Source of the DNA: Pseudarthrobacter oxydans | Lineage (GTDB): Bacteria; Actinomycetota; Actinomycetes; Actinomycetales; Micrococcaceae | DNA length: 64,000 nt | Assembly: GCF_034258515.1 (NCBI RefSeq) | Contig: NZ_CP139438.1 | Span: forward strand, 434,001-498,000 | Reading direction: 5' to 3' | Shown here: piece after piece, positions 1 through 64,000 of the stretch | How the letters are laid out: the number at the start of each line of letters is the position of its first letter | Numbering within the stretch: the stretch's first letter is position 1 | The notes under the pieces: model-generated | Told to the model about the DNA's origin: nothing | The model's database searches: none | What the model saw: only the letters and a program-made list of their open reading frames with translations | Position numbers and translations under genes: made by a program

Positions 1-1
1 G

Positions 2-340
2 TGCGCGTGGAACACTCGCTGTACCGCCGACGAACTGCGCTCAGCCGGCCTCAGCGATCCCGAGCTCGGGACCTTTAGCTGCAGCGATGAGCGGCTGGAC
101 AGGCTCCACGAGATCGCGCAGTGGAGCTTCCGGGACGCCTACGAGGCCCCACCGTTTGCCCGCAGCGGGAAAGACCGGCTGGACGGGGGGCCTGGCAGCT
201 GTTTGTCCCCACCGCCGCGTACCTAGTCGACGTCGTCGGATTCTCCCGCAAGTAGCTGCGGGATGTCCGCGCCGACCAGTGGGGGAACGATGTCATCACC
301 AACATCTCGCCGTCGCGGGGCCCCGAGGTGACATCGGCTG
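2..340 (+). pseudogene. Remnant of alpha-L-rhamnosidase (GH78), central part
   Basis: Frame 2 from the window edge reads a stretch containing GTFSCSDERLDRLHEIAQWS. This matches the entry into the GH78 catalytic domain, where the family usually has GTF.CSD..LN.LH.N..W. Around position 190 the similarity shifts to frame 1 and continues with QLFVPTAAYLVDVVGFSRK, the family's next conserved block (usually QVFAPTAAY...GF..KWLRD.ADQ). An in-frame TAG at 253-255 interrupts it, after which LRDVRADQWGND continues. The DCPQRDERLGWTGD block that should lie between the two parts is replaced by a degraded version. One frameshift, one stop and the loss of key residues mean it is not functional. Intact GH78 enzymes release L-rhamnose from plant polysaccharides. 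The 5' part lies outside the window. Confidence 0.62.
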
Positions 341-436
341 ATCCACGGGTACCTGAACCTCGCCCCGGGCACGCCCGAAGCATTGCCCGCCCTGGAATTC
401 CTCGCGAAGGAGCTGGCCTCGGCGAAAGGCGCCTGA
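332..436 (+). pseudogene. Short C-terminal gene fragment, family unknown
   Basis: After a stop at 329-331, frame 2 stays open to a TGA at 434-436 and reads IHGYLNLAPGTPEALPAL followed by a charged helix ending in AKGA. The composition is protein-like and it lies directly after the rhamnosidase remnant on the same strand. It has no start codon or ribosome-binding site. I could not assign a family. It may be the tail of another deleted gene fused to the GH78 scrap. Confidence 0.25.
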
Positions 437-458
437 AGCACGGTGGCCTAAGTGGATC

Positions 459-1232
459 CTAGGTGTGGGCGATGTCCGCCGGAGGGCCCGGCGGAGCGTT
501 GCCCGCCCCGCCCTGGCTGCTTGACCAGATCTGGCCCATTTCTTCGGTGGACTGCTCCACAATCCTGCTCATCGCTGCGTGCGCTGCGCCCGCCTCGCCG
601 CGCTGGATGGCGCTGGCAACATCTACATGCAGCTGCAGGGCTTCGTGGTGCGGCAGATGGGGCATCAGGCCATGTTCCGTCCGGCCGGTGAGGACCTCCG
701 CCACAAGGTTCTGCAGCTGGGAGAACATTGCATTACCGGAAGCTTTGAGTATTGCGGCATGGAACTCCACGTCCAGCCGGAGGAATTCCTCCTGGTCTCC
801 GCGTTGGCCGGCGGCCCACAGCTTGGCCGCAAGGGAAACGAGCTCGCTGCCGGCGTCCCAGGAGGCCCGTTCGGCGGCGAGGCGCGCGGCCTGCGGCTCG
901 ATGGCTCCGCGAAGTTCATTGAGGGACTGCAGCTGCTCCAGCCGGCGGGCGGAAGCCAGCCGCCAGCGGATCACTTGGGGATCGTAGAGATTCCAGCACT
1001 CTTCAGGCTGCACAACTGTCCCAAACCGCCGCCGGGATTCCAGCATGCCTTTTGATGACAGCACCCGGGCGGCCTCACGGACCACGGACCGGGATACATT
1101 GTGCTGCCCCTCCAGCTCATCCAGCCGCAGTACGGAATGCGGGGCCCAGCGCCCATCGGCGATGCCGAGCCCCAGGCTTTCGACCAGCGCCGCATGCAGG
1201 TCGGTAGGGGACTCCGCCTTTGGGATTTTCAT
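459..1232 (-). CDS. dgoR: GntR/FadR-family regulator of the hexonate operon (DgoR-like)
   Basis: This 257-residue regulator has an N-terminal winged helix (recognition helix around SRSVVREA, residues 47-54) and a C-terminal all-helical FCD ligand domain (about 95-235) with the Asp/His residues that normally bind a metal (LDVEFHAAI, LPHHEALQLH). It resembles DgoR, the D-galactonate repressor. It is divergent from the ABC transporter and dehydratase genes, the classic place for their local repressor. No Shine-Dalgarno lies before the ATG. A TATGAT -10 box sits exactly six bases upstream, so the message is probably leaderless. The effector is inferred to be a hexonate or its 2-keto-3-deoxy product. 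The family is certain; the exact ligand is not. Confidence 0.85.
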   Translation of the reverse strand: MKIPKAESPTDLHAALVESLGLGIADGRWAPHSVLRLDELEGQHNVSRSVVREAARVLSSKGMLESRRRFGTVVQPEECWNLYDPQVIRWRLASARRLEQLQSLNELRGAIEPQAARLAAERASWDAGSELVSLAAKLWAAGQRGDQEEFLRLDVEFHAAILKASGNAMFSQLQNLVAEVLTGRTEHGLMPHLPHHEALQLHVDVASAIQRGEAGAAHAAMSRIVEQSTEEMGQIWSSSQGGAGNAPPGPPADIAHT

Positions 1233-1238
1233 AAATAA

Positions 1239-1292
1239 ATCATACGGCTCACTGGCAAGGGGTTGTCTAAGTCTGCCTTATTTCCATATGAT
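1239..1292. promoter_or_regulatory. Symmetric divergent promoter between dgoR and the ABC operon
   Basis: Plus strand: TTGTCT (1263-1268), an 18-base spacer, then TATGAT (1287-1292). Minus strand: TATGAT at 1239-1244, six bases before the dgoR ATG. The two -10 boxes are exact inverted copies of each other, extended as ATCATACGG and CCATATGAT. The spacing and motifs fit sigma-A promoters. A GntR operator is expected here, but I could not pick one out reliably. Confidence 0.5.
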
Positions 1293-1373
1293 CGCTTCCA
1301 AGACAGATGTAAAGATGCATTTGTAGGGCGGCTGGACAGTGACGTCAGCCCTCAGAAAGCAAAGGGAGTCGTA

Positions 1374-2669
1374 ATGAAGCGACGTTCAATCGTGCAGTAC
1401 GCGGCAGTCGCCGCAGCACTTTCGCTGGGGCTGACTGCCTGCAGCGGTGGCGGCGGCAGCACGGACGCCAAGGAATCAGGCACGGTGCGGGTGACGCTGG
1501 CCAACCATGTCTGGACTGAAGGCATCAAGGCAGCCATTCCCGACTTCGAGAAGTCCAGCGGGCTCAAGGTGGAACTGACCCAGCTCGGCGAGGACCAGCT
1601 CTCGGACCAGTACAACGTCAAGCTCAACGCGGGCAGCGATGAGATCGACGTGATGATGTACCGCCCGCTCCAGGAAGGCAAGGCATTCGCCAAGAACGGC
1701 TACCTTGCTGACCTGACCGAAAAGGTGTCCTCCGATTCCGGCTGGGACTGGAAGGACTACCAGGAAGGCCCGGTCAAGGCCACCACCGCCGACGGCAAGG
1801 TCGTAGGCGTCCCTATCATCACCGAGCGCGAGGTCCTCTACTACCGCAAGGACCTGCTGCAGGCCGCCGGTCTCCAGGTTCCCAAGACCATGGAGGAGCT
1901 TGAAGCGGCGGCCAAGGCCATCAAGGCGTCCAACCCCGACATCGCCGGCTTCGTGGCCCGCACCGGCAAGTCCGCGGCCGTCACCCAGTTCTCCAGTTTC
2001 CTGTACAGCTTCGGTGGCGACTTCACCGACTCCAGCGGAAAGTCTGCCGTCAACTCGGACGCGGCAAAGAAGGCCTACGGATACTACGGCGGCCTCATCA
2101 GGAACTACGGCCCCGCCAACGTCAGCACCGACATGAGCTGGCCCGAGGCCATGGCAATCTTCACCCAGGGCAAGGCCGCCTTCTACACCGAGGCGGACTC
2201 GCTCTACAAGAACGCCACTGATCCGGCCAAGTCCAAGGTGGCGGACTCTGTAGGTTTCGCACCCCTGCCGGCAGGTCCCGCAGGTTCCAAGCCGTACAAC
2301 ATCCCCTCATGGGGCCTGGCGGTCAACGAGGCGTCCAGCAACCAGGACAACGCGTGGAAGTTCATCCAGTGGGCCACGGGCAAGGAACGCACCCTGGCCG
2401 CGCAGAAGGCCGGTGTCCCCGGACCCCGGACTTCCGTGTGGTCGAACCCAGAGGGTACGTCCACCTACCCCAAGGACCTCGCCGAAGCCATCGCCGTCAG
2501 TGCGAAGAACGGTGTGGGCCATGACCGTCCGCAGGTTGTGACCGTGGGCAAGGCCAGGGAAATCGTGGGCGAGCCCATCGTAGCCAGCATCACCGGCGCC
2601 GACCCTTCCGCTGCGGCCGACTCGGCCAACGAAGCCTTCCAGAAGTTCCTGGACGGCGAAAAGAAGTAA
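1374..2669 (+). CDS. Sugar ABC transporter, substrate-binding lipoprotein
   Basis: This 431-residue extracellular solute-binding protein (family 1, MalE-like) captures the substrate for the two permeases downstream. A lipoprotein signal is clear: MKRR, a hydrophobic stretch, then the lipobox LTAC with Cys23 as the lipidation site, followed by a Gly/Ser linker. The start at 1374 is supported by AAAGGGAG a few bases upstream; the frame is open further upstream but lacks a ribosome site there. The body has typical family features (LTQLGEDQLSDQYNVKLNAG, PYNIPSWGLAVNEAS). The substrate is inferred from the operon to be a hexonate, hexuronate or related oligosaccharide. No ATPase gene follows, so a shared MsiK-type ATPase elsewhere probably powers uptake. 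Confidence 0.9.
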   Translation: MKRRSIVQYAAVAAALSLGLTACSGGGGSTDAKESGTVRVTLANHVWTEGIKAAIPDFEKSSGLKVELTQLGEDQLSDQYNVKLNAGSDEIDVMMYRPLQEGKAFAKNGYLADLTEKVSSDSGWDWKDYQEGPVKATTADGKVVGVPIITEREVLYYRKDLLQAAGLQVPKTMEELEAAAKAIKASNPDIAGFVARTGKSAAVTQFSSFLYSFGGDFTDSSGKSAVNSDAAKKAYGYYGGLIRNYGPANVSTDMSWPEAMAIFTQGKAAFYTEADSLYKNATDPAKSKVADSVGFAPLPAGPAGSKPYNIPSWGLAVNEASSNQDNAWKFIQWATGKERTLAAQKAGVPGPRTSVWSNPEGTSTYPKDLAEAIAVSAKNGVGHDRPQVVTVGKAREIVGEPIVASITGADPSAAADSANEAFQKFLDGEKK

Positions 2670-2782
2670 CGCCACAGGCGCCCGCGCTGCGTCCAGCGCA
2701 GCCAGCACCACAGCCCGGCGGGATGGCAGACCCTGGTCGCCGTCCCGCCGCGGACCGCTCCCCCCAACTCCTTAGGTGAACC

Positions 2783-3736
2783 ATGTCCGTTACGAACGCT
2801 CCCCGCAGCGCTCCCGCCCGCAGCGCCGGCCGCCCTCCCAGCGTTGGGGGGAACATCTCCGCCTGGTCCAACCGGCACCGCAAATGGCTTTTTGCGGCCC
2901 CAGCGATGATCTTCGTCGGCGTCCTGATTGTCTTCCCTCTGGTGTGGACCCTGTACCTGAGCCTCACCGATTCGCAGGGCTCCGTACGCGCCGCCACGGA
3001 GTTCATCGGTCTGCAGAACTACCTGACAGTCCTCACTGACACCGAGCGCTTCTGGCCGGCGGTGGGCCGCACGTTGACCTTCACGGGTGTCGCACTGGTC
3101 TGCGAGGTTGTGCTCGGCATGGGCATCGCACTGCTCCTGTGGCGTCCCTTCCGCGGTGAAAAGTGGGTCCGCGTGGCCATCCTGCTTCCCCTGGTAGCCA
3201 CCCCGGTTGCCGTCGGAATGATGTGGCGCCTGATCTTCGATCCCAACATCGGCTTCGCCAACCAGTTGCTCGGAATGATCGGCATTCCGCCGCAGCCCTG
3301 GCTTTCCGGCCAGGACACGGCCCTTGGCACCACCATTTTCATGGACGTCTGGCAGTGGACCCCGATGGTGGTGCTGATCCTCCTTGCCGGGCTGACGTCC
3401 CTCTCCGATGAACCTGACGAGGCTGCCCGGGTGGACGGCGCCAACGCCTTCCAGCGCTTCTTCTACATCACGCTGCCCCTCATGATGCCCACCGTGATCG
3501 TTGCCATCCTGCTTCGCGGCATCGACGCCCTGAAGACCTTCGACATCCTGTACGCCACCAAGGGCAAAGGCGGTGGTTCCTTCAACGAAGTGGAAACCCT
3601 GAACGTCTACGCCTACGGCCTGAGCTTCGACTACAACCAGTACGGGCTGTCCTCCGCCGTCCTGATCCTGTTCTTCATGATCATCATCGGGTCGATGTGG
3701 CTGCTGACCATGCGCAAGAAAGCGGTAAGCAAATGA
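2783..3736 (+). CDS. Sugar ABC transporter permease (MalF-like)
   Basis: This 317-residue membrane permease has a cytoplasmic N-terminus of about 40 residues, six predicted membrane segments, and the EAA loop that contacts the ATPase (EAARVDGANAFQRFFYITLP). It is the first of two permeases and follows the binding protein by about 110 bases. AGGTGA precedes the ATG at 2783. Its stop overlaps the next permease's start by four bases (ATGA), indicating co-translation. It forms the translocation pore with its partner. Substrate specificity comes from operon context only. Confidence 0.92.
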   Translation: MSVTNAPRSAPARSAGRPPSVGGNISAWSNRHRKWLFAAPAMIFVGVLIVFPLVWTLYLSLTDSQGSVRAATEFIGLQNYLTVLTDTERFWPAVGRTLTFTGVALVCEVVLGMGIALLLWRPFRGEKWVRVAILLPLVATPVAVGMMWRLIFDPNIGFANQLLGMIGIPPQPWLSGQDTALGTTIFMDVWQWTPMVVLILLAGLTSLSDEPDEAARVDGANAFQRFFYITLPLMMPTVIVAILLRGIDALKTFDILYATKGKGGGSFNEVETLNVYAYGLSFDYNQYGLSSAVLILFFMIIIGSMWLLTMRKKAVSK

Positions 3737-4611
3737 CCGTCCTGACCCCAACCCAAACATCCGGGAAGCCCCAGGTGCTTCACCGCCGCCGGAAGCCCCT
3801 GTCCGTCAGGCTCTACAAGGTCTTCCGGGTTTCAGCCCTCATTGCCGTGGTGCTGTTCCTCCTCGCCCCGCTGTTCTGGATGTTCCTTGCCTCCCTCAAG
3901 ACCAACGTGGACATCTATGACACAGGCAAGGCCCTGTTCTTCACGCCCACCGGCGAGAACTACGCCAACGTCCTGCAGCGGAACAACTACTTCGTCTTCA
4001 TCTTCAACAGCTTCTGGGTGGCCTTCGTTTCCACCGCACTGTCCATTGTGCTTGGGGTTCCCGCCGCCTACGCGATGAGCCGGTTCACCATGCACCGCTC
4101 CGCCCTCGTGGTCCTGATGGCCCGCGTGATCCCCGGCGTGTCCCTGCTGGTGCCGTGGTACTACGTGTTCTCCAACCTGCGGATGGTGGGCCGGTTCGAG
4201 GTGCTGATCCTCAGCCACATGTTCGTTGCCCTGCCGCTGATCGTCTACATCATGATGAGCTACTTCGATTCCCTGCCGCTCGAGCTGGAGGAGTCCGCCC
4301 AGGTGGACGGGCTTACCCCGATCGGCGCGTTCCGCCTCATCACGCTGCCCCTTTCCGTCGCGGGGATCGCCACGGCCGGGATCCTCTCGTTCATCTTTTC
4401 CTGGAACAACTTCATGTTTGCCCTGGTGCTCTCCGGCTCCAGCACCAAGACGCTGCCCGTGGCCATCTTCGACTTTGTGTCCTACGCCAGCATCGACTGG
4501 GGCGGGCTGATGGCCGCTGCCACCGTGGTCACCATCCCGATCATGATCATTGCGCTTTTCACGCAGAAGTACATCGTTTCCGGCCTCACCGCCGGCGCGA
4601 CCAAGGGCTAG
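3733..4611 (+). CDS. Sugar ABC transporter permease (MalG-like)
   Basis: This 292-residue inner-membrane permease of the CUT1 MalG type has six membrane segments and an EAA loop reading LELEESAQVDGLTPIGAFRL. The ATG at 3733 overlaps the preceding stop codon (ATGA). The frame extends further upstream, but that extension lies inside the other permease and is not needed. It pairs with the preceding permease. The dehydratase gene follows seven bases after its stop, so transport and catabolism are in one transcript. Confidence 0.92.
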   Translation: MTVLTPTQTSGKPQVLHRRRKPLSVRLYKVFRVSALIAVVLFLLAPLFWMFLASLKTNVDIYDTGKALFFTPTGENYANVLQRNNYFVFIFNSFWVAFVSTALSIVLGVPAAYAMSRFTMHRSALVVLMARVIPGVSLLVPWYYVFSNLRMVGRFEVLILSHMFVALPLIVYIMMSYFDSLPLELEESAQVDGLTPIGAFRLITLPLSVAGIATAGILSFIFSWNNFMFALVLSGSSTKTLPVAIFDFVSYASIDWGGLMAAATVVTIPIMIIALFTQKYIVSGLTAGATKG

Positions 4612-4618
4612 GCCACAG

Positions 4619-5767
4619 ATGACGCTCATCAGCAGGATTGAAACCTTCCTCGTTGCGCCGCGCTGGCTCTTCGTCCGGATCGAGACGGACAGCGGAATTG
4701 TCGGCTGGGGAGAAGCTACGTGCGAAGGCCGCAGCGAGACGGTGCGCACCGCCGTCGAGCAGCTCGCCGAACTCCTGATCGGCAACGACGCACTGCGGAT
4801 CGAGGACCACTGGCAGGTGATGACCAAAGGGTCTTTCTACCGCGGCGGCCCCATCCTGGCCAGCGCCGTCTCGGGCCTGGACCAGGCGCTCTGGGATATC
4901 GCCGGCAAGCACTTCAACACCCCCGTGCACCAGTTGCTGGGCGGCCACGTCCGGGACCGCATCCGGATGTACGGCTGGGTGGGCGGCGACGAACCCAACG
5001 AGGTGGCCGACCAGATCAGCGCCCAGCTGGAGGTGGGCCTCACCGCGGTGAAGATGAATGCCAGCGGGCGGATGAGTCCGATCGCCTCGGTGGCCGAGCT
5101 CGACGGCGTTGTCTGCCGGGTGGCCGCCGCCCGCGAAGTCCTGGGTGAGCACCGGGACGTTGCAGTGGACTTCCACGGCCGCTTCAGCCTCGCCAACGCC
5201 CGCCGCGTGGCGCCGCTGCTGGAACCTTACCGGCCTTTCTTCCTCGAAGAGCCCGTGGTCCCCGAGAACACGCACCTGCTGCGCGAGTTCACGTCGTCCA
5301 CCACCACGCCGGTCTCCACCGGCGAGCGGCTCTACAGCCGGCAGGAATTCCTGCCGGCGCTGCAGGCCGGCATCGCCGTGGCCCAGCCGGACCTCTCCCA
5401 TGCGGGCGGCATCACGGAGGTCCGCAAGATCGCCTCGCTGGCCGAGGTCTATGAAGTCCAGCTGGCACCGCACTGCCCGTTGGGTCCGCTGGCACTCGCC
5501 GCATGCCTCCAGGTGGGCTTCGCGACACCTAACTTCCTGATCCAGGAACAGAGCATCGGCATCCACTACAACAAAGGCGCCGAGGTCCTGGACTACGTGG
5601 TGGACAAAACGCCGCTGAAGTTCGTGGACGGCCACATCGAGCGGCTCACCGGACCCGGCCTGGGCATCGAGATCGACGAAGCCGTGGTCCGGGCCGCGGA
5701 CAAGCGCGGACACGCCTGGCGGGGCCCGGTCTGGCGGCAGCCGGACGGCGCGTTCGCAGAATGGTGA
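4619..5767 (+). CDS. dgoD: D-galactonate dehydratase (enolase superfamily)
   Basis: This 382-residue enzyme dehydrates D-galactonate to 2-keto-3-deoxy-D-galactonate. The N-terminal capping domain (about 1-125) precedes a TIM barrel. Visible active-site elements are the KMNASG segment, the metal ligands Asp in VDFHGR, Glu in LEEPV and Glu in STGERLYS, and the catalytic His in APHCPLGP. Length and motifs match DgoD closely. I chose the ATG at 4619 because homologous DgoD proteins begin near TLISRIETF and an upstream start would lie inside the permease gene. It is followed by the aldolase and kinase for the same pathway. Substrate assignment is by family resemblance; close relatives can act on other acid sugars. 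Confidence 0.88.
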   Translation: MTLISRIETFLVAPRWLFVRIETDSGIVGWGEATCEGRSETVRTAVEQLAELLIGNDALRIEDHWQVMTKGSFYRGGPILASAVSGLDQALWDIAGKHFNTPVHQLLGGHVRDRIRMYGWVGGDEPNEVADQISAQLEVGLTAVKMNASGRMSPIASVAELDGVVCRVAAAREVLGEHRDVAVDFHGRFSLANARRVAPLLEPYRPFFLEEPVVPENTHLLREFTSSTTTPVSTGERLYSRQEFLPALQAGIAVAQPDLSHAGGITEVRKIASLAEVYEVQLAPHCPLGPLALAACLQVGFATPNFLIQEQSIGIHYNKGAEVLDYVVDKTPLKFVDGHIERLTGPGLGIEIDEAVVRAADKRGHAWRGPVWRQPDGAFAEW

Positions 5768-5820
5768 CGGCCCGGACTGCGGGCACGGACACAGACACCC
5801 CTCAAAAGGAGAAGCCCAGA

Positions 5821-6492
5821 ATGGAAAACACCCTGACCCCCGAGGCTCTGCTGGCCGGGGTGCGCCGGGCCAGGCTGGTGGCGATCGTTCGCGGCACGGA
5901 CGGCCAGGCCGCGGGGAGGGCGGCCCTCGCCGCGATGGAGGAGGGCTTCAAGTACGTTGAAATCGCCCTGACGACGCCGGGAGCGCTCACCGCGATCAGC
6001 CAGGTTCGCGCCGCTGCACCTGCCGGGTGTTTCGTGGGCGCCGGGACTGTGCTGACAAAGCAGGACGCGGAAAACGTCGAGTCGGCCGGCGGCCAGTTCG
6101 TGGTCACCCCGTCACTCGCCCCCTCCATTGAGGCAGCGGCCGGGCGGGGGATCGCCGTCCTGGCCGGGGCCCTCACCCCGAGCGAAGCATTCGAGGCGAT
6201 GAACCGCGGTGCCACGGCAGTCAAGCTTTTTCCCGCCTCCATCGGCGGGCCCGGTTACCTCAAGGCGCTGCGCGACCCGTTCCCGGACATCCCGTTCATC
6301 GCGGTGGGCGGCGTCGGGCTCGATGAAGCCGCCGGATACTGGGGAGCCGGGGCCATCGCGGTTGGGCTGGGAAGCCCGCTGTTTGGCGATGCCGGATCCG
6401 GGGGCGACCTTGCTCCGATGCGCGGACGCGCGCGCCGCTTTGTTGCCCTTGCCGCAGAGTACAACGGCAGGGCCGCGGAGGACCTGCGGTGA
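5821..6492 (+). CDS. dgoA: 2-keto-3-deoxy-6-phosphogalactonate/gluconate aldolase
   Basis: This 223-residue class I (Schiff-base) aldolase of the KDPG/KDPGal family cleaves the phosphorylated 2-keto-3-deoxy acid to pyruvate and glyceraldehyde 3-phosphate. Visible are the catalytic Glu region GFKYVEIALTTPGA, the loop GAGTVLTKQDAE, and the Schiff-base lysine in ATAVKLFPAS. AAAAGGAGAAG lies just upstream of the ATG at 5821, about 50 bases after dgoD. The gene is followed by a four-base overlap with the kinase. In this operon it most likely acts as DgoA, though Eda-type use on KDPG is equally possible because two dehydratases feed it. Confidence 0.88.
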   Translation: MENTLTPEALLAGVRRARLVAIVRGTDGQAAGRAALAAMEEGFKYVEIALTTPGALTAISQVRAAAPAGCFVGAGTVLTKQDAENVESAGGQFVVTPSLAPSIEAAAGRGIAVLAGALTPSEAFEAMNRGATAVKLFPASIGGPGYLKALRDPFPDIPFIAVGGVGLDEAAGYWGAGAIAVGLGSPLFGDAGSGGDLAPMRGRARRFVALAAEYNGRAAEDLR

Positions 6493-7478
6493 CTGCCGCC
6501 GTCGGACGCCCTTCTCCGGACCTCCTGACTTTCGGCGAGTCCATGGTGTCGCTGCGCTCCGCCGGGCCGCTTTCCGCCGGCGGCGCCCTCACCATGCACG
6601 TTGCCGGCGCCGAGTCGAACGTGGCCGTGGGCGTCGCACGGCTCGGGCACAGCGTCAGCTGGGCCGGCGTTGTGGGTGCCGATCCGCACGGCGAGTTCAT
6701 CCTCCGCCAGCTCCGTGCCGAGGGAGTGCGGCTGGAGCACCGCGAGGACGCTGCCCGACGGACCGGGGTGATGTTCCTCGAACAACGCACGGCCGACGTG
6801 ACCCGCGCCTTCTACTACCGCTCCGGCTCGGCAGGGTCAACGCTGTGCCCGGAGGACGTGGAACACGCCCTCCGGGCGGGCGCCCGCATCCTCCACCTGA
6901 CCGGCATCACGGCCGCCCTCAGCCCCGAGTCCCGGAAGGCCGTGGAGTACGCTGCCGAACGCGCTGCCGCTGACGGCATCATGGTGTCGATCGACGTCAA
7001 CTACCGCAGCAAGCTCTGGTCCCGGGACGAGGCGCGGGAAGTGCTGGCACCGCTGGTGCGGCATGCCGGCATCCTGATCGCTTCCGACGACGAACTTGGC
7101 CTGGTTGCCGCCGCGCCGGACGGCGCACCGGGGGCGGACACCAATGAACCGGCGATGGTTGCCGAAATCCTTGGGCTCGGAGTGCGCGAAGTTGTGGTCA
7201 AGCGCGGCGCGGCCGGCGCCACCGTCCACACCTCGGAGGGCCGGTGGGACGCCCCGGCCGTCCCGGTCACCAGCATCGACACGGTGGGGGCCGGCGACGC
7301 CTTCACCGCCGGCTACCTGTCCGCCCTGCTCGACGGCGCCGACGTGGCCGGCCGCCTGCAGCGCGGCGTGCTCACCGGAGCCTTCGCCGTCAGCACCGCG
7401 GGGGACTGGGAAGGCCTTCCCAACCGTGCGGAACTTGCCCTGCTGGGCACCACTCCCAGTGGAACCACGCAGCGCTGA
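6489..7478 (+). CDS. kdgK: PfkB-family 2-keto-3-deoxy acid kinase
   Basis: This 329-residue ribokinase-fold kinase has the N-terminal substrate-binding signature ([29 protein letters not shown]) and the C-terminal PfkB signature with the catalytic Asp ([14 protein letters not shown]). It should phosphorylate 2-keto-3-deoxygluconate or -galactonate at C6, supplying the aldolase encoded just before it. The GTG start overlaps the aldolase stop (GTGA). E. coli uses an unrelated DgoK for galactonate; a PfkB kinase here follows the KdgK solution. Which epimer is preferred cannot be read from the sequence. Confidence 0.85.
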
Positions 7479-7545
7479 CCCGTTCGCGGTCCACCCCTGC
7501 CCGCACAACCCGCCGCTCCATCGATTAAGAAAGCCTGGATCTGTT

Positions 7546-8775
7546 GTGAAAATCATTGCTGCCGATGTGTTTGTGACCAGTCCCTCCCGTAACTTCGTGA
7601 CGCTGCGGGTCACCACGGAGGATGGTGTGACGGGTATTGGGGATGCCACGTTGAACGGGCGGGAGCTTGCGGTCGCCGCGTATTTGAAGGAGCATGTGGC
7701 GCAGTTGCTGATCGGGAAGGATCCGCACCGGATCGAGGATACGTGGCAGTTCCTGTACCGGTCCGCGTACTGGCGCCGGGGTCCGGTGACGATGGCGGCG
7801 ATCGCGGCGGTGGATATGGCGTTGTGGGACATTAAGGGCAAGGTGGCCGGGATGCCGGTGTACCAGCTGCTGGGCGGGGCGTCGCGGAACGGGTTGCGGG
7901 CGTACGGGCACGCGTCGGGCGCGGATTTGCCGTCGTTGTTTGATTCGGTGCGGGAGCACCTGGAGCTGGGGTACAAGTCGATCCGGATCCAGACGGCCGT
8001 TCCCGGGATCAAGGCCGTGTACGGGGTGGCGGCGCAGGCGCAGGCTTCGGGGGAGCGGTATGACTACGAGCCGGCCGGGCGGGGTGCGTTTCCGGTGGAG
8101 GAGGACTGGGACACCCGTGCGTACCTGCGGCACCTGCCCACGGTGTTTGAGGCGGTGCGGAATGAGTTCGGTCCGGAGATCCCGTTGCTGCATGACGGGC
8201 ATCACCGGATGACGCCGATCCAGGCGGCGAAGCTGGGCAAGGCGCTGGAGCCGTATGACCTGTTCTGGTTGGAGGACTGCACCCCGGCGGAGAACCAGGA
8301 GGGCCTGCGCCTGGTCCGGCAGCACACCACCACGCCGTTGGCGATCGGGGAGATCTTCAATACCGTGTATGACTTCCAGACCCTGATCAAGGAACAGCTG
8401 ATTGATTACGTCCGGGCCGCGTCCACGCACTTCGGGGGGATCTCCCCGTTGAAGAAGGTGATGGATTTCGCGGCGCAGTACCAGATCAAGTCCGGTTTCC
8501 ACGGGCCCACGGACATTTCTCCGGTGGGCTTCGCGGCGCAGCTGCACGTGGGCCTGGCGATCCATAATTACGGGATCCAGGAGTACATGCAGCATTCGGA
8601 CAAGACCAACGAGGTGTTCGAGCAGTCCATGACGTTCGTGGACGGCTACCTCCACCCCGGGGACAAGCCCGGCATCGGCGTCGAGTTCAACGAAGAAGCC
8701 GCAGCCGCCTACCCCTACCAGCAGGCCTACCTGCCCTACAACCGCCTCATCGACGGAACGGTCCACGACTGGTGA
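7546..8775 (+). CDS. manD: ManD/RspA-type mannonate (gluconate) dehydratase
   Basis: This 409-residue enolase-superfamily enzyme closely matches the D-mannonate dehydratase family. It opens with [19 protein letters not shown] and carries [63 protein letters not shown] and [11 protein letters not shown], which contain the metal ligands and acid/base residues. It would dehydrate D-mannonate and/or D-gluconate to 2-keto-3-deoxygluconate, feeding the same kinase and aldolase. The GTG at 7546 starts at the family's usual N-terminus. Codon use is odd: up to about 8640 it favours G- and T-ending codons (gcg, ggg, ttg, gtg), then switches abruptly to the C-ending style of the neighbours for the last 45 codons. 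This suggests a recombined or imported gene. Confidence 0.87.
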
Positions 8776-8802
8776 CCACGCGCTGCTGAAGGCCGGTTAT
8801 TA

Positions 8803-8838
8803 CCGCGCCCGGTCACGAGGTGGCGTGCCCGGGCGCGG
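8803..8838 (+). terminator. GC-rich hairpin after manD
   Basis: CCGCGCCCGG (8803-8812) pairs exactly with CCGGGCGCGG (8829-8838) across a 16-base loop, 28 bases after the manD stop. There is no T-tract, so it may be a weak terminator or an mRNA 3' stabiliser at the end of the hexonate operon. Nothing else is evident up to 8959. Confidence 0.45.
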
Positions 8839-8959
8839 CATTGCCGGCATGATTGGCGGGGCAGCCGCGCTGGCCACCACTCCCTTCAGCCCCTGGCGGC
8901 CCTGCCGGGAATGCTTCACCGGGCAGCGCATTGCCGGCCTCCGCCGGACAAGCCGCCCC

Positions 8960-9259
8960 CTACGACTCGCACTCCCGGCAGTACTTCTTGCCGTCCTTCT
9001 CCCTGGCGAGCTGGCTGCGGTGGTGGACCAGGAAGCAGGACATGCAGGTGAATTCGTCGGCCTGGACCGGCACCACCTGGATCAGGAGTTCCTCGTTCGA
9101 GAGGTCCGCCCCGGGCAACTCGAAGCTGTCCGCGAGCTCGGCCTCGTCCACGTCGGCTATAGCCTCCCGTCGGCCAGACTTCTGGGTCTTCAGCTCCTCG
9201 AAGCCGGCGTTCGGCTCTTCCTCGGGCGTCACCCGTGGAGCGTCATAGTCAACTGACAT
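8960..9259 (-). CDS. DUF4193 family zinc-ribbon-like protein
   Basis: This 99-residue protein matches the actinobacterial DUF4193 family: an acidic N-terminus beginning with VDYDAPR, the core ESFELPGADLSNEEL (here DSFELPGADLSNEEL), then two cysteine pairs (FTCMSCFLVHHRSQLA and YCRECES) that look like a zinc ribbon. The start at 9259 follows AGGAGAACGCATCA. A longer frame upstream lacks a ribosome site. The family's function is unknown; the protein is conserved and often near core genes. It is monocistronic and divergent from the TetR gene. Confidence 0.9.
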   Translation of the reverse strand: MSVDYDAPRVTPEEEPNAGFEELKTQKSGRREAIADVDEAELADSFELPGADLSNEELLIQVVPVQADEFTCMSCFLVHHRSQLAREKDGKKYCRECES

Positions 9260-9342
9260 TGATGCGTTCTCCTGTCGGCTGGAAGCAGTTCGTTCTGAAC
9301 AGAGCAACAACATGGAGGCGGGCCACGTTATTCCCGGCGGTT

Positions 9343-9368
9343 AAGTAGGTAGACTGATCTAACTACTT
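9343..9368. promoter_or_regulatory. TetR-type operator (inverted repeat)
   Basis: AAGTAGGTAG (9343-9352) and CTAACTACTT (9359-9368) form a 10-6-10 inverted repeat with a single mismatch. It ends 18 bases before the GTG of the TetR gene. Position, arm length and spacing fit a TetR-family operator, so the TetR/EamA pair is probably autorepressed. Confidence 0.7.
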
Positions 9369-9386
9369 TTGACCCAAGGAGCCGCT

Positions 9387-10037
9387 GTGTCCCTCCCGGA
9401 GATTGCCCGATCCGCCGCTCCCACTGCTTCGGCCGGTGCAGCCGCCGCCGCGCCAGCCCGTGCCGGCTCGACCAGGCGTAAGGCCCGAATACTGCTGCTT
9501 GACGCTGCAGCCCGGCTCTTCTACGCCCAGGGTGTGGGGGCCACCGGGATTGATGCCATCACCGCTGAAGCCGGCGTGGCCAAGAAGAGCCTCTACAACA
9601 ATTTCTCCTCCAAGGCGGAGCTGGTGGCGGCCTACCTGGAAGTCCGGCATTCGGAGTGGCTCGGCCTGTACCGCCAGCGGCTGGAAACCGCGAAGACTCC
9701 GCAGGAACGGGTGCTTGCCGTCTTTGACGCATACATGGACCACGCGAATTTCGCCTACCGGGACGGGTTCAGGGGATGCGGGCTGCTCAATGCAGCAGCG
9801 GAACTGCCCGCGGGGGCGGCCGGGCGGGCGGCGGTCCGGAAGCACAAGGAAGAGGTTGAGGAGCTGCTGGCCGGGCATGTCGCCGAACTCCTGCCAGGGG
9901 ATGAGCGTGCCGCGGGGCTGGCCCGGCACCTGGCTTTCCTGCTTGAGGGTGCCATGGCCAGGGCAGGGCTGGAAGGGGACGACCAGCGCCTGAAGGACGG
10001 CCGGACCATCGCTGCCCGGCTGTTGGAGGGGCTGTGA
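9387..10037 (+). CDS. TetR-family transcriptional repressor
   Basis: This 216-residue regulator has an Ala-rich N-terminal extension of about 27 residues and a TetR helix-turn-helix (RILLLDAAARLFYAQGVGAT, then TAEAGVAKKSLYNNFSSKAEL). The C-terminal ligand domain contains a GCGLLNAAAELP segment common in the YxaF/QacR-like subgroup. The GTG at 9387 has AAGGAG six bases upstream. Its stop overlaps the start of an EamA transporter (GTGA), so the two are co-translated and the transporter is the likely regulated target. A near-perfect palindrome sits in its promoter. The ligand is unknown. Confidence 0.9.
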   Translation: MSLPEIARSAAPTASAGAAAAAPARAGSTRRKARILLLDAAARLFYAQGVGATGIDAITAEAGVAKKSLYNNFSSKAELVAAYLEVRHSEWLGLYRQRLETAKTPQERVLAVFDAYMDHANFAYRDGFRGCGLLNAAAELPAGAAGRAAVRKHKEEVEELLAGHVAELLPGDERAAGLARHLAFLLEGAMARAGLEGDDQRLKDGRTIAARLLEGL

Positions 10038-10987
10038 ACCCGGGAGCCGGAGATTTCAAAGTGCCGCTCTGGGGCGCTTTATGCGTTGCCATCGCATCCG
10101 TGCTGTGGGGAACCACGGGCACGGCTGCCACCTTCGCCCCGTCGGTGAGTCCGTTGGCCGTGGGCGCGGTGGCCATGGGTATCGGCGGCCTGCTCCAGGC
10201 CCTTTACGCCGTCGGTGCCATCGCCGGGCAGTGGCCGGGCCTGCTGGACCGCTGGCGATTGGTGTCCCTGGGTGCAGCGGCGGTGGCCGTCTATCCCCTC
10301 GCCTTCTACAGCTCGATGCGTCTTTCGGGGGTAGCAGTGGGAACTGTGGTTTCCATTGGCTCGGCGCCGGTGGCGGCCGCCCTCATCGAGCGCTTCGCGG
10401 ACGGAAAGCCGCTCACCCGCAGGTGGATGGCCGGAGCTTTCCTGGGTGTCACGGGCGCAGCAGTGTTGTCCTTCGCCGGGCAGGGGCACGGGCAGGCAGC
10501 CGGTTCCCCCGGCGAGTCATGGACGCCATTGGCGGGAATAGCCCTGGGCCTGGTGGCCGGTGCCACGTATGCACTGTATTCCTGGGCAGCCCACCGCCTT
10601 ATCGGCGGCGGGCTGTCCTCGCGGGCTGCCATGGGAACTGTCTTCGGCCTCGGTGGGCTCCTGCTGATGCCCGTGCTTGCGGTAACCGGCGCGCCCCTGC
10701 TGGAATCCTGGACCAATTTCTCGGTGGGTGCCTACATGGCACTGGTTCCGATGTTTGCCGGCTACGTCCTGTTCGGCTGGGGCCTGGCCAGGATCCGGGC
10801 CAGCACTGCCACCGGCATTTCCCTGCTTGAAACGGTGGTGGCTGCAGTCCTGGCGGTGCTGGTGGTGGGTGAACGGCTGCCGCTGCATGGTTGGCTTGGC
10901 GCCGCCGTCGTGATTTTCAGCCTGTTCATCCTGACGCCGCGCAAGCCGGCCGCCGGCCCGGAGCCAGGGCCGCTACCGCCGTCGTAG
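10034..10987 (+). CDS. EamA/DMT-family membrane transporter
   Basis: This 317-residue protein has about ten hydrophobic membrane segments and two EamA repeats (first near LWGALCVAIASVLWGTTGTA, second near LAGIALGLVAGATYALYSW). It belongs to the drug/metabolite transporter superfamily and probably exports a small metabolite. The GTG start overlaps the TetR stop by four bases. Its 3' end overlaps the convergent aldo-keto reductase gene by 15 bases. Regulation by the co-encoded TetR is inferred from the shared operon and operator. Confidence 0.88.
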   Translation: MNPGAGDFKVPLWGALCVAIASVLWGTTGTAATFAPSVSPLAVGAVAMGIGGLLQALYAVGAIAGQWPGLLDRWRLVSLGAAAVAVYPLAFYSSMRLSGVAVGTVVSIGSAPVAAALIERFADGKPLTRRWMAGAFLGVTGAAVLSFAGQGHGQAAGSPGESWTPLAGIALGLVAGATYALYSWAAHRLIGGGLSSRAAMGTVFGLGGLLLMPVLAVTGAPLLESWTNFSVGAYMALVPMFAGYVLFGWGLARIRASTATGISLLETVVAAVLAVLVVGERLPLHGWLGAAVVIFSLFILTPRKPAAGPEPGPLPPS

Positions 10988-12019
10988 TTCCGCGAACTCA
11001 ATCGACGGGACGATCGCGCCGGCGTCCCGCTCCACGAAGTTGGTTCCCGGCGGCACCACGTCATCGATGGCGTCCAGAACGGATTCGCTGAGCTGGACGT
11101 CCGCTGCCCGCAGGTACGCCTGCAGGTGTTCCTCGCTGCGGGGCCCGATGATGACACTGCTGATGGCGGGGTGGCTGAGGGCGAACCCGATGGAAAGGTC
11201 CACCAGCGAAAGCTCCAGCTTGTCCGCCAGCCTGGCGAGTGCATCGGCCGCCAGGAGCTTGCGTTCGCTGGAGGGCCCGGAGATGTCGTACCGGCCGGGC
11301 AGTGAATGCACGCGGGTGGGTGCCTTGCCGGATTCCAGGACGAAGCTGCCGGACAGCCAGCCGCCGGCCAGCGGCCCGTAGGCCAGGACGCCCAGCCCGT
11401 ATTGCTGGGCAATGGGCAGGACGTCGCGTTCGTTGCCGCGCACCAGCATGGAGTAGGGCACCTGGTTTCCCAGCGGCGGGATGAGGTGGTTGGTGGTGGC
11501 CAGCCACTGTGCCTCCACAAGCTGCGCCGGGGTGAAGACGGACGTGCCGTAATAGAGGATCTTGCCCTGGCGGATCAGGTCGTTGAGGGTGGTGATGGTC
11601 TCCAGGACATCGGTGTTGTAGTCCGGCCGGTGCGCCTGGTAGAGGTCGATCCGGTCTGTCTGGAGCCGGCGGAGGCTGCCCTCCACCGCCTGGGTGATCC
11701 AGCGGCGCGAGTTTCCGGAATGGGCCGGGTTGGCGCTCATCTGGCCATGGAACTTGGTGGCAAGGAAGACGTCGTCGCGCCGTCCGCGCAGCGCCCGGCC
11801 CACCACCTGTTCCGACTCGCCCTGCGAGTAGACGTCGGCGGTGTCGACGGCGGTGATCCCGGCGTCCAGCGCAGCCTGGATGATCCGGATGCCCTCATCG
11901 GCGCCGGTGGGGGCGCCGTGCGGTCCGCCGTTGCCTTCGCCGAAATTCATGGTGCCCAAAGTGAGCGGGCTGACCGGGGTACCCGACCGACCGAATACCC
12001 GCAGTTCGCTGAGGCTCAT
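10973..12019 (-). CDS. Aldo/keto reductase
   Basis: This 348-residue NADPH-dependent oxidoreductase is of the AKR superfamily, with GTMNFGEG near the N-terminus, the catalytic Asp/Tyr region (AVDTADVYSQGESE), the catalytic Lys (ATKFHGQM), and a His-type segment (LYQAHRPD). The (beta/alpha)8 barrel length is normal. I prefer the ATG at 12019 (start MSLSELRVFG) because GGGAGG lies about ten bases upstream; an ATG at 12046 is also in frame. It converges with the EamA gene. The substrate is unknown. Confidence 0.87.
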   Translation of the reverse strand: MSLSELRVFGRSGTPVSPLTLGTMNFGEGNGGPHGAPTGADEGIRIIQAALDAGITAVDTADVYSQGESEQVVGRALRGRRDDVFLATKFHGQMSANPAHSGNSRRWITQAVEGSLRRLQTDRIDLYQAHRPDYNTDVLETITTLNDLIRQGKILYYGTSVFTPAQLVEAQWLATTNHLIPPLGNQVPYSMLVRGNERDVLPIAQQYGLGVLAYGPLAGGWLSGSFVLESGKAPTRVHSLPGRYDISGPSSERKLLAADALARLADKLELSLVDLSIGFALSHPAISSVIIGPRSEEHLQAYLRAADVQLSESVLDAIDDVVPPGTNFVERDAGAIVPSIEFAELRRR

Positions 12020-12201
12020 CCCCGGTTCCTCCCGTTGCATAGCCACTAATGCCTTCGATCGTCATGAGGCTACACAGCTTCACGCGGGGCTGGCAGGCAT
12101 ACGCCTTAGTCCTTCGCTTTTCTTCGCACGGAGTAACGCAGGAGCCCGGGCGTGACGAATTATGGCGGGCGTTTACCCCGCGGATCCGCTTATATTGGTG
12201 C

Positions 12202-12936
12202 ATGGGCACCCCGAGCAATGATGAACAGTTCATCAAGTTGCATGACCTGATTATTAGCAGCAGCAACGTGAACGACTTCCTCACGGAGCTCTCCGAAGTG
12301 GCTGCATCCGCCCTGAGCGAGTCGGCGGGTTCGCGGGTTGAGTGCGGCGTGACATTGCGGCGACGCAAGCGCAGCGCCACCGTGGCGGGCAGCAGCGACC
12401 GGGCCAGGGAACTGGACAGGCTCGAGCAGGCTCTCGGTGAAGGCCCGTGCCTGGCCTCGCTGGAGACCATGCAGCCTGTTGTCCTGGCTGACGTGGACAC
12501 CGATACCCGCTGGCCGAAGTACCAAAAGATCTTGGCCGCCAACGGCTGCCGAAGCGTGCTGGGCGTACCCCTCGCCCTGGATGAGGACCAGGCAGCGGCC
12601 CTGAATTTCTTCGCCTCGGAATCCGGCGTCTTCTCCGACGCTGTCGTCAGCAAGGCCCAGGGTTTTGCCGACCAGGCGGGGCGGGCAGTGCGGCTGGCCC
12701 TGCAGATCGCGGACGCCCGGAACATGGCAGACGACCTCTCGGCCGCCCTGCAGAACCGCACCACCATCGATCTGGCGTGCGGGGTGATCATGGCCCAGAA
12801 CCGTTGCTCGCAGGAAGAAGCCATGGCGCTGCTCACCAAGGCGTCCAGCCACCGGAACCAGAAACTGAGGGACCTCGCCGCGGAAGTCCTGAGCCGGGTG
12901 AGCTCCGGCTCCGTCAGCACGCACTTTGATCCCTAG
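12202..12936 (+). CDS. GAF and ANTAR domain protein (RNA-binding antiterminator type)
   Basis: This 244-residue protein has an N-terminal GAF sensor domain (about 10-160, with LGEGPCLASLETMQPVVLADV) and a C-terminal ANTAR domain (about 180-235: LQNRTTIDLACGVIMAQNRC, then EEAMALLTKASSHRNQKLRD). ANTAR proteins bind tandem RNA hairpins and prevent transcription termination. The ATG at 12202 lacks a Shine-Dalgarno. A -10 box (TATATT, 12191-12196) lies immediately upstream, so it is probably leaderless. The frame is open upstream, but the family start fits here. Its target RNAs are not identified in this window. Confidence 0.87.
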   Translation: MGTPSNDEQFIKLHDLIISSSNVNDFLTELSEVAASALSESAGSRVECGVTLRRRKRSATVAGSSDRARELDRLEQALGEGPCLASLETMQPVVLADVDTDTRWPKYQKILAANGCRSVLGVPLALDEDQAAALNFFASESGVFSDAVVSKAQGFADQAGRAVRLALQIADARNMADDLSAALQNRTTIDLACGVIMAQNRCSQEEAMALLTKASSHRNQKLRDLAAEVLSRVSSGSVSTHFDP

Positions 12937-13125
12937 CCCGTTGCAGGCTGGCCCGTGGCCGGGCCGCTGCATTAGGAACGGCCGCCAGCGTGTATTCGAA
13001 CCGGCCGGGCCCGACGTCGGCAGGCGCCCGCCCGGGCAGCTCCACCCTGGCGGTGGTTCCGGTAGGGACTTCGATTCCCACTGCGTGTCCCGCCGGTTTC
13101 GTCTCGGCGCCGCCCTGCAATAATC
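12914..13125 (-). pseudogene. C-terminal scrap resembling alpha-L-rhamnosidase (GH78)
   Basis: On the minus strand, 13125 down to 12978 reads a segment containing GIEVPTGTTARVELPGRAPA and DVGPGRFEYTL. It resembles the C-terminal beta-sandwich of GH78 enzymes (pattern EVPVGTTA.V.LPG...VG.G...F). There is no start codon, no catalytic domain and no ribosome site, and the frame runs on to a stop at 12914, overlapping the tail of the convergent ANTAR gene. I read it as the remnant of a deleted glycosidase gene. It is probably not part of the same gene as the remnant at the left edge. The match is from memory of the family and moderate only. Confidence 0.4.
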
Positions 13126-13229
13126 TGAACCAACGGTTGTGCGCGGGGGTGCAGGCGCCCCGGTACAACAGGCAGCAACAGGCAGCACTGTAAGTTCGGG
13201 CCACATCACACCAGACGAGGCGGACACGC

Positions 13230-15464
13230 ATGACGGCTTCAGACCAGCAGCACTCATATCGTCCAGGGATGCCAACTGATCCTCCGGGCACCCTCCCTGC
13301 TGCGGGGGAAGCTGCTGCCGGCGGGGCCATTGACCCCCACCTGCTCCAGAAGCTCGCGGACGCCCATGGAGTGGGCACCTCCTTCCAGGGCTGGGACGGG
13401 CTGCCGCACACTGTGGCCGAAACTACCCTGATCAAGGTCCTGGCTGCCCTTGGCGTGAAGGCGGACACCAACCCGGCGATTGAGGCCGCGCTGGCGGAAG
13501 CGGAACTGGCGCCGTGGCGGCGGATGCTGCCTCCCGCCGTCGTCATCCAGCAGGGCGAGCCGGCGCTGGTCCCGGTCCATGTGCCCGACGGTGCCGCCGT
13601 CCGGCTGGGCATTGCCCTTGAGGACGGGGCAGGCACCGTGGACGCCGTCCAGCAGGACGTTTGGGAACAGCCCAAGGATATCGACGGCGTGTCCACCGGC
13701 CGTGCCACGTTCGCCCTCCCGCAGGACCTGCCCCTTGGCTGGCACACCCTGACCGCCGAGTCCGGCGGCGCCACTGCCACGGCAACCCTGGTGGTGACGC
13801 CGCGCCAGCTCACCACTGCCGAGCCCCTCGAACAGCGCCGCGGCTGGGGGCTTGCCACGCAGCTCTATTCCGTGCGCTCCAAGCGGTCCTGGGGCATCGG
13901 CGACTTCGCCGACCTGGCTGACCTGGCTGCCATCAGCGGTGAGCGCGGGGCCGACTACGTGCTGGTCAACCCGCTCCATGCGGCCGAGCCGGTGCCGCCG
14001 GTGCAGCCGTCCCCGTATTCGCCGTCCACGCGCCGGTTCTTCAATCCGCTCTACATCCGCATCGAAGCAATTCCCGAGCTGGCCTACCTGAGGCCGCGCA
14101 GGCGGGCCGCTGTTGAACAGCTTCGGGAGGAAGTCGCCGGGCTAAACAAGGAGGCCGGCCGGCTGGACCGGAACGCCGTCTATGCCGCCAAACTCCAGGC
14201 CCTGGAAATGCTCTATCACGTCCGCCGCTCCCCGGCCCGGCAGGCCGGGTTTGACGAGTTCTGCCGGATCTCCGGGACCGGGCTGGACGATTTCGCGCTC
14301 TGGTCCGCCATCCGTGAAGACGTCGCGCCGGACGATCCCCTGTGGACGGACCCGGCCACTTCCCTGGGCACACCGCAGGCTGAAGCACTGCGCGAAAAGC
14401 TTGCGGACAGGATCGGATTCCACCGCTGGCTGCAGTGGATCTGCGATGAGCAGCTCGAGGAGGCCCAGAAGGCAGCCCTGCGCTCCGGTATGCGCCTGGG
14501 CGTGGTGCATGACCTCGCCGTCGGCGTGGACCACAGCAGCGCCGATGCCTGGACGCTCCGCCACGTGCTTGCTCCCGGCACCAGCGTGGGCGCACCGCCG
14601 GACATGTACAACCAGCAGGGCCAGGACTGGGGGCAGCCGCCGTGGCATCCCGCCCGCCTGGCCGAGGCCGGTTACATCCCGTTCCGGAACATGCTGGCCA
14701 CCGTTCTGCGGCACGCCGGCGGCATCCGGGTGGACCACATCCTTGGGCTTTTCCGGCTCTGGTGGATCCCGGTCGGGAACGCCCCGGGTGATGGCGCCTA
14801 CGTCCGCTATGACCATGAAGCGCTGATCGGCATCCTGGCACTGGAGGCCCAGCGCGCCGGGGCCGTCGTGATCGGCGAGGACCTGGGCACCTTCGAACCG
14901 TGGGTGCGTGACTACCTTGCCGCCCGCGGCATCCTGGGAACGTCCATCCTTTGGTTTGAGTACGACGGCGATTCCCCCCTTGCGCCGGAAAAGTACCGGA
15001 CACAGGCACTTTCCAGCGTCAATACCCACGACCTTCCGCCCACCGCCGGCTACCTTGCCGGCGACCACGTGGCGCTCCGCAGCCGGCTCGAACTCCTGGA
15101 ACGGTCCGAGGAAGAGGAACGGGCCGAGCACAACGCCTCGCTGGAGAAAATGCTGGCCCTGCTGCGCGAGCGCGGCTACCTGCAGGGGGACCCCGGTTCG
15201 CTGGCGGTGACCGAGGAACAGACCATCGAGGCGCTCCACCTCCTGCTCACGCAGACGCCGTCGGTCCTGCTGGGCGTTGCCCTCGTGGACGCGGTGGGGG
15301 AGCGCCGCGTCCAGAACCAGCCCGGCACCACCGAGGCCCTGTACCCGAACTGGCAGGTCCCGCTGGCCGGGCCGGACGGCAGGCCGGTGTTCCTTGACGA
15401 CCTTCCCGTCAACGCGCGGTTCAACTCGCTGCTGGCAGCGGTGGACGGTGCCCTGCGCAGCTAA
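13230..15464 (+). CDS. malQ: 4-alpha-glucanotransferase (amylomaltase, GH77)
   Basis: This 744-residue cytoplasmic enzyme disproportionates maltodextrins, transferring glucan segments and releasing glucose. It has an N-terminal extension and beta-sandwich (about 1-200), then the GH77 barrel. Visible are LATQLYSVRSKRSWGIGDF, the nucleophile Asp in IRVDHILGLFRLWW, the acid/base Glu in VVIGEDLGTFEPWV, and the stabilising Asp in VNTHDLPPTAGYL. The length fits the actinobacterial MalQ form with a long N-terminus. The ATG at 13230 is the first good start. It converges with the alpha-amylase gene. Its products are substrates for the GH65 phosphorylase encoded at 58287. Confidence 0.93.
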   Translation: MTASDQQHSYRPGMPTDPPGTLPAAGEAAAGGAIDPHLLQKLADAHGVGTSFQGWDGLPHTVAETTLIKVLAALGVKADTNPAIEAALAEAELAPWRRMLPPAVVIQQGEPALVPVHVPDGAAVRLGIALEDGAGTVDAVQQDVWEQPKDIDGVSTGRATFALPQDLPLGWHTLTAESGGATATATLVVTPRQLTTAEPLEQRRGWGLATQLYSVRSKRSWGIGDFADLADLAAISGERGADYVLVNPLHAAEPVPPVQPSPYSPSTRRFFNPLYIRIEAIPELAYLRPRRRAAVEQLREEVAGLNKEAGRLDRNAVYAAKLQALEMLYHVRRSPARQAGFDEFCRISGTGLDDFALWSAIREDVAPDDPLWTDPATSLGTPQAEALREKLADRIGFHRWLQWICDEQLEEAQKAALRSGMRLGVVHDLAVGVDHSSADAWTLRHVLAPGTSVGAPPDMYNQQGQDWGQPPWHPARLAEAGYIPFRNMLATVLRHAGGIRVDHILGLFRLWWIPVGNAPGDGAYVRYDHEALIGILALEAQRAGAVVIGEDLGTFEPWVRDYLAARGILGTSILWFEYDGDSPLAPEKYRTQALSSVNTHDLPPTAGYLAGDHVALRSRLELLERSEEEERAEHNASLEKMLALLRERGYLQGDPGSLAVTEEQTIEALHLLLTQTPSVLLGVALVDAVGERRVQNQPGTTEALYPNWQVPLAGPDGRPVFLDDLPVNARFNSLLAAVDGALRS

Positions 15465-15480
15465 ACGCCACGTGGGCCCA

Positions 15481-15601
15481 CACCCGCAGGGTTCCCTGGC
15501 CGAGCTCGCCAGGCTAGGGTGCGGGTGGGGAGGGCCACTTCGTGCCCATCCAATGCTCCGGATGGGGCGCGAAGTGACCCCGCGACTTCGGTTTTCGCGG
15601 G
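15481..15601. repeat. Nested intergenic hairpins between malQ and the amylase gene
   Basis: Three dyads are stacked here. CACCCGCA/TGCGGGTG (15481-15488 and 15520-15527) encloses CCTGGC/GCCAGG. Then 15532-15551 pairs imperfectly with 15560-15580. Finally CCGCG/CGCGG flanks a T-rich loop at 15580-15601. They lie between two convergent genes and probably act as a bidirectional terminator. The second dyad contains AAGTGACCCCGCG, which recurs in the hairpin at 63702-63770, so it may also be a dispersed palindromic element. Confidence 0.55.
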
Positions 15602-15607
15602 GCTCCG

Positions 15608-18600
15608 CTAGCCGGCCGTGATCAGGTGGCTGAAGTGGTCATAGCGGAAAGTGACCGGGCCGCCGTCGTGCTTGAACACGATGTTGCCGCCCGGGGAACT
15701 TCCGCCCGCGCCGTAGCTGACACCCCAGGACCGGTCAAGGGCGGCCTTGAACTCGTACGTTCCCGCGGCGAGATTCGGCACGGCCAGCTTCCAGACGAGG
15801 CCGGCCGGGTCCAGCACCAGCTGCGCCTGGTCGCAGGCCGGATCCCAGTCCTTGATGCAGCCCAGTTCGCTGTTCATGCTCCCCGCAGCCGCAACGGCGC
15901 CGGGCTGCTGGGAGGCGTACACGGCCGTGATCACGTGCGTGCTGTTGTCATAGCGGAACGTCACGGGGCCGCCCGGATGGTCCAGGGCGATGTTCGGCCC
16001 GTTGAGCTTGCCGCCGGCGCCGTAGTTCTCCGCCCAGCCGCCGTTCAGTGCAGCCTTGTACTCGTACTGGCCGGCAGGCAGGTCCACCGTGAGCCGCCAG
16101 ATCTTGTCGGCCGGGTCCAGTGCCATCCTGGCCTGTGAACACGTGGGCTCCCAGGGCGCCGCGCAGCCCATGGCCTGGTTCAGGGACCCAACCACGGTCA
16201 CTGAGCCGGGCTGCGGGGCATCGCCCACCGTGACCGTCCGGGCCGCGCTGGCCACGCTGAAACCGGGACCGGTCATTGTGGCCCGGTAGGCCACCTTGGT
16301 GCCGTCCTCAAGGTTCGAGATGTCGTCCGTTGCCGAATAAACGGGTGAGGACCCGTCGGTGGCAACCGTGGTCCACTCGCCGCCGGCCACGCTGCGTTTG
16401 AAGGTAACCTCGTGGCTTGCCTTCTCGGGATCGACGGTGGCGCTGAGCTCCACCGAGCCTTTCACGTTGCTGCCTTCCACCGGCTTCTGCAGCGTGATGA
16501 CGGGTGCGGGAACGTTTGCCGTGCGGGACTGTGACGTGGCGGTGTGTCCGCCGTTGTCCAGTACGGTGGCGCGGTACTCCATCGCCGTGCCGGCGTCGAA
16601 GGCCGCCACGTCGTGGAACACCTGGTACGGAGCCGTGTCATCAGTGCCGATGGGCGTCCAGTCCCCGCCTGCTGCCTTGGCTTCGAAGGTGACCTCATAG
16701 AACGAGGAACCGCCGACGTCGGCCGTCACCTTGAGGCGCCCGTTGTCACCCTGCGCGGGTGCCGGCTCCTGGAGGACGACGGCGGGCGCTTCCTTGGAGT
16801 GCGGGATCCTGCCGGAGGACTGGTACACCACGGCGGAAAGCGGCGGGACGGTGACGGCCAGCTTGCCGTCCGCCGAAGTCTTCGCCTCGTCCGCGCCTTC
16901 GCCGTAGATCCGCGTGTAGGTGCGCTTGGCAATGTAGGCGGGTACCTCTGCGGTCTGTGCCTGTTCGCTGTTGTTCAGCGCCACAACATACTCGCGCTGG
17001 TCCGCCGCATCCGTGCGGGAGAAGGCGTAGATGCCGGGCCCGTCGGAGGCATAGCGGTGCTGGTGGGCGCCGTCGCGCAGGGCCGGGTGCTCCTTGGTGA
17101 GCGCGGCGAGCTCGCTGATCTTGCCGTACAGCGGGTGCCCGGGGTTGAAGTTGTCCTCGGCGTGCGTGGCCTCGGTGCCCAGCAGGTCGTCGTCGAGGTA
17201 TGCCTCCACTTTGCTGGGGAAGAGGGTCTGGCGTGCGTCCTGGTCCCCGCCGGGGCCGGTGAAGCCCTGCTCGTCGCCGTAATAGATCACGGGGTTGCCG
17301 CGGGAGAAGTACATCAGTTCGTGGGCCAGCCGGTCGCGGGCCACCTTTTCGTCGTCCGTCGCTCCGGGGTTGTCCGCGGCGATGAAGCTGCCGATGCGGC
17401 CCATGTCGTGGTTTCCCAGGAAGGTGGGCAGCTGGTACACGTTCGAATCTGCATCGGTGTACCAGTCATCGCCGGCGAAGAACGTCTCCAGGGTGCGGGT
17501 GTCCTGGCCCTTGGAGGCGAAGCTCCGCGCCGCCTCCTGGAAGGGGAAGTCCAGGACAGCCTGCATCTGGTTGCGGGTGGTGAACTGGGAGGTGAAGCTC
17601 TTGGTGGTGTCGAAGACCTCGCCGAACATAAAGAACTCGTCCTTGCCCTGCGCTTTGGCGTAGTTGAGGACGTCCGGGCCGAACTCCTGCCAGAATTCGT
17701 TGTTGACGTGCTTCATCGTGTCGATCCGGAAGCCGTCCACGCCGAAGTCGCGGATCCAGGTCTTGTAGATGTCCTTCATGCCGCTGACCACTTTGGGGTG
17801 CTCGGTGAACAGGTCATCCAGGCCGAAGAAGTCGCCGTAGTAGGCGTCCTCACCCGCGAAGGTTGTGTCACCGCGGTTGTGGTACAGCGTTGGATCGTTC
17901 AGCCAGGCGGGGACCTTCAGGTTCTGCTCTTCGGCTGTCAGTTCGGGAATGTAGGGGAAGGATTTCAGTGGGTCGAGTTTCGGGAAGTTGTCCGAGCCGG
18001 CGTAATCGCGGTCATCGAACGCCACGCCGTCCGCGGTCTTGTAGGGCACTTCATCCTTGGAAACGTATCCCTGGCGTGCGCCGTCCTTGTAGCTGATGAC
18101 ATCAGCCGTGTGGTTGGTGATGATGTCGAAATAGACCTTCATGCCGCGGCTGTGGGCCTCATCAATGAGGGCCTTGAGCTCGGCATTGGTGCCCAGATGC
18201 GGATCGATCTGGGTAAAGTCGGTGATCCAGTAGCCGTGGTATCCGGCCGATCCGTCCTCTGTCTGCACCGCTTTGTTCTTGAAGCTGGGGGTGAGCCAGA
18301 TGGAAGTGGTGCCCAGGCCCTGGATGTAGTCGATCTTGTCCAGGAGGCCCGCAAGGTCTCCGCCGTTGTAGAACCCCTTGTTTGTGGGATCGAAGCCGGA
18401 CACCATGGGATCGCTGCCCAGGCCGCCCTGGTCATTCGCGGTGCTTCCGTTGCTGAAGCGGTCCGCCATCACAAAGTAGAAGTTCTCATCCGTTACGGGG
18501 GCGCGGAGTGAGTGAAGGGCCGACGCCGACCCAGGGTCTTTGGGGCCAGGTGCAGCCTGGGCGGGAAGGACTGCCGCGGAGGCGGCGACGGCGGTTGCCA

Positions 18601-18703
18601 GCAGTCCGGCGGCAACGGCCCGGGCCGGCGCGGCCGGGGGTGTGGTGGATCCTGGAGACTTTCGGGCGCGTGGGGGCGCGCTGGGACGGGTGCGGAATAT
18701 CAA
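15608..18703 (-). CDS. Secreted multidomain alpha-amylase (GH13) with tandem starch-binding-type domains
   Basis: This 1031-residue extracellular enzyme has a long Sec signal (Arg-rich start, hydrophobic core, cleavage near VLPAQAAPG, about residue 50). The GH13 catalytic barrel follows (about 65-600): DRFSNGST, IITNHTAD, nucleophile Asp in GFRIDTMKHVNNEF, acid/base Glu in MFGEVFDTTKSF, and transition-state Asp in FLGNHDMGRIG. Two Ig/FnIII-like modules follow (about 635-735 and 740-825), then two tandem X25-type repeats (about 835-930 and 935-1031) that each contain W...YGAGG and GGPVTFRYD. These are found in amylopullulanases and probably bind starch. The start is TTG with AGGAAGG eight bases upstream. 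A LacI-type operator lies upstream at 18819. It could also cleave pullulan or cyclodextrins. Confidence 0.92.
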   Translation of the reverse strand: MIFRTRPSAPPRARKSPGSTTPPAAPARAVAAGLLATAVAASAAVLPAQAAPGPKDPGSASALHSLRAPVTDENFYFVMADRFSNGSTANDQGGLGSDPMVSGFDPTNKGFYNGGDLAGLLDKIDYIQGLGTTSIWLTPSFKNKAVQTEDGSAGYHGYWITDFTQIDPHLGTNAELKALIDEAHSRGMKVYFDIITNHTADVISYKDGARQGYVSKDEVPYKTADGVAFDDRDYAGSDNFPKLDPLKSFPYIPELTAEEQNLKVPAWLNDPTLYHNRGDTTFAGEDAYYGDFFGLDDLFTEHPKVVSGMKDIYKTWIRDFGVDGFRIDTMKHVNNEFWQEFGPDVLNYAKAQGKDEFFMFGEVFDTTKSFTSQFTTRNQMQAVLDFPFQEAARSFASKGQDTRTLETFFAGDDWYTDADSNVYQLPTFLGNHDMGRIGSFIAADNPGATDDEKVARDRLAHELMYFSRGNPVIYYGDEQGFTGPGGDQDARQTLFPSKVEAYLDDDLLGTEATHAEDNFNPGHPLYGKISELAALTKEHPALRDGAHQHRYASDGPGIYAFSRTDAADQREYVVALNNSEQAQTAEVPAYIAKRTYTRIYGEGADEAKTSADGKLAVTVPPLSAVVYQSSGRIPHSKEAPAVVLQEPAPAQGDNGRLKVTADVGGSSFYEVTFEAKAAGGDWTPIGTDDTAPYQVFHDVAAFDAGTAMEYRATVLDNGGHTATSQSRTANVPAPVITLQKPVEGSNVKGSVELSATVDPEKASHEVTFKRSVAGGEWTTVATDGSSPVYSATDDISNLEDGTKVAYRATMTGPGFSVASAARTVTVGDAPQPGSVTVVGSLNQAMGCAAPWEPTCSQARMALDPADKIWRLTVDLPAGQYEYKAALNGGWAENYGAGGKLNGPNIALDHPGGPVTFRYDNSTHVITAVYASQQPGAVAAAGSMNSELGCIKDWDPACDQAQLVLDPAGLVWKLAVPNLAAGTYEFKAALDRSWGVSYGAGGSSPGGNIVFKHDGGPVTFRYDHFSHLITAG

Positions 18704-18818
18704 GGCTGAGACCTTCCTGGGAGCGGCGCTGCTGTTCAGGCTTGCCGGCGGACAACAGCCGGCAATTGCTGTGAGGGCTCACAGGTAAGCAAGCTTCCTT
18801 GTGAACCACGGCACAACT

Positions 18819-18832
18819 GTAAGCGCTTGCAT
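18819..18832. promoter_or_regulatory. LacI-type operator upstream of the amylase gene
   Basis: TGTAAGCGCTTGCA differs at one base from the perfect palindrome TGTAAGCGCTTACA at 57057-57070. The central AAGCGCTT is the hallmark of LacI/CcpA-family operators. It lies about 115 bases upstream of the TTG start. A maltose/maltodextrin repressor encoded elsewhere is the likely binder. Confidence 0.72.
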
Positions 18833-18880
18833 TGAATAACTCCAGTGTTTAGCCAATGGCGTCCGCGGTTCCGCTTGGCC

Positions 18881-19771
18881 TCAGCGCTTCCTGCCGGCCG
18901 CCCCTTGGAACCTCCAGCCGGCCGGCGCCGGGGCGGGGACCAGGGCAGTCGGCGACGGGACCTGCACGTCGTTGATCATCCCGGTAGGGATGCCGGTCAC
19001 GTCATCCAGGGCGAACGTTGCCACGTTGTCCGACCGCTCGTGGGCTACGTGCAGCCACGTTCCCCTGACCAGGTGGTGGCGCGGCCAGTTTCCGCCGCTG
19101 GGATCTCCGCGGCGGAGTCGCCCGGAGCCCGGCCGCCGGAGGTGGCCGGACCACGGAAGATCACCTCGAATGTCCCCGCTTCCGAACGGGAGGGCAACCG
19201 CATGGTCAGCCACCAGGCCGGTGCCCGGCACATAGTTCCAGACCCGGAGGGTGTCATGGCCCAGGTCCGTCGTCATGACGCGTCCGTCCGCCAGCATCAG
19301 GCTGGCGTGGGCCCGGCTTTGCCGAGGTTCACCCGGGTCGAGGCCGACGTGCGGATCCACCGATGGTGCCGCCGGGAAGCAGCCTGTCATCCCGCCGTCG
19401 TCATCCAATCCATAGAGCAGGACCTGCCCGTCGCCCCAGCAGGGGGACGTAAGGAAGCGGCCCAGGGGGTCCACTGCCACATGGCACGTTGCATCTCCGG
19501 CGGGTTGAGAATCACCCAGCGGCTCCAGTCCGAAGTCACCCGTGCGGCGGAAAGCCCGGACCATCCCGCGCTGCTCGGCCACCGCGTACACCACCGGCAA
19601 GGCGGGATGAACGGCAAGGAACGACGGCGAATCCGCCTTCACTGCCGTTCCCAGCCATTCGAGGCTTCCGTCCCCGTGCGCGGCGAGGGCACCGATGCCA
19701 TCGGCACGGCCGCCTCCACCGGCGGTGTAGCTACCGGTCCAAATGAGATCGTCCTGTGCAGGCGGGATCAT
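18881..19771 (-). pseudogene. Decayed beta-propeller lactonase (6-phosphogluconolactonase-like)
   Basis: The reading frame is open for 296 codons. The N-terminal two thirds match the YkgB/Pgl seven-bladed lactonase family (IWTGSYTAGGGGRADG, SPSFLAVHP, CHVAVDPLGRFL, LGHDTLRVWNY, VALPFGSG). After LPFGSG the family sequence moves to another frame (FEVIFRGPATSGGRAPGDSAAEI, with the conserved GDSAAEI). It then returns to the original frame at NWPRHHLVRGTWLHVAHERSDNV. Two deletions with compensating frameshifts have therefore removed most of two blades, and the product is shorter than the usual 330-350 residues. It is very probably non-functional although no stop interrupts it. Confidence 0.7.
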
Positions 19772-19882
19772 AGGTCCATCCTGCCAACAAGCGCTGCCGT
19801 GCGGTGCGGTTGCGGACTAGCATTGAACTCCATCCGGCCCAGGCCGGCCCGGCTTGTTGAAACGCCCGGCTCGCAGAAAGGT

Positions 19883-20746
19883 GTGCCCTTGCCAGTTTCC
19901 GGGATCTCCGCGCCCCACGCGTTTGCCGCCACAGTTTCCGCGTTGCGGGCCGCCGGATGTGTATTTGCCGAAGATGAGGCGGGGCTGCTCATCAGTGAGG
20001 CGCCCGGCCCTGCAGCGCTCGCCGACTGGGTTGGCCGGCGCAGATCGGGCGAGCCCCTGGAGTACATTCTTGGCTGGACCGGCTTCGACGGACACCGGAT
20101 CGCTGTCGAGCCGGGGGTCTTTGTGCCCCGGCGCCGGACCCGACTGCTGGTGGACGAGGCCGTGGGACTGCTGCAGGGCGGCCGGTTTTCTGCACCCCGC
20201 ATTGTTGTTGACTTGTGCTGCGGGTCCGGGGCAGTCGGGGCGGCCATTGCCCGACGGGACCCGGGCATCGAACTGCATGCTGCAGACGTCGACCCGGGCG
20301 CCGTGAAGTGCGCGCGCCGCAACGTGGGGCCGGTGGGCGGACGCGTGTACGAAGGGGACCTGTTTGCCGCGCTTCCGCCCGGGCTTCAAGGCAGGGTGCG
20401 CGTCCTGGCAGTGAATGCCCCCTATGTCCCCACAGATGCGATAAGAACGATGCCGCCGGAAGCCCGCCTCTATGAGTCGCGGACAGCACTCGACGGCGGC
20501 CCGGACGGGCTCCACTTCCACCGGCGCGTGGCCGCAGGGGCGCTGGAGTGGCTGTCCTCCGACGCGCATCTGCTCATTGAGACCAGCGAGCACCAGGCTG
20601 AGGGAACCGCATCCGTTGTGGCCGCGGCGGGCCTTGCCGTCCGGACAGTCCATTCGGACGAACTCGACGGCACTGTAGTTATTGGCAGTGCCGGCGTTGG
20701 CAATGCCGGTGTTGGCGCTGCCGGGCCTGGCACTTCTTTAGCCTGA
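19883..20746 (+). CDS. PrmC-related protein N5-glutamine methyltransferase
   Basis: This 287-residue SAM-dependent methyltransferase resembles the PrmC/HemK-related actinobacterial family. It has an N-terminal helical substrate-binding region (EPLEYILGWTGFDGHRIAVEPG VFVPRRRT), the SAM motif VVDLCCGSGAVGAAIARRDP, and the target-glutamine motif as NAPY instead of NPPY (VNAPYVPTDAI). NAPY is normal for this paralogue family and differs from true PrmC. The protein ends in an unusual Gly/Ala/Val repeat (GSAGVGNAGVGAAGPG). The start is GTG 19883 or TTG 19889; AGAAAGG precedes both. The target protein is unknown. Confidence 0.82.
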   Translation: MPLPVSGISAPHAFAATVSALRAAGCVFAEDEAGLLISEAPGPAALADWVGRRRSGEPLEYILGWTGFDGHRIAVEPGVFVPRRRTRLLVDEAVGLLQGGRFSAPRIVVDLCCGSGAVGAAIARRDPGIELHAADVDPGAVKCARRNVGPVGGRVYEGDLFAALPPGLQGRVRVLAVNAPYVPTDAIRTMPPEARLYESRTALDGGPDGLHFHRRVAAGALEWLSSDAHLLIETSEHQAEGTASVVAAAGLAVRTVHSDELDGTVVIGSAGVGNAGVGAAGPGTSLA

Positions 20747-20957
20747 GCCCGGTCCAGGGCGGGCTCGGCTGGACCCCACCGAACCGTTAGGGCCGGGAAG
20801 GGAGGCGTGCGGGCCGGCAGTTTAGCTAAGACGCTGCTGGCCGCCGCGTCCCCCAAGGATCGCGACGGCCAGCAAAGCCATTCAGTTGTAGCACAGACCC
20901 GCTGTTTTTCCGCTGTCAAGCGGGACGGGCCGTCACAGGCCGGACGGTGTGCCGGGG
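20747..20957. other. Gene-free stretch between convergent genes
   Basis: These 211 bases separate the PrmC-related gene and the YtxH-like gene, which converge. CCCGCT (20898-20903) and AGCGGG (20919-20924) could form a six-bp stem enclosing a short T run, a weak terminator candidate. I see no gene in it. Confidence 0.4.
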
Positions 20958-21422
20958 CTAGGCCTTTGAATTGGTCTCGTCGGAGGTGCCGAGGTTCAAG
21001 GTTTCCGGGTGGGTGGAGTGCGCGGGGATGTGGTCCTCGCCAAGGTCGTCGCCACTTGGGGTGCTCCTGCCTGGAGCGCCAGCGGTAGAGGCACCCGGAA
21101 CTGTGGTGCCAGTGGCACTGGCTGTCGTGCCGGCGTCGGACGTTGACGATTTGGTTGCGCCGGAGCCGGAGGAGCCTTCACGATGCACCGCTGAGCCGAT
21201 CACCGTACCTGCCCGGCGTGCGGCCTCACTCAGCTGGTCCGCGACCTCAGGAGCCTTTTCCTTGATGGCTTCCGTTGCAACCGCCACCTTGTCCTGCACG
21301 GGCTTGCTGTCCCAGATGCCCGCAGCGCGTGCCTTGAGCTTGTCATAGGCGGCCCTGCCGGACCGCGACCCAAGCACATACCCGGCGGCAATGCCAACGC
21401 CCAAAAGAAGTTTGTTTTTCAT
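20958..21422 (-). CDS. YtxH-like general stress membrane-anchored protein
   Basis: This 154-residue protein starts with MKNKLLLGVGIAAGYVLGSRSGRAAYDKLK, a single membrane anchor with the glycine-rich pattern of YtxH-type stress proteins. An amphipathic helical region (to about 85) follows, then a low-complexity Ser/Thr/Gly/Ala tail and an acidic end. GGAG lies before the ATG. It lies about 110 bases downstream of the stress protein gene glsB on the same strand, with a strong terminator between them, so read-through or a separate promoter must drive it. The function is probably envelope stress tolerance, inferred from family and neighbour. Confidence 0.78.
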   Translation of the reverse strand: MKNKLLLGVGIAAGYVLGSRSGRAAYDKLKARAAGIWDSKPVQDKVAVATEAIKEKAPEVADQLSEAARRAGTVIGSAVHREGSSGSGATKSSTSDAGTTASATGTTVPGASTAGAPGRSTPSGDDLGEDHIPAHSTHPETLNLGTSDETNSKA

Positions 21423-21481
21423 GATGAACTCCTGCTCACTGAGAAGGTTTCACTTCCGGCCAGAGAGGCCGGGAGATAGGA

Positions 21482-21516
21482 AAACCGGCCCGGGGATGTT
21501 GTCCCCAGGCCGGTTT
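21482..21516 (-). terminator. Intrinsic terminator after glsB
   Basis: AAACCGGCC (21482-21490) pairs with GGCCGGTTT (21508-21516), with an inner GGGGA/TCCCC stem. On the minus strand the hairpin is followed by TTTTCC. It is 18 bases past the glsB stop. Confidence 0.75.
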
Positions 21517-21533
21517 CCTGGCTTACGCGACAG

Positions 21534-21800
21534 TTAGCCGCGAGCGCCGCGCTTGGTGACCATGCCGTAAACCAGCAGCACGATAAGCGCGCCGCCGATG
21601 GCCAGCAGCCACGTCTGCAGGGAGAAGAACTCCTGCAGTCCGCTGCCAAAGATCATTCCGCCGATCCAGCCGCCGAGGAGTGCTCCGACGACGCCCAGGA
21701 CGAGGGTGATGATCCAGCCGCCACCCTGCCGGCCCGGGAGGATCGCCTTAGCGATCGCACCAGCAATAAGTCCGAGAATCAGAAATGCAAGAAATCCCAT
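21534..21800 (-). CDS. GlsB/YeaQ/YmgE-family stress response membrane protein
   Basis: This 88-residue protein has three membrane segments and the family pattern GFLAFLILGLIAGAIAKAI, PGRQGGGW, and GVVGALLGGWIGG. Homologues are induced by stationary phase, osmotic or acid stress as transglycosylase-associated membrane proteins of unclear biochemistry. AAAGGAGG-like sequence lies in the leader. A conserved palindromic block at 21869-21896 precedes it, shared with another stress-like gene in this window. A strong terminator follows. Confidence 0.9.
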   Translation of the reverse strand: MGFLAFLILGLIAGAIAKAILPGRQGGGWIITLVLGVVGALLGGWIGGMIFGSGLQEFFSLQTWLLAIGGALIVLLVYGMVTKRGARG

Positions 21801-21868
21801 TTTTCGTTCCTCTTCCTAAATAAAGGAGGCCTCCGGATCCCGGAAGCACTTCATCCTTCTGCTCAATA

Positions 21869-21896
21869 GTAATCATGCTTACTATCTATTTGCCAA
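21869..21896 (-). promoter_or_regulatory. Stress-type palindromic promoter block, copy 1 (glsB)
   Basis: In the gene's direction this reads TTGGCAAATA, then GATAGTAAGCATGATTAC. The inner palindrome matches GTAAGCATGCTTAC at 13 of 14 bases. The block lies about 69 bases upstream of the glsB start. The same arrangement, with matching spacing, occurs at 35753-35780. TTGGCA could be a -35 box with the palindrome in the spacer. Confidence 0.6.
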
Positions 21897-21932
21897 CCCC
21901 GGGTTCCCGGAAAAGCCCACTTCAGGCCCGTT

Positions 21933-22766
21933 TCAATGCCCTGTCACGTCGGAATCATTGCCCGCACCGGGACCTTCGTCCAGGACCGCTAATTCCGCTA
22001 GATCCTGCGGATCCAAGGCGAAATCGAAGATGTCCAGGTTTTCCCTCATCCGGTCCGGATTCGACGTTTTCGGAATCGTTACAATTCCGTTTTGAACATG
22101 CCATCGAAGGACCAGTTGGCCGGGCGTTTTTCCGTGCTTTTCGGCTAGTTGGAAGAGGATGGGAGCACCGAGCAGGCTGGCCCCGGCGCCTCCCAGCGGG
22201 CTGTAGGACTCGGTGACGATTCCGTGCTTTGCATGGAATTCCCGCTCGGCCGCGCGCGTGACCGCTGGCGTCAGCTGGATCTGGTTGACGGCGGGGACCA
22301 CGTCAGTAACGGCCATCAGCCGTTCCAGGTGGGAGGGTTTGAAGTTGGAGACGCCGATGGAGCGCACTTTTCCTTCCGCCTGGAGCCGCTCGAAGGTCTT
22401 CCACGTGGAGATGTACTCGTCCCGCGCGGGCAGGGGCCAGTGAATAAGCAGCAAGTCCACGTAATCCAGCCCCAGCCGCTTCAGTGACCCTTCCAGCCCT
22501 TCCACCGCCCTGTCGTTCCCCTGGTATTGGCCGTCCAGTTTGGTGGTGATGAACAGCTCGCCACGGTCCACGCCGCTGGCCCGGATACCGTTGCCCACGC
22601 CCTGCTCGTTGCCGTACTTCACGGCGGTATCGATGTGCCGGTAGCCGGCTTCCAGGGCCTGCACGACGGCGGTGGCCGCCTGGTCGTCGTCCAGCGGCCA
22701 GGTGCCAAGGCCCACCTGGGGGATGGAGTAGCCGTCATTGAGTTTGATCAGCGGTGCAAGTGTCAT
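21933..22766 (-). CDS. Aldo/keto reductase (2,5-diketogluconate reductase type)
   Basis: This 277-residue AKR5-like enzyme has the full tetrad visible: Asp and Tyr in YRHIDTAVKYGNEQG, Lys in ITTKLDGQ, and His in LLLIHWPLP. The C-terminal cofactor loop (TIPKTSNPDRMREN) is intact. These enzymes reduce sugar ketones or aldehydes with NADPH. It is the first of three AKRs in a row on the minus strand, separated from the SDR gene by about 80 bases. The ATG at 22766 gives the family's usual start. Confidence 0.9.
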   Translation of the reverse strand: MTLAPLIKLNDGYSIPQVGLGTWPLDDDQAATAVVQALEAGYRHIDTAVKYGNEQGVGNGIRASGVDRGELFITTKLDGQYQGNDRAVEGLEGSLKRLGLDYVDLLLIHWPLPARDEYISTWKTFERLQAEGKVRSIGVSNFKPSHLERLMAVTDVVPAVNQIQLTPAVTRAAEREFHAKHGIVTESYSPLGGAGASLLGAPILFQLAEKHGKTPGQLVLRWHVQNGIVTIPKTSNPDRMRENLDIFDFALDPQDLAELAVLDEGPGAGNDSDVTGH

Positions 22767-22847
22767 TTCACCAGTCTCTCCCGGATCGGTTTCCCCGGGC
22801 CCTTGAATGCCCGGGGAATATTGGAAGGCGGCGCTGCCCGCCCGGCG

Positions 22848-23876
22848 TTAGGCACCCCGCCTGGCCCAGCCGGTCAACCGGTCACTGAGGTCCATGAATT
22901 CCCGGTCCACCACCTGGAGGCCAGGGTTCGCGTCGTGCCAGTCCACGATTTCGCGTGCGCCGTCGGCGAAGGGAATGGTGGCGCAGTAGCCGGGGACCAG
23001 GGACTTGATCTTGGTGTTGTCGAAGACCACCGAGTGGGAGCGGTCGCCCAGGAGGTTGGGTCCCAGCTCCGGGCTGTGGGCGGCGATGGTTTCGGAGGCA
23101 ACGTGGACCAGTTCCGGGTCCGCAACACCGGCTGCACGGGCGAACAGCCGGTAGATCTGGTTCCAGGGCAGGTACTCGTCGGATGTGATGGTGTAGCTCT
23201 CGCCTACCGCTTGCGGCAGGCCGAGCAGCCCCACAAAAGCCTTGGCAAAGTCCATGCTGTGCGTCAGGGTCCACAGCGAGGTCCCGTCCCCGTGCACCAT
23301 GACCGGCAGCCCCGCCCGCATCCGGTGGAGGTCCGTCCAGCCGCCCACCATGGCGATTTTGGTGCGGTCGTACGTGTGGGAAGGGCGCACCACGGTGAGC
23401 GGGAAATCCTGCTCTCTGTAGGCCTGGTAGAACAGTTCCTCGCAGGCGATCTTGTCCCGGGAGTACTGCCAGAACGGGTTCTTCAGGGGCGTGGACTCGC
23501 GGATTGGAAGCCGGGTAGGCGGCTTTTGGTACGCAGAGGCGGAGCTGATGAACACGTACTGCCCGGTGCGGCCTGTGAACAGGTCCAGGCTGGCCTTGGC
23601 GTGGTCGGGGGTGTACGTGATGAAGTCCGCGACGGCATCGAAATCGCGCCCGCCCAGCGCGTCACGAACCGCGGAGGCGTCCCGCACGTCCGCGGTGAGG
23701 GTTTCAGCCCCTTCCGGAACCGGCCCTGTGGACCGGCCCCGGTTGAGGATGGTCAGCCGGTGCCCCAGTGCGACGGCGCGTTCTGCGGCCGCCGCACTGA
23801 TGACGCCGGTGCCGCCGAGGAACAGGATGTTCCTCGGCGCCACCGTACCGGCGTCAGGGGTGGACGGGTTCACCAC
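22848..23876 (-). CDS. NAD-dependent epimerase/dehydratase (extended SDR)
   Basis: This 342-residue protein has an N-terminal Rossmann motif (LFLGGTGVISAAAAERAV), VFISSASAY before the active-site region, and a YSRDK catalytic Tyr/Lys pair (QYSRDKIACEELF). It resembles atypical extended SDRs that act on nucleotide sugars or related substrates. The GTG start overlaps the upstream aldo/keto reductase stop by seven bases, so the two are co-translated and may act in sequence. The substrate is not known. Confidence 0.85.
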   Translation of the reverse strand: MVNPSTPDAGTVAPRNILFLGGTGVISAAAAERAVALGHRLTILNRGRSTGPVPEGAETLTADVRDASAVRDALGGRDFDAVADFITYTPDHAKASLDLFTGRTGQYVFISSASAYQKPPTRLPIRESTPLKNPFWQYSRDKIACEELFYQAYREQDFPLTVVRPSHTYDRTKIAMVGGWTDLHRMRAGLPVMVHGDGTSLWTLTHSMDFAKAFVGLLGLPQAVGESYTITSDEYLPWNQIYRLFARAAGVADPELVHVASETIAAHSPELGPNLLGDRSHSVVFDNTKIKSLVPGYCATIPFADGAREIVDWHDANPGLQVVDREFMDLSDRLTGWARRGA

Positions 23877-24841
23877 GCGTAGTCTTCCGGCGCCGTACGG
23901 TGCCCCGGGAAGATGTCGTCCAATCGTTTGAGGGTGTCGGCGTCCAGGGTTACGTCCAATGCCCTGACGGCGGCGTCGAGCTGTTCCTGGGTGCGCGGTC
24001 CCACGATGGGTGCCGTGACGGCAGGCTGGTGCAGGAGCCAGGAAAGGGCGATGTCGCCCGGCTCGTGGCCCAGCTCATCGGCGAAATCCTCGTACTGCCG
24101 GATCTGGTCTTCGTGCTTCTTGAGTGTTTCGGCCGCGCGGCCCTCGGTGCGCCGGACGCCGTCGCGCTCCTTCTTCAGCACCCCGCCCAGGAGCCCGCCC
24201 TGCAGCGGCGACCAGGGGATGAGCCCCAGCCCGTACTGCTGGGCCGCCGGGATCACTTCCAGCTCCACCTGGCGCATGAACAGGTTGTAGATGGACTGCT
24301 CGCTCACCAGGCCGGTGTAGTTGCGCCGCCTGGCCGCCTCCTGGGCCTGGGCAATATGCCAGCCGGCGAAGTTGCTGCTGCCCGAGTAGAGGATCTTCCC
24401 TTGCTGGACCGCCACCTCGATGGCCTGCCAGATTTCGTCCCACGGCGTATCCCGGTCGATGTGGTGAAACTGATAGACGTCGATGTAGTCCGTCTGCAGG
24501 CGCTTCAGGCTGGCGTCGAGGGCGCGGCGGATGTTCAGGGCGGAGAGCTTGGACTCGTTGGGGCGGTCCGTCATGGTGCCGTAAAGCTTGGTGGCCAGGA
24601 CCGTGTGCTCGCGGCGCTCGCCGCCCTTGGCGAACCAGCGGCCAATGATTTCTTCGGTCCAGCCGCGGTGGCCGGCGCCGCCATAGACGTTGGCAGTGTC
24701 GAAGAAGTTGATGCCCTGCTCGCGGGCCGAGTCCATGATGGAGTGGGCGTCCGCTTCCTCGGTCTGCGGACCGAAGTTCATGGTGCCGAGGCAAAGGCGG
24801 GAGACTTTCAGGCCGGAGCGGCCCAGGTGGGTGTACTGCAT
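23870..24841 (-). CDS. Aldo/keto reductase (YghZ/Tas-like)
   Basis: This 323-residue AKR has the GTMNFGPQ N-terminal motif, FFDTANVYGG with catalytic Asp and Tyr, ATKLYGTM with Lys, and YQFHHID with His. The C-terminus has the typical IVGPRTQEQLDAAVRALDV cofactor segment. It overlaps the SDR gene by seven bases and follows another AKR by 26 bases, making a likely three-gene operon. The substrate is unknown; xenobiotic aldehyde or sugar reduction is plausible. Confidence 0.9.
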   Translation of the reverse strand: MQYTHLGRSGLKVSRLCLGTMNFGPQTEEADAHSIMDSAREQGINFFDTANVYGGAGHRGWTEEIIGRWFAKGGERREHTVLATKLYGTMTDRPNESKLSALNIRRALDASLKRLQTDYIDVYQFHHIDRDTPWDEIWQAIEVAVQQGKILYSGSSNFAGWHIAQAQEAARRRNYTGLVSEQSIYNLFMRQVELEVIPAAQQYGLGLIPWSPLQGGLLGGVLKKERDGVRRTEGRAAETLKKHEDQIRQYEDFADELGHEPGDIALSWLLHQPAVTAPIVGPRTQEQLDAAVRALDVTLDADTLKRLDDIFPGHRTAPEDYAW

Positions 24842-24867
24842 GGCTGAATCCTTTGGGTTTGGTGGTT

Positions 24868-25689
24868 CTACAGCTGCGTGAAGGCGGCGACGGCGGGATC
24901 GGAGCCGATGCGGGCCCCGGACTCAAGGGCGCTGATGGCGGCAAGCTCCTCGTCGGAGAGGGTGAGGGCGGAGGCAGCGAAGTTCTCCCGGATCCGGGCG
25001 GCCTGGCTGGACTTGGGAATCACGATGTTTCCCGCGGCCAGATGCCAGGCGAGCACCACCTGCGCCGGGGTGGCATTGTGGGCGTTGGCGATGCCGGTCA
25101 CCGCATTGCCGTTCAGGTCTCCGCCCTGTCCCAGCGGGCTGTAGGCCTCCACGGCGATGCCAAGGCCCCGGCACTTGGCCGCAAGGTCTGCCTGCTGGTA
25201 GCTGGGGTGCAGTTCGATCTGGTTGACGGCCGGGACGATCTCCGAGGACTCCAGCAGGGTGTCCAGGTGCTCGGCGAGGAAGTTGGAAACGCCTATGGCG
25301 CGGATCTGGTTGTTCTCGTAGAGCCGTTCCATCTCCTTCCATGCCTGGACGTACAAGTCCTGCGACGGGACGGGCCAATGGATGAGGTAGAGGTCAACGT
25401 AGTCGAGGCCCAAGGCTTTGCGGCTGTTCTGGAACGCTTCCTGCGCGCGGTCCTGCTCGCCGTTCCGAAGCTTGGTGGTTACAAAGATGTCCTCGCGCGG
25501 AATGCCGGTAGCCGCGATCGCGGCACCCACGCCCGCCTCGTTCCGGTAGGCGGCGGCCGTGTCTATATGGCGGTATCCGGCCTCGAAGGCGTCCTCCACG
25601 GTCCGCTGCGTGTCCTCCGGCGGTACCTGGAAGACGCCGAAACCAAGCTGGGGGATGGTGACGCCGTTGTTCAGTGTCAGCTCTGACAT
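24868..25689 (-). CDS. Aldo/keto reductase (2,5-diketogluconate reductase type)
   Basis: This 273-residue AKR has its tetrad in YRHIDTAAAYRNEAG (Asp, Tyr), VTTKLRNGEQ (Lys) and LYLIHWPVP (His), and IPKSSQAARIREN for cofactor binding. The start MSELTLNNG at 25689 follows AAGGAGCCCCA; the longer frame begins in the ribosome site. It is the first gene of the AKR-AKR-SDR run and is divergent from an XRE/MmyB regulator whose palindrome lies in the shared promoter. Control by that regulator is inferred. Confidence 0.9.
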   Translation of the reverse strand: MSELTLNNGVTIPQLGFGVFQVPPEDTQRTVEDAFEAGYRHIDTAAAYRNEAGVGAAIAATGIPREDIFVTTKLRNGEQDRAQEAFQNSRKALGLDYVDLYLIHWPVPSQDLYVQAWKEMERLYENNQIRAIGVSNFLAEHLDTLLESSEIVPAVNQIELHPSYQQADLAAKCRGLGIAVEAYSPLGQGGDLNGNAVTGIANAHNATPAQVVLAWHLAAGNIVIPKSSQAARIRENFAASALTLSDEELAAISALESGARIGSDPAVAAFTQL

Positions 25690-25820
25690 TGGGGCTCCTT
25701 GAAACATGCGGGGGTGGGGTGCCGTTGACTCGACGGGAGAAAGCGGTTTCCGCTGGCTCGCTTTTGAGCCTATGCACTTTTGGCCGGGAAGTCAGCAGGG
25801 GAACCTGATTCTGTTTTTCC

Positions 25821-25837
25821 TAGGACTCCCAGTCCTA
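25821..25837. promoter_or_regulatory. Perfect palindromic operator in front of the XRE/MmyB gene
   Basis: TAGGACTCCCAGTCCTA is a perfect 7-3-7 inverted repeat, 24 bases before the regulator's ATG and about 130 bases upstream of the divergent aldo/keto reductase. It is the natural binding site for the adjacent helix-turn-helix protein. Confidence 0.72.
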
Positions 25838-25861
25838 CCTTCGTTGTAGGAGAGAGCCACC

Positions 25862-26785
25862 ATGGCGGGCACAATGGTCTGCATGGGTCAAAGCGCGGAG
25901 TTCGGAAAATTCCTCAAAGCCATGCGGTCCCGCCTGAGCCCTGAGGACGCCGGTGCGGGACCCACCTCCGGTGCCCGCCGGGTTCCCGGCCTCCGTCGCG
26001 AAGAAGTCGCCCGGCTGGCAGGGGTGAGTACCGACTACTACGTCAGGCTGGAGCAGGGCCGGAACATCCATCCGTCGCGGACGGTCCTTGAGGCAGTGTC
26101 AAGGGCCTTGCGGCTGGACGGCAGCGAGCATGCGCACATGATGGACCTGCTGGAAAACTGTGCCGGGTCCGCGAGGTCCAGCACAACGGCCGCCCAGGCT
26201 GTCCGTCCGGCGCTGCGGCAGCTCCTGGAGGCGATGGGCGACGTTCCGGCCATGGTGCTGGGCCGGCGCAGTGACGTCCTCGCCGGCAACAGGATGGCCT
26301 TCCTGCTGTTCGCGGATTTCCCCGCGCTGCCGGCTGTCGAACGCAACCTGACCCGCTGGCTCATTCTTGACCCGTCAGCCCGCGAGCTCTTCCGTGACTG
26401 GAAAACCGTGGCGGCGGAAGCGGCCGGAGCGTTGAGGCTGGATGTAGGCCGCCACCCCAACGATGCCCAGGCCAACCAGCTGGTGGGCGAACTCGCTGTC
26501 CATAGCGAGCACTTCCGCCAATGGTGGGCCGGGCACCGGGTGGCCACCCGGTCGGCAGGAAGCGTGCGCCTGCACCACCCCGCCGTCGGGGACCTGGAAC
26601 TGAACTTTGAAAACCTTGTCCTCCCGGACGATCCCGACCAGACGCTTCGGGTGTATTCGGCCCGGGCCGCTTCGCCGTCGGCCGACGCCCTTGCACTGCT
26701 CGGCAGCCTGGGAGCACCCCAGCCGGCGGCCGAACGTGAATCCGACCGCAACACCGCTCCGTCCACGGCGGAAAGCGGGGAGTGA
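25862..26785 (+). CDS. XRE-family regulator with MmyB-like ligand domain
   Basis: This 307-residue protein has an N-terminal XRE helix-turn-helix (about 10-85: GLRREEVARLAGVSTDYYVRLEQGRNIHPS) and a C-terminal MmyB-like PAS-type domain (about 105-285) that binds a fatty-acid-like ligand in characterised relatives. The ATG at 25862 has AGGAGA eight bases upstream. An internal ATG at 25883 is possible. These regulators usually sit divergent from oxidoreductases they control, as here with the AKR/SDR run. A perfect palindrome precedes it. Confidence 0.9.
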   Translation: MAGTMVCMGQSAEFGKFLKAMRSRLSPEDAGAGPTSGARRVPGLRREEVARLAGVSTDYYVRLEQGRNIHPSRTVLEAVSRALRLDGSEHAHMMDLLENCAGSARSSTTAAQAVRPALRQLLEAMGDVPAMVLGRRSDVLAGNRMAFLLFADFPALPAVERNLTRWLILDPSARELFRDWKTVAAEAAGALRLDVGRHPNDAQANQLVGELAVHSEHFRQWWAGHRVATRSAGSVRLHHPAVGDLELNFENLVLPDDPDQTLRVYSARAASPSADALALLGSLGAPQPAAERESDRNTAPSTAESGE

Positions 26786-26913
26786 CGGCGGCCGGAGCCG
26801 TTGTACTTTTGGCCATTTGAGGCGGGTGTTTCTGGCCACGAGCCCATTGGGGAAAGATTGCACTTTTCCTAGGCTGGAGGAGCAAGGTTTCTCCACCAAG
26901 GATGGTCTCAACG

Positions 26914-27129
26914 ATGAAACGCATCGCACTGCTCAAGGAACGCCAGGCTGCCGCCGCCGACGCCCCCTCCACCGCCACCGGTTCGCACTGCCCGGCGTCG
27001 GGCCTGTGGAGCCCGGACCACGATCCGCACACCGTCCTGTCCTTCTTCGAAGGACAGGTTTTTCCCGCGTTCGACGGCATTCCAACAGTTTGGCGGCGCC
27101 GCTCGGCCGGCACCGTCTCGGCGAACTAG
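26914..27129 (+). CDS. Small conserved protein with CPASG...W signature
   Basis: This 71-residue unknown protein contains GSHCPASGLWSPD, then FFEGQVFPAFDGIPTVWRRR. I recognise the pattern (CP.SG.W, then .G..fPa..g...W) from small uncharacterised bacterial proteins, but no function is established that I can name. AAGGA precedes the ATG at 26914; an in-frame ATG at 26902 is possible. A large hairpin follows its stop and would terminate it. The single Cys and three Trp residues are suggestive of a compact fold. Confidence 0.55.
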   Translation: MKRIALLKERQAAAADAPSTATGSHCPASGLWSPDHDPHTVLSFFEGQVFPAFDGIPTVWRRRSAGTVSAN

Positions 27130-27140
27130 GCCCGCTTAAA

Positions 27141-27209
27141 CGCCAACTGACTCGCAGCAGACGTCGTCAAAACACGGTTTCGCGACGTCTGCTGGGAGTC
27201 AGTTGGGCG
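27141..27209. repeat. Large inverted repeat, REP-like, between convergent small genes
   Basis: Bases 27141-27166 and 27183-27209 are nearly exact reverse complements (arms of 26 and 27 bases with one mismatch and one inserted base), containing CAGCAGACGTCG and CGACGTCTGCTG around a 16-base AT-richer loop. It lies four bases after the dodecin stop and 12 after the small gene's stop, so it can terminate both. Its size exceeds that of an ordinary terminator and suggests a dispersed palindromic element. Confidence 0.7.
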
Positions 27210-27213
27210 GGAG

Positions 27214-27426
27214 TTAGTGCTCTTCCAGCCGGAAGCCGATCTTGATGGTGACCTGCCAGTCGGCGATCTTGCCTTCTTCGAGGTGGCCCCGGATCTCCTT
27301 GACCTCGAACCAGTCAAGGTTGCGGAGGGTCTGGGAAGCCTTGGCGATCCCGTTGCGGACGGCGTCGTCCACTCCCTGGTCCGACGTGCCGACGATTTCA
27401 GAAATGCTGTACGTGTGGTTGGACAA
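27214..27426 (-). CDS. Dodecin family flavin-binding protein
   Basis: This 70-residue protein matches the dodecin family: EIVGTSDQGVDDAVRNGIAKASQTLRNLDWFEVKEIRGHLE, with the Trp that stacks on the flavin isoalloxazine ring in LDWFEV. Dodecins form hollow dodecamers that store riboflavin, FMN or FAD (or CoA in some actinobacteria). It is monocistronic, transcribed toward a large hairpin. The start at 27426 is the only good one. Confidence 0.93.
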   Translation of the reverse strand: MSNHTYSISEIVGTSDQGVDDAVRNGIAKASQTLRNLDWFEVKEIRGHLEEGKIADWQVTIKIGFRLEEH

Positions 27427-27531
27427 CTTCGCTCCTCGTGATCAACGGTGCTCCCGGTTGCGGGCGGTCCTTGAAGACTAGTGGCACTTCCAGAACGTTG
27501 ACCAGCCCTTATCCGATGTTCCGCACCGCCG

Positions 27532-28254
27532 TCAGGACGAACCCGCGGCCTGCTTCGCCTCGAGCACCAGGTTCTTCAGGTCGTCCAGGGTCTGCTGCAT
27601 GTGCGCGTCCATGGCCTGCCGAGAACGGGTGGCATCCCGCGACTCCAGCGCTTCGGCAATGTTCTGGTGGTGCCGGATCGCATGCTCCTGGATCTCACGG
27701 ACGGCCGAGGTTTCAGTGCGCCGCTTTTCCAGCACCCGGTGCAGCGGCTCGAACAGCACAGCCACGAAGACGTTCTCCGAGGCATGCAGGATCAGGTCGT
27801 GGAAAGCCAGGTCCGCGGCCACGAACGCGGCCACGTCATTGACTTCGTGGGCGGCACGCATGGCCGCCACATAGCTGTACAGGGCCTGGATCTCAGCGTC
27901 GCTGATCCTTCCCGCCGCCAGTTCACAGGCGCCGGCTTCCAGCATGCGCCGCAGTTCGATGAGCTGGATGGAAGCGTCAGCCTCGTTCTTGCCCTCGGAA
28001 GCGGCGCGCAGCACGGCCTCCAGCGATGCCCAGCGGTTGAGGGGGTTCACGAACGTGCCCCGGCCCCGCTCGACGCTCAGGATCCGCTGCGCCTGGAGCG
28101 TTTTCATGGCCTCGCGGACCGTCATCCGGCTGACCTCATGCCGGGCGCTGAGCTCATGCTCGCCGGGGACGGTGGCGCCGGGCGGGAACTCACCGGCGAT
28201 GATGCGGTCCAGGAGCTCGTCGGCCACCTGGCCCACCAGTGATTGCCTCGCCAT
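27532..28254 (-). CDS. GntR/FadR-family regulator of the acid-sugar operon
   Basis: This 240-residue regulator has a winged helix (about 8-75: VPGEHELSARHEVSRMTVREAMKTLQAQ) and an FCD domain (about 90-225) with metal-binding residues in DLAFHDLILHASEN and HAIRHHQNIAEAL. It is divergent from the DUF1537 kinase operon. Two TGTCnGACA palindromes lie in the shared 159-base promoter, one near each gene, which supports autoregulation plus control of the operon. The ligand is probably the imported acid sugar or a downstream intermediate. Confidence 0.88.
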   Translation of the reverse strand: MARQSLVGQVADELLDRIIAGEFPPGATVPGEHELSARHEVSRMTVREAMKTLQAQRILSVERGRGTFVNPLNRWASLEAVLRAASEGKNEADASIQLIELRRMLEAGACELAAGRISDAEIQALYSYVAAMRAAHEVNDVAAFVAADLAFHDLILHASENVFVAVLFEPLHRVLEKRRTETSAVREIQEHAIRHHQNIAEALESRDATRSRQAMDAHMQQTLDDLKNLVLEAKQAAGSS

Positions 28255-28282
28255 GCTGCCCCCGTTATTCCCTCATTGGATA

Positions 28283-28291
28283 TGTCAGACA
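28283..28291. promoter_or_regulatory. GntR operator 1 (TGTCAGACA)
   Basis: A palindromic TGTC-A-GACA lies 28 bases before the regulator's start codon. It shares its TGTCnGACA core with the longer site at 28341-28357, fitting FadR-subfamily operators, whose half-sites are usually GTn/nAC. Confidence 0.6.
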
Positions 28292-28340
28292 AGTCTACTT
28301 GCGCGTCGTTATGTCCTGTGCCACACTAAAAACCAAATGC

Positions 28341-28357
28341 AAGATGTCTGACATCTT
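28341..28357. promoter_or_regulatory. GntR operator 2 (perfect 17-bp palindrome)
   Basis: AAGATGTCTGACATCTT is a perfect 17-bp palindrome centred on T28349, 56 bases before the kinase GTG. With operator 1 it brackets the divergent promoters. Confidence 0.72.
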
Positions 28358-28413
28358 ACACCTGTCTTTTACATCAGGATCCGTCAGAGGATCCATACAC
28401 AACGGAGTGCACT

Positions 28414-29892
28414 GTGACGCTTGAAACAGACGTCCTGGCCGCGTATCCGGCCGAGGTCCGGATTCCCGCCGAACTGGTAGCCAGCATCCTGGCTGCCTCC
28501 AACGCGGAGACCCCGCGTGTCCTGGTCGTGCTCGACGACGACCCCACCGGAACGCAGTCCGTGGCAGACCTGCCCGTGCTCACCCGCTGGGACGTGGAAG
28601 ACTTCATTTGGGCTTTCAGCCAGTCGAAGCCTGCCGTCTACGTCCTCACGAACACCCGCAGCCTGGACCCTGCCGAGGCTGCCGCCCGCAATGAGGAGGT
28701 GGTCCGCAATGCCCTCGCAGCAGCGGGTTCCCCGGAAGAACTGCGCCTTGGCTTCGTCAGCCGCAGCGATTCCACCCTCCGCGGCCACTACCCCCTGGAG
28801 CCGGACGTCATCGCCGCCACAGTATCGGACGTCAGCGGGGAAAAAACCGACGGCGTTGTGCTGGTTCCAGCCTTCCCCGACGCCGGGCGGGTCACCATCG
28901 GCGGCGTCCATTACATGCGCGGCACCGCAGACGCGGCCGGCACCCTCATCCCTGTGTCCGAAACAGAGTTCGCCAAGGACGCCACCTTCGGCTTTTCCAC
29001 CTCCGTAATGGCTGACTACGTCGAAGAGAAGTCCAAGGGCCGCTTCGCCGCGGACACGGTCATCGTCCTGGATCTGAACATCATCCGCGCCGGCGCGGCA
29101 GCCCAGGACCCTGCCATCTCTGCCAACGCCATCGCCGACGCAATCGAACGGGCCACCGATTCCACCCCCATCGTGGCGGACATCGTGACCGAAAACGACC
29201 TCCGTGCCCTGTCCCTCGGCCTGGAAGAAGCCGAACGGCGCGGCAAGAAGCTCCTTTACCGCGTAGGCCCTCCCTTCGGCCGTGCCCGGATCGGCCAGGA
29301 AATCCGCGCCGAACTCACCGGCGCGGAAGCCTACGCCGGAAACACCCCGTCGGTAGCAGGCGGCCTGATCGTCGTCGGCTCCCACGTCGGCGTCACCACC
29401 CGCCAGCTCAAGGCCCTGACGGAGCAGCACAGCGCCGCACGCATCGTGGAGATCGACGTCGAAAAGCTCCTCGGCCCGGAATCCGCCAGCCACTTGGACC
29501 AGACGGTGGACGCCGTCGTCGAGGCCCTCCGCGGCGGGGACGTCATCGTCCACACCAGCCGCCTGCTCATCAAGACAGACGACCCGGCCGAAAGCCTGCG
29601 GATCGCACGCACCGTGTCCGCCGCCGTCGTCGCCGTGGTGAACCGGACACTGAAGACCTTCCCGCCGCGGTTCGTCATCGCCAAGGGCGGAATCACCTCC
29701 TCCGACGTGGCCGCCCACGGCCTGGAAATCCGGCACGCCATTGTCCGCGGCCCCATGCTTCCCGGCATCGTCTCGCTCTGGGAACCGGTGGACGGCCCCG
29801 CCAAGGGCATCCCGTACATCGTCTTCGCCGGCAACGTGGGCGACGACCAGTCACTGGCCGACGTCACCCGCAAGCTCAGCAACACCTTCTAA
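28414..29892 (+). CDS. Four-carbon acid sugar kinase (DUF1537)
   Basis: This 492-residue kinase is of the family that phosphorylates 3-oxo-tetronate, D-threonate or D-erythronate. The N-terminal sugar-binding domain shows VLVVLDDDPTGTQSVADLPV, VYVLTNTRSLDP and SRSDSTLRGHYPLEPDV. The C-terminal nucleotide-binding domain shows GGLIVVGSHV, RFVIAKGGITSSDVA and PYIVFAGNVGDDQSL. It is full length. The GTG start has ACGGAG seven bases upstream. It is the first gene of an operon with a dehydrogenase, permease and aldolase, so it probably acts after the dehydrogenase. OtnK- and DtnK-type activities cannot be separated by eye, so I give no symbol. Confidence 0.9.
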   Translation: MTLETDVLAAYPAEVRIPAELVASILAASNAETPRVLVVLDDDPTGTQSVADLPVLTRWDVEDFIWAFSQSKPAVYVLTNTRSLDPAEAAARNEEVVRNALAAAGSPEELRLGFVSRSDSTLRGHYPLEPDVIAATVSDVSGEKTDGVVLVPAFPDAGRVTIGGVHYMRGTADAAGTLIPVSETEFAKDATFGFSTSVMADYVEEKSKGRFAADTVIVLDLNIIRAGAAAQDPAISANAIADAIERATDSTPIVADIVTENDLRALSLGLEEAERRGKKLLYRVGPPFGRARIGQEIRAELTGAEAYAGNTPSVAGGLIVVGSHVGVTTRQLKALTEQHSAARIVEIDVEKLLGPESASHLDQTVDAVVEALRGGDVIVHTSRLLIKTDDPAESLRIARTVSAAVVAVVNRTLKTFPPRFVIAKGGITSSDVAAHGLEIRHAIVRGPMLPGIVSLWEPVDGPAKGIPYIVFAGNVGDDQSLADVTRKLSNTF

Positions 29893-29936
29893 CCCCCACC
29901 GGCTCCAGATCCCGCACACATTCAATGGAGAACACC

Positions 29937-30836
29937 ATGACCAGCAACTACACCGTCACAGTCCTGGGCCTCGGCGCCATGGGCCTGCCCATGGCCACCC
30001 GCCTCGCGTCCCAGCTGACAGTCCACGGCTTCGACATCGCCGAACCGCGCCTGAAGCTCGCCGAAGAAGCCGGCATCGCCACCTTCGCCTCTGCCCGCGA
30101 AGCCGCCAAGGGTGCCGACGCCGTGCTCCTGGCCGTCCGCAACGGCGAGCAGCTCAACGACGTCCTCTTCGGCGAGAACGGCGTGGCCTCCGTGCTTGAG
30201 CCCGGCGCCGTCGTCATCCTTGGCAGCACCGTGGGCACCGAAGCCATCCCCGCCACGGTGGCCAAGCTCGCCGAATACGGCGTGGACCTCGTTGACGCAC
30301 CGCTGTCCGGAGGCCCCAAGCGCGCCGGCGAGGGCGACCTGCTGATCGTCGTCGGCGCTTCCCCCGAAGCCCGCGAAAAGGCAGCCCCCGCGCTGGACCT
30401 GCTGGCTTCCACCCTGACCGTTGTGGGCGACAAGCCCGGCGACGGACAGGCCCTCAAAACCGTCAACCAGCTCCTCTGCGGCGTGCACATCGCCGCAGCG
30501 GCCGAAGCCATGGCCCTCGCCGACGCCCTCGGACTGGACCAGGCCAAGACCCTCGCCGCCCTCGAGGCCGGCGCCGCGGGCTCGTTCATGCTGTCCAACC
30601 GCGGGCCGCGCATCCTTGAGGCCTACAACGAGGAAGGCGCCGAGGTCCTCTCCCGCCTGGACATCTTCGTCAAGGACATGGGCATCGTGGGCAAGGCCAC
30701 CCGTGCCGCCGGCCTGGCAGCTCCGGTTGCGGCTGCTGCCGAGCAGCTCTACCTGCTGGGCCAGGCCCAGGGCCTCGCCGCCGCCGACGACTCCGCCGTC
30801 ATCAAGGTCGTTGCGCCCACAAGGCGCACCGCGTAG
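29937..30836 (+). CDS. Beta-hydroxyacid dehydrogenase (LtnD/GarR-like)
   Basis: This 299-residue NAD(P)-dependent enzyme of the 3-hydroxyisobutyrate dehydrogenase superfamily has the Rossmann motif VTVLGLGAMGLPMATRL, the substrate loop DAPLSGGPKRAGEGDL, and the catalytic Lys region ALKTVNQLLCGVHIAAAAEA. LtnD relatives oxidise L-threonate. GGAG lies before the ATG at 29937; an ATG four codons earlier is part of that ribosome site. It follows the kinase by 44 bases. It probably supplies the keto-acid that the kinase phosphorylates. Its position (C2 or C3 oxidation) is not determinable from sequence. Confidence 0.87.
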   Translation: MTSNYTVTVLGLGAMGLPMATRLASQLTVHGFDIAEPRLKLAEEAGIATFASAREAAKGADAVLLAVRNGEQLNDVLFGENGVASVLEPGAVVILGSTVGTEAIPATVAKLAEYGVDLVDAPLSGGPKRAGEGDLLIVVGASPEAREKAAPALDLLASTLTVVGDKPGDGQALKTVNQLLCGVHIAAAAEAMALADALGLDQAKTLAALEAGAAGSFMLSNRGPRILEAYNEEGAEVLSRLDIFVKDMGIVGKATRAAGLAAPVAAAAEQLYLLGQAQGLAAADDSAVIKVVAPTRRTA

Positions 30837-30861
30837 CCACTTTCCTCAACCAGCGCCTGAT

Positions 30862-30885
30862 GGCCGGTCTTCCGGAAGACCGGCC
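30862..30885. repeat. Perfect 24-bp palindrome inside the acid-sugar operon
   Basis: GGCCGGTCTTCC is followed immediately by its exact reverse complement, with no loop beyond the central bases. It sits between the dehydrogenase stop and the GntP ribosome site. It may be an mRNA processing or stability hairpin, an attenuator, or an operator. Confidence 0.6.
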
Positions 30886-30906
30886 TGTCAAAGGAGACAC
30901 CCCGAA

Positions 30907-32373
30907 ATGAACCACCTGATGCACCCGCTGATCGCGCGGGCGGCTGAAACTCCAGCCATCAAACCCGCAGTGGAGCTTGGCACTCCGCTGCTCCTGACCA
31001 TCGCAGCCCTCGGCATTGCCGTGCTGCTGGTCATGATCATCCGCTTCAAGATCCAGGCCTTCGTTGCCCTGCTCACCGTCAGCATCCTGGTTGCCGTCGC
31101 TGCCCAGATCCCGCTCAAGGACGTCTTCACCGTTGTCGCCAACGGTGTCGGCAGCACCATGGGCAAGGTGGCATTGCTGATCGCACTCGGCGCCGTCCTG
31201 GGCCGCATGATCGAGGTGTCCGGCGGCGTCCAGTCCCTCGCTGCCCACTTCACCGCAAAGCTCGGCGCCAAGCGGGTTGCCGTGGCCCTCACCGCCGTCG
31301 GCTTCCTGGTGGCCATTCCGGTCTTCTTCGAAGTCGGCGTCATTGTGCTGGTCCCCATCGTCTACGCCTTCGCCAAGATCGCCAAGGTGCACCCGGTCAA
31401 GTTCGGCCTGCCCATGGCCGGCATCATGCTCGCCATCCACGTGGCCGTTCCGCCGCACCCCGGCATCGTGGCAGGTGCCGGCGTCTTCGGTGCCGACATC
31501 GGACTCATCACCCTGATCTCCCTGGCCATCTGCATTCCCCTGGGCTTCCTGTCCTACTGGGTTGCCAGCATCATGAACCGCAAGGAGTACGAGCTCCTCC
31601 CGTCCGTCAAGGCACAGGTTGAAGAATTCGGCTCCGACTCGCTGGTCAAGGTAGGCCACGACGGCCCCGGCGCCATGGCTGTTGCCCCGCCCCGTCCCGG
31701 CCTGATCATCTTCCTCATCGCCGCCCCGATTGTGCAGATCCTCCTTGGCACCCTGGGCACCCTCTCCATCCCCAAGGACAACTCCTGGTACGGCCTGGCC
31801 GCGTTCATCGGCAACCCGTTCTTCGCGCTGCTGGTGGCCGTTGCGCTGTCCTTCTTCCTGCTGGCCGTCCGCCGCAACTGGTCGCTGAAGGAAACCGGCG
31901 AAATCTTCGAGGGCGCCCTGCCCCCCATCGCCTCCATCCTGATGGTGGTTGCCGCCGGCGGCGTGTTCGGTGAAGTCCTCCGCACCTCCGGGATCGGCGC
32001 CGCCCTCTCCCAGACCCTGGACCACCTGGGCCTGCCCGTCATCGCCCTTGGCTTCGTCATCTCCCTGGCCCTTCGCGCTGCGCAGGGTTCGGCCACCGTT
32101 GCCATCGTGACCACCACCGGCCTGCTGACGTCCGCCGTGATGGAAGGCGGCTACACCCCGGCCCAGATCGCCGTGATCGTCATCGCCATCGGCTTCGGTT
32201 CGCTCGGCCTGTCCCATGTCACCGACGCCGGGTTCTGGACCGTGGTGCGCTACTACGGACTCACTGTTTCGGACGGCCTGAAGACATGGACCGTCCTGAC
32301 CACCATCCTGGGCCTGGCCGGCTTCGTCCTGACCTTCATGGCCTGGATCCTGGTGGGAGGCCTGGGCGTCTGA
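30907..32373 (+). CDS. GntP-family gluconate/acid-sugar:H+ symporter
   Basis: This 488-residue permease has about 12-14 membrane segments with family motifs (GVGSTMGKVALLIALGAVLGRM, PVFFEVGVIVLVPIVYAFA, MAGIMLAIHVAVPPHPGIVAG, SLALRAAQGSATVAIVTTTG, GLSHVTDAGFWTV). It imports gluconate-like acids across the cytoplasmic membrane. AAAGGAGA lies before the ATG at 30907. Its stop overlaps the aldolase start (TGATG). Being embedded with the DUF1537 kinase, it most likely carries a tetronate or related short aldonate rather than gluconate. Confidence 0.92.
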   Translation: MNHLMHPLIARAAETPAIKPAVELGTPLLLTIAALGIAVLLVMIIRFKIQAFVALLTVSILVAVAAQIPLKDVFTVVANGVGSTMGKVALLIALGAVLGRMIEVSGGVQSLAAHFTAKLGAKRVAVALTAVGFLVAIPVFFEVGVIVLVPIVYAFAKIAKVHPVKFGLPMAGIMLAIHVAVPPHPGIVAGAGVFGADIGLITLISLAICIPLGFLSYWVASIMNRKEYELLPSVKAQVEEFGSDSLVKVGHDGPGAMAVAPPRPGLIIFLIAAPIVQILLGTLGTLSIPKDNSWYGLAAFIGNPFFALLVAVALSFFLLAVRRNWSLKETGEIFEGALPPIASILMVVAAGGVFGEVLRTSGIGAALSQTLDHLGLPVIALGFVISLALRAAQGSATVAIVTTTGLLTSAVMEGGYTPAQIAVIVIAIGFGSLGLSHVTDAGFWTVVRYYGLTVSDGLKTWTVLTTILGLAGFVLTFMAWILVGGLGV

Positions 32374-33224
32374 TGCGTACCCGACTCGACCGCCTGGTGA
32401 CCGCCGCCCTCCAGCAGGGTTCCGCCATCCCGGCCTTCACCTGCTACGACTTCACGACGGCGCTGGCCGTGGTGGCAGCGGCGGAGGAATCCGGCCGCGG
32501 CGTCATCCTGCTGGTGGCCCCGAAGACTGCCGCCACGTCGAACGGCCTGCGCCTCGTCGGTGCCCTCCGTGGCCTCGCTGACGCTGCGTCCGTCCCGGTG
32601 GCGGTGCAGCTTGACCACGCAACGGACCTTCGGGTGATGGCCGACGCCGTTGCGGCAGGGGCGGATTCCGTCCTCGCCGACGGTTCCTCCCTCCCTTACG
32701 AGGACAACATTGCGCTGGTCCGGGCGGCCCGTGCGCTGCTGGGGCCGGACGTGGTACTTGAAGCCGAGCTTGGCGGGCTCGCCGGCGACGAGGACCGCGC
32801 CTTCAGCGCGGACCAGTCCGGCGTCGCCGTGGCCGGCCTCACCGACTCCGCCCTGGTGGAGGACTTTGTGGCCCGTACCGGCGCGGAACTGCTGGCTGTC
32901 GCCGTCGGAAACGTCCACGGTAAATACAAGGGCGAGCCGCAGCTGCGCTGGGACGTGCTGCAGGACATTGCGGTGCGCACGCACCTTCCGCTGGTCCTGC
33001 ACGGCGCTTCCGGAATCCCGGCGGAGGAGCTGGTGAAGGCGGCCTCCATGAACGTTGGCAAGGTCAATTTCAACACGGAGCTCCGCACCGGCGTCCTGGC
33101 CACACTGGAGGAGCAGCTACCGGGCCACCGCGCCGACGGCGAGAACCTGCAGGCGCTCCTGGGCCACTGGAACAGCTCCGCCCGCGACTTCGCAACCACC
33201 ACGCTGGCGACGCTCACGCGCTGA
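32373..33224 (+). CDS. Class II aldolase of the Fba/GatY/KbaY family
   Basis: This 283-residue zinc-dependent TIM-barrel aldolase shows the conserved elements: QLDHATDL with the first zinc His, DGSSLPYEDNIALV, EAELGGLAGDED, the zinc His in AVGNVHGKYKG, the zinc His in LVLHGASGIPAEE, and KVNFNTEL for phosphate binding. It should make or stabilise the enediolate of dihydroxyacetone phosphate. The start overlaps the permease stop (TGATG). This is unusual for a tetronate operon, which normally has the unrelated OtnC decarboxylase plus OtnI. A rho-independent terminator follows, marking the operon end. Confidence 0.87.
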   Translation: MRTRLDRLVTAALQQGSAIPAFTCYDFTTALAVVAAAEESGRGVILLVAPKTAATSNGLRLVGALRGLADAASVPVAVQLDHATDLRVMADAVAAGADSVLADGSSLPYEDNIALVRAARALLGPDVVLEAELGGLAGDEDRAFSADQSGVAVAGLTDSALVEDFVARTGAELLAVAVGNVHGKYKGEPQLRWDVLQDIAVRTHLPLVLHGASGIPAEELVKAASMNVGKVNFNTELRTGVLATLEEQLPGHRADGENLQALLGHWNSSARDFATTTLATLTR

Positions 33225-33234
33225 GATTTCCGCA

Positions 33235-33281
33235 GGGGAGGGAGGCCGGGATCAACCATGATCCTGGCCTCCCTCCTTTTT
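33235..33281 (+). terminator. Strong intrinsic terminator of the acid-sugar operon
   Basis: Bases 33235-33254 pair with 33259-33276 (core GGGAGG...GATCA with TGATCC...CCTCCC), a stem of about 17 bp with a short loop, followed by five T residues. It lies 10 bases after the aldolase stop. Confidence 0.9.
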
Positions 33282-33377
33282 GTGATCCTGGTGCCCTCCT
33301 CAAGCTCACCCTTAACCTGAGCCTGCTTCCGGGCGCACAATGGAGCTGTAACGAGCAGTTACCGCAAAGGAATGAAC

Positions 33378-34691
33378 ATGGGCGGCGCACAGGAGCAGGG
33401 GACATCTTCGCAGCCCGGTCCGGCGGGCACCCGCGACGAGGTGCTAGACCTCGTCCGGTTCTTTTGCCTGGCACTGGTGGTGGTCGGCCACTCCATGATG
33501 GGTAGCCCCGTACTGCATCCGGACGGAACGGTCACTACCCACAACACCCTGGCCGAGCAGGACTGGTTTGAACCCGTGATCTGGGTGTTCATGGTCATGC
33601 CGCTGTTTTTTGTTGCCGGCGGCACCACGGGCCTGCAGTCCTGGCAACGGCTCAAGGCCGGGGGCGGCACCGCCGCTGAGTTCCTCCAGGCACGGCTCCT
33701 GCGGATGGTGCGCCCCGCCGCTGCCCTGCTGGCGGTAATGTTCCTTGGGCTCTGGATGGCCGGGCTGCTTGGCGTGCATCCGCAGGTGGTGGAGCTGATG
33801 GCAGCCGGGGCCGGGATGCCGCTCTGGTTCCTCGCGGCGTACCTGGCGGCGCAGCTTTCCATTCCGCTCCTGGCCGCCTTCCATGGGCGGAGCCCCTGGC
33901 TGGCAATTGGGGTCCTTGCTGCCCTCGTGGTGGCCGTGGACTGCCTTCGCGGAACGCTGCCCTTGCTCGCATATGCCAACCTGGTATTCCTCTGGTGTGC
34001 GGTGCAGCAGCTGGGGTTCCTGGCCGCCGACGGCCGCTTCGCCAGGCTCTCCAAGTCCGGCCTGCTGGCGCTCATCCTCGCCGCGAACCTCCTGCTCGGC
34101 CTCGTCGCTGCCCTGGGCCTGTACTCCGGGAACATGCTGGTGAACCTCAACCCGCCGAACCTGACCCTCTTCCTCCTGGGTATTTCGCAGGCCGCCCTGA
34201 TCGAACTTGCCCGGCCTGCGCTGGTTCCGCTCTGCTCCCTCGGATGGGTACGGACGCTGCTTCGGGTGGCGGGCGGCCGTTCGCTGACCGTGTACCTGTG
34301 GCACCTTCCCCTGCTGGTGGCAATGTCAGGCCTGCTCCTCCTCACCTCCGTCCCCAAGCCCGCCGCCGGAACCGCGGAGTGGTGGTGGTCGCGCCCCGTG
34401 GTCCTGCTGTCACTGCTCCTGCTGCTGCTTCCGGCGGTGGCGGCGTTCGGCCGCCTGGAGGATCGGCCGACGGCGGCACTTCAGGGCCGCCGTCCGCCCG
34501 CCATGGCGGTGGCGGCCGCCGTCGTGGTGGTCTTCACCCCCGCCGCGGTAGGAGCCGCAATCAACGGGCTGACGCTGGGATTGCTGGGGGCCGGGGCAGC
34601 CTGCTTCCTCCTGGCACTGGTGCTGCTTCACGGGGTGCGGCGCCCGCTGCGGACCGGATCCGCTCCCACGGCAACGGAAATGTCCCGCTAG
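33378..34691 (+). CDS. Acyltransferase 3 family membrane protein
   Basis: This 437-residue multi-pass membrane protein has the acyltransferase-3 start (TRDEVLDLVRFFCLALVVVGHSM, with the conserved R/H region), MVMPLFFVAGG, GMPLWFLAAYLAAQL, and SLTVYLWHLPLLV near the C-terminal half. Ten or more hydrophobic segments are visible. Family members O-acetylate cell-surface glycans, lipids or peptidoglycan. AAAGG lies seven bases before the ATG at 33378. It stands alone after a strong terminator. The acceptor is unknown. Confidence 0.85.
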   Translation: MGGAQEQGTSSQPGPAGTRDEVLDLVRFFCLALVVVGHSMMGSPVLHPDGTVTTHNTLAEQDWFEPVIWVFMVMPLFFVAGGTTGLQSWQRLKAGGGTAAEFLQARLLRMVRPAAALLAVMFLGLWMAGLLGVHPQVVELMAAGAGMPLWFLAAYLAAQLSIPLLAAFHGRSPWLAIGVLAALVVAVDCLRGTLPLLAYANLVFLWCAVQQLGFLAADGRFARLSKSGLLALILAANLLLGLVAALGLYSGNMLVNLNPPNLTLFLLGISQAALIELARPALVPLCSLGWVRTLLRVAGGRSLTVYLWHLPLLVAMSGLLLLTSVPKPAAGTAEWWWSRPVVLLSLLLLLLPAVAAFGRLEDRPTAALQGRRPPAMAVAAAVVVVFTPAAVGAAINGLTLGLLGAGAACFLLALVLLHGVRRPLRTGSAPTATEMSR

Positions 34692-34714
34692 CCAAACTTC
34701 CCGCTAGCCAAACT
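34683..34714. repeat. Perfect 16-bp tandem duplication across the acyltransferase stop codon
   Basis: TCCCGCTAGCCAAACT occurs twice back to back (34683-34698 and 34699-34714). The first copy contains the TAG stop of the acyltransferase gene; the second is untranslated. It looks like a recent slippage duplication. The rest of the 34715-34927 interval shows no gene. Confidence 0.85.
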
Positions 34715-34927
34715 ACTTGGCCGGAGGAATCGCGGACCGGGCGGTTTCGCCGGGCTGCATGCCCGTCATGGCGTCGCCGGAACAACTGAGAGCGGGCTCG
34801 GAACCACCGTCCGCGAAGCGGGAGCTGACATCCAGTCCTGGCTCCAACGCACCGGACTCCTTCCGGCCGGGCAGGACACCGGGGCGGAGGCATTGCCAGC
34901 GGAGTGAAGTAGTGCCAGTGTCGAACC

Positions 34928-35257
34928 ATGACCGAGAACACGATGTCCAGCGAGGATAAGTTCGCCCCCGACGTCTCTGTGCGGCGCAACGATGCGCAGC
35001 ACCGTTATGAGCTTCACGTGGGTGATGTCCTCGCCGTCCAGTCCTTCTACCGGGACCTGCCGGGCCACATAGACTTCTCCCACACGGAGACCGGCGAGGA
35101 ATTCGAAGGGCAGGGACTGGGACGTGTCCTGGCCCACTTTGCGCTCGACGACGTGGTGGCGTCAGGAAAGCGGATCATTCCGCATTGCCCGTTCATCGCC
35201 GGCTACCTTCGTAAGCACGAGGGGTACGAGCAATACGTGGATTGGCCGGACAGCTGA
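34928..35257 (+). CDS. GNAT-family N-acetyltransferase, short form
   Basis: This 109-residue protein is of the compact GNAT group (COG2388, YjdJ-like): VRRNDAQHRYELHVGDVLAVQSFYR, HIDFSHTETGEEFEGQGLGRVLAHFAL with the acetyl-CoA binding EGQGLG pyrophosphate loop, then GKRIIPHCPFIAGYLRKHEGY. It is full length for this minimal form. The start is ATG 34928 or 34943; neither has a strong ribosome site. It is monocistronic. The substrate is unknown, as for the whole group. Confidence 0.87.
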   Translation: MTENTMSSEDKFAPDVSVRRNDAQHRYELHVGDVLAVQSFYRDLPGHIDFSHTETGEEFEGQGLGRVLAHFALDDVVASGKRIIPHCPFIAGYLRKHEGYEQYVDWPDS

Positions 35258-35346
35258 TCCGCTCCTGAACACTTGAGCCGGACGGCTGAGGGGGACCAGC
35301 CGATCCAGCGCCGTCGGGGAGCCCGCCGAGGGGCGTTTCCCAGCAG

Positions 35347-35664
35347 TCAGCTGGCGAGTGCGTGTTCGGCGAGGACCGGGACGTCGATGGTGAAGCCGCA
35401 GGCACAGCGGTACGTCTCCACGTGCTCCGAAGCAGCTCCCAGGCCCATGCCCACCGGGACCACCGAGGTTCCGTCCACATAAACGGGCATCCGAACAGGG
35501 AGTGCCTCCGGGTCCACCAGCTGCATCGGGGCGCGGCAGTGCATCCGTGAATTGAGTGTGACCAGCAAGCCCATATCCGCGGGCCGGGTGACGCCCAAAG
35601 AAGATTCTGCTCCTGCGTCAGGCTCCCCGGGCACCGTAAGCTGGTCTTCAATAACGCTGGTCAT
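35347..35664 (-). CDS. Small protein of unknown function with stress-type promoter
   Basis: This 105-residue protein has no recognised family. It contains DMGLLVTLNSRMHCRAPMQL and ends with YRCACGFTIDVPVLAEHALAS; the CxC plus an upstream Cys could form a small metal site, and the last part looks zinc-ribbon-like. The start at 35664 (MTSVIEDQ) follows AAGGA by eight bases; an ATG three codons earlier overlaps that ribosome site. The promoter region carries the same extended palindromic block as glsB, so a stress role is inferred. Confidence 0.6.
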   Translation of the reverse strand: MTSVIEDQLTVPGEPDAGAESSLGVTRPADMGLLVTLNSRMHCRAPMQLVDPEALPVRMPVYVDGTSVVPVGMGLGAASEHVETYRCACGFTIDVPVLAEHALAS

Positions 35665-35752
35665 GATGTTCATCCTTGGGCTTCTTTCACGAAGCTGCCG
35701 GCGTTGGCAGCCCCGCCGCGAACTGCTTGCGGAGGTTCATTTACCCCATAAG

Positions 35753-35780
35753 CAAAGCATGCTTACTAATTGTTCGCCAA
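35753..35780 (-). promoter_or_regulatory. Stress-type palindromic promoter block, copy 2
   Basis: In the gene's direction this reads TTGGCGAACA, then ATTAGTAAGCATGCTTTG. It matches copy 1 (21869-21896) at most positions with identical spacing between TTGGC and the palindrome. It lies about 90 bases upstream of the small gene ending at 35347. The remaining 35781-35937 stretch shows no gene. Confidence 0.6.
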
Positions 35781-35945
35781 ATTGACGCTTGCGCCCTCAG
35801 TGCATCTTGCCCGCTTCCGGCCGGCCGGTTATTTTGCAGCAGGACTGCCCCGGCTGCCAGTCAATGACGCCGAAAAGGGCCCGCGCAGGGCAGTTTCACG
35901 ACTCCTTCGCTAAATACATCACAAAAGTTTGATTAAAAGGTTTAC

Positions 35946-35964
35946 CTAAGTAAGGCTTGCCTTT
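35946..35964. promoter_or_regulatory. Iron box (DtxR/IdeR type) before the siderophore operon
   Basis: CTAAGTAAGGCTTGCCTTT resembles the consensus TTAGGTTAGSCTAACCTAA, matching at about two thirds of positions including the central GGCT and the outer CCT. It lies just 10 bases before the ATG, so repressor binding with iron would block transcription. A second short dyad (AGGTTTACCT) lies at 35938-35947. Confidence 0.65.
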
Positions 35965-35974
35965 GTTCGATGTA

Positions 35975-37651
35975 ATGCCGACCGAAGGAAAACCAGTGCC
36001 GCTGCTGCCCCGCCTTGACGAGCTGGAAATGGATGATCCGCCCAACACCAACGGAGCGACGAGCCATGACCGGCCAAACCATGACCGGCCAAACCATCAG
36101 ACCCCAGTTCAGGAACCTGGCGGCAGGGACTTCGGCTCGCGTGTGGAACTCGCGCTGGCGGCCAGCAACCACCTCCTCAACGCACGCAACTCGCCGCGGT
36201 ATGTGGCCCAGGTGCTGCAGGGCGTAACGGCCGTTGCCACGAAACTTGAGCGGACCGCCCGGCCGTTCACCGGCGTCGGACCCTCCGAACTGGAGGCCCG
36301 CGTAGGCGCCGTGGACCTCGAAAGACCCCTGCCGGACACGGCCGCCGCCCTCCAGGAACTCGAGGATGTGTACCTGCGCGATGCCGTGTACTTCCACGAC
36401 GCCAGGTACGCCGCCCACCTCAACTGCCCCGTGGTCATCCCGGCGCTGGTGGGCGAAGCGGTCCTGTCCGCGGTGAACTCCTCCATGGACACGTGGGACC
36501 AGAGTGCAGGCGCCACCATGATCGAACGCCGGCTTATTGACTGGACCGCAAAAAGGCTGGACCTTGGTGACGCCGCGGACGGCATCTTCACCTCCGGCGG
36601 CAGCCAGTCCAACCTGCAGGCCCTGCTGATCGCCCGCAACCACGCCGTTGCCGGCCTGCGGCAGGACCCTGCCCGCGCCGGGCTCCGGCTTCCGGCGCTG
36701 CTGGACACGCTGCGGATCTTCACGTCCGAGGACAGCCACTTCAGTATCCAGAAGTCGTCATCAATGCTGGGCCTGGGGTTCGACGCCGTCGTCACCGTCC
36801 CCTGCACGCCGGACCACCGGATGGATCCTGCCGCCCTCGCCGAGGCCATGGCCGGCGCATGGGACGCCGGTTTGACCCCGATGGCGGTGGTGGCCACCGC
36901 GGGCACCACGGACTTCGGCGCTGTCGATCCGCTCCCGGAGCTCGCCGCACTGGCCCGGGCCTACGGGGCATGGTTCCACGTGGACGCTGCCTACGGCGGC
37001 GGCCTCATTGTCTCCGGCCGCTACCGGCACCTCCTTGACGGCACAGGGCTTGCCGACTCGGTCACCGTCGACTTCCACAAAACCTTCTTCCAGCCGGTCA
37101 GCTCCAGCGCCCTGCTGGTGCGCGAACGGACCATGCTGCGCCACGTCACCTACTATGCGGACTACCTGAACCCGCACAGCGCAGCGCTGGCAGCCATCCC
37201 CAACCAGGTGGACAAGAGCATCCAGACCACCCGCCGGTTCGACGCCCTGAAGCTGTGGCTCACCCTGCGCATCATGGGCGCGGACGCCATCGGCGCCCTG
37301 TTCGACGAAGCCATCGACCTCGCCGCACGCGTGGGCAAGCTCCTCGCCGCCGACGACGCCTTCGAACTCGCCGCCCCGCCCCGGCTCAGCACCCTGGTTT
37401 TCAGGTACCGGCCCCGCCTGGACAGCGGCGACCGGATCAGCGAGGACGCGGCGGATGCCCTCAACCCGGCCATCCGGGCGGCGGTCTTCGCCTCCGGGGA
37501 AGCGGTGGTTGCCGGAACCACGGTGGGCGGCCGGCACTACCTGAAGTTCACGCTCCTCAACGCCGAGGCCACGCTGGAGGACATTTCCGGCATCATCAAC
37601 TTCCTGCGCCGCACGGGCGCCGGGCTGCTGCGCAGCGAGGCGACCGCATGA
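35975..37651 (+). CDS. desA: PLP-dependent decarboxylase, siderophore diamine supply (DesA-like)
   Basis: This 558-residue group II decarboxylase has HLNCPVVIPALVGEAVLSAVNSSMDTWDQS, GIFTSGGSQSNLQAL, VHVDAAYGGG with the PLP-ring Asp, and the Schiff-base Lys in TVDFHKTFFQP. In desferrioxamine pathways DesA decarboxylates lysine to cadaverine; ornithine or diaminobutyrate are alternatives. It is the first gene of a four-gene operon in which every junction is an ATGA overlap. The N-terminus is poorly conserved and the ATG at 35975 lacks a ribosome site, so the start could be later. An iron box lies just upstream. Confidence 0.86.
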   Translation: MPTEGKPVPLLPRLDELEMDDPPNTNGATSHDRPNHDRPNHQTPVQEPGGRDFGSRVELALAASNHLLNARNSPRYVAQVLQGVTAVATKLERTARPFTGVGPSELEARVGAVDLERPLPDTAAALQELEDVYLRDAVYFHDARYAAHLNCPVVIPALVGEAVLSAVNSSMDTWDQSAGATMIERRLIDWTAKRLDLGDAADGIFTSGGSQSNLQALLIARNHAVAGLRQDPARAGLRLPALLDTLRIFTSEDSHFSIQKSSSMLGLGFDAVVTVPCTPDHRMDPAALAEAMAGAWDAGLTPMAVVATAGTTDFGAVDPLPELAALARAYGAWFHVDAAYGGGLIVSGRYRHLLDGTGLADSVTVDFHKTFFQPVSSSALLVRERTMLRHVTYYADYLNPHSAALAAIPNQVDKSIQTTRRFDALKLWLTLRIMGADAIGALFDEAIDLAARVGKLLAADDAFELAAPPRLSTLVFRYRPRLDSGDRISEDAADALNPAIRAAVFASGEAVVAGTTVGGRHYLKFTLLNAEATLEDISGIINFLRRTGAGLLRSEATA

Positions 37652-39018
37652 GCACCACCGCCACCCAAAAGGCAGGCAGGCGCAGGATCTACGACTTCGC
37701 CGCGGTCGGCGTCGGGCCCTTCAACCTGGGCCTCGCGGCGCTGGCTGAACCGGTGGAAGGGCTGGACGGCATCTTCCTGGAACGCAGGGAATCCTTTGAC
37801 TGGCACCCCGGGATGATGCTGGCGCCCGCCCACCTGCAAGTGCCCTTCATGGCCGACCTCGTCACCCTGGCCGATCCCACCTCGCCATACTCGTTCCTGA
37901 ACTTCCTCAAGCAGGCCGGCAGGCTCTACCGGTTCTACATCCGGGAGAATTTCTACCCGCTGCGGGCGGAGTACAACCAGTACTGCCAGTGGGTGGCCGG
38001 GCAGTTGCCCGGCGTCCGATTTGGCACAGCTGTGCTGGATGTAACGTACGACGACGGCGTGTACCGGCTTTCCGTCTCCGGTCCGGGAGGGCCTGAGGTG
38101 CTGCTGGCGCGGCGGCTGGTGCTGGGCACGGGCACCTCCCCGGACGTGCCCGGGGCTGCGGCAGGGATCGTGGCCGATTCACGTGCGGGAGCCGGGGGAG
38201 TGGTCCTCCACACCGCCGACTACCTGGCGCGGAAGGCAGAACTGCAGCAGCAGCGCAGCATCACCATCCTGGGCAGCGGCCAGAGCGCCGCCGAGATCTA
38301 CTACGAACTGCTCCAGGAATCGGACGCCCACGGGTACCAGCTGAACTGGGTGACCCGCTCCGGCAGGTTCTTCCCGCTTGAATACACCAAGCTGACGCTT
38401 GAGATGACTTCGCCCGAGTACGTGGACTACTTCCACGCCCTCCCGCAGCACCAGCGCGATTACCTGAATAAGGCCCAGAAAAACCTCTACAAAGGCATCA
38501 ATTCGGACCTGATCGACGCCATCTACGACCTGCTCTACACCAAGAGCATCTCCGGAATGGTGGACACCCGGCTGCTGACCCACTCGAGCCTGACCGCTGC
38601 CTACTGGAACCCCGGGGCCGGGACCCACACCCTGCACCTGGAACATGCGGAGCAGGGCACGTCCTACACGCTGGACAGCGAAGCGGTGGTGCTGGCCACC
38701 GGCTACGGCTACCAGGAACCAGGTTTCCTCGCCGGCATCCGGGACCGCATCGACCGGGACAGCGCGGGCAGGTTCGCCGTGGACCGGAACTACAGTACCG
38801 GGGTCCAACCCGGCGAGATCTTCGTCCAGAATGCCGAGCTGCACACCCACGGGTTCGCCACCCCGGACCTGGGCATGGGCGCCTACCGCAACTCCTGCAT
38901 CCTGCGCGAAATGACCGGCCGCGAGGTGTACCCCGTGGAGCGCAGCATTGCGTTCCAGCAGTTCGGGCCGCCGGCTGCGGTTGGCTCTCCGCTGGATTGC
39001 GGACCGGTGCCGGCATGA
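37648..39018 (+). CDS. desB: Diamine/lysine N6-monooxygenase (DesB-like)
   Basis: This 456-residue flavin-dependent N-hydroxylase has the FAD motif FAAVGVGPFNLGLAALAEP, FDWHPGMMLAPAHLQVPFM, the NADPH motif ITILGSGQSAAEIYYELL, and the C-terminal ATGYGYQEP with GFATPDLGMGAYRN. It hydroxylates cadaverine (or putrescine) on nitrogen, the committed step for a hydroxamate siderophore. The ATG overlaps the decarboxylase stop (ATGA). It is full length with no missing cofactor motif. Confidence 0.92.
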   Translation: MSTTATQKAGRRRIYDFAAVGVGPFNLGLAALAEPVEGLDGIFLERRESFDWHPGMMLAPAHLQVPFMADLVTLADPTSPYSFLNFLKQAGRLYRFYIRENFYPLRAEYNQYCQWVAGQLPGVRFGTAVLDVTYDDGVYRLSVSGPGGPEVLLARRLVLGTGTSPDVPGAAAGIVADSRAGAGGVVLHTADYLARKAELQQQRSITILGSGQSAAEIYYELLQESDAHGYQLNWVTRSGRFFPLEYTKLTLEMTSPEYVDYFHALPQHQRDYLNKAQKNLYKGINSDLIDAIYDLLYTKSISGMVDTRLLTHSSLTAAYWNPGAGTHTLHLEHAEQGTSYTLDSEAVVLATGYGYQEPGFLAGIRDRIDRDSAGRFAVDRNYSTGVQPGEIFVQNAELHTHGFATPDLGMGAYRNSCILREMTGREVYPVERSIAFQQFGPPAAVGSPLDCGPVPA

Positions 39019-39584
39019 CATTCACCTTCCGCTGCCTCGACGCCGAAGCCGACGCGCCGCTCCTTCACAGCTGGGTGACCCGGCCCTACGCCTCGTTCTG
39101 GGGCATGCTGTCCGCCAGCGTGGAGGACGTGGTGCAGGAATACAGGAACATCCAAGCGAGCGGCCACCACCACGCGGTGCTGGGGCTCGACGGCGGCGTC
39201 CCCGCCTTCCTGATGGAGGAGTACCGTCCCGCGTCCTCGCCGCTGGCCGCTGTGTACCCCGTCCTTCCCGGGGACGTGGGGATGCACCTGCTGGTGGCCC
39301 CGCCGTCGGCCGCACCCGTGCGCGGCTACACCGCCGCGGTGATGGACGCCGTCCTGGCACGACTCTTCAGCACGCCGGGAGTGGACCGCATTGTGGTGGA
39401 GCCGGATATCCGGAACACCAGGATCCACGCCCTGAATCAACGCCTGGGCTTCCAGCCCGCAGGGGCGGTCACCCTTCCGGACAAGGACGCGCTGCTGAGT
39501 TTCTGCAGCCGAGACGATTACCTGGCCGCCCGAACGTCCCTTCTGCCCGCCCTTCCGCCCGTAACCCAGGGAGCACCACTATGA
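39015..39584 (+). CDS. desC: Acyl-CoA acyltransferase for hydroxamate formation (DesC-like, GNAT)
   Basis: This 189-residue GNAT of the IucB/RhbD type (TFRCLDAEADAPLLHSWVTRPYASFWGM, EYRPASSPLAAVYPVLPGDVGMHLLVAPP, RIVVEPDIRNTRIHALNQRLGFQPAG) transfers succinyl or acetyl groups onto the N-hydroxydiamine. The start overlaps the monooxygenase stop (ATGA), and its stop overlaps the synthetase start. The order decarboxylase, hydroxylase, acyltransferase, synthetase is the standard desferrioxamine operon. Confidence 0.9.
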   Translation: MTFTFRCLDAEADAPLLHSWVTRPYASFWGMLSASVEDVVQEYRNIQASGHHHAVLGLDGGVPAFLMEEYRPASSPLAAVYPVLPGDVGMHLLVAPPSAAPVRGYTAAVMDAVLARLFSTPGVDRIVVEPDIRNTRIHALNQRLGFQPAGAVTLPDKDALLSFCSRDDYLAARTSLLPALPPVTQGAPL

Positions 39585-41470
39585 CTATCGATCTCGATCC
39601 CGCCGCCACAACCACCCCCGGGCAGCCCTCCGCCGGCCCTGCACCGCATCCCGGCCGTGTACCGCATCTCACCGGCGAAAGGTGGGACAACGCCAACCGG
39701 CACCTGCTCCGCAAGGCACTCGCCGAGTTCTCCCACGAACGGATCCTCACCCCGGAACCGGTGGGAGGTAAGCCTGGCGGGGCCGGGGCGGACGGGCGCG
39801 GCCGCTACCGGGTCCGCAGCGATGACGGCACCTCCGAGTACCAGTTCAGCGCCCGGATCCTAAGCATGGACCACTGGGCCATCGATCCCGGCTCCATCCG
39901 GCACTTCCGGGGCGGCACCGAGGCGCCGCTGGACGTGCTGGAGTTCATCACCGGGTTCCACGGAATGCTGGGCATCAACCTCCATATGCTCCCCGTCTAC
40001 CTCGAGGAGGTCGGCAGCACCCTGGCGAGCCACGCCTACAAGCAGTGGGCCGGCCAGCCGACGGCGGCTGAACTCGCGGCAGGGATCACCGGCGGCGAGG
40101 ACCCGGCGGCCGACTTCCAGGCCATTGAGCGCAGCATGACCGAGGGCCACCCCTGCTTTGTTGCCAATAACGGCCGCCTGGGCTTCGGCATCAGCGACTA
40201 CCACGCCTTCGCACCGGAAACGGGCGCCCCGGTGCAGCTGGAGTGGATCGCCGTGCACCGCACCCGCGCCGTCTTCACTGCATCGGAAGGGCTGGAGTAC
40301 CGGGCGCACCTGCAGGCCGAGCTCGGATCCCTGCTGGGCACCTTCACCGCTGAACTGCAGCTGCAGGATCTCGATCCGGACCAGTACTTCCTCATGCCGG
40401 TACATCCCTGGCAGTGGGAGAACAAGCTCACGGTCACGTTCGCGGCGGAGATCGCCCGGCAGCGCATCGTCCACCTGGGCGCCGGGACGGACAGCTACCA
40501 GGCGCAGCAGTCGATCCGGACCTTCTTCAACACCAGCGACCCCGTCCGCCACTACGTCAAGACGGCCATGTCCGTGCTGAACATGGGCTTCATGCGCGGG
40601 CTGTCGCCGGAGTACATGAAGGCCACCCCGGCCATCAACGACTGGCTGCGGAACCTGATCGAGGCGGACGATGCACTTCAGCGCCGCGGGTTCACCATGA
40701 TCGGCGAGGTCGCCGCCATCGGCTACCACAACGGCTACTACGAGGCAGGCGCTGCGGGCGGTTCGCCGTACCGGAAGATGCTCTCCGCCCTATGGCGCGA
40801 AAGCCCCCTGCCGCTGCTGCAGGACGGGCAGCAGCTGGCCACCATGGCCTCGCTCCTGCACGTTGACGCGAGCGGCAGGCCCATGGTTTCGGCGCTCATC
40901 GAGCGCTCCGGCCTGCCGGCAGGGGACTGGCTGCGGCGGTATTTCGAGGCCTACCTGGTTCCACTGGTTCATTGCCTCTTCCGGTATGAGATGGCGTTCA
41001 TGCCGCACGGCGAGAACGTGATCCTGGTGTTCGAAAACGGCGTACCCGTCAGGGCCGTCATGAAGGACATCGCCGAGGAAATCGTGGTGATGGGGGACCG
41101 GCTGGACCTGCCGGAGGATGTATCCCGGATCCGGGCGGAGATCCCGGACGGCCAGAAGGTGCTGGCCGTCTTCACGGACATCTTTGACTGCATTTTCCGT
41201 TTCCTGGCCGCGCTCCTGGACGGGGACGGAAGACTGGGCCAGGACGACTTCTGGCGGATTGCCGCCGCTGCGGTCAAGGACTACCAGGGGCAGCATCCGG
41301 AACTTGCCGGCCAGTTCGCCCGGCATGACCTCTTTGCCGCCGACTTCGAGCTGTCCTGCCTGAACCGGCTGCAGCTGCGCAACAACCAGCAGATGCTGGA
41401 CCTGGCAGACCCGTCCGGCGGGCTGCAGATGGCAGGACGCCTGGCCAATCCGCTGGCGAGGTTCGCCTGA
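39581..41470 (+). CDS. desD: NRPS-independent siderophore synthetase (DesD-like, IucA/IucC)
   Basis: This 629-residue NIS synthetase has VGHPWQWEN-type motif as VHPWQWENKLTVTF, the ATP-binding SIRTFFNTSDPVRHYVKTAMSVLNMGFMRG, EVAAIGYHNGYYEAG, and the C-terminal FhuF-like reductase/IucA region with HCLFRYEMAFMPHGENVILVFENGVPVR. It condenses N-hydroxy-N-acyl diamines into a linear or cyclic desferrioxamine such as nocardamine. The ATG overlaps the acyltransferase stop (ATGA). No receptor or uptake gene is adjacent. A possible exporter with an iron-box-like dyad lies at 60651. Confidence 0.92.
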   Translation: MTIDLDPAATTTPGQPSAGPAPHPGRVPHLTGERWDNANRHLLRKALAEFSHERILTPEPVGGKPGGAGADGRGRYRVRSDDGTSEYQFSARILSMDHWAIDPGSIRHFRGGTEAPLDVLEFITGFHGMLGINLHMLPVYLEEVGSTLASHAYKQWAGQPTAAELAAGITGGEDPAADFQAIERSMTEGHPCFVANNGRLGFGISDYHAFAPETGAPVQLEWIAVHRTRAVFTASEGLEYRAHLQAELGSLLGTFTAELQLQDLDPDQYFLMPVHPWQWENKLTVTFAAEIARQRIVHLGAGTDSYQAQQSIRTFFNTSDPVRHYVKTAMSVLNMGFMRGLSPEYMKATPAINDWLRNLIEADDALQRRGFTMIGEVAAIGYHNGYYEAGAAGGSPYRKMLSALWRESPLPLLQDGQQLATMASLLHVDASGRPMVSALIERSGLPAGDWLRRYFEAYLVPLVHCLFRYEMAFMPHGENVILVFENGVPVRAVMKDIAEEIVVMGDRLDLPEDVSRIRAEIPDGQKVLAVFTDIFDCIFRFLAALLDGDGRLGQDDFWRIAAAAVKDYQGQHPELAGQFARHDLFAADFELSCLNRLQLRNNQQMLDLADPSGGLQMAGRLANPLARFA

Positions 41471-41538
41471 GGACCACGCCTGGTACCACACGGACAGTGG
41501 ACCGGGACGGGAGATCGGCGCCTCGCTAGGCTTGCAGC

Positions 41539-42345
41539 ATGACCACGCCGCACCCCCAGCAGGATCTTTCCGGGACAACAGCCCTCGTCACGGGGGCCAG
41601 CGCGGGGCTGGGGTCCGAGTTCGCGCGCCAGCTGGCCGCCCAGGGCTGCAACCTGGTGCTGGTTGCGCGGAACCGGGCCCGCCTCGAGGAAGCAGCGGCG
41701 GGCCTGGAACGGCGCTACGGAACCACTGCCGAGGTGCTTCCCGCAGACCTGACGGACGACGCCGGCGTGGCCGCCGTCGTCGAACGCCTGTCCGATGCGC
41801 GGCGTCCGGTGGGGATCCTTGTCAACAACGCCGGAATCGGCCTGCTGCACAACTTCGAGGACAACCACATCTCGGAGGAGAAGAAACACCTCAAGCTGCA
41901 CGGGGAAACCGCCATGGAGCTTACCCATGCCGCGCTCAAAGGCATGCTGGAGCGGGGCGAGGGCCGGATCATCAACGTGGCCAGCATCGCCGCTTTCCTG
42001 CCGCGGGGCACCTACTCCGCGGCGAAGGCCTGGCTGGTGAGTTTCAGCCGCTGGGCAAACCTGGCCTACGGCAAACAGGGCATCAAGGTCACCGCGGTGT
42101 GCCCGGGCTTCACCCACACGGAGTTCCACGACCGGATGGGCATGGACAAATCGGTGGCGCCGTCCTGGGCCTGGCTGCATGCCGAGCGGGTGGTGCGGGA
42201 AGGCCTGGCGGACAATGCCCGGGGCAAGGCGGTGTCCATCCCCTCCAAGAGGTACAAGGTGGTGGCGGCCGTTGCCCGGGTGGCGCCGGCAAAGCTAATG
42301 GCGGGGCCGCCGCGGAAGCCGAAACAGGGACGGAAACCCGAGTAA
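41539..42345 (+). CDS. Short-chain dehydrogenase/reductase
   Basis: This 268-residue classical SDR has the cofactor motif LVTGASAGLGSEFARQLAA, the NNAGIG motif, IINVASIAAFLP with the catalytic Ser, and the YSAAKAW Tyr/Lys pair. The C-terminus is basic (PRKPKQGRKPE). There is no Shine-Dalgarno; TAGGCT sits exactly six bases before the ATG, so it is likely leaderless. Its last 51 bases overlap the convergent FUSC gene. The substrate is unknown; the subgroup resembles YqjQ/DltE-like SDRs. Confidence 0.9.
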   Translation: MTTPHPQQDLSGTTALVTGASAGLGSEFARQLAAQGCNLVLVARNRARLEEAAAGLERRYGTTAEVLPADLTDDAGVAAVVERLSDARRPVGILVNNAGIGLLHNFEDNHISEEKKHLKLHGETAMELTHAALKGMLERGEGRIINVASIAAFLPRGTYSAAKAWLVSFSRWANLAYGKQGIKVTAVCPGFTHTEFHDRMGMDKSVAPSWAWLHAERVVREGLADNARGKAVSIPSKRYKVVAAVARVAPAKLMAGPPRKPKQGRKPE

Positions 42346-43404
42346 TGCTGACGGCGAGCGCGACCCCGCCCGCCGGACAGCCACCACCACGCCGATTCCC
42401 ACCAGCGCCCCCACCATGGTCTCCACAGCGCGCTCCAGGATCAGGACCGCCGGGTCGGCGGGGGCTGCGAGCTGGGTCATCAGCAAAATGACCGGCGTGA
42501 AGGAAACCATGGCCAGGCCGTAGTGGCGGGTCATGAACAGCTCGGTGGTGAACTGGAAGAGGATCACCAGGAGCGCCAGCACCACGGCCTGCCGGCCCGG
42601 GAACAGGCCCGCCAAGGACCATGGCACCGGAAGAATGGCGGCGGCGGTGACCCCCAGTCCCACGAACGTCCCCACGATCCGGTGGATGCCCCGCCGGACG
42701 CTGCTCGGAAGGTCGGCCCCGGCCAGCGGCACCGCAGCCGCGGCCATGGCCCAGTGCGGATGCCCGCTGCCCGTCAGGACGCCCACAGTGCCGGCTGCAC
42801 CCACTGCCAGGACGTACCGGGAGGCATGCACGAGCATCTCCCGGTGCCCGGCGGGGCTCATGGCCGGAGCAGCCCGGACGGCGCCGCGCTGCCAGGACCT
42901 GCGGCGGATCCAGCCGCCGAAGCCCACCAGCATGGAGAACGCGGCAGACCCTGCGGCGATCAGCATGGCCACCTGCCACGGAACCACAGTGGGCACTGAG
43001 GCGCAGGCTCCCAGCGCGAGGATCCCAAAGAACGGTCCGTTGGGCTTGAGCCGCACGCGGTCCGCGAAGAGGGATCCGACGCCGGCGAGGACAGCCTCCA
43101 CTCCCACGAGCCACCATGAGTGGAGATGGTTGACGGACAGGAACACGCCCACCGCCACACCGCCCAGCAGGACGACGGCGGCCTGGGACTGGTGTCGGAG
43201 CCGGAGCTGGTGCGGCTCTGAGCGCCCGTACATGCCGATCAGGGCACCAAAGACGGCATAAATCATGAGGTCTGAACGACCTGTGGCCAGGAGCAGGAGT
43301 GACGGAACCGCAACGCTGAGGGCAACGCGCAACGCCGCCAAATGGTCATTGTTGGCCGGTTCCAGCCGATGGAGCGCGCGCACCTGCACGAGGACGCGTT
43401 CCAT
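42295..43404 (-). CDS. FUSC-family membrane protein (aromatic acid exporter type)
   Basis: This 369-residue protein has two sets of clustered membrane segments joined by a cytoplasmic region, typical of FUSC proteins: VALSVAVPSLLLLATGRSDLMIYAVFGALIG, and a second half HPHWAMAAAAVPLAG with RRGIHRIVGTFVGLGVTAAAIL. Relatives (AaeB, YccS) export aromatic acids. GAGGTGAT precedes the ATG at 43404. Its 3' end overlaps the SDR gene by 51 bases in a tail-to-tail arrangement. Confidence 0.83.
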   Translation of the reverse strand: MERVLVQVRALHRLEPANNDHLAALRVALSVAVPSLLLLATGRSDLMIYAVFGALIGMYGRSEPHQLRLRHQSQAAVVLLGGVAVGVFLSVNHLHSWWLVGVEAVLAGVGSLFADRVRLKPNGPFFGILALGACASVPTVVPWQVAMLIAAGSAAFSMLVGFGGWIRRRSWQRGAVRAAPAMSPAGHREMLVHASRYVLAVGAAGTVGVLTGSGHPHWAMAAAAVPLAGADLPSSVRRGIHRIVGTFVGLGVTAAAILPVPWSLAGLFPGRQAVVLALLVILFQFTTELFMTRHYGLAMVSFTPVILLMTQLAAPADPAVLILERAVETMVGALVGIGVVVAVRRAGSRSPSALLGFPSLFRLPRRPRH

Positions 43405-43520
43405 GACTTATCACCTCTTGCTGTTCCAGTACGGCCTTTTGGAAGTTATCACCGTGGGGCAGGGCCCGTCATTTCCACTGCCCGGCGCAGGACTCGGAAC
43501 GTCATTCCGGCCGGTACGCC

Positions 43521-43570
43521 AAAGGCCCGCCCCTTCGTGCTTCCTCCAAGGAAACACGAGGGCGGGCCTT
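43521..43570 (-). terminator. Terminator after the MHS permease gene
   Basis: AAAGGCCCGCCCCTTCGTG (43521-43539) pairs with CACGAGGGCGGGCCTT (43555-43570). On the minus strand the hairpin ends in TTT. It lies about 60 bases past the permease stop. The remaining 43405-43520 interval shows no gene. Confidence 0.7.
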
Positions 43571-43630
43571 CTGGGCTTGGGCCGCAAGACGGGGCTCCGG
43601 ACCGGCAGGACCGGTTCCGCCGGAGTGCGA

Positions 43631-45262
43631 CTAGGCGCCGGCAGGAACCTTGTCGGCCTCGCGTGCATCGGCGTCGCGCGCATCGGTGATGTCCTGGGTC
43701 TCGAACGGGAGTTCGTCCAGGTTGAGCAGCGGGTTCTCGTCCTGCGTGGCAACCAGTTCGCGTGCCTCGGCCTGGGTATCCACGCTGGGCATGGACCCTG
43801 GCAGCGGGCGCTGGGCCGACTCCTTGAGGAAGTAGATGGCCACGGCACCCACCAGGGAGGTTCCCATCAGGTAGTACGCGGGCATCATGTCGTTGCCTGT
43901 GGCGCTGATGAGGGCTGCCACGATGAACGGAGTGGTGCCGCCGAAAATGGCCACCGAGAAGTTGTACGCGATGCCCATCGCCCCGTACCGGCTGGAGGTG
44001 GGGAACTGCGCCGGGAGGGCGGAGGCCAGGTTGGCGACGTAGAACGTCACCGGGAATGCGATCAGCGCCAGGCCGGCCAGGGTGGACCAGATCTCGCCGA
44101 TGCCGATCAGCAGGAAAGCCGGAGTGGCCAGGACCACTGTGCTGACTGCGCCGATCCACAGGACGGGCCGGCGGCCGATTCGGTCCGACAACTTTCCGGT
44201 CAGCGGAATGCAGAGGCTCATGACCACCAGCACGGGGATGGTCAGGAGGGTGCCGTGCACCGGATCGTAACCCTTGGACTCCGTGAGGTAGGTGGGCATG
44301 TAGGACGTCAGCGCGTAGCCGGCGGTGTTTGCTGCGGCCACCAGGATCATGGCAACAATGATGGAGCGCCAGTAGGCCTTGACGATGCCCACCGGGCCCT
44401 TCGCCGTTGCCTGGTCGGATGACGCCGCATGCTTCGCGAGATCCTCCTGGGCATCCAGGGTGGCCTGGAACTGGGGGGACTCCTCGATCTTGCTCCGGAA
44501 GTAGACCGCGATCAGGCCCAGGGGCCCGGCCACCAGGAACGGAATACGCCAGCCCCACTCCTCCATGGCTGCCTGGCCGAGCGTCAGCTGCAGGACCGAG
44601 ACCAGGGCGGCCCCGATGGCGAAGCCCATGTAGCTGCCCAGGTCCAGGAAGCTGGCGAAGAACCCGCGGCGCTTGTCCGGGGCGTATTCGCTGACGAACG
44701 TGGTGGCACCGGCGTATTCACCGCCGGTGGAGAAGCCCTGGACGATCTTCAGCAGCACCAGCAGCCCTGCAGCCCACAGCCCGATCTGGGCGTAGCCGGG
44801 CAGGAGGCCGATGGCGAACGTGCTCGCTGCCATCAGCATCAGCGTGGCGGCGAGGATCTTCTGCCGGCCCATCTTGTCGCCCATCCAGCCGAAGATCACG
44901 CCGCCCAGGGGGCGGGCAATGAACGTGGCGGCGAAGGTGCCCAGCAGGAACAGCGTCTGGGTGGTGGGGTCCGACTCCGGCAGGAAGACCGGACCCATGG
45001 TGGTGATGAGGTAGCCGAACACGCCGACGTCGTACCATTCCATGGTGTTGCCCACGATGGTGCCGCCGAGGGCTTTCTTCAGCATGGGCTGGTTGACGAC
45101 GTTGACGTCCGATTCCTTGAGCCGGCGCCGCGCGAGCAGCTTAGGCTTGCGCGGGCTTTTGGTAAGAGCCGACGACGGGGCGCCAGGGGGTGTAGCTGGG
45201 TTGGTTCCAGAGGCGCTGTTGACGCCTGCGGAAGAGTCTGTCGTGCTTCGGTCTGTGGGCAT
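43631..45262 (-). CDS. MHS-family MFS transporter (proline/betaine or dicarboxylate type)
   Basis: This 543-residue protein has 12 membrane segments and metabolite:H+ symporter signatures: GNTMEWYDVGVFGYLITTMG at the first segment, RPLGGVIFGWMGDKMGRQKIL, FSTGGEYAGATTFVSEYAPDKRRG, and GKLSDRIGRRPVLW. ProP-like osmoprotectant import, or alpha-ketoglutarate or citrate uptake, is plausible. AGGAGTTGCCCAA lies directly before the ATG at 45262, so I start there rather than at 45286. The N- and C-terminal tails are long and cytoplasmic. The C-tail is acidic. Confidence 0.88.
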   Translation of the reverse strand: MPTDRSTTDSSAGVNSASGTNPATPPGAPSSALTKSPRKPKLLARRRLKESDVNVVNQPMLKKALGGTIVGNTMEWYDVGVFGYLITTMGPVFLPESDPTTQTLFLLGTFAATFIARPLGGVIFGWMGDKMGRQKILAATLMLMAASTFAIGLLPGYAQIGLWAAGLLVLLKIVQGFSTGGEYAGATTFVSEYAPDKRRGFFASFLDLGSYMGFAIGAALVSVLQLTLGQAAMEEWGWRIPFLVAGPLGLIAVYFRSKIEESPQFQATLDAQEDLAKHAASSDQATAKGPVGIVKAYWRSIIVAMILVAAANTAGYALTSYMPTYLTESKGYDPVHGTLLTIPVLVVMSLCIPLTGKLSDRIGRRPVLWIGAVSTVVLATPAFLLIGIGEIWSTLAGLALIAFPVTFYVANLASALPAQFPTSSRYGAMGIAYNFSVAIFGGTTPFIVAALISATGNDMMPAYYLMGTSLVGAVAIYFLKESAQRPLPGSMPSVDTQAEARELVATQDENPLLNLDELPFETQDITDARDADAREADKVPAGA

Positions 45263-45781
45263 TTGGGCAACTCCTGTGGAGGTCATTTGCTTGCGACTTG
45301 TAGCTGCGCCGCTCCGGGCAGGCCTTCAATTTTACGCGAATGCCGTAGCGCCTGCGTGGTTTATGCCGTAGGATCACCCGTTTGGCAGCCGTATCCGGCA
45401 CGTTTACCCGAATTCTTTTCCCGGCTTTTCCCGCGCCATCACTGGCATGCGGCGGGCCCAGGCCCATCGTTACCCAATCTTTTTCGTTTTATGCGCCACA
45501 CCCCCGTGAATCTGTCCCAAGATGGCGCTGAAAGTGACCGGGACCACGCCGGGCCGGACCTGCCGGGCGCACACCGGGCCGCGGTCCAGGGGCACTTTTG
45601 CCGGCCCAGGCGGAGGGGGTTCACAGGTGCCGTGTGCGTCCCTAAGGTGGTTCCATGGAAACACTTTCTTTCAGGTAGGGGACGCCTGCGGCCAAGCCAC
45701 CGCGGGCCGCTTCGAAAGTTTTTGCCGGGGCCCGGTTTTGGCCACTCTCGATAGCACTTCATCTGTGGAAGGGAAGAACAA
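45263..45781. other. Long gene-free interval upstream of two divergent genes
   Basis: This 519-base stretch carries no supported gene; all frames here are short or have atypical composition. It should hold the promoters of the MHS permease (minus) and the small protein at 45782 (plus). It is unusually rich in short A/T runs (ATTTTACGC, TCTTTTTCG, GAAAGTTTTTGCC) compared with the surroundings. I could not place a convincing -35/-10 pair or a known operator. Confidence 0.4.
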
Positions 45782-46042
45782 ATGGCTGACGAAAAGCGTG
45801 AATTCCCCATCAATCCGGAGGTTGCGGACCACCTCGCCGCGGCAATGGACACTCCGGACATGCCGGGTGCCGAAGCGCCCCTTGCCCCCCTGGGGGGAAC
45901 CGGGCAGCGCACCTGGCCGGATGGATACGGAAAGCGCCGGCACCCGAAAGAGCGGGATGCGGGCCACGGCCGGATAGGGCAGGGAGCCGCAGTGACGGCG
46001 ATCCACCGCACCAGCCGGCCGCAGATGCCGCACTCGTCCTAG
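45782..46042 (+). CDS. Small hypothetical protein
   Basis: This 86-residue protein of no recognised family reads DEKREFPINPEVADHLAAAM, a Pro/Gly-rich middle, then a basic tail with KRRHPKERDAGHGRIG. GGAAGGGAAG lies just before the ATG at 45782, and an intrinsic terminator follows about 45 bases after the stop, both supporting a real gene. It has no signal peptide or membrane segment and is likely disordered after residue 35. Confidence 0.6.
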   Translation: MADEKREFPINPEVADHLAAAMDTPDMPGAEAPLAPLGGTGQRTWPDGYGKRRHPKERDAGHGRIGQGAAVTAIHRTSRPQMPHSS

Positions 46043-46088
46043 GCCCCGGACACTTTAGGACGCGCATCCTGCCTGGCAACGCGTACAT

Positions 46089-46126
46089 GGCCTGGCGACA
46101 CCGAAATCCGGTGCGCCAGGCCTTTT
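46089..46126 (+). terminator. Intrinsic terminator after the small gene
   Basis: GGCCTGGCG (46089-46097) pairs with CGCCAGGCC (46114-46122), with inner CACCG/CGGTG, followed by TTTT. It would end transcription from 45782 and separates it from the convergent ligD. Confidence 0.85.
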
Positions 46127-46172
46127 GCGTGTCCCGGATCAATCTGGCCTTCTCTGCGAGTGGCCGGCCGGC

Positions 46173-48581
46173 TCAGCCTTCGCGCACAACCTCCGCCGGG
46201 TCCTTGTCCAGCCGCCAGCCCCGCCACACGGGATGCCGCAGCCTCCCGGTTCCCGTCCACTCGCTGTAGGTCACTTCGCCGACAAGTTCGGGGGCAATCC
46301 AATGCGCGTCGGCGGCATCCGGGCGCGGAACGTCCAGGAACGGCGAAGTCTTCCGGGCCAGCCGTTCCACGGTTTGCCGCAGTTCGGCAAGTTCCCTCCC
46401 GCTGAAACCGCTGCCCACCCGCCCCGCGTACTGCAGCTTCGTCCCGTCCGGAATGCCCACCAGCAGTGAGCCCACGGTGTCTTCCCGCCCGCCTTTGCCC
46501 GGGCGCCAGCCGCCCACCACAACCTCCTGCGTCTGTTCCACCTTCAGCTTGATCCAGGTACGGGTCCGCTGCCCGCTCACGTACCGGCTGTCGGTCCGCT
46601 TGGCCATCACCCCTTCGAGGCCCAGCTCCCGGGCACTCTCCAGGATGTGGTCCACCCGGTCCTCGAGGACCGGAGAAAGCCCCGCGGGGCAGCCCGATGC
46701 GGTGAAGAAGTCCTCCAGCCGTTGCCGGCGCTCGGCGAGCGGCAGCCTCCGGAGGTCCGTTCCGTCGTCGTGCAGCAGGTCGAAAAGCATCAGCTGCACG
46801 GGAATGGCAACCCGGGCCCGTGCGACGTCGGCGGGCCGGGTGAGCTTCATCCTTCCCTGCAGGAGCCCGAAGTCGGGCCTTCCCGCCGCGCCGATGGCCA
46901 CGATCTCACCATCGGCAACGAACGGCCGGGCCGGCCAGCAGGCCCGGTCCACGAGCTCGGGGTAGGTGCTGGTGACATCGTTGCCGTTGCGGCTGAATAT
47001 CCGTACCGTCCTTTCGTCTCCCACGAGGATGGCGCGGACCCCGTCCCACTTGAGTTCGAACTGCCAGTTGCTGCCCTGCAGGTCGGCGGCGTCTCCGGAG
47101 GTGGCCATCATGGGCCTGTAGTCCCCGGGCCGCACCGCAACGTCTTTATCCCGTGCCTCCTCCTGTCCTTCCCGCGGCGGTGCGTGCCGCCGTCGTCCGC
47201 CAGGCCGCCCGGGCTCCATGAGGTGGATAAGCCACTGGCCCTCGGAATCCCTTCCCTGCCCCCGCCCTGTGTGGATAAGCGCGAACTTCCTGGTCCCGCC
47301 CAGCCCTCCTCCTTCCGAACCGGTGAGGGTGGCAATGACTTCCCTGCCGTTGATCCACTTGTCCAGCTCATACGTCCCGTGGTCCCAGATGGTTACCTCG
47401 CCGGCGCCGTATTCCCCTTTGGGAATAGTCCCCTCGAAGCCCGCGTAGTCCAGGGGATGGTCCTCGGTCTGCACTGCCAGGTGGTTCTTGCCGCCGGACT
47501 CAGGCACCCCCTTCGGCAGTGCCCAGGACACCAGCACTCCTTCATGCTCCAGGCGGAAGTCATAGTGCAGGCGGCTGGCGTGGTGCTCCTGGATCACAAA
47601 GGTATTCCCCCTGCCGGCCGTGCCCGTGAAGGGTTCCGGAGTCTTCCCGGGATCACGCATGGAGCGGTACTTCTCCAGCCGGGGGTCGTTGCCGGCGTTA
47701 TCGACGGCGGCGAACGGGTCCTTGCCTTCCTGCACGCGCCGGATCACCGCCTTATGGTCCAGGTGGCTGAGGCCGGGGGAGCCGAGCTCCTCCCAGGTCC
47801 GGGGCGCAGCCACCATGGGGGTGGGGCGGCCACGCAGCGAGTACGGCACGATAGTCGTCTTGGCTGCATTGTTCTGGCTCCAGTCCACCAGGACCTTGCC
47901 CTTGCGCAGGGTCTTTTTCATGTCGCTGACGGCCAGGACCGGGTGGTCGGCCTCAAGGGCCCTGGCAAGTTCGCGGGCGAAGCCGGAGACCTGGTCAGAG
48001 GTCTGGCTCCGGTCCAGGGCGGCGTACAGGTGGATGCCCTTGCTGCCGCTGGTCACTGGGACGGGGTCCAGGCCCACGTCCTGGAGGATGGCGCGCGCCA
48101 GGAGGGCTACTTCAACGCACGCCTCCAGGCCGGCGCCTTCGCCGGGGTCCAGGTCCAGGACCAGCCGGTCGGGGTTCAGTTGGTTGCCGTGGGAGTCCAC
48201 CTGCCACTGCGGAACGTGGATTTCCAGGGAATTGATCTGCCCGAACCAGGTAAGGGTGGCGGGGTCGTTGACCATCGGGTAGTAGATGGTGCGGTCCTTG
48301 TGGGTGATGGCTGCCCGGGGGAGCCAGCCCGGAGCCGAGTCCTCAAGGTTCTTCTGGAAGAACACCTCGCCGGGCTTATCGGCGGTCCCGACGCCGTTCA
48401 CCCAACGCTTCCTGGTGGCCGGCCTGTTGTACGCCGCCGGGATCAGGACGTGGGCCACAGCGGCGTAGTAGGCCAGGACGTCCGCCTTGGTGGTGCCCGT
48501 CTCCGGATAGATGATCTTGTCCAGGTTGGTGAGGGTCAGTTCCCGCCCTGCCACCCTGACACGCTCCTTAGCGGCGGGCAC
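46173..48581 (-). CDS. ligD: ATP-dependent DNA ligase LigD (polymerase-phosphoesterase-ligase)
   Basis: This 802-residue multidomain NHEJ enzyme has the primase-polymerase domain first (about 10-300: LTNLDKIIYPETG, LVLDLDPGEG with metal Asp residues, TSGSKGIHLYA), then the 3'-phosphoesterase (about 325-480: FVIQEHHASRLHYDFRLEHEG, LAVQTEDHPLDY). The ligase follows (about 500-800: FELKWDGVRAIL with the adenylated Lys, VADGEIVA, LEGVMAKR, WIKLK). The domain order matches mycobacterial LigD. The start is GTG at 48581. It is divergent from ku across 40 bases. Confidence 0.95.
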   Translation of the reverse strand: MPAAKERVRVAGRELTLTNLDKIIYPETGTTKADVLAYYAAVAHVLIPAAYNRPATRKRWVNGVGTADKPGEVFFQKNLEDSAPGWLPRAAITHKDRTIYYPMVNDPATLTWFGQINSLEIHVPQWQVDSHGNQLNPDRLVLDLDPGEGAGLEACVEVALLARAILQDVGLDPVPVTSGSKGIHLYAALDRSQTSDQVSGFARELARALEADHPVLAVSDMKKTLRKGKVLVDWSQNNAAKTTIVPYSLRGRPTPMVAAPRTWEELGSPGLSHLDHKAVIRRVQEGKDPFAAVDNAGNDPRLEKYRSMRDPGKTPEPFTGTAGRGNTFVIQEHHASRLHYDFRLEHEGVLVSWALPKGVPESGGKNHLAVQTEDHPLDYAGFEGTIPKGEYGAGEVTIWDHGTYELDKWINGREVIATLTGSEGGGLGGTRKFALIHTGRGQGRDSEGQWLIHLMEPGRPGGRRRHAPPREGQEEARDKDVAVRPGDYRPMMATSGDAADLQGSNWQFELKWDGVRAILVGDERTVRIFSRNGNDVTSTYPELVDRACWPARPFVADGEIVAIGAAGRPDFGLLQGRMKLTRPADVARARVAIPVQLMLFDLLHDDGTDLRRLPLAERRQRLEDFFTASGCPAGLSPVLEDRVDHILESARELGLEGVMAKRTDSRYVSGQRTRTWIKLKVEQTQEVVVGGWRPGKGGREDTVGSLLVGIPDGTKLQYAGRVGSGFSGRELAELRQTVERLARKTSPFLDVPRPDAADAHWIAPELVGEVTYSEWTGTGRLRHPVWRGWRLDKDPAEVVREG

Positions 48582-48621
48582 GGGGCTTCACCTCCGGCGT
48601 TGCGTGATGTTCACTTGAGGA

Positions 48622-49737
48622 ATGAGAGCCATCTGGAAAGGTGCCATCGCGTTCGGCCTGGTCAACGTGCCCGTGAAGGTCTACAGCGCCACTGAGGATC
48701 ATGACATCAGTCTGCACCAGGTCCACAACGCCGACGGCGGCCGGATCCGCTACCAGCGGCGGTGCGAGGTCTGCAGCCAGGTCATCGATTATTCGGACAT
48801 CGAGAAGGCCTACGAGGAGGACGGCCGGACGGTGGTCCTGTCCAAGGACGAACTCAAGGCCATTCCGGCGGAGAACAACCATGAGATCGAAGTGGTGCAG
48901 TTCGTCCCGTCCGAGCAGCTTGAGCCCATGATGTTCGAGAAGAGCTACTACCTTGAGCCGGACTCCAAGTCTCCCAAGGCCTACGTGCTGCTGCGCAGTG
49001 CGCTGGAAGACACGGACAGGGTGGCCATTGTCCAGTTCGCGCTGCGGGAGAAGACCCGGCTGGGCGCTTTGCGGATCAAGGACGATGTCCTGGTGCTCCA
49101 GTCCCTCCTGTGGCCGGACGAGGTGCGGGAAGCGAAATTCCCTTCCCTTGATGCATCCGTCAAGATCTCCCCGCAGGAGCGCGATATGTCCGCGGCCCTG
49201 GTGGAGTCCATGGCGGCCGATTTCGATCCCGCTTCCTTCACGGACGACTACCAGGTCCAGCTCCGCCAGCTTATTGAGGCCAAGCTGGAGCAGGGTGAAT
49301 CGCTGGACACCGAGGAAACCTTCGGCGTGGAGGCCGGCGAGGGCAGCAAGGGTGAAGTCATCGACCTGATGGAGGCGCTGAAGCGAAGCCTGGACCGGAA
49401 ACGGGGCGGCGGGTCCGATGCCGCGGCAGGACGGGCGGGTGGCGAAGCCGGCGGGGACTCCGGCAGCGAAGCCGGCGAAGACGAAGCAGCCGCCAAACCG
49501 GCGCGCAAGCGGTCTACCGCGGCTAAGACCAGTGCCGAAAAGACCGGCACCACGGCGAGGTCCGCGGCAGCAAAGTCCACGGGAACGCAGTCCGGCGCAG
49601 ACAAATCCGGCACGGCCAAGTCCGGCACGGCAAAATCCGCCGCCGCCAAGTCGACAGCGGCCAAGTCCGCCGAAAAACCCGCCGCCAAGGCGTCCGCCAG
49701 CAAGGCGACGGGCACCCGGGCGCGCAAGCCTGCGTGA
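48622..49737 (+). CDS. ku: Ku DNA-end-binding protein with long lysine-rich tail
   Basis: This 371-residue prokaryotic Ku has a core (about 1-260) starting MRAIWKGAIAFGLVNVPVKVYSATEDHDI, with RYQRRCEVC, KSYYLEPD, and ALREKTRLGAL. It binds double-strand ends and recruits LigD. The C-terminal tail of about 100 residues is a low-complexity Lys/Ala/Ser/Thr repeat (AKSGTAKS, AAKSTAAKSAEKPAAKAS), which extends DNA contact in other actinobacterial Ku proteins. GAGGA abuts the ATG. It is divergent from ligD with a shared promoter region. Confidence 0.95.
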   Translation: MRAIWKGAIAFGLVNVPVKVYSATEDHDISLHQVHNADGGRIRYQRRCEVCSQVIDYSDIEKAYEEDGRTVVLSKDELKAIPAENNHEIEVVQFVPSEQLEPMMFEKSYYLEPDSKSPKAYVLLRSALEDTDRVAIVQFALREKTRLGALRIKDDVLVLQSLLWPDEVREAKFPSLDASVKISPQERDMSAALVESMAADFDPASFTDDYQVQLRQLIEAKLEQGESLDTEETFGVEAGEGSKGEVIDLMEALKRSLDRKRGGGSDAAAGRAGGEAGGDSGSEAGEDEAAAKPARKRSTAAKTSAEKTGTTARSAAAKSTGTQSGADKSGTAKSGTAKSAAAKSTAAKSAEKPAAKASASKATGTRARKPA

Positions 49738-49938
49738 TGGCCCCTGTGATGGCCTGCCGCCTGCGGATCCTGATCCGGTGCCCGATGCCATGTACATGAA
49801 ACTACTAAGCTTGCTTGCGTTCCGGTAGCGGGGTGCTCTTTACAGCCGGGTCCGGTGCGTCCACAATGAGTCGCATCGCAGCCACCGCTGTGCCCACAGC
49901 GTGCTGACACTCCAACGGCCCTGTGAGGAGCGCTGAAC
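49738..49938. other. Promoter interval of the methyltransferase pair, with a palindrome-related site
   Basis: CTAAGCTTGCTTGC at 49805-49818 matches GTAAGCATGCTTAC at 11 of 14 positions, a weak relative of the palindrome seen upstream of glsB. It lies about 120 bases before the methyltransferase start. No gene is seen here. Confidence 0.35.
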
Positions 49939-50793
49939 ATGAACGATCAGACAGATGCCGCCGAGGCGGACCGGGCACTCAAACAGAAACACCGGGCCAT
50001 GTGGGCATCCGGTGATTATCCGGCCCTTGCTGACGAGATGCTCCTGGACCTCGGCGCCATCCTGGTTGAAGCCTGCGGCATTAACTCCCGCCACAATGTG
50101 CTGGATATCGCCGCCGGATCAGGCAACGCGGCCATTCCCGCGGCCATGATGGGAGCCAAGGTGGTGGCCAGCGACCTCACCCCCGAGCTTTTCGAGGCCG
50201 GCCGCCGTGAGGCCGCGAACCGGGGAGTCAGCCTGGACTGGAAGGAGGCCGACGCGGAGGCCCTGCCCTTCGCCGACGCCGAGTTCGACGTCGTCATGTC
50301 CTGCCTCGGCGTCATGTTTGCCCCCCACCACCAGGCGGCGGCGGACGAACTCCTGAGGGTGTGCAAACCGGGTGGAAACATAGGACTGTTGAGCTGGACC
50401 CCGGAGGGGTTCATCGGCAGGATGTTCGACACCATGAAGCCCTTCGCCCCGCCGCCACCGCCGGGAGCACAGCCGGCGCCGCTGTGGGGAAGCGAGGAGC
50501 ACGTGCGTGAACTGCTGGGGGACAGGATCACGGATACCGCTGCGCGCAAGCAGACCCTGGCCGTGCGGAGCTTCCATCAACCCGGCGACTTCGTCCGCTA
50601 CTTCAAGTCCCACTACGGCCCCACCATCTCCGTCTACAAATACATCGGGGAGGACGGGGACAAGGTCAAAGCCCTGGACCAGGCCCTGACGGAACTGGCT
50701 GACTCCTTCGGCGATGCCCACGGCGACACCCCGTTCCAGATGGAGTGGGAGTACTTGCTGTTCACTGCGAAGAAGGCCAAGGAAAGTGCCTGA
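49939..50793 (+). CDS. Class I SAM-dependent methyltransferase
   Basis: This 284-residue methyltransferase has motif I in VLDIAAGSGNAAIPAAMMGA, VVASDLTPELFEAGR, and FADAEFDVVMSCLGVMFAPHH. It resembles the UbiE/MenG-like methyltransferase_11 group. GAGGAGCGCTGAAC precedes the ATG. Its stop overlaps the following SRPBCC gene by eight bases, so the two are co-translated and probably act on related small molecules. The substrate is unknown. Confidence 0.87.
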   Translation: MNDQTDAAEADRALKQKHRAMWASGDYPALADEMLLDLGAILVEACGINSRHNVLDIAAGSGNAAIPAAMMGAKVVASDLTPELFEAGRREAANRGVSLDWKEADAEALPFADAEFDVVMSCLGVMFAPHHQAAADELLRVCKPGGNIGLLSWTPEGFIGRMFDTMKPFAPPPPPGAQPAPLWGSEEHVRELLGDRITDTAARKQTLAVRSFHQPGDFVRYFKSHYGPTISVYKYIGEDGDKVKALDQALTELADSFGDAHGDTPFQMEWEYLLFTAKKAKESA

Positions 50794-51214
50794 TTACGTG
50801 GCCACGTCCTCGGTCACGGTTGATGCCCCTCCCACCCGCGTGTGGGATGTCATCACGGACCCGGCGGCCACGAAGGAGTTCATGTTTGGCACCGAGCTCT
50901 CCACGGACTGGACCGTGGGCGGACCCATCACCTGGAGCGGCAACTGGGACGGCAAGGACTACGAGGACAGGGGCACGATCCTCGAGGTGGTGCCCGCCAG
51001 GAAACTGGTCTACACGCATTTCAGCCCCCTCGCCGGGCAGGAAGACAAACCGGAGAACTATCACACCCTCACCTGGACGCTTCAGGACAAGGGCGGCCGG
51101 ACGCTTTTGACGCTGACCCAGGACAACAACACCACGGCGGAGGCGGCTGACCACTCAAAAGGCATGTGGGACAAGCTCGTGGCGGACGTGAAGAGGATTT
51201 CCGAGGGCAGTTAA
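50786..51214 (+). CDS. SRPBCC/AHSA1-like domain protein
   Basis: This 142-residue protein has the Aha1-C/START-like fold pattern: VTVDAPPTRVWDVITDPAATKEFMFG, TDWTVGGPITWSGNWDGKDYEDRGTI, LVYTHFSP, and LTLTQDNNTTAEAADHSKGMWDKLV. Members bind hydrophobic ligands in a helix-grip cavity. The GTG at 50786 lies inside the end of the methyltransferase gene, with AGAAGG about nine bases upstream. A strong bidirectional hairpin follows. The pairing with a methyltransferase suggests a modified lipid or aromatic ligand. Confidence 0.85.
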   Translation: MPDYVATSSVTVDAPPTRVWDVITDPAATKEFMFGTELSTDWTVGGPITWSGNWDGKDYEDRGTILEVVPARKLVYTHFSPLAGQEDKPENYHTLTWTLQDKGGRTLLTLTQDNNTTAEAADHSKGMWDKLVADVKRISEGS

Positions 51215-51251
51215 ACCGCCTGGTTGGGATGGGGCGGGGGATTAACGCAAG

Positions 51252-51299
51252 CGGCCGTCGTCGGGCGTTTCCCTGGGAGGGAAGGCCCGACGACGGCCG
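51252..51299. terminator. Bidirectional terminator between the SRPBCC and ptsH genes
   Basis: CGGCCGTCGTCGGGC (51252-51266) and GCCCGACGACGGCCG (51285-51299) form a perfect 15-bp stem around an 18-base loop. It lies midway between two convergent transcripts. It has no T-tract on either side. Confidence 0.8.
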
Positions 51300-51343
51300 T
51301 GCGGCTTGGCCGCCGGGGCAGCCTGTCAGCTGCCAGTCAGCTG

Positions 51344-51619
51344 CTAGGCGTCGTGGTCCGTTTCCAGGATCTGGACGAGGCGGTCCAGCGCGGTGTCCGC
51401 GCCGTCACCTTCGGCGCGAAGGACCACCACGTCGCCGTGCGAGGCGCCCAGGCTCATGAGGGACAGGATGCTGGCAGCGTCCATCGCCTCGTCCACCGGC
51501 TCGCCCTCGCGGGCGATGGTGATGTCCAGGTCGTACTCTCCTGCTGCCTCGGCAAAGATGGCGGCGGGGCGGGCGTGCAGGCCCACGCGGCTGGCGACGG
51601 TTGCTGTGCGTTCTGGCAT
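51344..51619 (-). CDS. ptsH: PTS phosphocarrier protein HPr
   Basis: This 91-residue HPr has the active-site His15 in RVGLHARPAA and the regulatory serine region SILSLMSLGA. It relays phosphate from EI to the fructose IIA domain. GGAG-type sequence lies before the ATG. It is the last gene of the fru operon, 64 bases after fruA, which couples HPr supply to fructose use. No EI gene (ptsI) is in the window. Confidence 0.95.
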   Translation of the reverse strand: MPERTATVASRVGLHARPAAIFAEAAGEYDLDITIAREGEPVDEAMDAASILSLMSLGASHGDVVVLRAEGDGADTALDRLVQILETDHDA

Positions 51620-51683
51620 TGTTGCTCCTTTGTCTTCCGGCGGCTGGTTGAAATGCCGGGGTAGAGGTAGTGGGTGAGGCAGG

Positions 51684-53783
51684 TCAGACGGTTGCTGGGA
51701 CGGTTTCCACCGTAGCAGCGCTCTTGGGGGCGGCCCAGCGCTTGAGGCCGATCACGGCCAGGGCGGTCACGATGGCACCGGCGACGATCGAGAGGACGAA
51801 CATCAGCACGTTGCCGATCGCGAAGAACACGAAGATGCCGCCATGGGGAGCCTGCGAGGTGACCCCGAAGGCCATGGTCAGCGCGCCGGTCAGCGCGCCG
51901 CCCAGCATGCTGGCAGGAATGACGCGGAGCGGATCAGCAGCAGCGAACGGGATAGCGCCTTCGGAGATGAAGGATGCACCCAGCAGCCAGGCAGCCTTGC
52001 CGTTTTCGCGCTCAGCCAGGCTGAAGAGCTTGCGGTCCAGGACGGTGGCCAGGGCCATTGCCAGAGGGGGCACCATGCCGGCGGCCATGACCGTTGCCAT
52101 GATCTGCCACGGCGCCTGGTTGTCCGCGCTGCCGGCGCTGAGTCCCGCAACGGCGAAGGCGTAGGCCACCTTGTTGACGGGACCGCCCAGGTCGAAGCAC
52201 ATCATGAGGCCAAGGATGATGCCCAGGACCACGGCGGAAGCGCCGGTCATGCCGGAGAGCCAGCCGTTAAGGGCGGTGGTGAGGCCGGCGATGGGGCCGC
52301 CGAGCAGCAGGAACATGAGTCCGGACGCCGCGATGGAGGCGAGCAGCGGGATGATGACCACGGGCATGAGGCCGCGCAGCCAGCGGGGAACCTGCCAGGT
52401 GCCGATCACGTGGGCAACGTAGCCGGCCAGGAGGCCGCCCACGATGCCGCCGAGGAAGCCGGCACCCATGAAACCGGAGACTGCACCGGCCACGAAGCCG
52501 GGGGCGATGCCGGGCCTGTCAGCAATGGCGTAGGCGATGTAGCCGGCCAGCGCCGGGACCAGGAAGCCCATGGACAGGGCGCCGATCTTGAACAGGACTG
52601 CGCCCAGGTAAGCGGCGAGTCCGCCCTCGGGAAGGTTGCCGAAGTTGTTCTCCACAACCACCTTGTCCGCGACTTCGGTGATGTCGTAACCACCCAGGAG
52701 GAAGCCCAGGGCGATCAGGAGGCCACCGCCGGCCACGAACGGGATCATGTAGCTCACACCGGTGAGCAGGGCCCTCTTCAGCTTCTGGCCGATGTGCTCG
52801 CCCTTTTCGGCGGCGGCCTGCTCAGCCTGTTCCTCGGCACCGAAGTGCGGGACGCGCCGCGCGTTCGGGTCCGAGGCTGCGGCCAGCGCCTCCTGGACCA
52901 TCTTGGCGGGCTCGTCGATGCCCCGCTTCACAGGGGCGTTGATGACCGGTTTGCCGGCGAAGCGCTCCTTGCCGCGTACGTCCACGTCCACCGCGAAAAT
53001 TACGGCGTCGGCGGCGGCAATGACGGCGGGATCCAGCGGCTTGGCGCCGGAGGAACCCTGGGTTTCCACCTGCAGGTCGACGCCGGCCTCCTGGGCAGCG
53101 GCCACCAGGGAATCAGCTGCCATGTAGGTGTGTGCGATGCCGGTGGGGCAGGCGGTCACGGCCACGAGGCGCTTGGGACCGGCCGGGGCTGGTCCGGCCG
53201 TAGCCGCACCGGCCGGAGCCGTGCCCGGGGCAGCGGCGCCAGAGCCCGCCGAAGCAGCGCCTGCCGAAGCCCCGGCGGACGCGCCGGAAGCAACAGCTTC
53301 AGCGGGTACCGCGGCTGCATGGGCTGCAGGCTTGTCGGCCAGCGCACCGTCCACCAGTTCCACGATCTCCTCGCGGGATGAGGCGTTGCGCAGGGCCGTG
53401 GTGAAGTCCTTTTTGATCAGGGACCTGGCCAGCTTCGAGAGCAGCTTCAGGTGCTCCTGGTCGGCTCCGTCCGGGGCCGCGATGAAGAAGACCAGGTCCG
53501 CCGGGCCGTCCTTGGCTCCGAAGTCCACCTTGGGATTGAGGCGGGCCATGGCCAAGGTGGGTTCCGTGACGGCGGCCGAGCGGCAGTGCGGGATGGCGAT
53601 GCCGCCCGGAATGCCGGTGGCGGTCTTCTGCTCGCGGGCGAAGGCGTCAGCGAAGAGGCCTTCAACTTCTGTTGCGCGTCCGGCGGCAGCTACTTTGCTT
53701 GCCAGGTGCCGGATCACCGCCTCGGGCGCGTTGCCCAGGTTCTGGTCGAGCTCGACCAGGTCCGTGGTGATGAGCTGGGTCAC
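51684..53783 (-). CDS. fruA: PTS fructose transporter, fused IIABC
   Basis: This 699-residue permease imports fructose as fructose 1-phosphate. IIA (about 1-145) has its phosphorylated His66 in GGIAIPHCRSA. A long Ala/Gly/Pro linker follows (about 160-205). IIB (about 205-305) has its active Cys in VTACPTGIAHTYMAAD. The membrane IIC domain (about 340-690) has GVSYMIPFVAGGGLL and SEGAIPFAAADPLRV. The GTG start at 53783 follows AAAGGATT. The frame extends upstream into fruK but lacks a ribosome site there. It follows fruK by two bases. Confidence 0.94.
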   Translation of the reverse strand: MTQLITTDLVELDQNLGNAPEAVIRHLASKVAAAGRATEVEGLFADAFAREQKTATGIPGGIAIPHCRSAAVTEPTLAMARLNPKVDFGAKDGPADLVFFIAAPDGADQEHLKLLSKLARSLIKKDFTTALRNASSREEIVELVDGALADKPAAHAAAVPAEAVASGASAGASAGAASAGSGAAAPGTAPAGAATAGPAPAGPKRLVAVTACPTGIAHTYMAADSLVAAAQEAGVDLQVETQGSSGAKPLDPAVIAAADAVIFAVDVDVRGKERFAGKPVINAPVKRGIDEPAKMVQEALAAASDPNARRVPHFGAEEQAEQAAAEKGEHIGQKLKRALLTGVSYMIPFVAGGGLLIALGFLLGGYDITEVADKVVVENNFGNLPEGGLAAYLGAVLFKIGALSMGFLVPALAGYIAYAIADRPGIAPGFVAGAVSGFMGAGFLGGIVGGLLAGYVAHVIGTWQVPRWLRGLMPVVIIPLLASIAASGLMFLLLGGPIAGLTTALNGWLSGMTGASAVVLGIILGLMMCFDLGGPVNKVAYAFAVAGLSAGSADNQAPWQIMATVMAAGMVPPLAMALATVLDRKLFSLAERENGKAAWLLGASFISEGAIPFAAADPLRVIPASMLGGALTGALTMAFGVTSQAPHGGIFVFFAIGNVLMFVLSIVAGAIVTALAVIGLKRWAAPKSAATVETVPATV

Positions 53784-53785
53784 TG

Positions 53786-54793
53786 TCAATCCTTTCGAAG
53801 GGCCGTGATGGTTACGGCATCCGGGGTGGTTTGGTGTACTGCCGGAACCGTTGAACCGGGCAGGGAGGCGGCTGCGGCACCGTGGGCCACAGCCTGGCGA
53901 AGGCAGTCGGCCGGGGCGGCGCCCCGGCCATGGGCGAGCAGGTAGCCGGCCAGCGCGGAATCGCCCGCGCCCACCGTACTGACCGCGGCGACCGGCGGAT
54001 GCGTGGCCAGCCACGCGCCGTCGGCCGTTACCAGGACAGCTCCCTTGGATCCGAGAGTTGCCAGCACAGCACCCACGCCGGAACGTACGACGGCGGCCGC
54101 GGCGGCCGCGGCCGCCACCGGATCCGCTTCCAGTTCGTCAGCGGTAGCCGCGGCGAAGCCGGCTGCAGCAGCCAGTTCCGCCAGTTCTTCGGCGTTGGGT
54201 TTGAGGAGGTCCGGTTTCCCGGAACCGTTGACGGCCGGTTCAGCACCGGCATCGCCTCCGGACATTGCGGCCGCGAGCGGCGCACCGGAGGAGTCCACGG
54301 CAATGAGCGGTGCGCTGCCGTTTCCGGCTGCGCGGATCCGGCGGGCCGCCGTCGCGTAGAAATCAGCAGGGAATCCCGGCGGCAGCGAACCTGCAAGGAC
54401 CACCCAGCTGGCTCCGCGGGAGCTCTCCAGCAGCAGTTTGATCAGGGCTTCCTGCTGGTCCGCATCCATGACCGGACCGGGCTCATTGATCTTGGTGGTC
54501 ACGCCACCGGGTTCCGTGAGGGCCACATTGGTGCGGAGCGGTTCGCTGATGGGCAGGGAAACAAACGGCACCGCGCTTTCCCGCAGCCCGGCCAGGACGG
54601 GATCGCTGTCCGCGCCGGGGAGGACGGCAACGGAGTCCAGGCCGGAGGCAACCAGTGCACGGGACACGTTGACGCCCTTGCCGCCCGACTCCTGGCTGAC
54701 GGAAACGGCACGCTGCACTTCGCCCCGAACCAATGGGCCCGGCAGTGCCACGGTCCGGTCAAGGCTGGGGTTGGCGGTGAAAGTGACGATCAT
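53786..54793 (-). CDS. fruK: 1-phosphofructokinase
   Basis: This 335-residue PfkB kinase has TANPSLDRTVALPG at the start, SGGKGVNVSRALVASG for substrate binding, and STVGAGDSALAGYLL with the catalytic Asp. It converts fructose 1-phosphate to fructose 1,6-bisphosphate. Its start overlaps the fruR stop by four bases (ATGA), and fruA follows two bases after its stop. The length is normal, with an Ala-rich insert (about 215-240). Confidence 0.93.
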   Translation of the reverse strand: MIVTFTANPSLDRTVALPGPLVRGEVQRAVSVSQESGGKGVNVSRALVASGLDSVAVLPGADSDPVLAGLRESAVPFVSLPISEPLRTNVALTEPGGVTTKINEPGPVMDADQQEALIKLLLESSRGASWVVLAGSLPPGFPADFYATAARRIRAAGNGSAPLIAVDSSGAPLAAAMSGGDAGAEPAVNGSGKPDLLKPNAEELAELAAAAGFAAATADELEADPVAAAAAAAAVVRSGVGAVLATLGSKGAVLVTADGAWLATHPPVAAVSTVGAGDSALAGYLLAHGRGAAPADCLRQAVAHGAAAASLPGSTVPAVHQTTPDAVTITALRKD

Positions 54794-55596
54794 GCGATCA
54801 CCACGTCAACGCCGGCTTCTTCAAGGGCGGCCGCCAGTTCCGGGCCGGGCTCGCTGTCTGTAATCAAGGTGTCCAGATCTTTCAGGGAGGCGAACTGGAC
54901 CAGGGTTTCCGTGTCCAGCTTGGAGGAATCGGCCAGCACAACAATCCGGCGGGCCGAGTGGACGAAAGCTGCCTTAACCGCGGCTTCCTCGGGGTCGGGC
55001 GTGCTCAGCCCAAAGCTTGCGTGGATTCCGTTGGTGCCGATGAAAGCGATGTCCGGCCGCAGTTTGCCGGCGGCCTCCACGGTTGACTGACCCACGGCAA
55101 CCTGGGTGATTCCGCGGACCCGGCCGCCGAGTATCTCAAGGGCGATGCCGGGAACGCTGGAGAGTTTGCCTGCGATGGGAACGGCGTGGGTGATGGCCAC
55201 CAGTTCCGCCCGCGGTCCGGTTGGGTCGGAAGGTTCGACGGCGGCGCGCCGCGAGAGCATGTCCGCCAGGACTTCCGTAGTGGTGCCGCCGTCGATCAGG
55301 ACGCTGCCGGCGGAGTTGCGTGGAATGAGGGCCAGCGCGGCTTCGGCGATCCGGATTTTCTGGTCCGGCCGCTGGATGGCGCGCTCGTTCACGCTTTCCT
55401 CGGTGGTGCTGAACCGGTCTGCGGCAACGGCTCCGCCGTGGACGCGGCGGACGGTGCCCGCATTCTCGAGGGCGGCAAGGTCGCGGCGGACGGTCTCGGT
55501 GGTGATGCGGAAGCGCTCGGCCAGGAGGGTCACGCTGACCCGGCCGCTGCCGGCAACAAGCTCGGCAATCTTCTGCTGGCGCTCCTCGGCGAACAC
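54790..55596 (-). CDS. fruR: DeoR-family repressor of the fructose operon
   Basis: This 268-residue regulator has a DeoR helix-turn-helix (about 5-60: ERQQKIAELVAGSGRVSVTLLAERFRITTETVRRDL, with VRRVHGGA) and a sugar-phosphate sensing domain with LIDGGTTTEVLADML and FIGTNGIHASFGLSTPD. The GTG start has GGAGGG four bases upstream. It is the first gene of fruR-fruK-fruA-ptsH; derepression by fructose 1-phosphate is expected from the family. Confidence 0.93.
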   Translation of the reverse strand: MFAEERQQKIAELVAGSGRVSVTLLAERFRITTETVRRDLAALENAGTVRRVHGGAVAADRFSTTEESVNERAIQRPDQKIRIAEAALALIPRNSAGSVLIDGGTTTEVLADMLSRRAAVEPSDPTGPRAELVAITHAVPIAGKLSSVPGIALEILGGRVRGITQVAVGQSTVEAAGKLRPDIAFIGTNGIHASFGLSTPDPEEAAVKAAFVHSARRIVVLADSSKLDTETLVQFASLKDLDTLITDSEPGPELAAALEEAGVDVVIA

Positions 55597-55666
55597 GTAC
55601 CCTCCGTTGCGTAGGTCTTCTGGTGGTGTGGATTGTTCACTGTGGCTGCCGTCCCTGCGTGACTGG

Positions 55667-55720
55667 CATCACATGATGTTGAGTTACTTGACTTTATCTT
55701 TGCTTGTGTTGGTTTGTCAA
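55667..55720 (-). promoter_or_regulatory. Promoter of the fru operon
   Basis: On the minus strand, TTGACA (55715-55720) and GATAAA (55693-55698) are spaced by 16 bases. Just downstream, CATCACATGATG (55667-55678) has 5-bp inverted arms and could be the FruR operator. The start of fruR is about 70 bases further on. Confidence 0.6.
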
Positions 55721-55765
55721 TGGAAACCCACATGAAACAAAGTGGCACTTTCGGGGACAGCAAAA

Positions 55766-55799
55766 AGCCGGGCCGGACCATGGATGGTCCGGCCCGGCT
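55766..55799 (-). terminator. Terminator after the DUF6458 gene
   Basis: AGCCGGGCCGGACCAT (55766-55781) and its exact complement ATGGTCCGGCCCGGCT (55784-55799) form a 16-bp stem with a two-base centre. On the minus strand it is followed by TTTTG. It lies about 50 bases after the DUF6458 stop and also insulates the divergent fru promoter. Confidence 0.85.
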
Positions 55800-55847
55800 C
55801 CTCGGGTCAACGTCGTGTCCTGCGCTGCGGCGCGGACCCCGGTGGTG

Positions 55848-56105
55848 CTACAGTCCGCCGTCGCGGCTTTCGTTCCGCGTGATGCGTTCCCCGGTATTCG
55901 GGTCAACCACGGAGCGGGTCTCGCTGATGCGCCGGCTGCGGCCCGGGGAAGCGAGGATGAGGGAGGCGATGAGTCCAATGACGCCAACCGCCATCAGGAT
56001 GTAGCCGATGAGCACCTGGTCCACGAAGGGGATGAGGCCCGGAGCGACCGCCCAGGCAAGGATGGCGCCGAGGGCGATAAGGAAGATGGAGGATCCGATT
56101 CTCAT
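55848..56105 (-). CDS. DUF6458 family small membrane protein
   Basis: This 85-residue protein starts MRIGSSIFLIALGAILAWAV, then PFVDQVLIGYILMAVGVIGLIASLIL, giving two membrane helices with a short cytoplasmic tail rich in Arg and Glu. This matches the actinobacterial DUF6458 family of unknown function. AAGGAGCAAAGC precedes the ATG at 56105. A longer frame upstream has no ribosome site. A copy of the GTAAGCATGC palindrome lies 53 bases upstream, as for glsB, so a stress role is inferred. Confidence 0.88.
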   Translation of the reverse strand: MRIGSSIFLIALGAILAWAVAPGLIPFVDQVLIGYILMAVGVIGLIASLILASPGRSRRISETRSVVDPNTGERITRNESRDGGL

Positions 56106-56157
56106 GCTTTGCTCCTTGTTGTCACGGATGGAAGCCTTCTTGGGCCGCGGACTTTTG

Positions 56158-56171
56158 GTAAGCATGCTGTC
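56158..56171. promoter_or_regulatory. Stress-type palindrome, copy 3 (DUF6458 gene)
   Basis: GTAAGCATGCTGTC matches GTAAGCATGCTTAC at 12 of 14 bases, in the opposite orientation to copies 1 and 2. It lies 53 bases upstream of the DUF6458 start and lacks the TTGGC element seen in the other two. Confidence 0.45.
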
Positions 56172-56346
56172 CGTTAAGCGCCACGCTACAGCCCGGGGTG
56201 GCTGTATTCAATGGCGGGGGCCGGCGCGTAACCCATTCGTTGTGCTGTGGCGCCTGTGAAGGAAGAGGCTGATGCGACTCGATGACGTTGCCCGCGGACC
56301 GGCACGGCTCGGGCATCAAGCCACGCTTGCTGGCTAGGCTGATCCG

Positions 56347-56991
56347 ATGGAAACAGTTGTGTGGTCCAAACCTGAAGGCGAGCGGGCGGGCACCCCACTA
56401 CTTGTGATGATGCACGGTTATGGCACGGACGAGTCCCGCATGGTGCGCCTTTTTGAGTACCTGCCGCCCGAGTTCACGTGTGCGGCGCTCCGCGCGCCGA
56501 TGCCGATCGGTGACCATTACGGCTGGTTCATGCTGGACTACTTCCTGGCCAATGACTTCGCGGATGTCATTAAAGCCTCGAGTGCCGTCCAGGCCTGGAT
56601 CAACAGCGTCAAGGCCCGGCACAGCAGCGTATGCTTGCTCGGCTACTCGCAAGGCATGGCAATGGCGAGCACTCTGCTGCGCCTCCACCCTAAGGACTAT
56701 GAGGCGGTGGTGGGACTTTCCGGTTTTGTGCTCCGGAATGAACTGCTGTCCCTCACGGAATCCTTCGACACCAGGCCGCCCTTCTTCTGGGGCCGGGACA
56801 AGGCAGACCTGGTCATCAACGAGGACGCGATCGCCTACACCGAGGAATGGCTCCAGCAGAACACGCTCCTGACCGCCAGGACCTACCCCGGCATGGGCCA
56901 TGCGATGTCGAAGACGGAGATGGTGGACGTGAGCGTCTTCCTGCGACACTATGTGCTCCGCCCGGACGGGTCCGGAAAAATCGACGCGTGA
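56347..56991 (+). CDS. Alpha/beta hydrolase (carboxylesterase/lysophospholipase type)
   Basis: This 214-residue serine hydrolase has the oxyanion region LLVMMHGYGTDESRM, the nucleophile elbow LLGYSQGMAMAS, Asp in GRDKADLVI, and His in YPGMGHAMS. The size and pattern match small carboxylesterases of the YpfH/phospholipase_2 group. TAGGCT lies exactly six bases before the ATG and there is no Shine-Dalgarno, so it is probably leaderless. It is monocistronic. The natural substrate is unknown. Confidence 0.88.
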   Translation: METVVWSKPEGERAGTPLLVMMHGYGTDESRMVRLFEYLPPEFTCAALRAPMPIGDHYGWFMLDYFLANDFADVIKASSAVQAWINSVKARHSSVCLLGYSQGMAMASTLLRLHPKDYEAVVGLSGFVLRNELLSLTESFDTRPPFFWGRDKADLVINEDAIAYTEEWLQQNTLLTARTYPGMGHAMSKTEMVDVSVFLRHYVLRPDGSGKIDA

Positions 56992-57056
56992 CGCTCTCCC
57001 GTGCTGAGACGTGCCTCACGCAAGGCCCGCTAGAAAAAACAGTTGCCAGCTAAATT

Positions 57057-57070
57057 TGTAAGCGCTTACA
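57057..57070. promoter_or_regulatory. Perfect LacI-type operator before the phosphorylase operon
   Basis: TGTAAGCGCTTACA is a perfect 14-bp palindrome. It differs by one base from the site upstream of the secreted amylase (18819-18832). It lies about 315 bases before pgmB, so the transcript has a long leader. Confidence 0.78.
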
Positions 57071-57125
57071 CTCATCTTCGGCCGTTATCGCGGCCCTGAA
57101 CTGGGCGGACAAGGAGATCAGCGCG

Positions 57126-57386
57126 GTGTCGAGGGTTTACTGCAGCCGGATACTGTCCCATGCCCTTTATCCGGCCAGCGATGCTGGAGGTGCCGCCGGT
57201 TTGTCCGACGACGGGCGCCGCGTCCATCATGGTAGGGATACACCGATCAGCAATGCCAGAGCCGAGGCGCTCCCCATGCAGACCGCCGCCCGTGGCCGCA
57301 GATCGTTCGGGCACCGATGCCTCCCCAACTCCAAGCATCCAGCCTTCAAGGCTGCCCGCCGTCCTGAAAGGACAACGCACCGCTGA
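57126..57386 (+). CDS. Possible upstream ORF translationally coupled to pgmB
   Basis: An 86-codon frame starts at GTG 57126 with AAGGAG nine bases upstream, and its TGA overlaps the pgmB ATG (TGATG). The predicted protein is Arg- and Ala-rich with no recognised domain, and the rest of the leader (57071-57385) has no other supported gene. The good ribosome site and the coupling argue for translation; the amino-acid composition argues against a conserved protein. It may be a leader peptide or spurious. Confidence 0.3.
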   Translation: MSRVYCSRILSHALYPASDAGGAAGLSDDGRRVHHGRDTPISNARAEALPMQTAARGRRSFGHRCLPNSKHPAFKAARRPERTTHR

Positions 57387-58138
57387 TGACTGAAAACACC
57401 GCAGCAGACAACGCAGCAGCCGAGGTGTCCGCCTGGGCTGGTGCCTCTGCCATCCTTTTCGACCTGGACGGGGTGCTGACCCCCACGGCAACCGTCCATG
57501 AACGGGCATGGCAGGAACTGTTCGAGGACTACCTGGCGGCGCAGCCCCAGGTTCCCGGATACAGCGAGAGTGACTACTTCGACCACATCGACGGCAAGCC
57601 GCGCTTCGACGGTGTCCGCGATTTCCTGGCCTCGCGGGGGATTGTGCTCCCCGAGGGCCCCACTGACGACGATCCCGCCAACACCACCGTGCAGGGCCTG
57701 GGCAACCGGAAGAACAGGATTTTCAACGACATCGTGAGCGCGGGGGTGGAGCCCTTCCCCGGGTCGGTGCGCTTCCTCGAAGCCGCGCTGGAACGCGGAC
57801 TGAAGGTCGCCGTCGTCTCTTCCTCCCGAAACGCTCCGGCCGTCCTCGCGGCAGCCGGACTCAGCGCCCGTTTCCCGGTGGTGGTGGATGGCGTGGTCGC
57901 GGCAAGCGAAGGCCTGCCCGGCAAGCCCAGTCCCGCCACCTACGAGTACGCCGCCCGCCTGCTGGGCCTCCCCAGCGGGGAGTGCGTGGTGGTGGAGGAT
58001 GCCGTGTCCGGCGTCCAGGCCGGCGAGGCCGGAACCTTCTACTCGGTCATCGGCGTGGACCGCGGCGCCGGGCGGCAAACGTTGCTCGACGCCGGAGCCA
58101 CCCTGGTGGTCAATGACCTCAAGGAACTTCTGCCCTAG
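57386..58138 (+). CDS. pgmB: Beta-phosphoglucomutase (HAD superfamily)
   Basis: This 250-residue HAD phosphatase-fold mutase has the nucleophile and acid/base Asp26 and Asp28 in ILFDLDGVLTPTATVH, the cap domain following, VVSSSRNAPAVL with the Ser motif, and GKPSPATYEYAARLLG, with VVVEDAVSGVQAGEAG for metal binding. It converts beta-glucose 1-phosphate to glucose 6-phosphate. The next gene is a GH65 phosphorylase that releases beta-glucose 1-phosphate, so the two complete the pathway. The N-terminus has an extra 20 residues. Confidence 0.93.
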   Translation: MTENTAADNAAAEVSAWAGASAILFDLDGVLTPTATVHERAWQELFEDYLAAQPQVPGYSESDYFDHIDGKPRFDGVRDFLASRGIVLPEGPTDDDPANTTVQGLGNRKNRIFNDIVSAGVEPFPGSVRFLEAALERGLKVAVVSSSRNAPAVLAAAGLSARFPVVVDGVVAASEGLPGKPSPATYEYAARLLGLPSGECVVVEDAVSGVQAGEAGTFYSVIGVDRGAGRQTLLDAGATLVVNDLKELLP

Positions 58139-58286
58139 AGAAGGCAGCCTTCCCCGAGGCCGCCCGCTGCTACCCCCGGCAGCTCCCGTCAGTACGCATT
58201 ACCCCTGAACGCATCACCCCCCCGAAAAGTATCCCCAGGCCGGCAGCAAACCGGTTGCCCGGCCAAACGCCTAAGGACCCAACACC

Positions 58287-60629
58287 ATGGCCCTGATCTC
58301 AGCGGACCGCGAAAGATTCCCCAACACACCCTGGCAGCTCGTGGAAACACGCCACGAAGCGGGCAGTGAAGGGACGCTGGAAACACTCTTTGCCCTCGGC
58401 AACGGACATCTGGGGATCCGCGGCGCCCACTGGGCCGCCGCCGACTCCGACCTGCCCGGCAGTTTCATCAACGGGCTGCACGAAATCTGGGACATCAAGC
58501 ATGCGGAAAACGCCTTCGGGTTTGCCCGGACCGGCCAGCGCATCCTCTACATTCCAGATGCCAACAACTTCACCGTGGTTATCGACGGCGAGTCCCTCAG
58601 CCTGGCCGAGTCCGAGGTGCTGGATTACCGGCGCTCCGTGGACTTCTCCACCGGAGTGTACGAATGCCGCGTCACCTGGCAGTGCCGCTCCGGCGCCGTC
58701 GTCACCACAACCGAACGCCGCGCCGTAGGTTTCGCCTCCCGCGGAGCCTTGGGGATCTCCCTGGATGTGGTGACGGACCGTGAGGTTTCCGTGGATGTCA
58801 CCTCCTCGGTGATTAACCGCCAGGACCAGCCCGTTGAGGACCACTCTGTCCACGATCCCCGCCGGGCGGGCCGGCACGCCGGACGCGTGCTGCTGCCCCT
58901 GCGCCTCGACGGCGGCGACGGATCACTCCGGCTGGCGTGGGAGGCTGCCGAATCCAAGCAGCGCGTGGGCGTTGCGGTTGACCACTGGACCTCCGCAGGG
59001 CACCAGCCGTTCGACACGCTGGTGGACCAGGACGACAGCAGCGTGCGCTACGTCCTGGCCGTCAGCCCGGGGGAGCCGTTCCGCCTCGAAAAGAGCGTCA
59101 GCTACGCGGCCGGCCCGGCGATCCAGGACCCCTCGCTCGATCCCGCCGCGGCCGCGGAGGAAGGCCTCCGCCCGGTGGAGGACATCTTTGCCGAGAGCGA
59201 AGCGCACTACCGCGGCTACTGGGCCACCTCCGACATTGTGGTTGACAGCCAGTCCGTGCTGCAGCAGGCCATCCGCTGGAACCTGTTCCAGCTCGCCCAG
59301 GCGACGGCGCGTGCCGGCGTCGCCGGCATCCCCGCCAAGGGCGTGACGGGATCCGGCTACGAAGGCCACTACTTCTGGGACCAGGAGGTGTACCTCCTGC
59401 CGTACTTGACGTACACAAACCCCGCCGGTGCCCGGCAGGTCCTCGAATTCCGCCATGGCATGCTCCCCGTGGCCAAGATCCGGGCCAAGGAACTGAGCGT
59501 TGACGGCGCCCTGTTCCCGTGGCGCACCATCAACGGGCTCGAAGCCAGCGCGTACTACGCCGCCGGCACGGCACAGTTCCACATCGCCGCTGCCATCGCC
59601 TTTGCCACCAACCGGTATTTCTGGGCCACCGGGGACACCGCGTTCCGCGACGGGTTGGGCGCCGAACTGCTGATTGAAACGGCGCGGATGTGGATCTCGC
59701 TGGGCTTCTTCGGCAAGGACGGGCTCTTCCACATCCACGGCGTCACAGGTCCCGACGAGTACACCGCCGTGGTCAACGACAACCTCTACACCAACGTGAT
59801 GGCCCGCTTTAACCTGCGTGCTGCCGCGGCCCTGGAGCATGCGGGCATCACGCAGGAAGAGCGGGAGCTGTGGGAGGCGGCCGCCAACCGGATGCAGCTG
59901 CCGTTCGATGAGCGCATGCAGGTGCATTCGCAGGACAACGACTTCATGCACCTGGAACCGTGGGACTGGACCACGCCCCGGTCCAAGTACCCCCTGCTCC
60001 TGCATTTCCACCCGCTGGTGATCTACCGCCACCAGGTCCTGAAGCAGGCAGACACCGTCCTGGCAATGTTCCTGCAGTGGCAGGATTTCACGCCTGAGGA
60101 AAAACACCGCGCCTTCGACTTCTACGACCCCCTGACAACGGGCGATTCAACCCTTTCGGCCTGCGTCCAGGGCATCATGGCCGCCGAGGTGGGGTACTCA
60201 CGGCAAGCGCTGGACCACTTCACCAACGCCTTGTTCATCGACCTCGATGACACGCACGGCAACACCATCGACGGCGTGCACATCGCCTCCACCGGCGGGG
60301 TGTGGAGCTCCCTGGTCTGCGGTTTTGCCGGGTTGCGTGACCAGGGCCCCATTCCGTACTTCGACCCGCGGCTGCCGTCGGAGTGGGACGGGCTCACTTT
60401 CCACCTGAAGATCCAGGGGCGCCTGTTGCTGGTTGAACTCCGTGCAGGGGCCATCACCCTCACGGTCCGTGAAGGGGAAGCCCTGGCCGTGGACGTCCGC
60501 GGCCAGCTGGTCACCGTAGGTGCCGAGCCCGTCCAGGTGGCGCTCGAACCGGTGCCGGAACCGGAGCCCACGGTTTTCCCCAGCGGACATCCGACGGCGA
60601 GTATCCCCGTGGTGCGTGCCAACAGCTGA
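58287..60629 (+). CDS. GH65 glycoside phosphorylase (maltose/trehalose/kojibiose type)
   Basis: This 780-residue inverting phosphorylase has an N-terminal beta-sandwich (about 1-300) with TLFALGNGHLGIRGAHW, then the (alpha/alpha)6 barrel with GVTGSGYEGHYFWDQEVYLLPYLTY, the catalytic Glu in IHGVTGPDEYTAVVNDNLYTN, and STGGVWSSLVCGFAGLRD. It phosphorolyses an alpha-glucoside to beta-glucose 1-phosphate and glucose. AAGGA precedes the ATG. Position after pgmB and the shared LacI-type operator with an amylase favour maltose as substrate, but trehalose or kojibiose phosphorylases have the same motifs. Confidence 0.92.
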   Translation: MALISADRERFPNTPWQLVETRHEAGSEGTLETLFALGNGHLGIRGAHWAAADSDLPGSFINGLHEIWDIKHAENAFGFARTGQRILYIPDANNFTVVIDGESLSLAESEVLDYRRSVDFSTGVYECRVTWQCRSGAVVTTTERRAVGFASRGALGISLDVVTDREVSVDVTSSVINRQDQPVEDHSVHDPRRAGRHAGRVLLPLRLDGGDGSLRLAWEAAESKQRVGVAVDHWTSAGHQPFDTLVDQDDSSVRYVLAVSPGEPFRLEKSVSYAAGPAIQDPSLDPAAAAEEGLRPVEDIFAESEAHYRGYWATSDIVVDSQSVLQQAIRWNLFQLAQATARAGVAGIPAKGVTGSGYEGHYFWDQEVYLLPYLTYTNPAGARQVLEFRHGMLPVAKIRAKELSVDGALFPWRTINGLEASAYYAAGTAQFHIAAAIAFATNRYFWATGDTAFRDGLGAELLIETARMWISLGFFGKDGLFHIHGVTGPDEYTAVVNDNLYTNVMARFNLRAAAALEHAGITQEERELWEAAANRMQLPFDERMQVHSQDNDFMHLEPWDWTTPRSKYPLLLHFHPLVIYRHQVLKQADTVLAMFLQWQDFTPEEKHRAFDFYDPLTTGDSTLSACVQGIMAAEVGYSRQALDHFTNALFIDLDDTHGNTIDGVHIASTGGVWSSLVCGFAGLRDQGPIPYFDPRLPSEWDGLTFHLKIQGRLLLVELRAGAITLTVREGEALAVDVRGQLVTVGAEPVQVALEPVPEPEPTVFPSGHPTASIPVVRANS

Positions 60630-60650
60630 GTGAGGTGCGGCGGTGGGAGC

Positions 60651-61985
60651 CTAGTCTCCTGCCGCCGTCGTGCGCTCCGCCTCGGGTGACCGGTCCAGCG
60701 GGTGGGCCAGTTCGTCGTCGGGCATGCGCGCAGCGGCCATGGCAATCACTGCCATGACGGGGCATACGCCGCCGGCCACCAGAAAGATCAGCCAGACAGG
60801 CAGGACCTCGGCGGCCGGACCGGCCAGCGCCATGGAGACAGGCATCAGGGCGAGCGAAACGAAGAAGTCCAGGCTGGACACCCGGCCCAGCAGGTGCGGC
60901 GGGACGCGCCGCTGGAGCAGGGTGCCCCAGATGACCATGCCCACGCTGCCGGTGGCGCCGAAAACGAACAGCGCGGCGGCGATGGCCCAGAAGCTGTCCA
61001 TGACGCCGACTGCGGCCAGGGGCAGGCTGCCGGCACCCCAGGACACCATCATCACCGTCAGGTAGCGGCGCGGCAGCCGGAAGGACGCCGTGAACAGCGA
61101 GCCAAGGGCGGCACCCACCCCCATGACGGCCAGGAGGAAGCCGAACATGCGGGAGTCGCCGGCAAGCTGGTCGCGCACCACGAAGGGCAGGAGTACCTCG
61201 ATGGGCCCGATCAGGAACAGCACGGAGATGCACGCCCAGATAAGGGTCCACAGCAGCCAAGGTGTTTGCCGGGTGTAGCGGACTCCCTCGCGCAGGTCGT
61301 GGAGGAAGGATGTCCCGGCGGCCCCGGCGCCCGCGCCCGCGCCCGCCGCCGCCCCGCGTCCGTCCCGCTCCGCCCCGTTGGTGGGCGCGGCCTGTGCATG
61401 TTGGCCCAGGAAGTTCAGGACGATGAAGGCCAGCAGGTGGCAGGCGGCCACTGCCGAGACAGCGTGCGACGGCGACAGGGCAGCCACCACCATGCCCGCC
61501 ACCGCAGGGCCTGCCGCCTGCTGGAGCACGGGCCGCATGGACCCCTCCATCCCGTTCGCGGCCAGCAGGTCCTGGGCGGGGAGGATGCGGGGCAGGATGG
61601 CCGAGTAGGCAGGGAAGAAGAACGCGGCGCCAACGCCCAGGACAAAGGAGCCTGCCGCAACGTGCCACAGCTGGAGCAGGCCGGCCATGGCCAGCCCGCT
61701 GACGGTGGCTATCACCGCAAGGTTGGCGCCCTCCACGGCAATGATCAGTCGGCGCTGGGGGACCCGGTCCGCTGCGATGCCGCCGGCCAGGACGAACGCC
61801 ACCAGGCCGGCGCTGCCCGCGGCCGCCACCAGGGAGAGTTCCAGCGGGCCGCCGCCCAACTGGATCACCTGGTACACCATGGCCACGGCCCACATGCCGG
61901 AACCGAAAATCGAGATGGCCAACGCTGCGATGAGCACCCGGTACTCGCGGTGCGCAAAGGGCCGCAGGGCTTTGGGGGTGGGCAT
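60651..61985 (-). CDS. MFS exporter (EntS-like)
   Basis: This 444-residue protein has 12 membrane segments: REYRVLIAALAISIFGSGMWAVAMVYQ at the start, GGIAADRVPQRRLIIAVEG, GAAFFFPAYSAILPRIL, a Gly/Ala-rich central cytoplasmic loop, and VIWGTLLQRRVPPHLLGRVSSLD. It resembles EntS-type siderophore and macrolide exporters. There is no Shine-Dalgarno; TAGACT lies exactly six bases before the ATG, so it is leaderless. An iron-box-like dyad lies 90 bases upstream, which makes export of the desferrioxamine made at 35975-41470 an attractive guess. It ends 21 bases from the convergent GH65 gene. Confidence 0.86.
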   Translation of the reverse strand: MPTPKALRPFAHREYRVLIAALAISIFGSGMWAVAMVYQVIQLGGGPLELSLVAAAGSAGLVAFVLAGGIAADRVPQRRLIIAVEGANLAVIATVSGLAMAGLLQLWHVAAGSFVLGVGAAFFFPAYSAILPRILPAQDLLAANGMEGSMRPVLQQAAGPAVAGMVVAALSPSHAVSAVAACHLLAFIVLNFLGQHAQAAPTNGAERDGRGAAAGAGAGAGAAGTSFLHDLREGVRYTRQTPWLLWTLIWACISVLFLIGPIEVLLPFVVRDQLAGDSRMFGFLLAVMGVGAALGSLFTASFRLPRRYLTVMMVSWGAGSLPLAAVGVMDSFWAIAAALFVFGATGSVGMVIWGTLLQRRVPPHLLGRVSSLDFFVSLALMPVSMALAGPAAEVLPVWLIFLVAGGVCPVMAVIAMAAARMPDDELAHPLDRSPEAERTTAAGD

Positions 61986-62074
61986 AGGCTAAGTCTAGGC
62001 TTTGGGCGTATGCCGGGGAGCCAGCCCAAACCGCCCTCCCGGCCGCGGCAGGTGGGGATGGCACTGGCGGTAGC

Positions 62075-62094
62075 CTAATGTTAAGCAACCTTAG
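62075..62094. promoter_or_regulatory. Dyad CTAAtGTT-N4-AACcTTAG, possible iron box
   Basis: CTAATGTTAAGCAACCTTAG is an 8-4-8 inverted repeat with one mismatch. Its outer CTAA/TTAG and inner GTT/AAC recall DtxR/IdeR boxes but with a different centre. It lies between the MFS exporter and the EcsC-like gene. Confidence 0.4.
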
Positions 62095-62143
62095 TATTAG
62101 CGATTCCGGCATCGGCCCGCCGGCGAGACAAACAGAGGTGACC

Positions 62144-62956
62144 ATGGCTACGCGCAGCAACCCCGCAGTACGAATCGCGCAGGAAACTGCCCACAACGCG
62201 GTATTCGATGCCGACGGCAAGCCCAAGCCCGGTGTCCACAACATGCTCCTCAGGGCGGTGGAGATCCAGCGCCCCCTGGTGGTGGCGTACATCCGCCGGC
62301 TGCAGAAGAAGCACCCCCGGGCCACGGCCGCCCAGCTGGCTGACATCCTGGAGCGCGACTACCTCCGCGCCGTCACCGGCGGCGGCGCGCTGGTGGGCGC
62401 AACCGCCGTGGTGCCCGGTGTCGGAACTGTGGCGTCCCTCGGGCTCTCTGCCGCCGCCACCGTGGGGTTCTTGGAAGCGACGGCCCTCTACTCCACCTCC
62501 CTTGCGGAACTGCACGGGATCCGGCTGACCAACCCCGAGAAGGCCAGCACCATGGTCATGGCCATCATGTTGGGTGAGGAGGGGACTGCCCTGCTTGGGA
62601 CGCTCAGCGGCCAGGCGGCCGGGAGGGAAATGAACGCCAACAAGGCCTGGGGCAATGTCCTTTCCAAGTCGATGGCAGTGCCGGGCTTCGGCAGCATCCG
62701 GAGCAGGATCCAAAAGGCTTTCCTCAAGAACCTCCTCAAGCGCCAGGGGTCCGCGCTCTTCGGCCGGGCCCTGCCGTTTGGCATAGGTGCTGTGGTGGGC
62801 GGAGCCGGTAACCTCATCATGGGGCGCGCTGTGGTGGCCAACGCCAAGGAGGCGTTTGGCCCCATGCCGGACACCATCCCCGGAGAGCTCACCGCTGCGG
62901 CCGCGGCACAGGACAACAAAAAGCTGGAAGGCAACACTTTTGGATCTCAACGCTGA
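62144..62956 (+). CDS. EcsC-like membrane-associated protein
   Basis: This 270-residue protein has an N-terminal soluble segment (VRIAQETAHNAVFDADGKPKPGVHNML), the hydrophobic Gly/Ala stretches GALVGATAVVPGVGTVASLGLSAAATVGF and RALPFGIGAVVGGAGNLIMGR, and AVVANAKEAFGP near the end. The last block resembles the EcsC family C-terminus (GAVVG..N......A...F). Function unknown. AGAGGTGACC precedes the ATG at 62144. The pxpA start lies inside its last codons. Confidence 0.6.
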   Translation: MATRSNPAVRIAQETAHNAVFDADGKPKPGVHNMLLRAVEIQRPLVVAYIRRLQKKHPRATAAQLADILERDYLRAVTGGGALVGATAVVPGVGTVASLGLSAAATVGFLEATALYSTSLAELHGIRLTNPEKASTMVMAIMLGEEGTALLGTLSGQAAGREMNANKAWGNVLSKSMAVPGFGSIRSRIQKAFLKNLLKRQGSALFGRALPFGIGAVVGGAGNLIMGRAVVANAKEAFGPMPDTIPGELTAAAAAQDNKKLEGNTFGSQR

Positions 62957-63689
62957 CCTTGGCGAATCGTTCGGTTCATGGAAGATGGGGGACGACGCCT
63001 CCATGTTCCAGCTGGTCACCAGCGCCAATGTGGCCTGCGGTTTCCACGCCGGAGACCCCGTCACCATGCTGGACAGCTGCAGGGCTGCCTACGAACTGGA
63101 TGTCACGGTCGGCGCGCACGTGGGGTACCGGGATTTGGCAGGCTTCGGCCGCCGCTCGCTGGACATGAGCTTCGACGAGCTGTTCGGCGACGTCCTGTAC
63201 CAGTTGGGGGCGCTCGACGGCGTTGCCCACGCCGTGGGTGCGTCCGTGGACTATGTGAAGCCGCACGGAGCGCTGTACAACCGGCTGGTGCGCGACGCGG
63301 AACAGGCTTCCGCTGTTGTGGCCGCCGTGAACGCCTACGATCCCGGCCTTCCCATCCTTGGGCTGCCGGGATCTGAGCTGCTGAAGCAGGCGAAGGAGGC
63401 CGGCCATCCGGTGTTTGTCGAGACCTTTGCGGACCGCGCCTACCTTGCCGACGGAACGCTGGTGCCGCGCTCACAGGAAGGTGCCGTGCTGCACGACGTC
63501 GACGCGATCGTCGAGCGGGCCGTGCGCCTTGCGACCAAGGGGGAAGTAGTGGCCCTGGATGGCAGCGTTGTGCAGGTCCGGCCGGATTCCCTGTGCATTC
63601 ACGGTGATACTCCGGGAGCCGTTGGGATGGCTGCCGCAGTCCGGGCCGGGCTCGAAGCGGCCGGCGTGGAGCTGGAGTCGTTCGCCTAG
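62940..63689 (+). CDS. pxpA: 5-oxoprolinase subunit A (LamB/YcsF family)
   Basis: This 249-residue protein matches the LamB/YcsF family: LDLNADLGESFGSWKMGDDASMF, SANVACGFHAGDP, VGAHVGYRDLAGFGRRSLDM, VDYVKPHGALYN, and FADRAYLADGTLVPRSQEGAVLHD, with CIHGDTPGA near the end. With PxpB and PxpC it hydrolyses 5-oxoproline to glutamate using ATP. The start is TTG 62940, with GAAGG eight bases upstream, overlapping the preceding gene by 17 bases. PxpB and PxpC are not in the window, so the complex would need partners elsewhere. Confidence 0.9.
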   Translation: MDLNADLGESFGSWKMGDDASMFQLVTSANVACGFHAGDPVTMLDSCRAAYELDVTVGAHVGYRDLAGFGRRSLDMSFDELFGDVLYQLGALDGVAHAVGASVDYVKPHGALYNRLVRDAEQASAVVAAVNAYDPGLPILGLPGSELLKQAKEAGHPVFVETFADRAYLADGTLVPRSQEGAVLHDVDAIVERAVRLATKGEVVALDGSVVQVRPDSLCIHGDTPGAVGMAAAVRAGLEAAGVELESFA

Positions 63690-63701
63690 CCTGCGTCCTA
63701 A

Positions 63702-63770
63702 AAGCAACGCGGGGTCACTTTTGGCCGGTGCGGGGCCGTTTATCGGGTACTAAGTGACCTCGCGTTGCTT
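63702..63770. repeat. Large inverted repeat, REP-like, after pxpA
   Basis: AAGCAACGCGGGGTCACTT (63702-63720) pairs with AAGTGACCTCGCGTTGCTT (63752-63770), 18 of 19 bases, around a 31-base loop. Its arm contains the 13-mer AAGTGACCCCGCG (minus strand), also present at 15572-15585. It lies between convergent genes. Confidence 0.65.
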
Positions 63771-63786
63771 CGAAACGGTCTGTGGC

Positions 63787-64000
63787 CTACCCAAAAATCA
63801 GGTGCGCCACAGTAAAAATTGCCAGCCCGGCCAGCGACCCCACCACGGTGCCGTTGATCCGGATGAACTGCAGGTCCTTGCCCACCTGGAGTTCGATCTT
63901 TTGCGAGGTTTCCTCCGCATCCCAGCGGGCCACGGTATCGGTAATCACTCCGGCGATGTCGGAGCGGTACGTCCGCACGAGGTAGCCGGCGGCGTCGCCG
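63787..64000 (-). CDS. DUF445 family membrane protein, C-terminal part
   Basis: The frame runs off the right edge; the visible 70 residues read GDAAGYLVRTYRSDIAGVITDTVARWDAEETSQKIELQ, then VGKDLQFIRINGTVVGSLAGLAIFTVAHLIFG. The LQFIRINGTVVG segment followed by a terminal membrane helix is the conserved end of DUF445 proteins. The function is unknown. It is transcribed toward the hairpin at 63702-63770. Confidence 0.85.
   Translation of the reverse strand, partial: GDAAGYLVRTYRSDIAGVITDTVARWDAEETSQKIELQVGKDLQFIRINGTVVGSLAGLAIFTVAHLIFG

Follow-up and report, generated by a model that had tools for sequence, protein, structure and literature searches.

An operon located in the window analysed in the current work (the whole stretch of 64,000 nucleotides from Pseudarthrobacter oxydans) is considered, with a probability of about 0.86, to specify the catabolism of L-threonate, and perhaps of D-erythronate, by the three-step LtnD/2-OtnK/2-OtnC route. 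L-threonate is a breakdown product of vitamin C, and such plant-derived L-threonate may feed members of the Arthrobacter group.

The first-pass annotation had presented the operon as a new pathway variant. This does not hold, because a three-step LtnD/2-OtnK/2-OtnC pathway is already related in the available passages of PMC12540250, where it is credited to Guo et al. 2024 and uses enzymes of Arthrobacter sp. ZBG10 (a strain filed under Arthrobacter in its taxonomy entry). As described there, LtnD makes 2-oxo-L-threonate, from which 2-OtnK and 2-OtnC then yield dihydroxyacetone phosphate (DHAP), with the OtnI step being omitted; the domain of 2-OtnC is F_bP_aldolase and that of 3-OtnC is Aldolase_II. 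The title under which these passages cite Guo et al. 2024 also mentions D-erythronate. The finding is thus real and the pathway is already known from a related bacterium. The likeness of the ZBG10 set to the operon (the same three families, an F_bP_aldolase-type OtnC and no OtnI) is one of description in this source rather than of alignment. A full-text literature search on ZBG10 returned PMC12540250 as the sole match, and nothing on the pathway enzymes was found in the available part of PMC12575324, which also cites Guo.

Gene content of the operon and its counterparts

Pfam domains bore out the gene content reported by the first-pass annotation, in which a complete class II aldolase accompanies a DUF1537 kinase, a dehydrogenase and a GntP permease. 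The first gene (28414..29892, + strand) encodes a DUF1537 acid-sugar kinase, the proposed 2-oxo-tetronate kinase (2-OtnK), which carries both SBD_N and NBD_C (PF07005 and PF17042, 2.1e-47 and 4e-34), as does the kinase of the three-step pathway; in an NCBIfam profile search its sole match was the D-threonate kinase model (59 bits vs a cut-off of 450), and the 3-oxo-tetronate kinase model was not matched. Next is the gene for an LtnD-like (L-threonate 2-dehydrogenase) beta-hydroxyacid dehydrogenase (29925..30836, + strand; PF03446 and PF14833, 2.1e-34 and 1.7e-28), which among NCBIfam models scores best on that for L-threonate dehydrogenase (245 bits, under the cut-off of 350) and is 35% identical to the LtnD-type YgbJ of Escherichia coli. 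The open reading frame of the GntP-family permease is over-long (from 30421), and 30907, preceded by AGGAG, is its likely start; the resulting product (30907..32373, + strand; PF02447, 5.2e-117) passes NCBIfam PRK09821 (672 bits vs 524) and is 50% identical to E. coli YgbN. The last gene (32373..33224, + strand; PF01116, 2.6e-63) encodes a class II F_bP_aldolase-family enzyme, the proposed 2-oxo-tetronate 4-phosphate decarboxylase (2-OtnC). Its start was re-set from the mechanically assigned 32286 to 32373, since the ATG at the latter position, which overlaps the permease stop codon as TGATG, fits the relatives; at the 283 aa thus obtained, the protein is as long as most of the closest homologues listed.

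The E. coli ygbJKLMN cluster, which represents a four-step pathway according to its annotation and to the available passages of PMC12540250 (citing Zhang et al. 2016), shares LtnD, the DUF1537 kinase and a GntP-type permease with the operon, but has OtnI and an Aldolase_II-type OtnC, neither of which passes its model in the operon's genome. The E. coli functions are only listed in the available part of PMC12506659. Arabidopsis LTD (At1g18270), needed for L-threonate metabolism, brings together LtnD, SBD_N/NBD_C kinase and F_bP_aldolase domains, as the operon does, although there they are fused into a single protein, with LtnD present as two units, rather than encoded by separate genes; the activity shown for LTD in the available passages of PMC12540250 is that of the dehydrogenase only.

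The absence of OtnI and OtnC, also noted in the first pass, was confirmed for the whole 4.44 Mb genome, in which neither curated model was matched above its cut-off; the OtnI and Aldolase_II-type OtnC of a ygbJKLM-type four-step pathway were likewise not found in the 80 related loci compared below. The OtnI model (NF043033) gave four matches, the best of which (148.6 vs 325) scores higher on the hydroxypyruvate isomerase model (242, still under its cut-off of 353), such that a hydroxypyruvate-isomerase-like protein tops the OtnI model in a genome with 19 PF01261 matches. A gene at about 4.005 Mb (the operon being at 0.462 Mb) encodes a protein that is 28% identical to E. coli YgbM, and a second, weaker OtnI-model match (99.7 bits vs 325), also with 28% identity to YgbM, lies at 0.931 Mb. 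The gene at about 4.005 Mb adjoins a GarR-like dehydrogenase gene and an allantoinase-like gene (the latter named from its sequence).

The OtnC model (NF043034) gave a single match (67 vs 250), which was rejected as OtnC as it passes the L-ribulose-5-phosphate 4-epimerase model instead (379.6 vs 251) and adjoins a gene read from sequence as ribulokinase. The other of the two Aldolase_II matches in the genome, located in a 720-codon frame and taken from its size alone for a RhaD-type fusion, was likewise discarded. PdxA occurs once, sharing one open frame with a second DUF1537, and was for this reason dismissed as the last enzyme of the operon. Zhang et al. 2016 reportedly described a D-threonate pathway involving a DUF1537 kinase and PdxA; such a pathway has the DUF1537 kinase in common with the operon but uses PdxA, the DUF1537-PdxA of this genome being a separate single open frame.

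The aldolase-family enzyme and the proposed route

The aldolase fold of the last enzyme is evident from its sequence, and its domain is F_bP_aldolase, not Aldolase_II (Pfam). Residues D82, H83, H180 and H208 of GatY/KbaY are kept as the aligned D81, H82, H182 and H210, which we take to be the three zinc-binding His and the catalytic Asp of a class II F_bP_aldolase. The His of the HxDH motif is replaced by Gln (Q79) in 81/81 aligned rows of the lineage vs His in 15/15 comparison aldolases, and position 184, two residues after a zinc His, is basic throughout the lineage (72 of the 81 rows have K and the other 9 have R). The 20 aldolase NCBIfam models listed all match under their cut-offs (the first at 171.3 vs 384), such that no FBA or TBA model among them is passed. 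In the tree, the enzyme pairs with one other kinase-linked aldolase (its row shortened by an early stop) with support of 100/99, and the two stand apart from the GatY/KbaY/Fba rows; four kinase-linked aldolases from outside Arthrobacter occupy three separate places. The rows own_L084, own_L085, IolJ_Ma, K_Dtaean and own_L083 have long branches and their placement is unsure, and the kinase-linked aldolase K_L135 was entered as 239 aa, up to the first stop (one in-frame TGA in the genome search). Public labels for the protein include 'tagatose 1,6-diphosphate aldolase GatY/KbaY', an automatic assignment which is hereby corrected.

The operon combines a DUF1537 kinase with SBD_N and NBD_C and an F_bP_aldolase-type OtnC, the OtnI gene being absent. 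We infer that it serves the same function as the ZBG10 pathway, and likewise the position phosphorylated, the mechanism, the regulation and the substrate transported. The GntP permease would import the four-carbon acid, LtnD would oxidise C2 to give the 2-oxo-tetronate, and the DUF1537 kinase would phosphorylate this 2-oxo acid at O4, without a preceding OtnI step. The F_bP-type 2-OtnC would then convert 2-oxo-tetronate 4-phosphate to DHAP and CO2: zinc may polarise the 2-oxo/3-hydroxy pair, and a 2,3-enediolate would move the carbonyl to C3, which corresponds to the OtnI step performed on the phosphorylated acid. The resulting beta-keto acid would shed CO2 to leave the DHAP enediolate, the same as that of aldol cleavage, and protonation would free DHAP. 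The first-pass proposal that such an enzyme decarboxylates an oxo-tetronate phosphate to DHAP agrees with the available passages of PMC12540250, except that the starting compound reported there is the 2-oxo and not the 3-oxo form. This raises the enzymological question of isomerisation plus decarboxylation by an aldolase barrel. A tentative and rather unlikely extension is that the 2-OtnC lineage is a dedicated isomerase-decarboxylase on this barrel, in which Q79 and the basic residue 184 would bind the carboxylate and remove aldol cleavage; relatives that have the kinase and dehydrogenase but no adjoining aldolase would complete the pathway through a class II aldolase of the housekeeping type, which would indicate the origin of the activity.

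Conservation and weighing of the alternatives

In a gene-neighbourhood survey of the kind suggested by the first-pass annotation, kinase, dehydrogenase and aldolase occurred together in 78 of 80 loci, these being the best 80 of at least 189 confirmed, chosen by aldolase similarity. The association is therefore beyond chance, and the three-gene set is near-universal among the Arthrobacter-group loci examined. With thresholds of E 1e-10 and 40% cover, no homologue of ygbL or ygbM was found in any of these 80 loci. Of 14 actinobacterial regions from outside this group in which a kinase homologue is encoded, three have an aldolase next to it and seven have kinase and dehydrogenase without one, whereas in four no match to either dehydrogenase or aldolase was obtained; in one of these four (L144) an OtnI-like match adjoins the kinase. 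The aldolase is thus not a fixed partner outside the Arthrobacter group. Of seven plasmid records with a kinase match, five were examined. The three-step reading is supported by the families shared with the ZBG10 pathway, by the lack of OtnI and OtnC model matches over cut-off in the genome, by the conserved three-gene set, by the placement of the aldolase apart from GatY/KbaY/Fba and by the first rank of the L-threonate dehydrogenase model for the dehydrogenase; the dehydrogenase score under the LtnD cut-off and the variable partnership of the aldolase outside the Arthrobacter group count against it.

It is very unlikely that the pathway has four steps, with a hydroxypyruvate-isomerase-like protein encoded elsewhere supplying the OtnI activity and 3-oxo-tetronate 4-phosphate serving as the substrate of the aldolase: the YgbM-like proteins would be candidates for this role, but the stronger one is encoded far from the operon beside the GarR-like and allantoinase-like genes, and the kinase does not match the 3-oxo-tetronate kinase model. 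The other first-pass option, a longer acid sugar undergoing a true retro-aldol reaction, found no positive support and is highly improbable; in this reading a pentonate or hexonate would be oxidised and phosphorylated before the aldolase cleaves it into DHAP and an aldehyde acid. The residues corresponding to the GatY/KbaY zinc ligands and catalytic Asp are kept, which speaks for it, but the gene set is that of the published C4 pathway and the HxDH His is consistently Gln in this lineage; that the operon holds no further enzyme gene is a weak argument, since the product could enter general metabolism. That the enzyme acts on fructose or tagatose bisphosphate like any common aldolase and only happens to neighbour the operon, as its family, motifs and sub-cut-off model matches might suggest, is scarcely credible given its stop-start overlap with the permease, its adjacency in 78 of the best 80 of at least 189 loci, its separate clade and the presence of three other class II aldolases. 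These three are encoded elsewhere in the 4.44 Mb genome, which leaves that of the operon free for the three-step route.

Candidate regulation

A divergent gene (27532..28254, - strand) encodes a GntR/FCD transcriptional regulator (Pfam GntR 5.6e-20, FCD 1.4e-24), which is likely the repressor of the operon, and a homologue of which heads the cluster in 74 of the best 80 of at least 189 loci. Regions upstream of the kinase gene were compared for the window and 54 of the 80 loci (55 regions), the remaining 26 being omitted for want of a gene hit or because their spacing fell outside 40-600 bases. The sequence GATGTnnnACATC was found in 53 of these, and TTGCGC followed after 16 to 18 nt by CACACT in 49; the latter corresponds in the window to a candidate promoter read by eye inside the conserved block (28299..28327, + strand; 17 nt spacing). 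GntR would repress via the perfect palindrome AAGATGTCTGACATCTT (28341..28357), a candidate operator directly downstream of this promoter, and the upstream half-palindrome TGTCAGACA (28283..28291) is a candidate second operator; a separate second TGTCnGACA is present in 36 of the 55 regions.

The palindrome is the sole match in the window at up to three mismatches (0.11 expected). In the genome 24 places were retrieved, of which only that of the operon is perfect, the other 23 having three mismatches; as a reversed control pattern gave 15 places, most of the 23 are likely due to chance. One imperfect copy lies between GntR-like and MFS-like genes of a polyol-type cluster 43 kb upstream (names from sequence).

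Layout and conservation of the operon

The ORF list and Pfam scan of the window bore out a unit of five genes, and thereby upheld the gene set reported in the first-pass annotation, namely a DUF1537 operon containing a complete class II aldolase. The unit consists of a GntR/FCD regulator gene on the minus strand (27532-28254), followed by genes for a DUF1537 kinase (28414-29892), a beta-hydroxyacid dehydrogenase resembling the L-threonate dehydrogenase LtnD (29925-30836), a GntP permease (30907-32373) and a class II F_bP_aldolase enzyme of 283 aa (start at 32373), the last two starts having been re-set from the mechanical ORFs. The permease start is likely to be at 30907, unlike that of the mechanical ORF. 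The ATG of the aldolase at 32373 overlaps the permease stop (TGATG), and most of the closest database proteins among those listed are likewise 283 aa long. Judging from its nearest relatives in sequence, the genome is a member of the Arthrobacter/Pseudarthrobacter group.

Gene neighbourhoods were checked for the best 80 of at least 189 confirmed aldolase relatives, 79 of these loci being titled Arthrobacter, Pseudarthrobacter or Paenarthrobacter and the remaining one Cryobacterium. Kinase, dehydrogenase and aldolase occurred together in 78 of the 80 loci, the exceptions being L034 (no dehydrogenase match) and L077, a 9.7 kb contig with neither a kinase nor a dehydrogenase match. The gene order of the window is kept in 77 loci, differing in the Cryobacterium locus L081, and in 71 of these 77 a GntP permease is located between dehydrogenase and aldolase. 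This permease is of two sorts (78-96% or 55-57% identical), with no match in the other six; across the relatives' loci (L003-L082) the slot corresponding to window positions 30907-32373 holds either GntP type or none, the enzymes being unchanged. Homologues of the E. coli isomerase OtnI and decarboxylase OtnC were found in none of the 80 loci (E 1e-10, 40% cover).

The conserved block between the divergent genes comprises TTGCGC-17-CACACT and, 13 bases further, the palindrome AAGATGTCTGACATCTT, a candidate operator and the sole perfect copy in the genome. Its core, GATGTnnnACATC, is present in 53 of the 55 upstream regions examined, with the promoter-like pair in 49 and a second, separate TGTCnGACA in 36 of them. 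A polyol-type cluster 43 kb upstream (L174:4688-11902, a region of the same genome at ~414.7-421.9 kb of contig G000:C1), its genes being named from sequence as TIM-barrel isomerase, dehydrogenases, DhaK-like kinase and GntR, contains the palindrome TGTCAGACA, which resembles that of the operon.

A probable three-step route to DHAP

In all likelihood, the operon represents a known three-step pathway, found here in a bacterium related to the strain studied. In PMC12540250, Guo et al. 2024 are credited with a three-step bypass omitting OtnI, in which LtnD supplies 2-oxo-L-threonate and the enzymes 2-OtnK and 2-OtnC carry it on to DHAP; the proposed counterparts in the operon are the DUF1537 kinase (as 2-oxo-tetronate kinase) and the class II enzyme (as 2-oxo-tetronate 4-phosphate decarboxylase). 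The same paper employs LtnD, 2-OtnK and 2-OtnC of Arthrobacter sp. ZBG10 as comparison enzymes, assigns an F_bP_aldolase domain to 2-OtnC as opposed to Aldolase_II in E. coli 3-OtnC, and places three-step enzymes in cyanobacteria too. All three domains are carried by one plant protein, LTD (At1g18270), knockouts of which are devoid of L-threonate dehydrogenase activity and build up L-threonate, the dehydrogenase being the step demonstrated; the title of Guo et al. refers to 'in vitro characterization', and D-erythronate is also named (PMC12540250). The operon had been put forward as a new pathway variant, a claim which this earlier description overtakes.

The mechanism is most likely the published one. 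The acid would be taken up by GntP, oxidised at C2 by LtnD and phosphorylated at O4 by the kinase, following which the F_bP-type enzyme would isomerise and then decarboxylate the product to yield DHAP. For a 2-oxo acid to lose CO2 directly, an acyl anion, usually thiamine-bound, would be required, and on general chemical grounds the likely order is therefore a carbonyl shift to C3 followed by decarboxylation. The enediolate decarboxylation proposed earlier is retained as an idea, with the modification that the OtnI step would be performed by the same enzyme.

Profile searches covering the whole 4.44 Mb single-contig genome around the window gave no OtnI or OtnC match over the model cut-offs, in agreement with the first-pass annotation, which noted both as missing from the operon. 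The NCBIfam model for OtnI gave four matches, none over its cut-off (best 148.6 versus 325), the best protein scoring higher as a hydroxypyruvate isomerase (242, under that cut-off of 353), while the sole match to the OtnC model (67 versus 250) passes an L-ribulose-5-phosphate 4-epimerase model. Each search was controlled with 14 genomes, one of which was over the cut-off, with E. coli among the matching ones. PdxA occurs once in the genome, in the same 812-aa open frame as a second DUF1537, and this represents a fused version of the D-threonate DUF1537/PdxA pair; the frame (L109:7056-9494, minus strand, G000:C1 ~1185055-1187493) adjoins a DeoR-like regulator gene. Besides that of the operon, the genome encodes three class II aldolases, so that the operon's enzyme would not have to serve glycolysis.

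Kinase neighbourhoods outside the Arthrobacter group

A kinase homologue (E 1e-30) was present in 16 of 296 evenly drawn Actinomycetota genomes, including the genome under study, and regions from 14 of the 15 others were compared by homology. An aldolase match is located beside the kinase in three regions (L132, of the same genus, L135 and L142), seven contain kinase and dehydrogenase without an adjacent aldolase (L133, L134, L136-L140), and in four no match to either the dehydrogenase or the aldolase was obtained (L141, L143, L144, L145). An aldolase search at E 1e-15 gave a match in 10 of 13 of these genomes, three being at the kinase locus. This wider survey, together with the plasmid loci described below, weighs against a fixed kinase-aldolase pair beyond the Arthrobacter group. 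In L144 an OtnI-like match (33% to YgbM) adjoins the kinase; a distant DUF1537 kinase (36%), the OtnI-like gene and a racemase-family gene are side by side in this actinobacterial genome (L144:5641-8396).

Five of seven kinase-matching plasmid records were also examined. Those of Rhodococcus antarcticus and Deinococcus taeanensis contain consecutive genes for an aspartate/glutamate-racemase-family protein, the kinase and an F_bP aldolase, with sugar ABC transporter genes near these rows (L127:4854-7859 and L128:5171-8234). The Niallia, Ligilactobacillus and Priestia plasmids (L129, L130, L131) encode GntR, a GarR-like dehydrogenase, the DUF1537 kinase and a GntP permease, with no match to OtnI, OtnC, PdxA or F_bP aldolase within 6 kb. 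The Priestia dehydrogenase is over the cut-off of the 2-hydroxy-3-oxopropionate (tartronate semialdehyde) reductase model, and therefore the substrate of that operon may differ.

Aldolase lineage and active-site residues

A tree of 36 rows joins the window lineage solely to the kinase-linked aldolase of L135 (100/99) and separates it from GatY, KbaY and Fba; the R. antarcticus and L142 aldolases fall in another group (95/92), and that of D. taeanensis is on a long branch of unsure placement. Residues D81, H82, H182 and H210 of the window enzyme align with D82, H83, H180 and H208 of GatY/KbaY, which have catalytic roles, and all are kept. At position 79, which corresponds to the first His of HxDH, all 81 Arthrobacter-type rows of the alignment carry Gln, as do 119 of the 120 nearest database proteins (the remaining one being missed by the simple pattern used). 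Of the four further kinase-linked rows, one has Gln and three have His at this position; His is also present in each of the 15 comparison aldolases and in 118 of the 120 proteins related to the R. antarcticus enzyme (the same kind of pattern missing the remainder). At position 184 the 81 Arthrobacter-type rows have Lys (72) or Arg (nine), the four further kinase-linked rows T, L, H or I, and the 15 comparison aldolases V, S, M, L, A or Q. Gln79 and a basic residue 184 are thus features of the Arthrobacter lineage and are not common to all kinase-linked aldolases. Our guess is that Gln79 and Lys/Arg184 might serve the substrate carboxylate.
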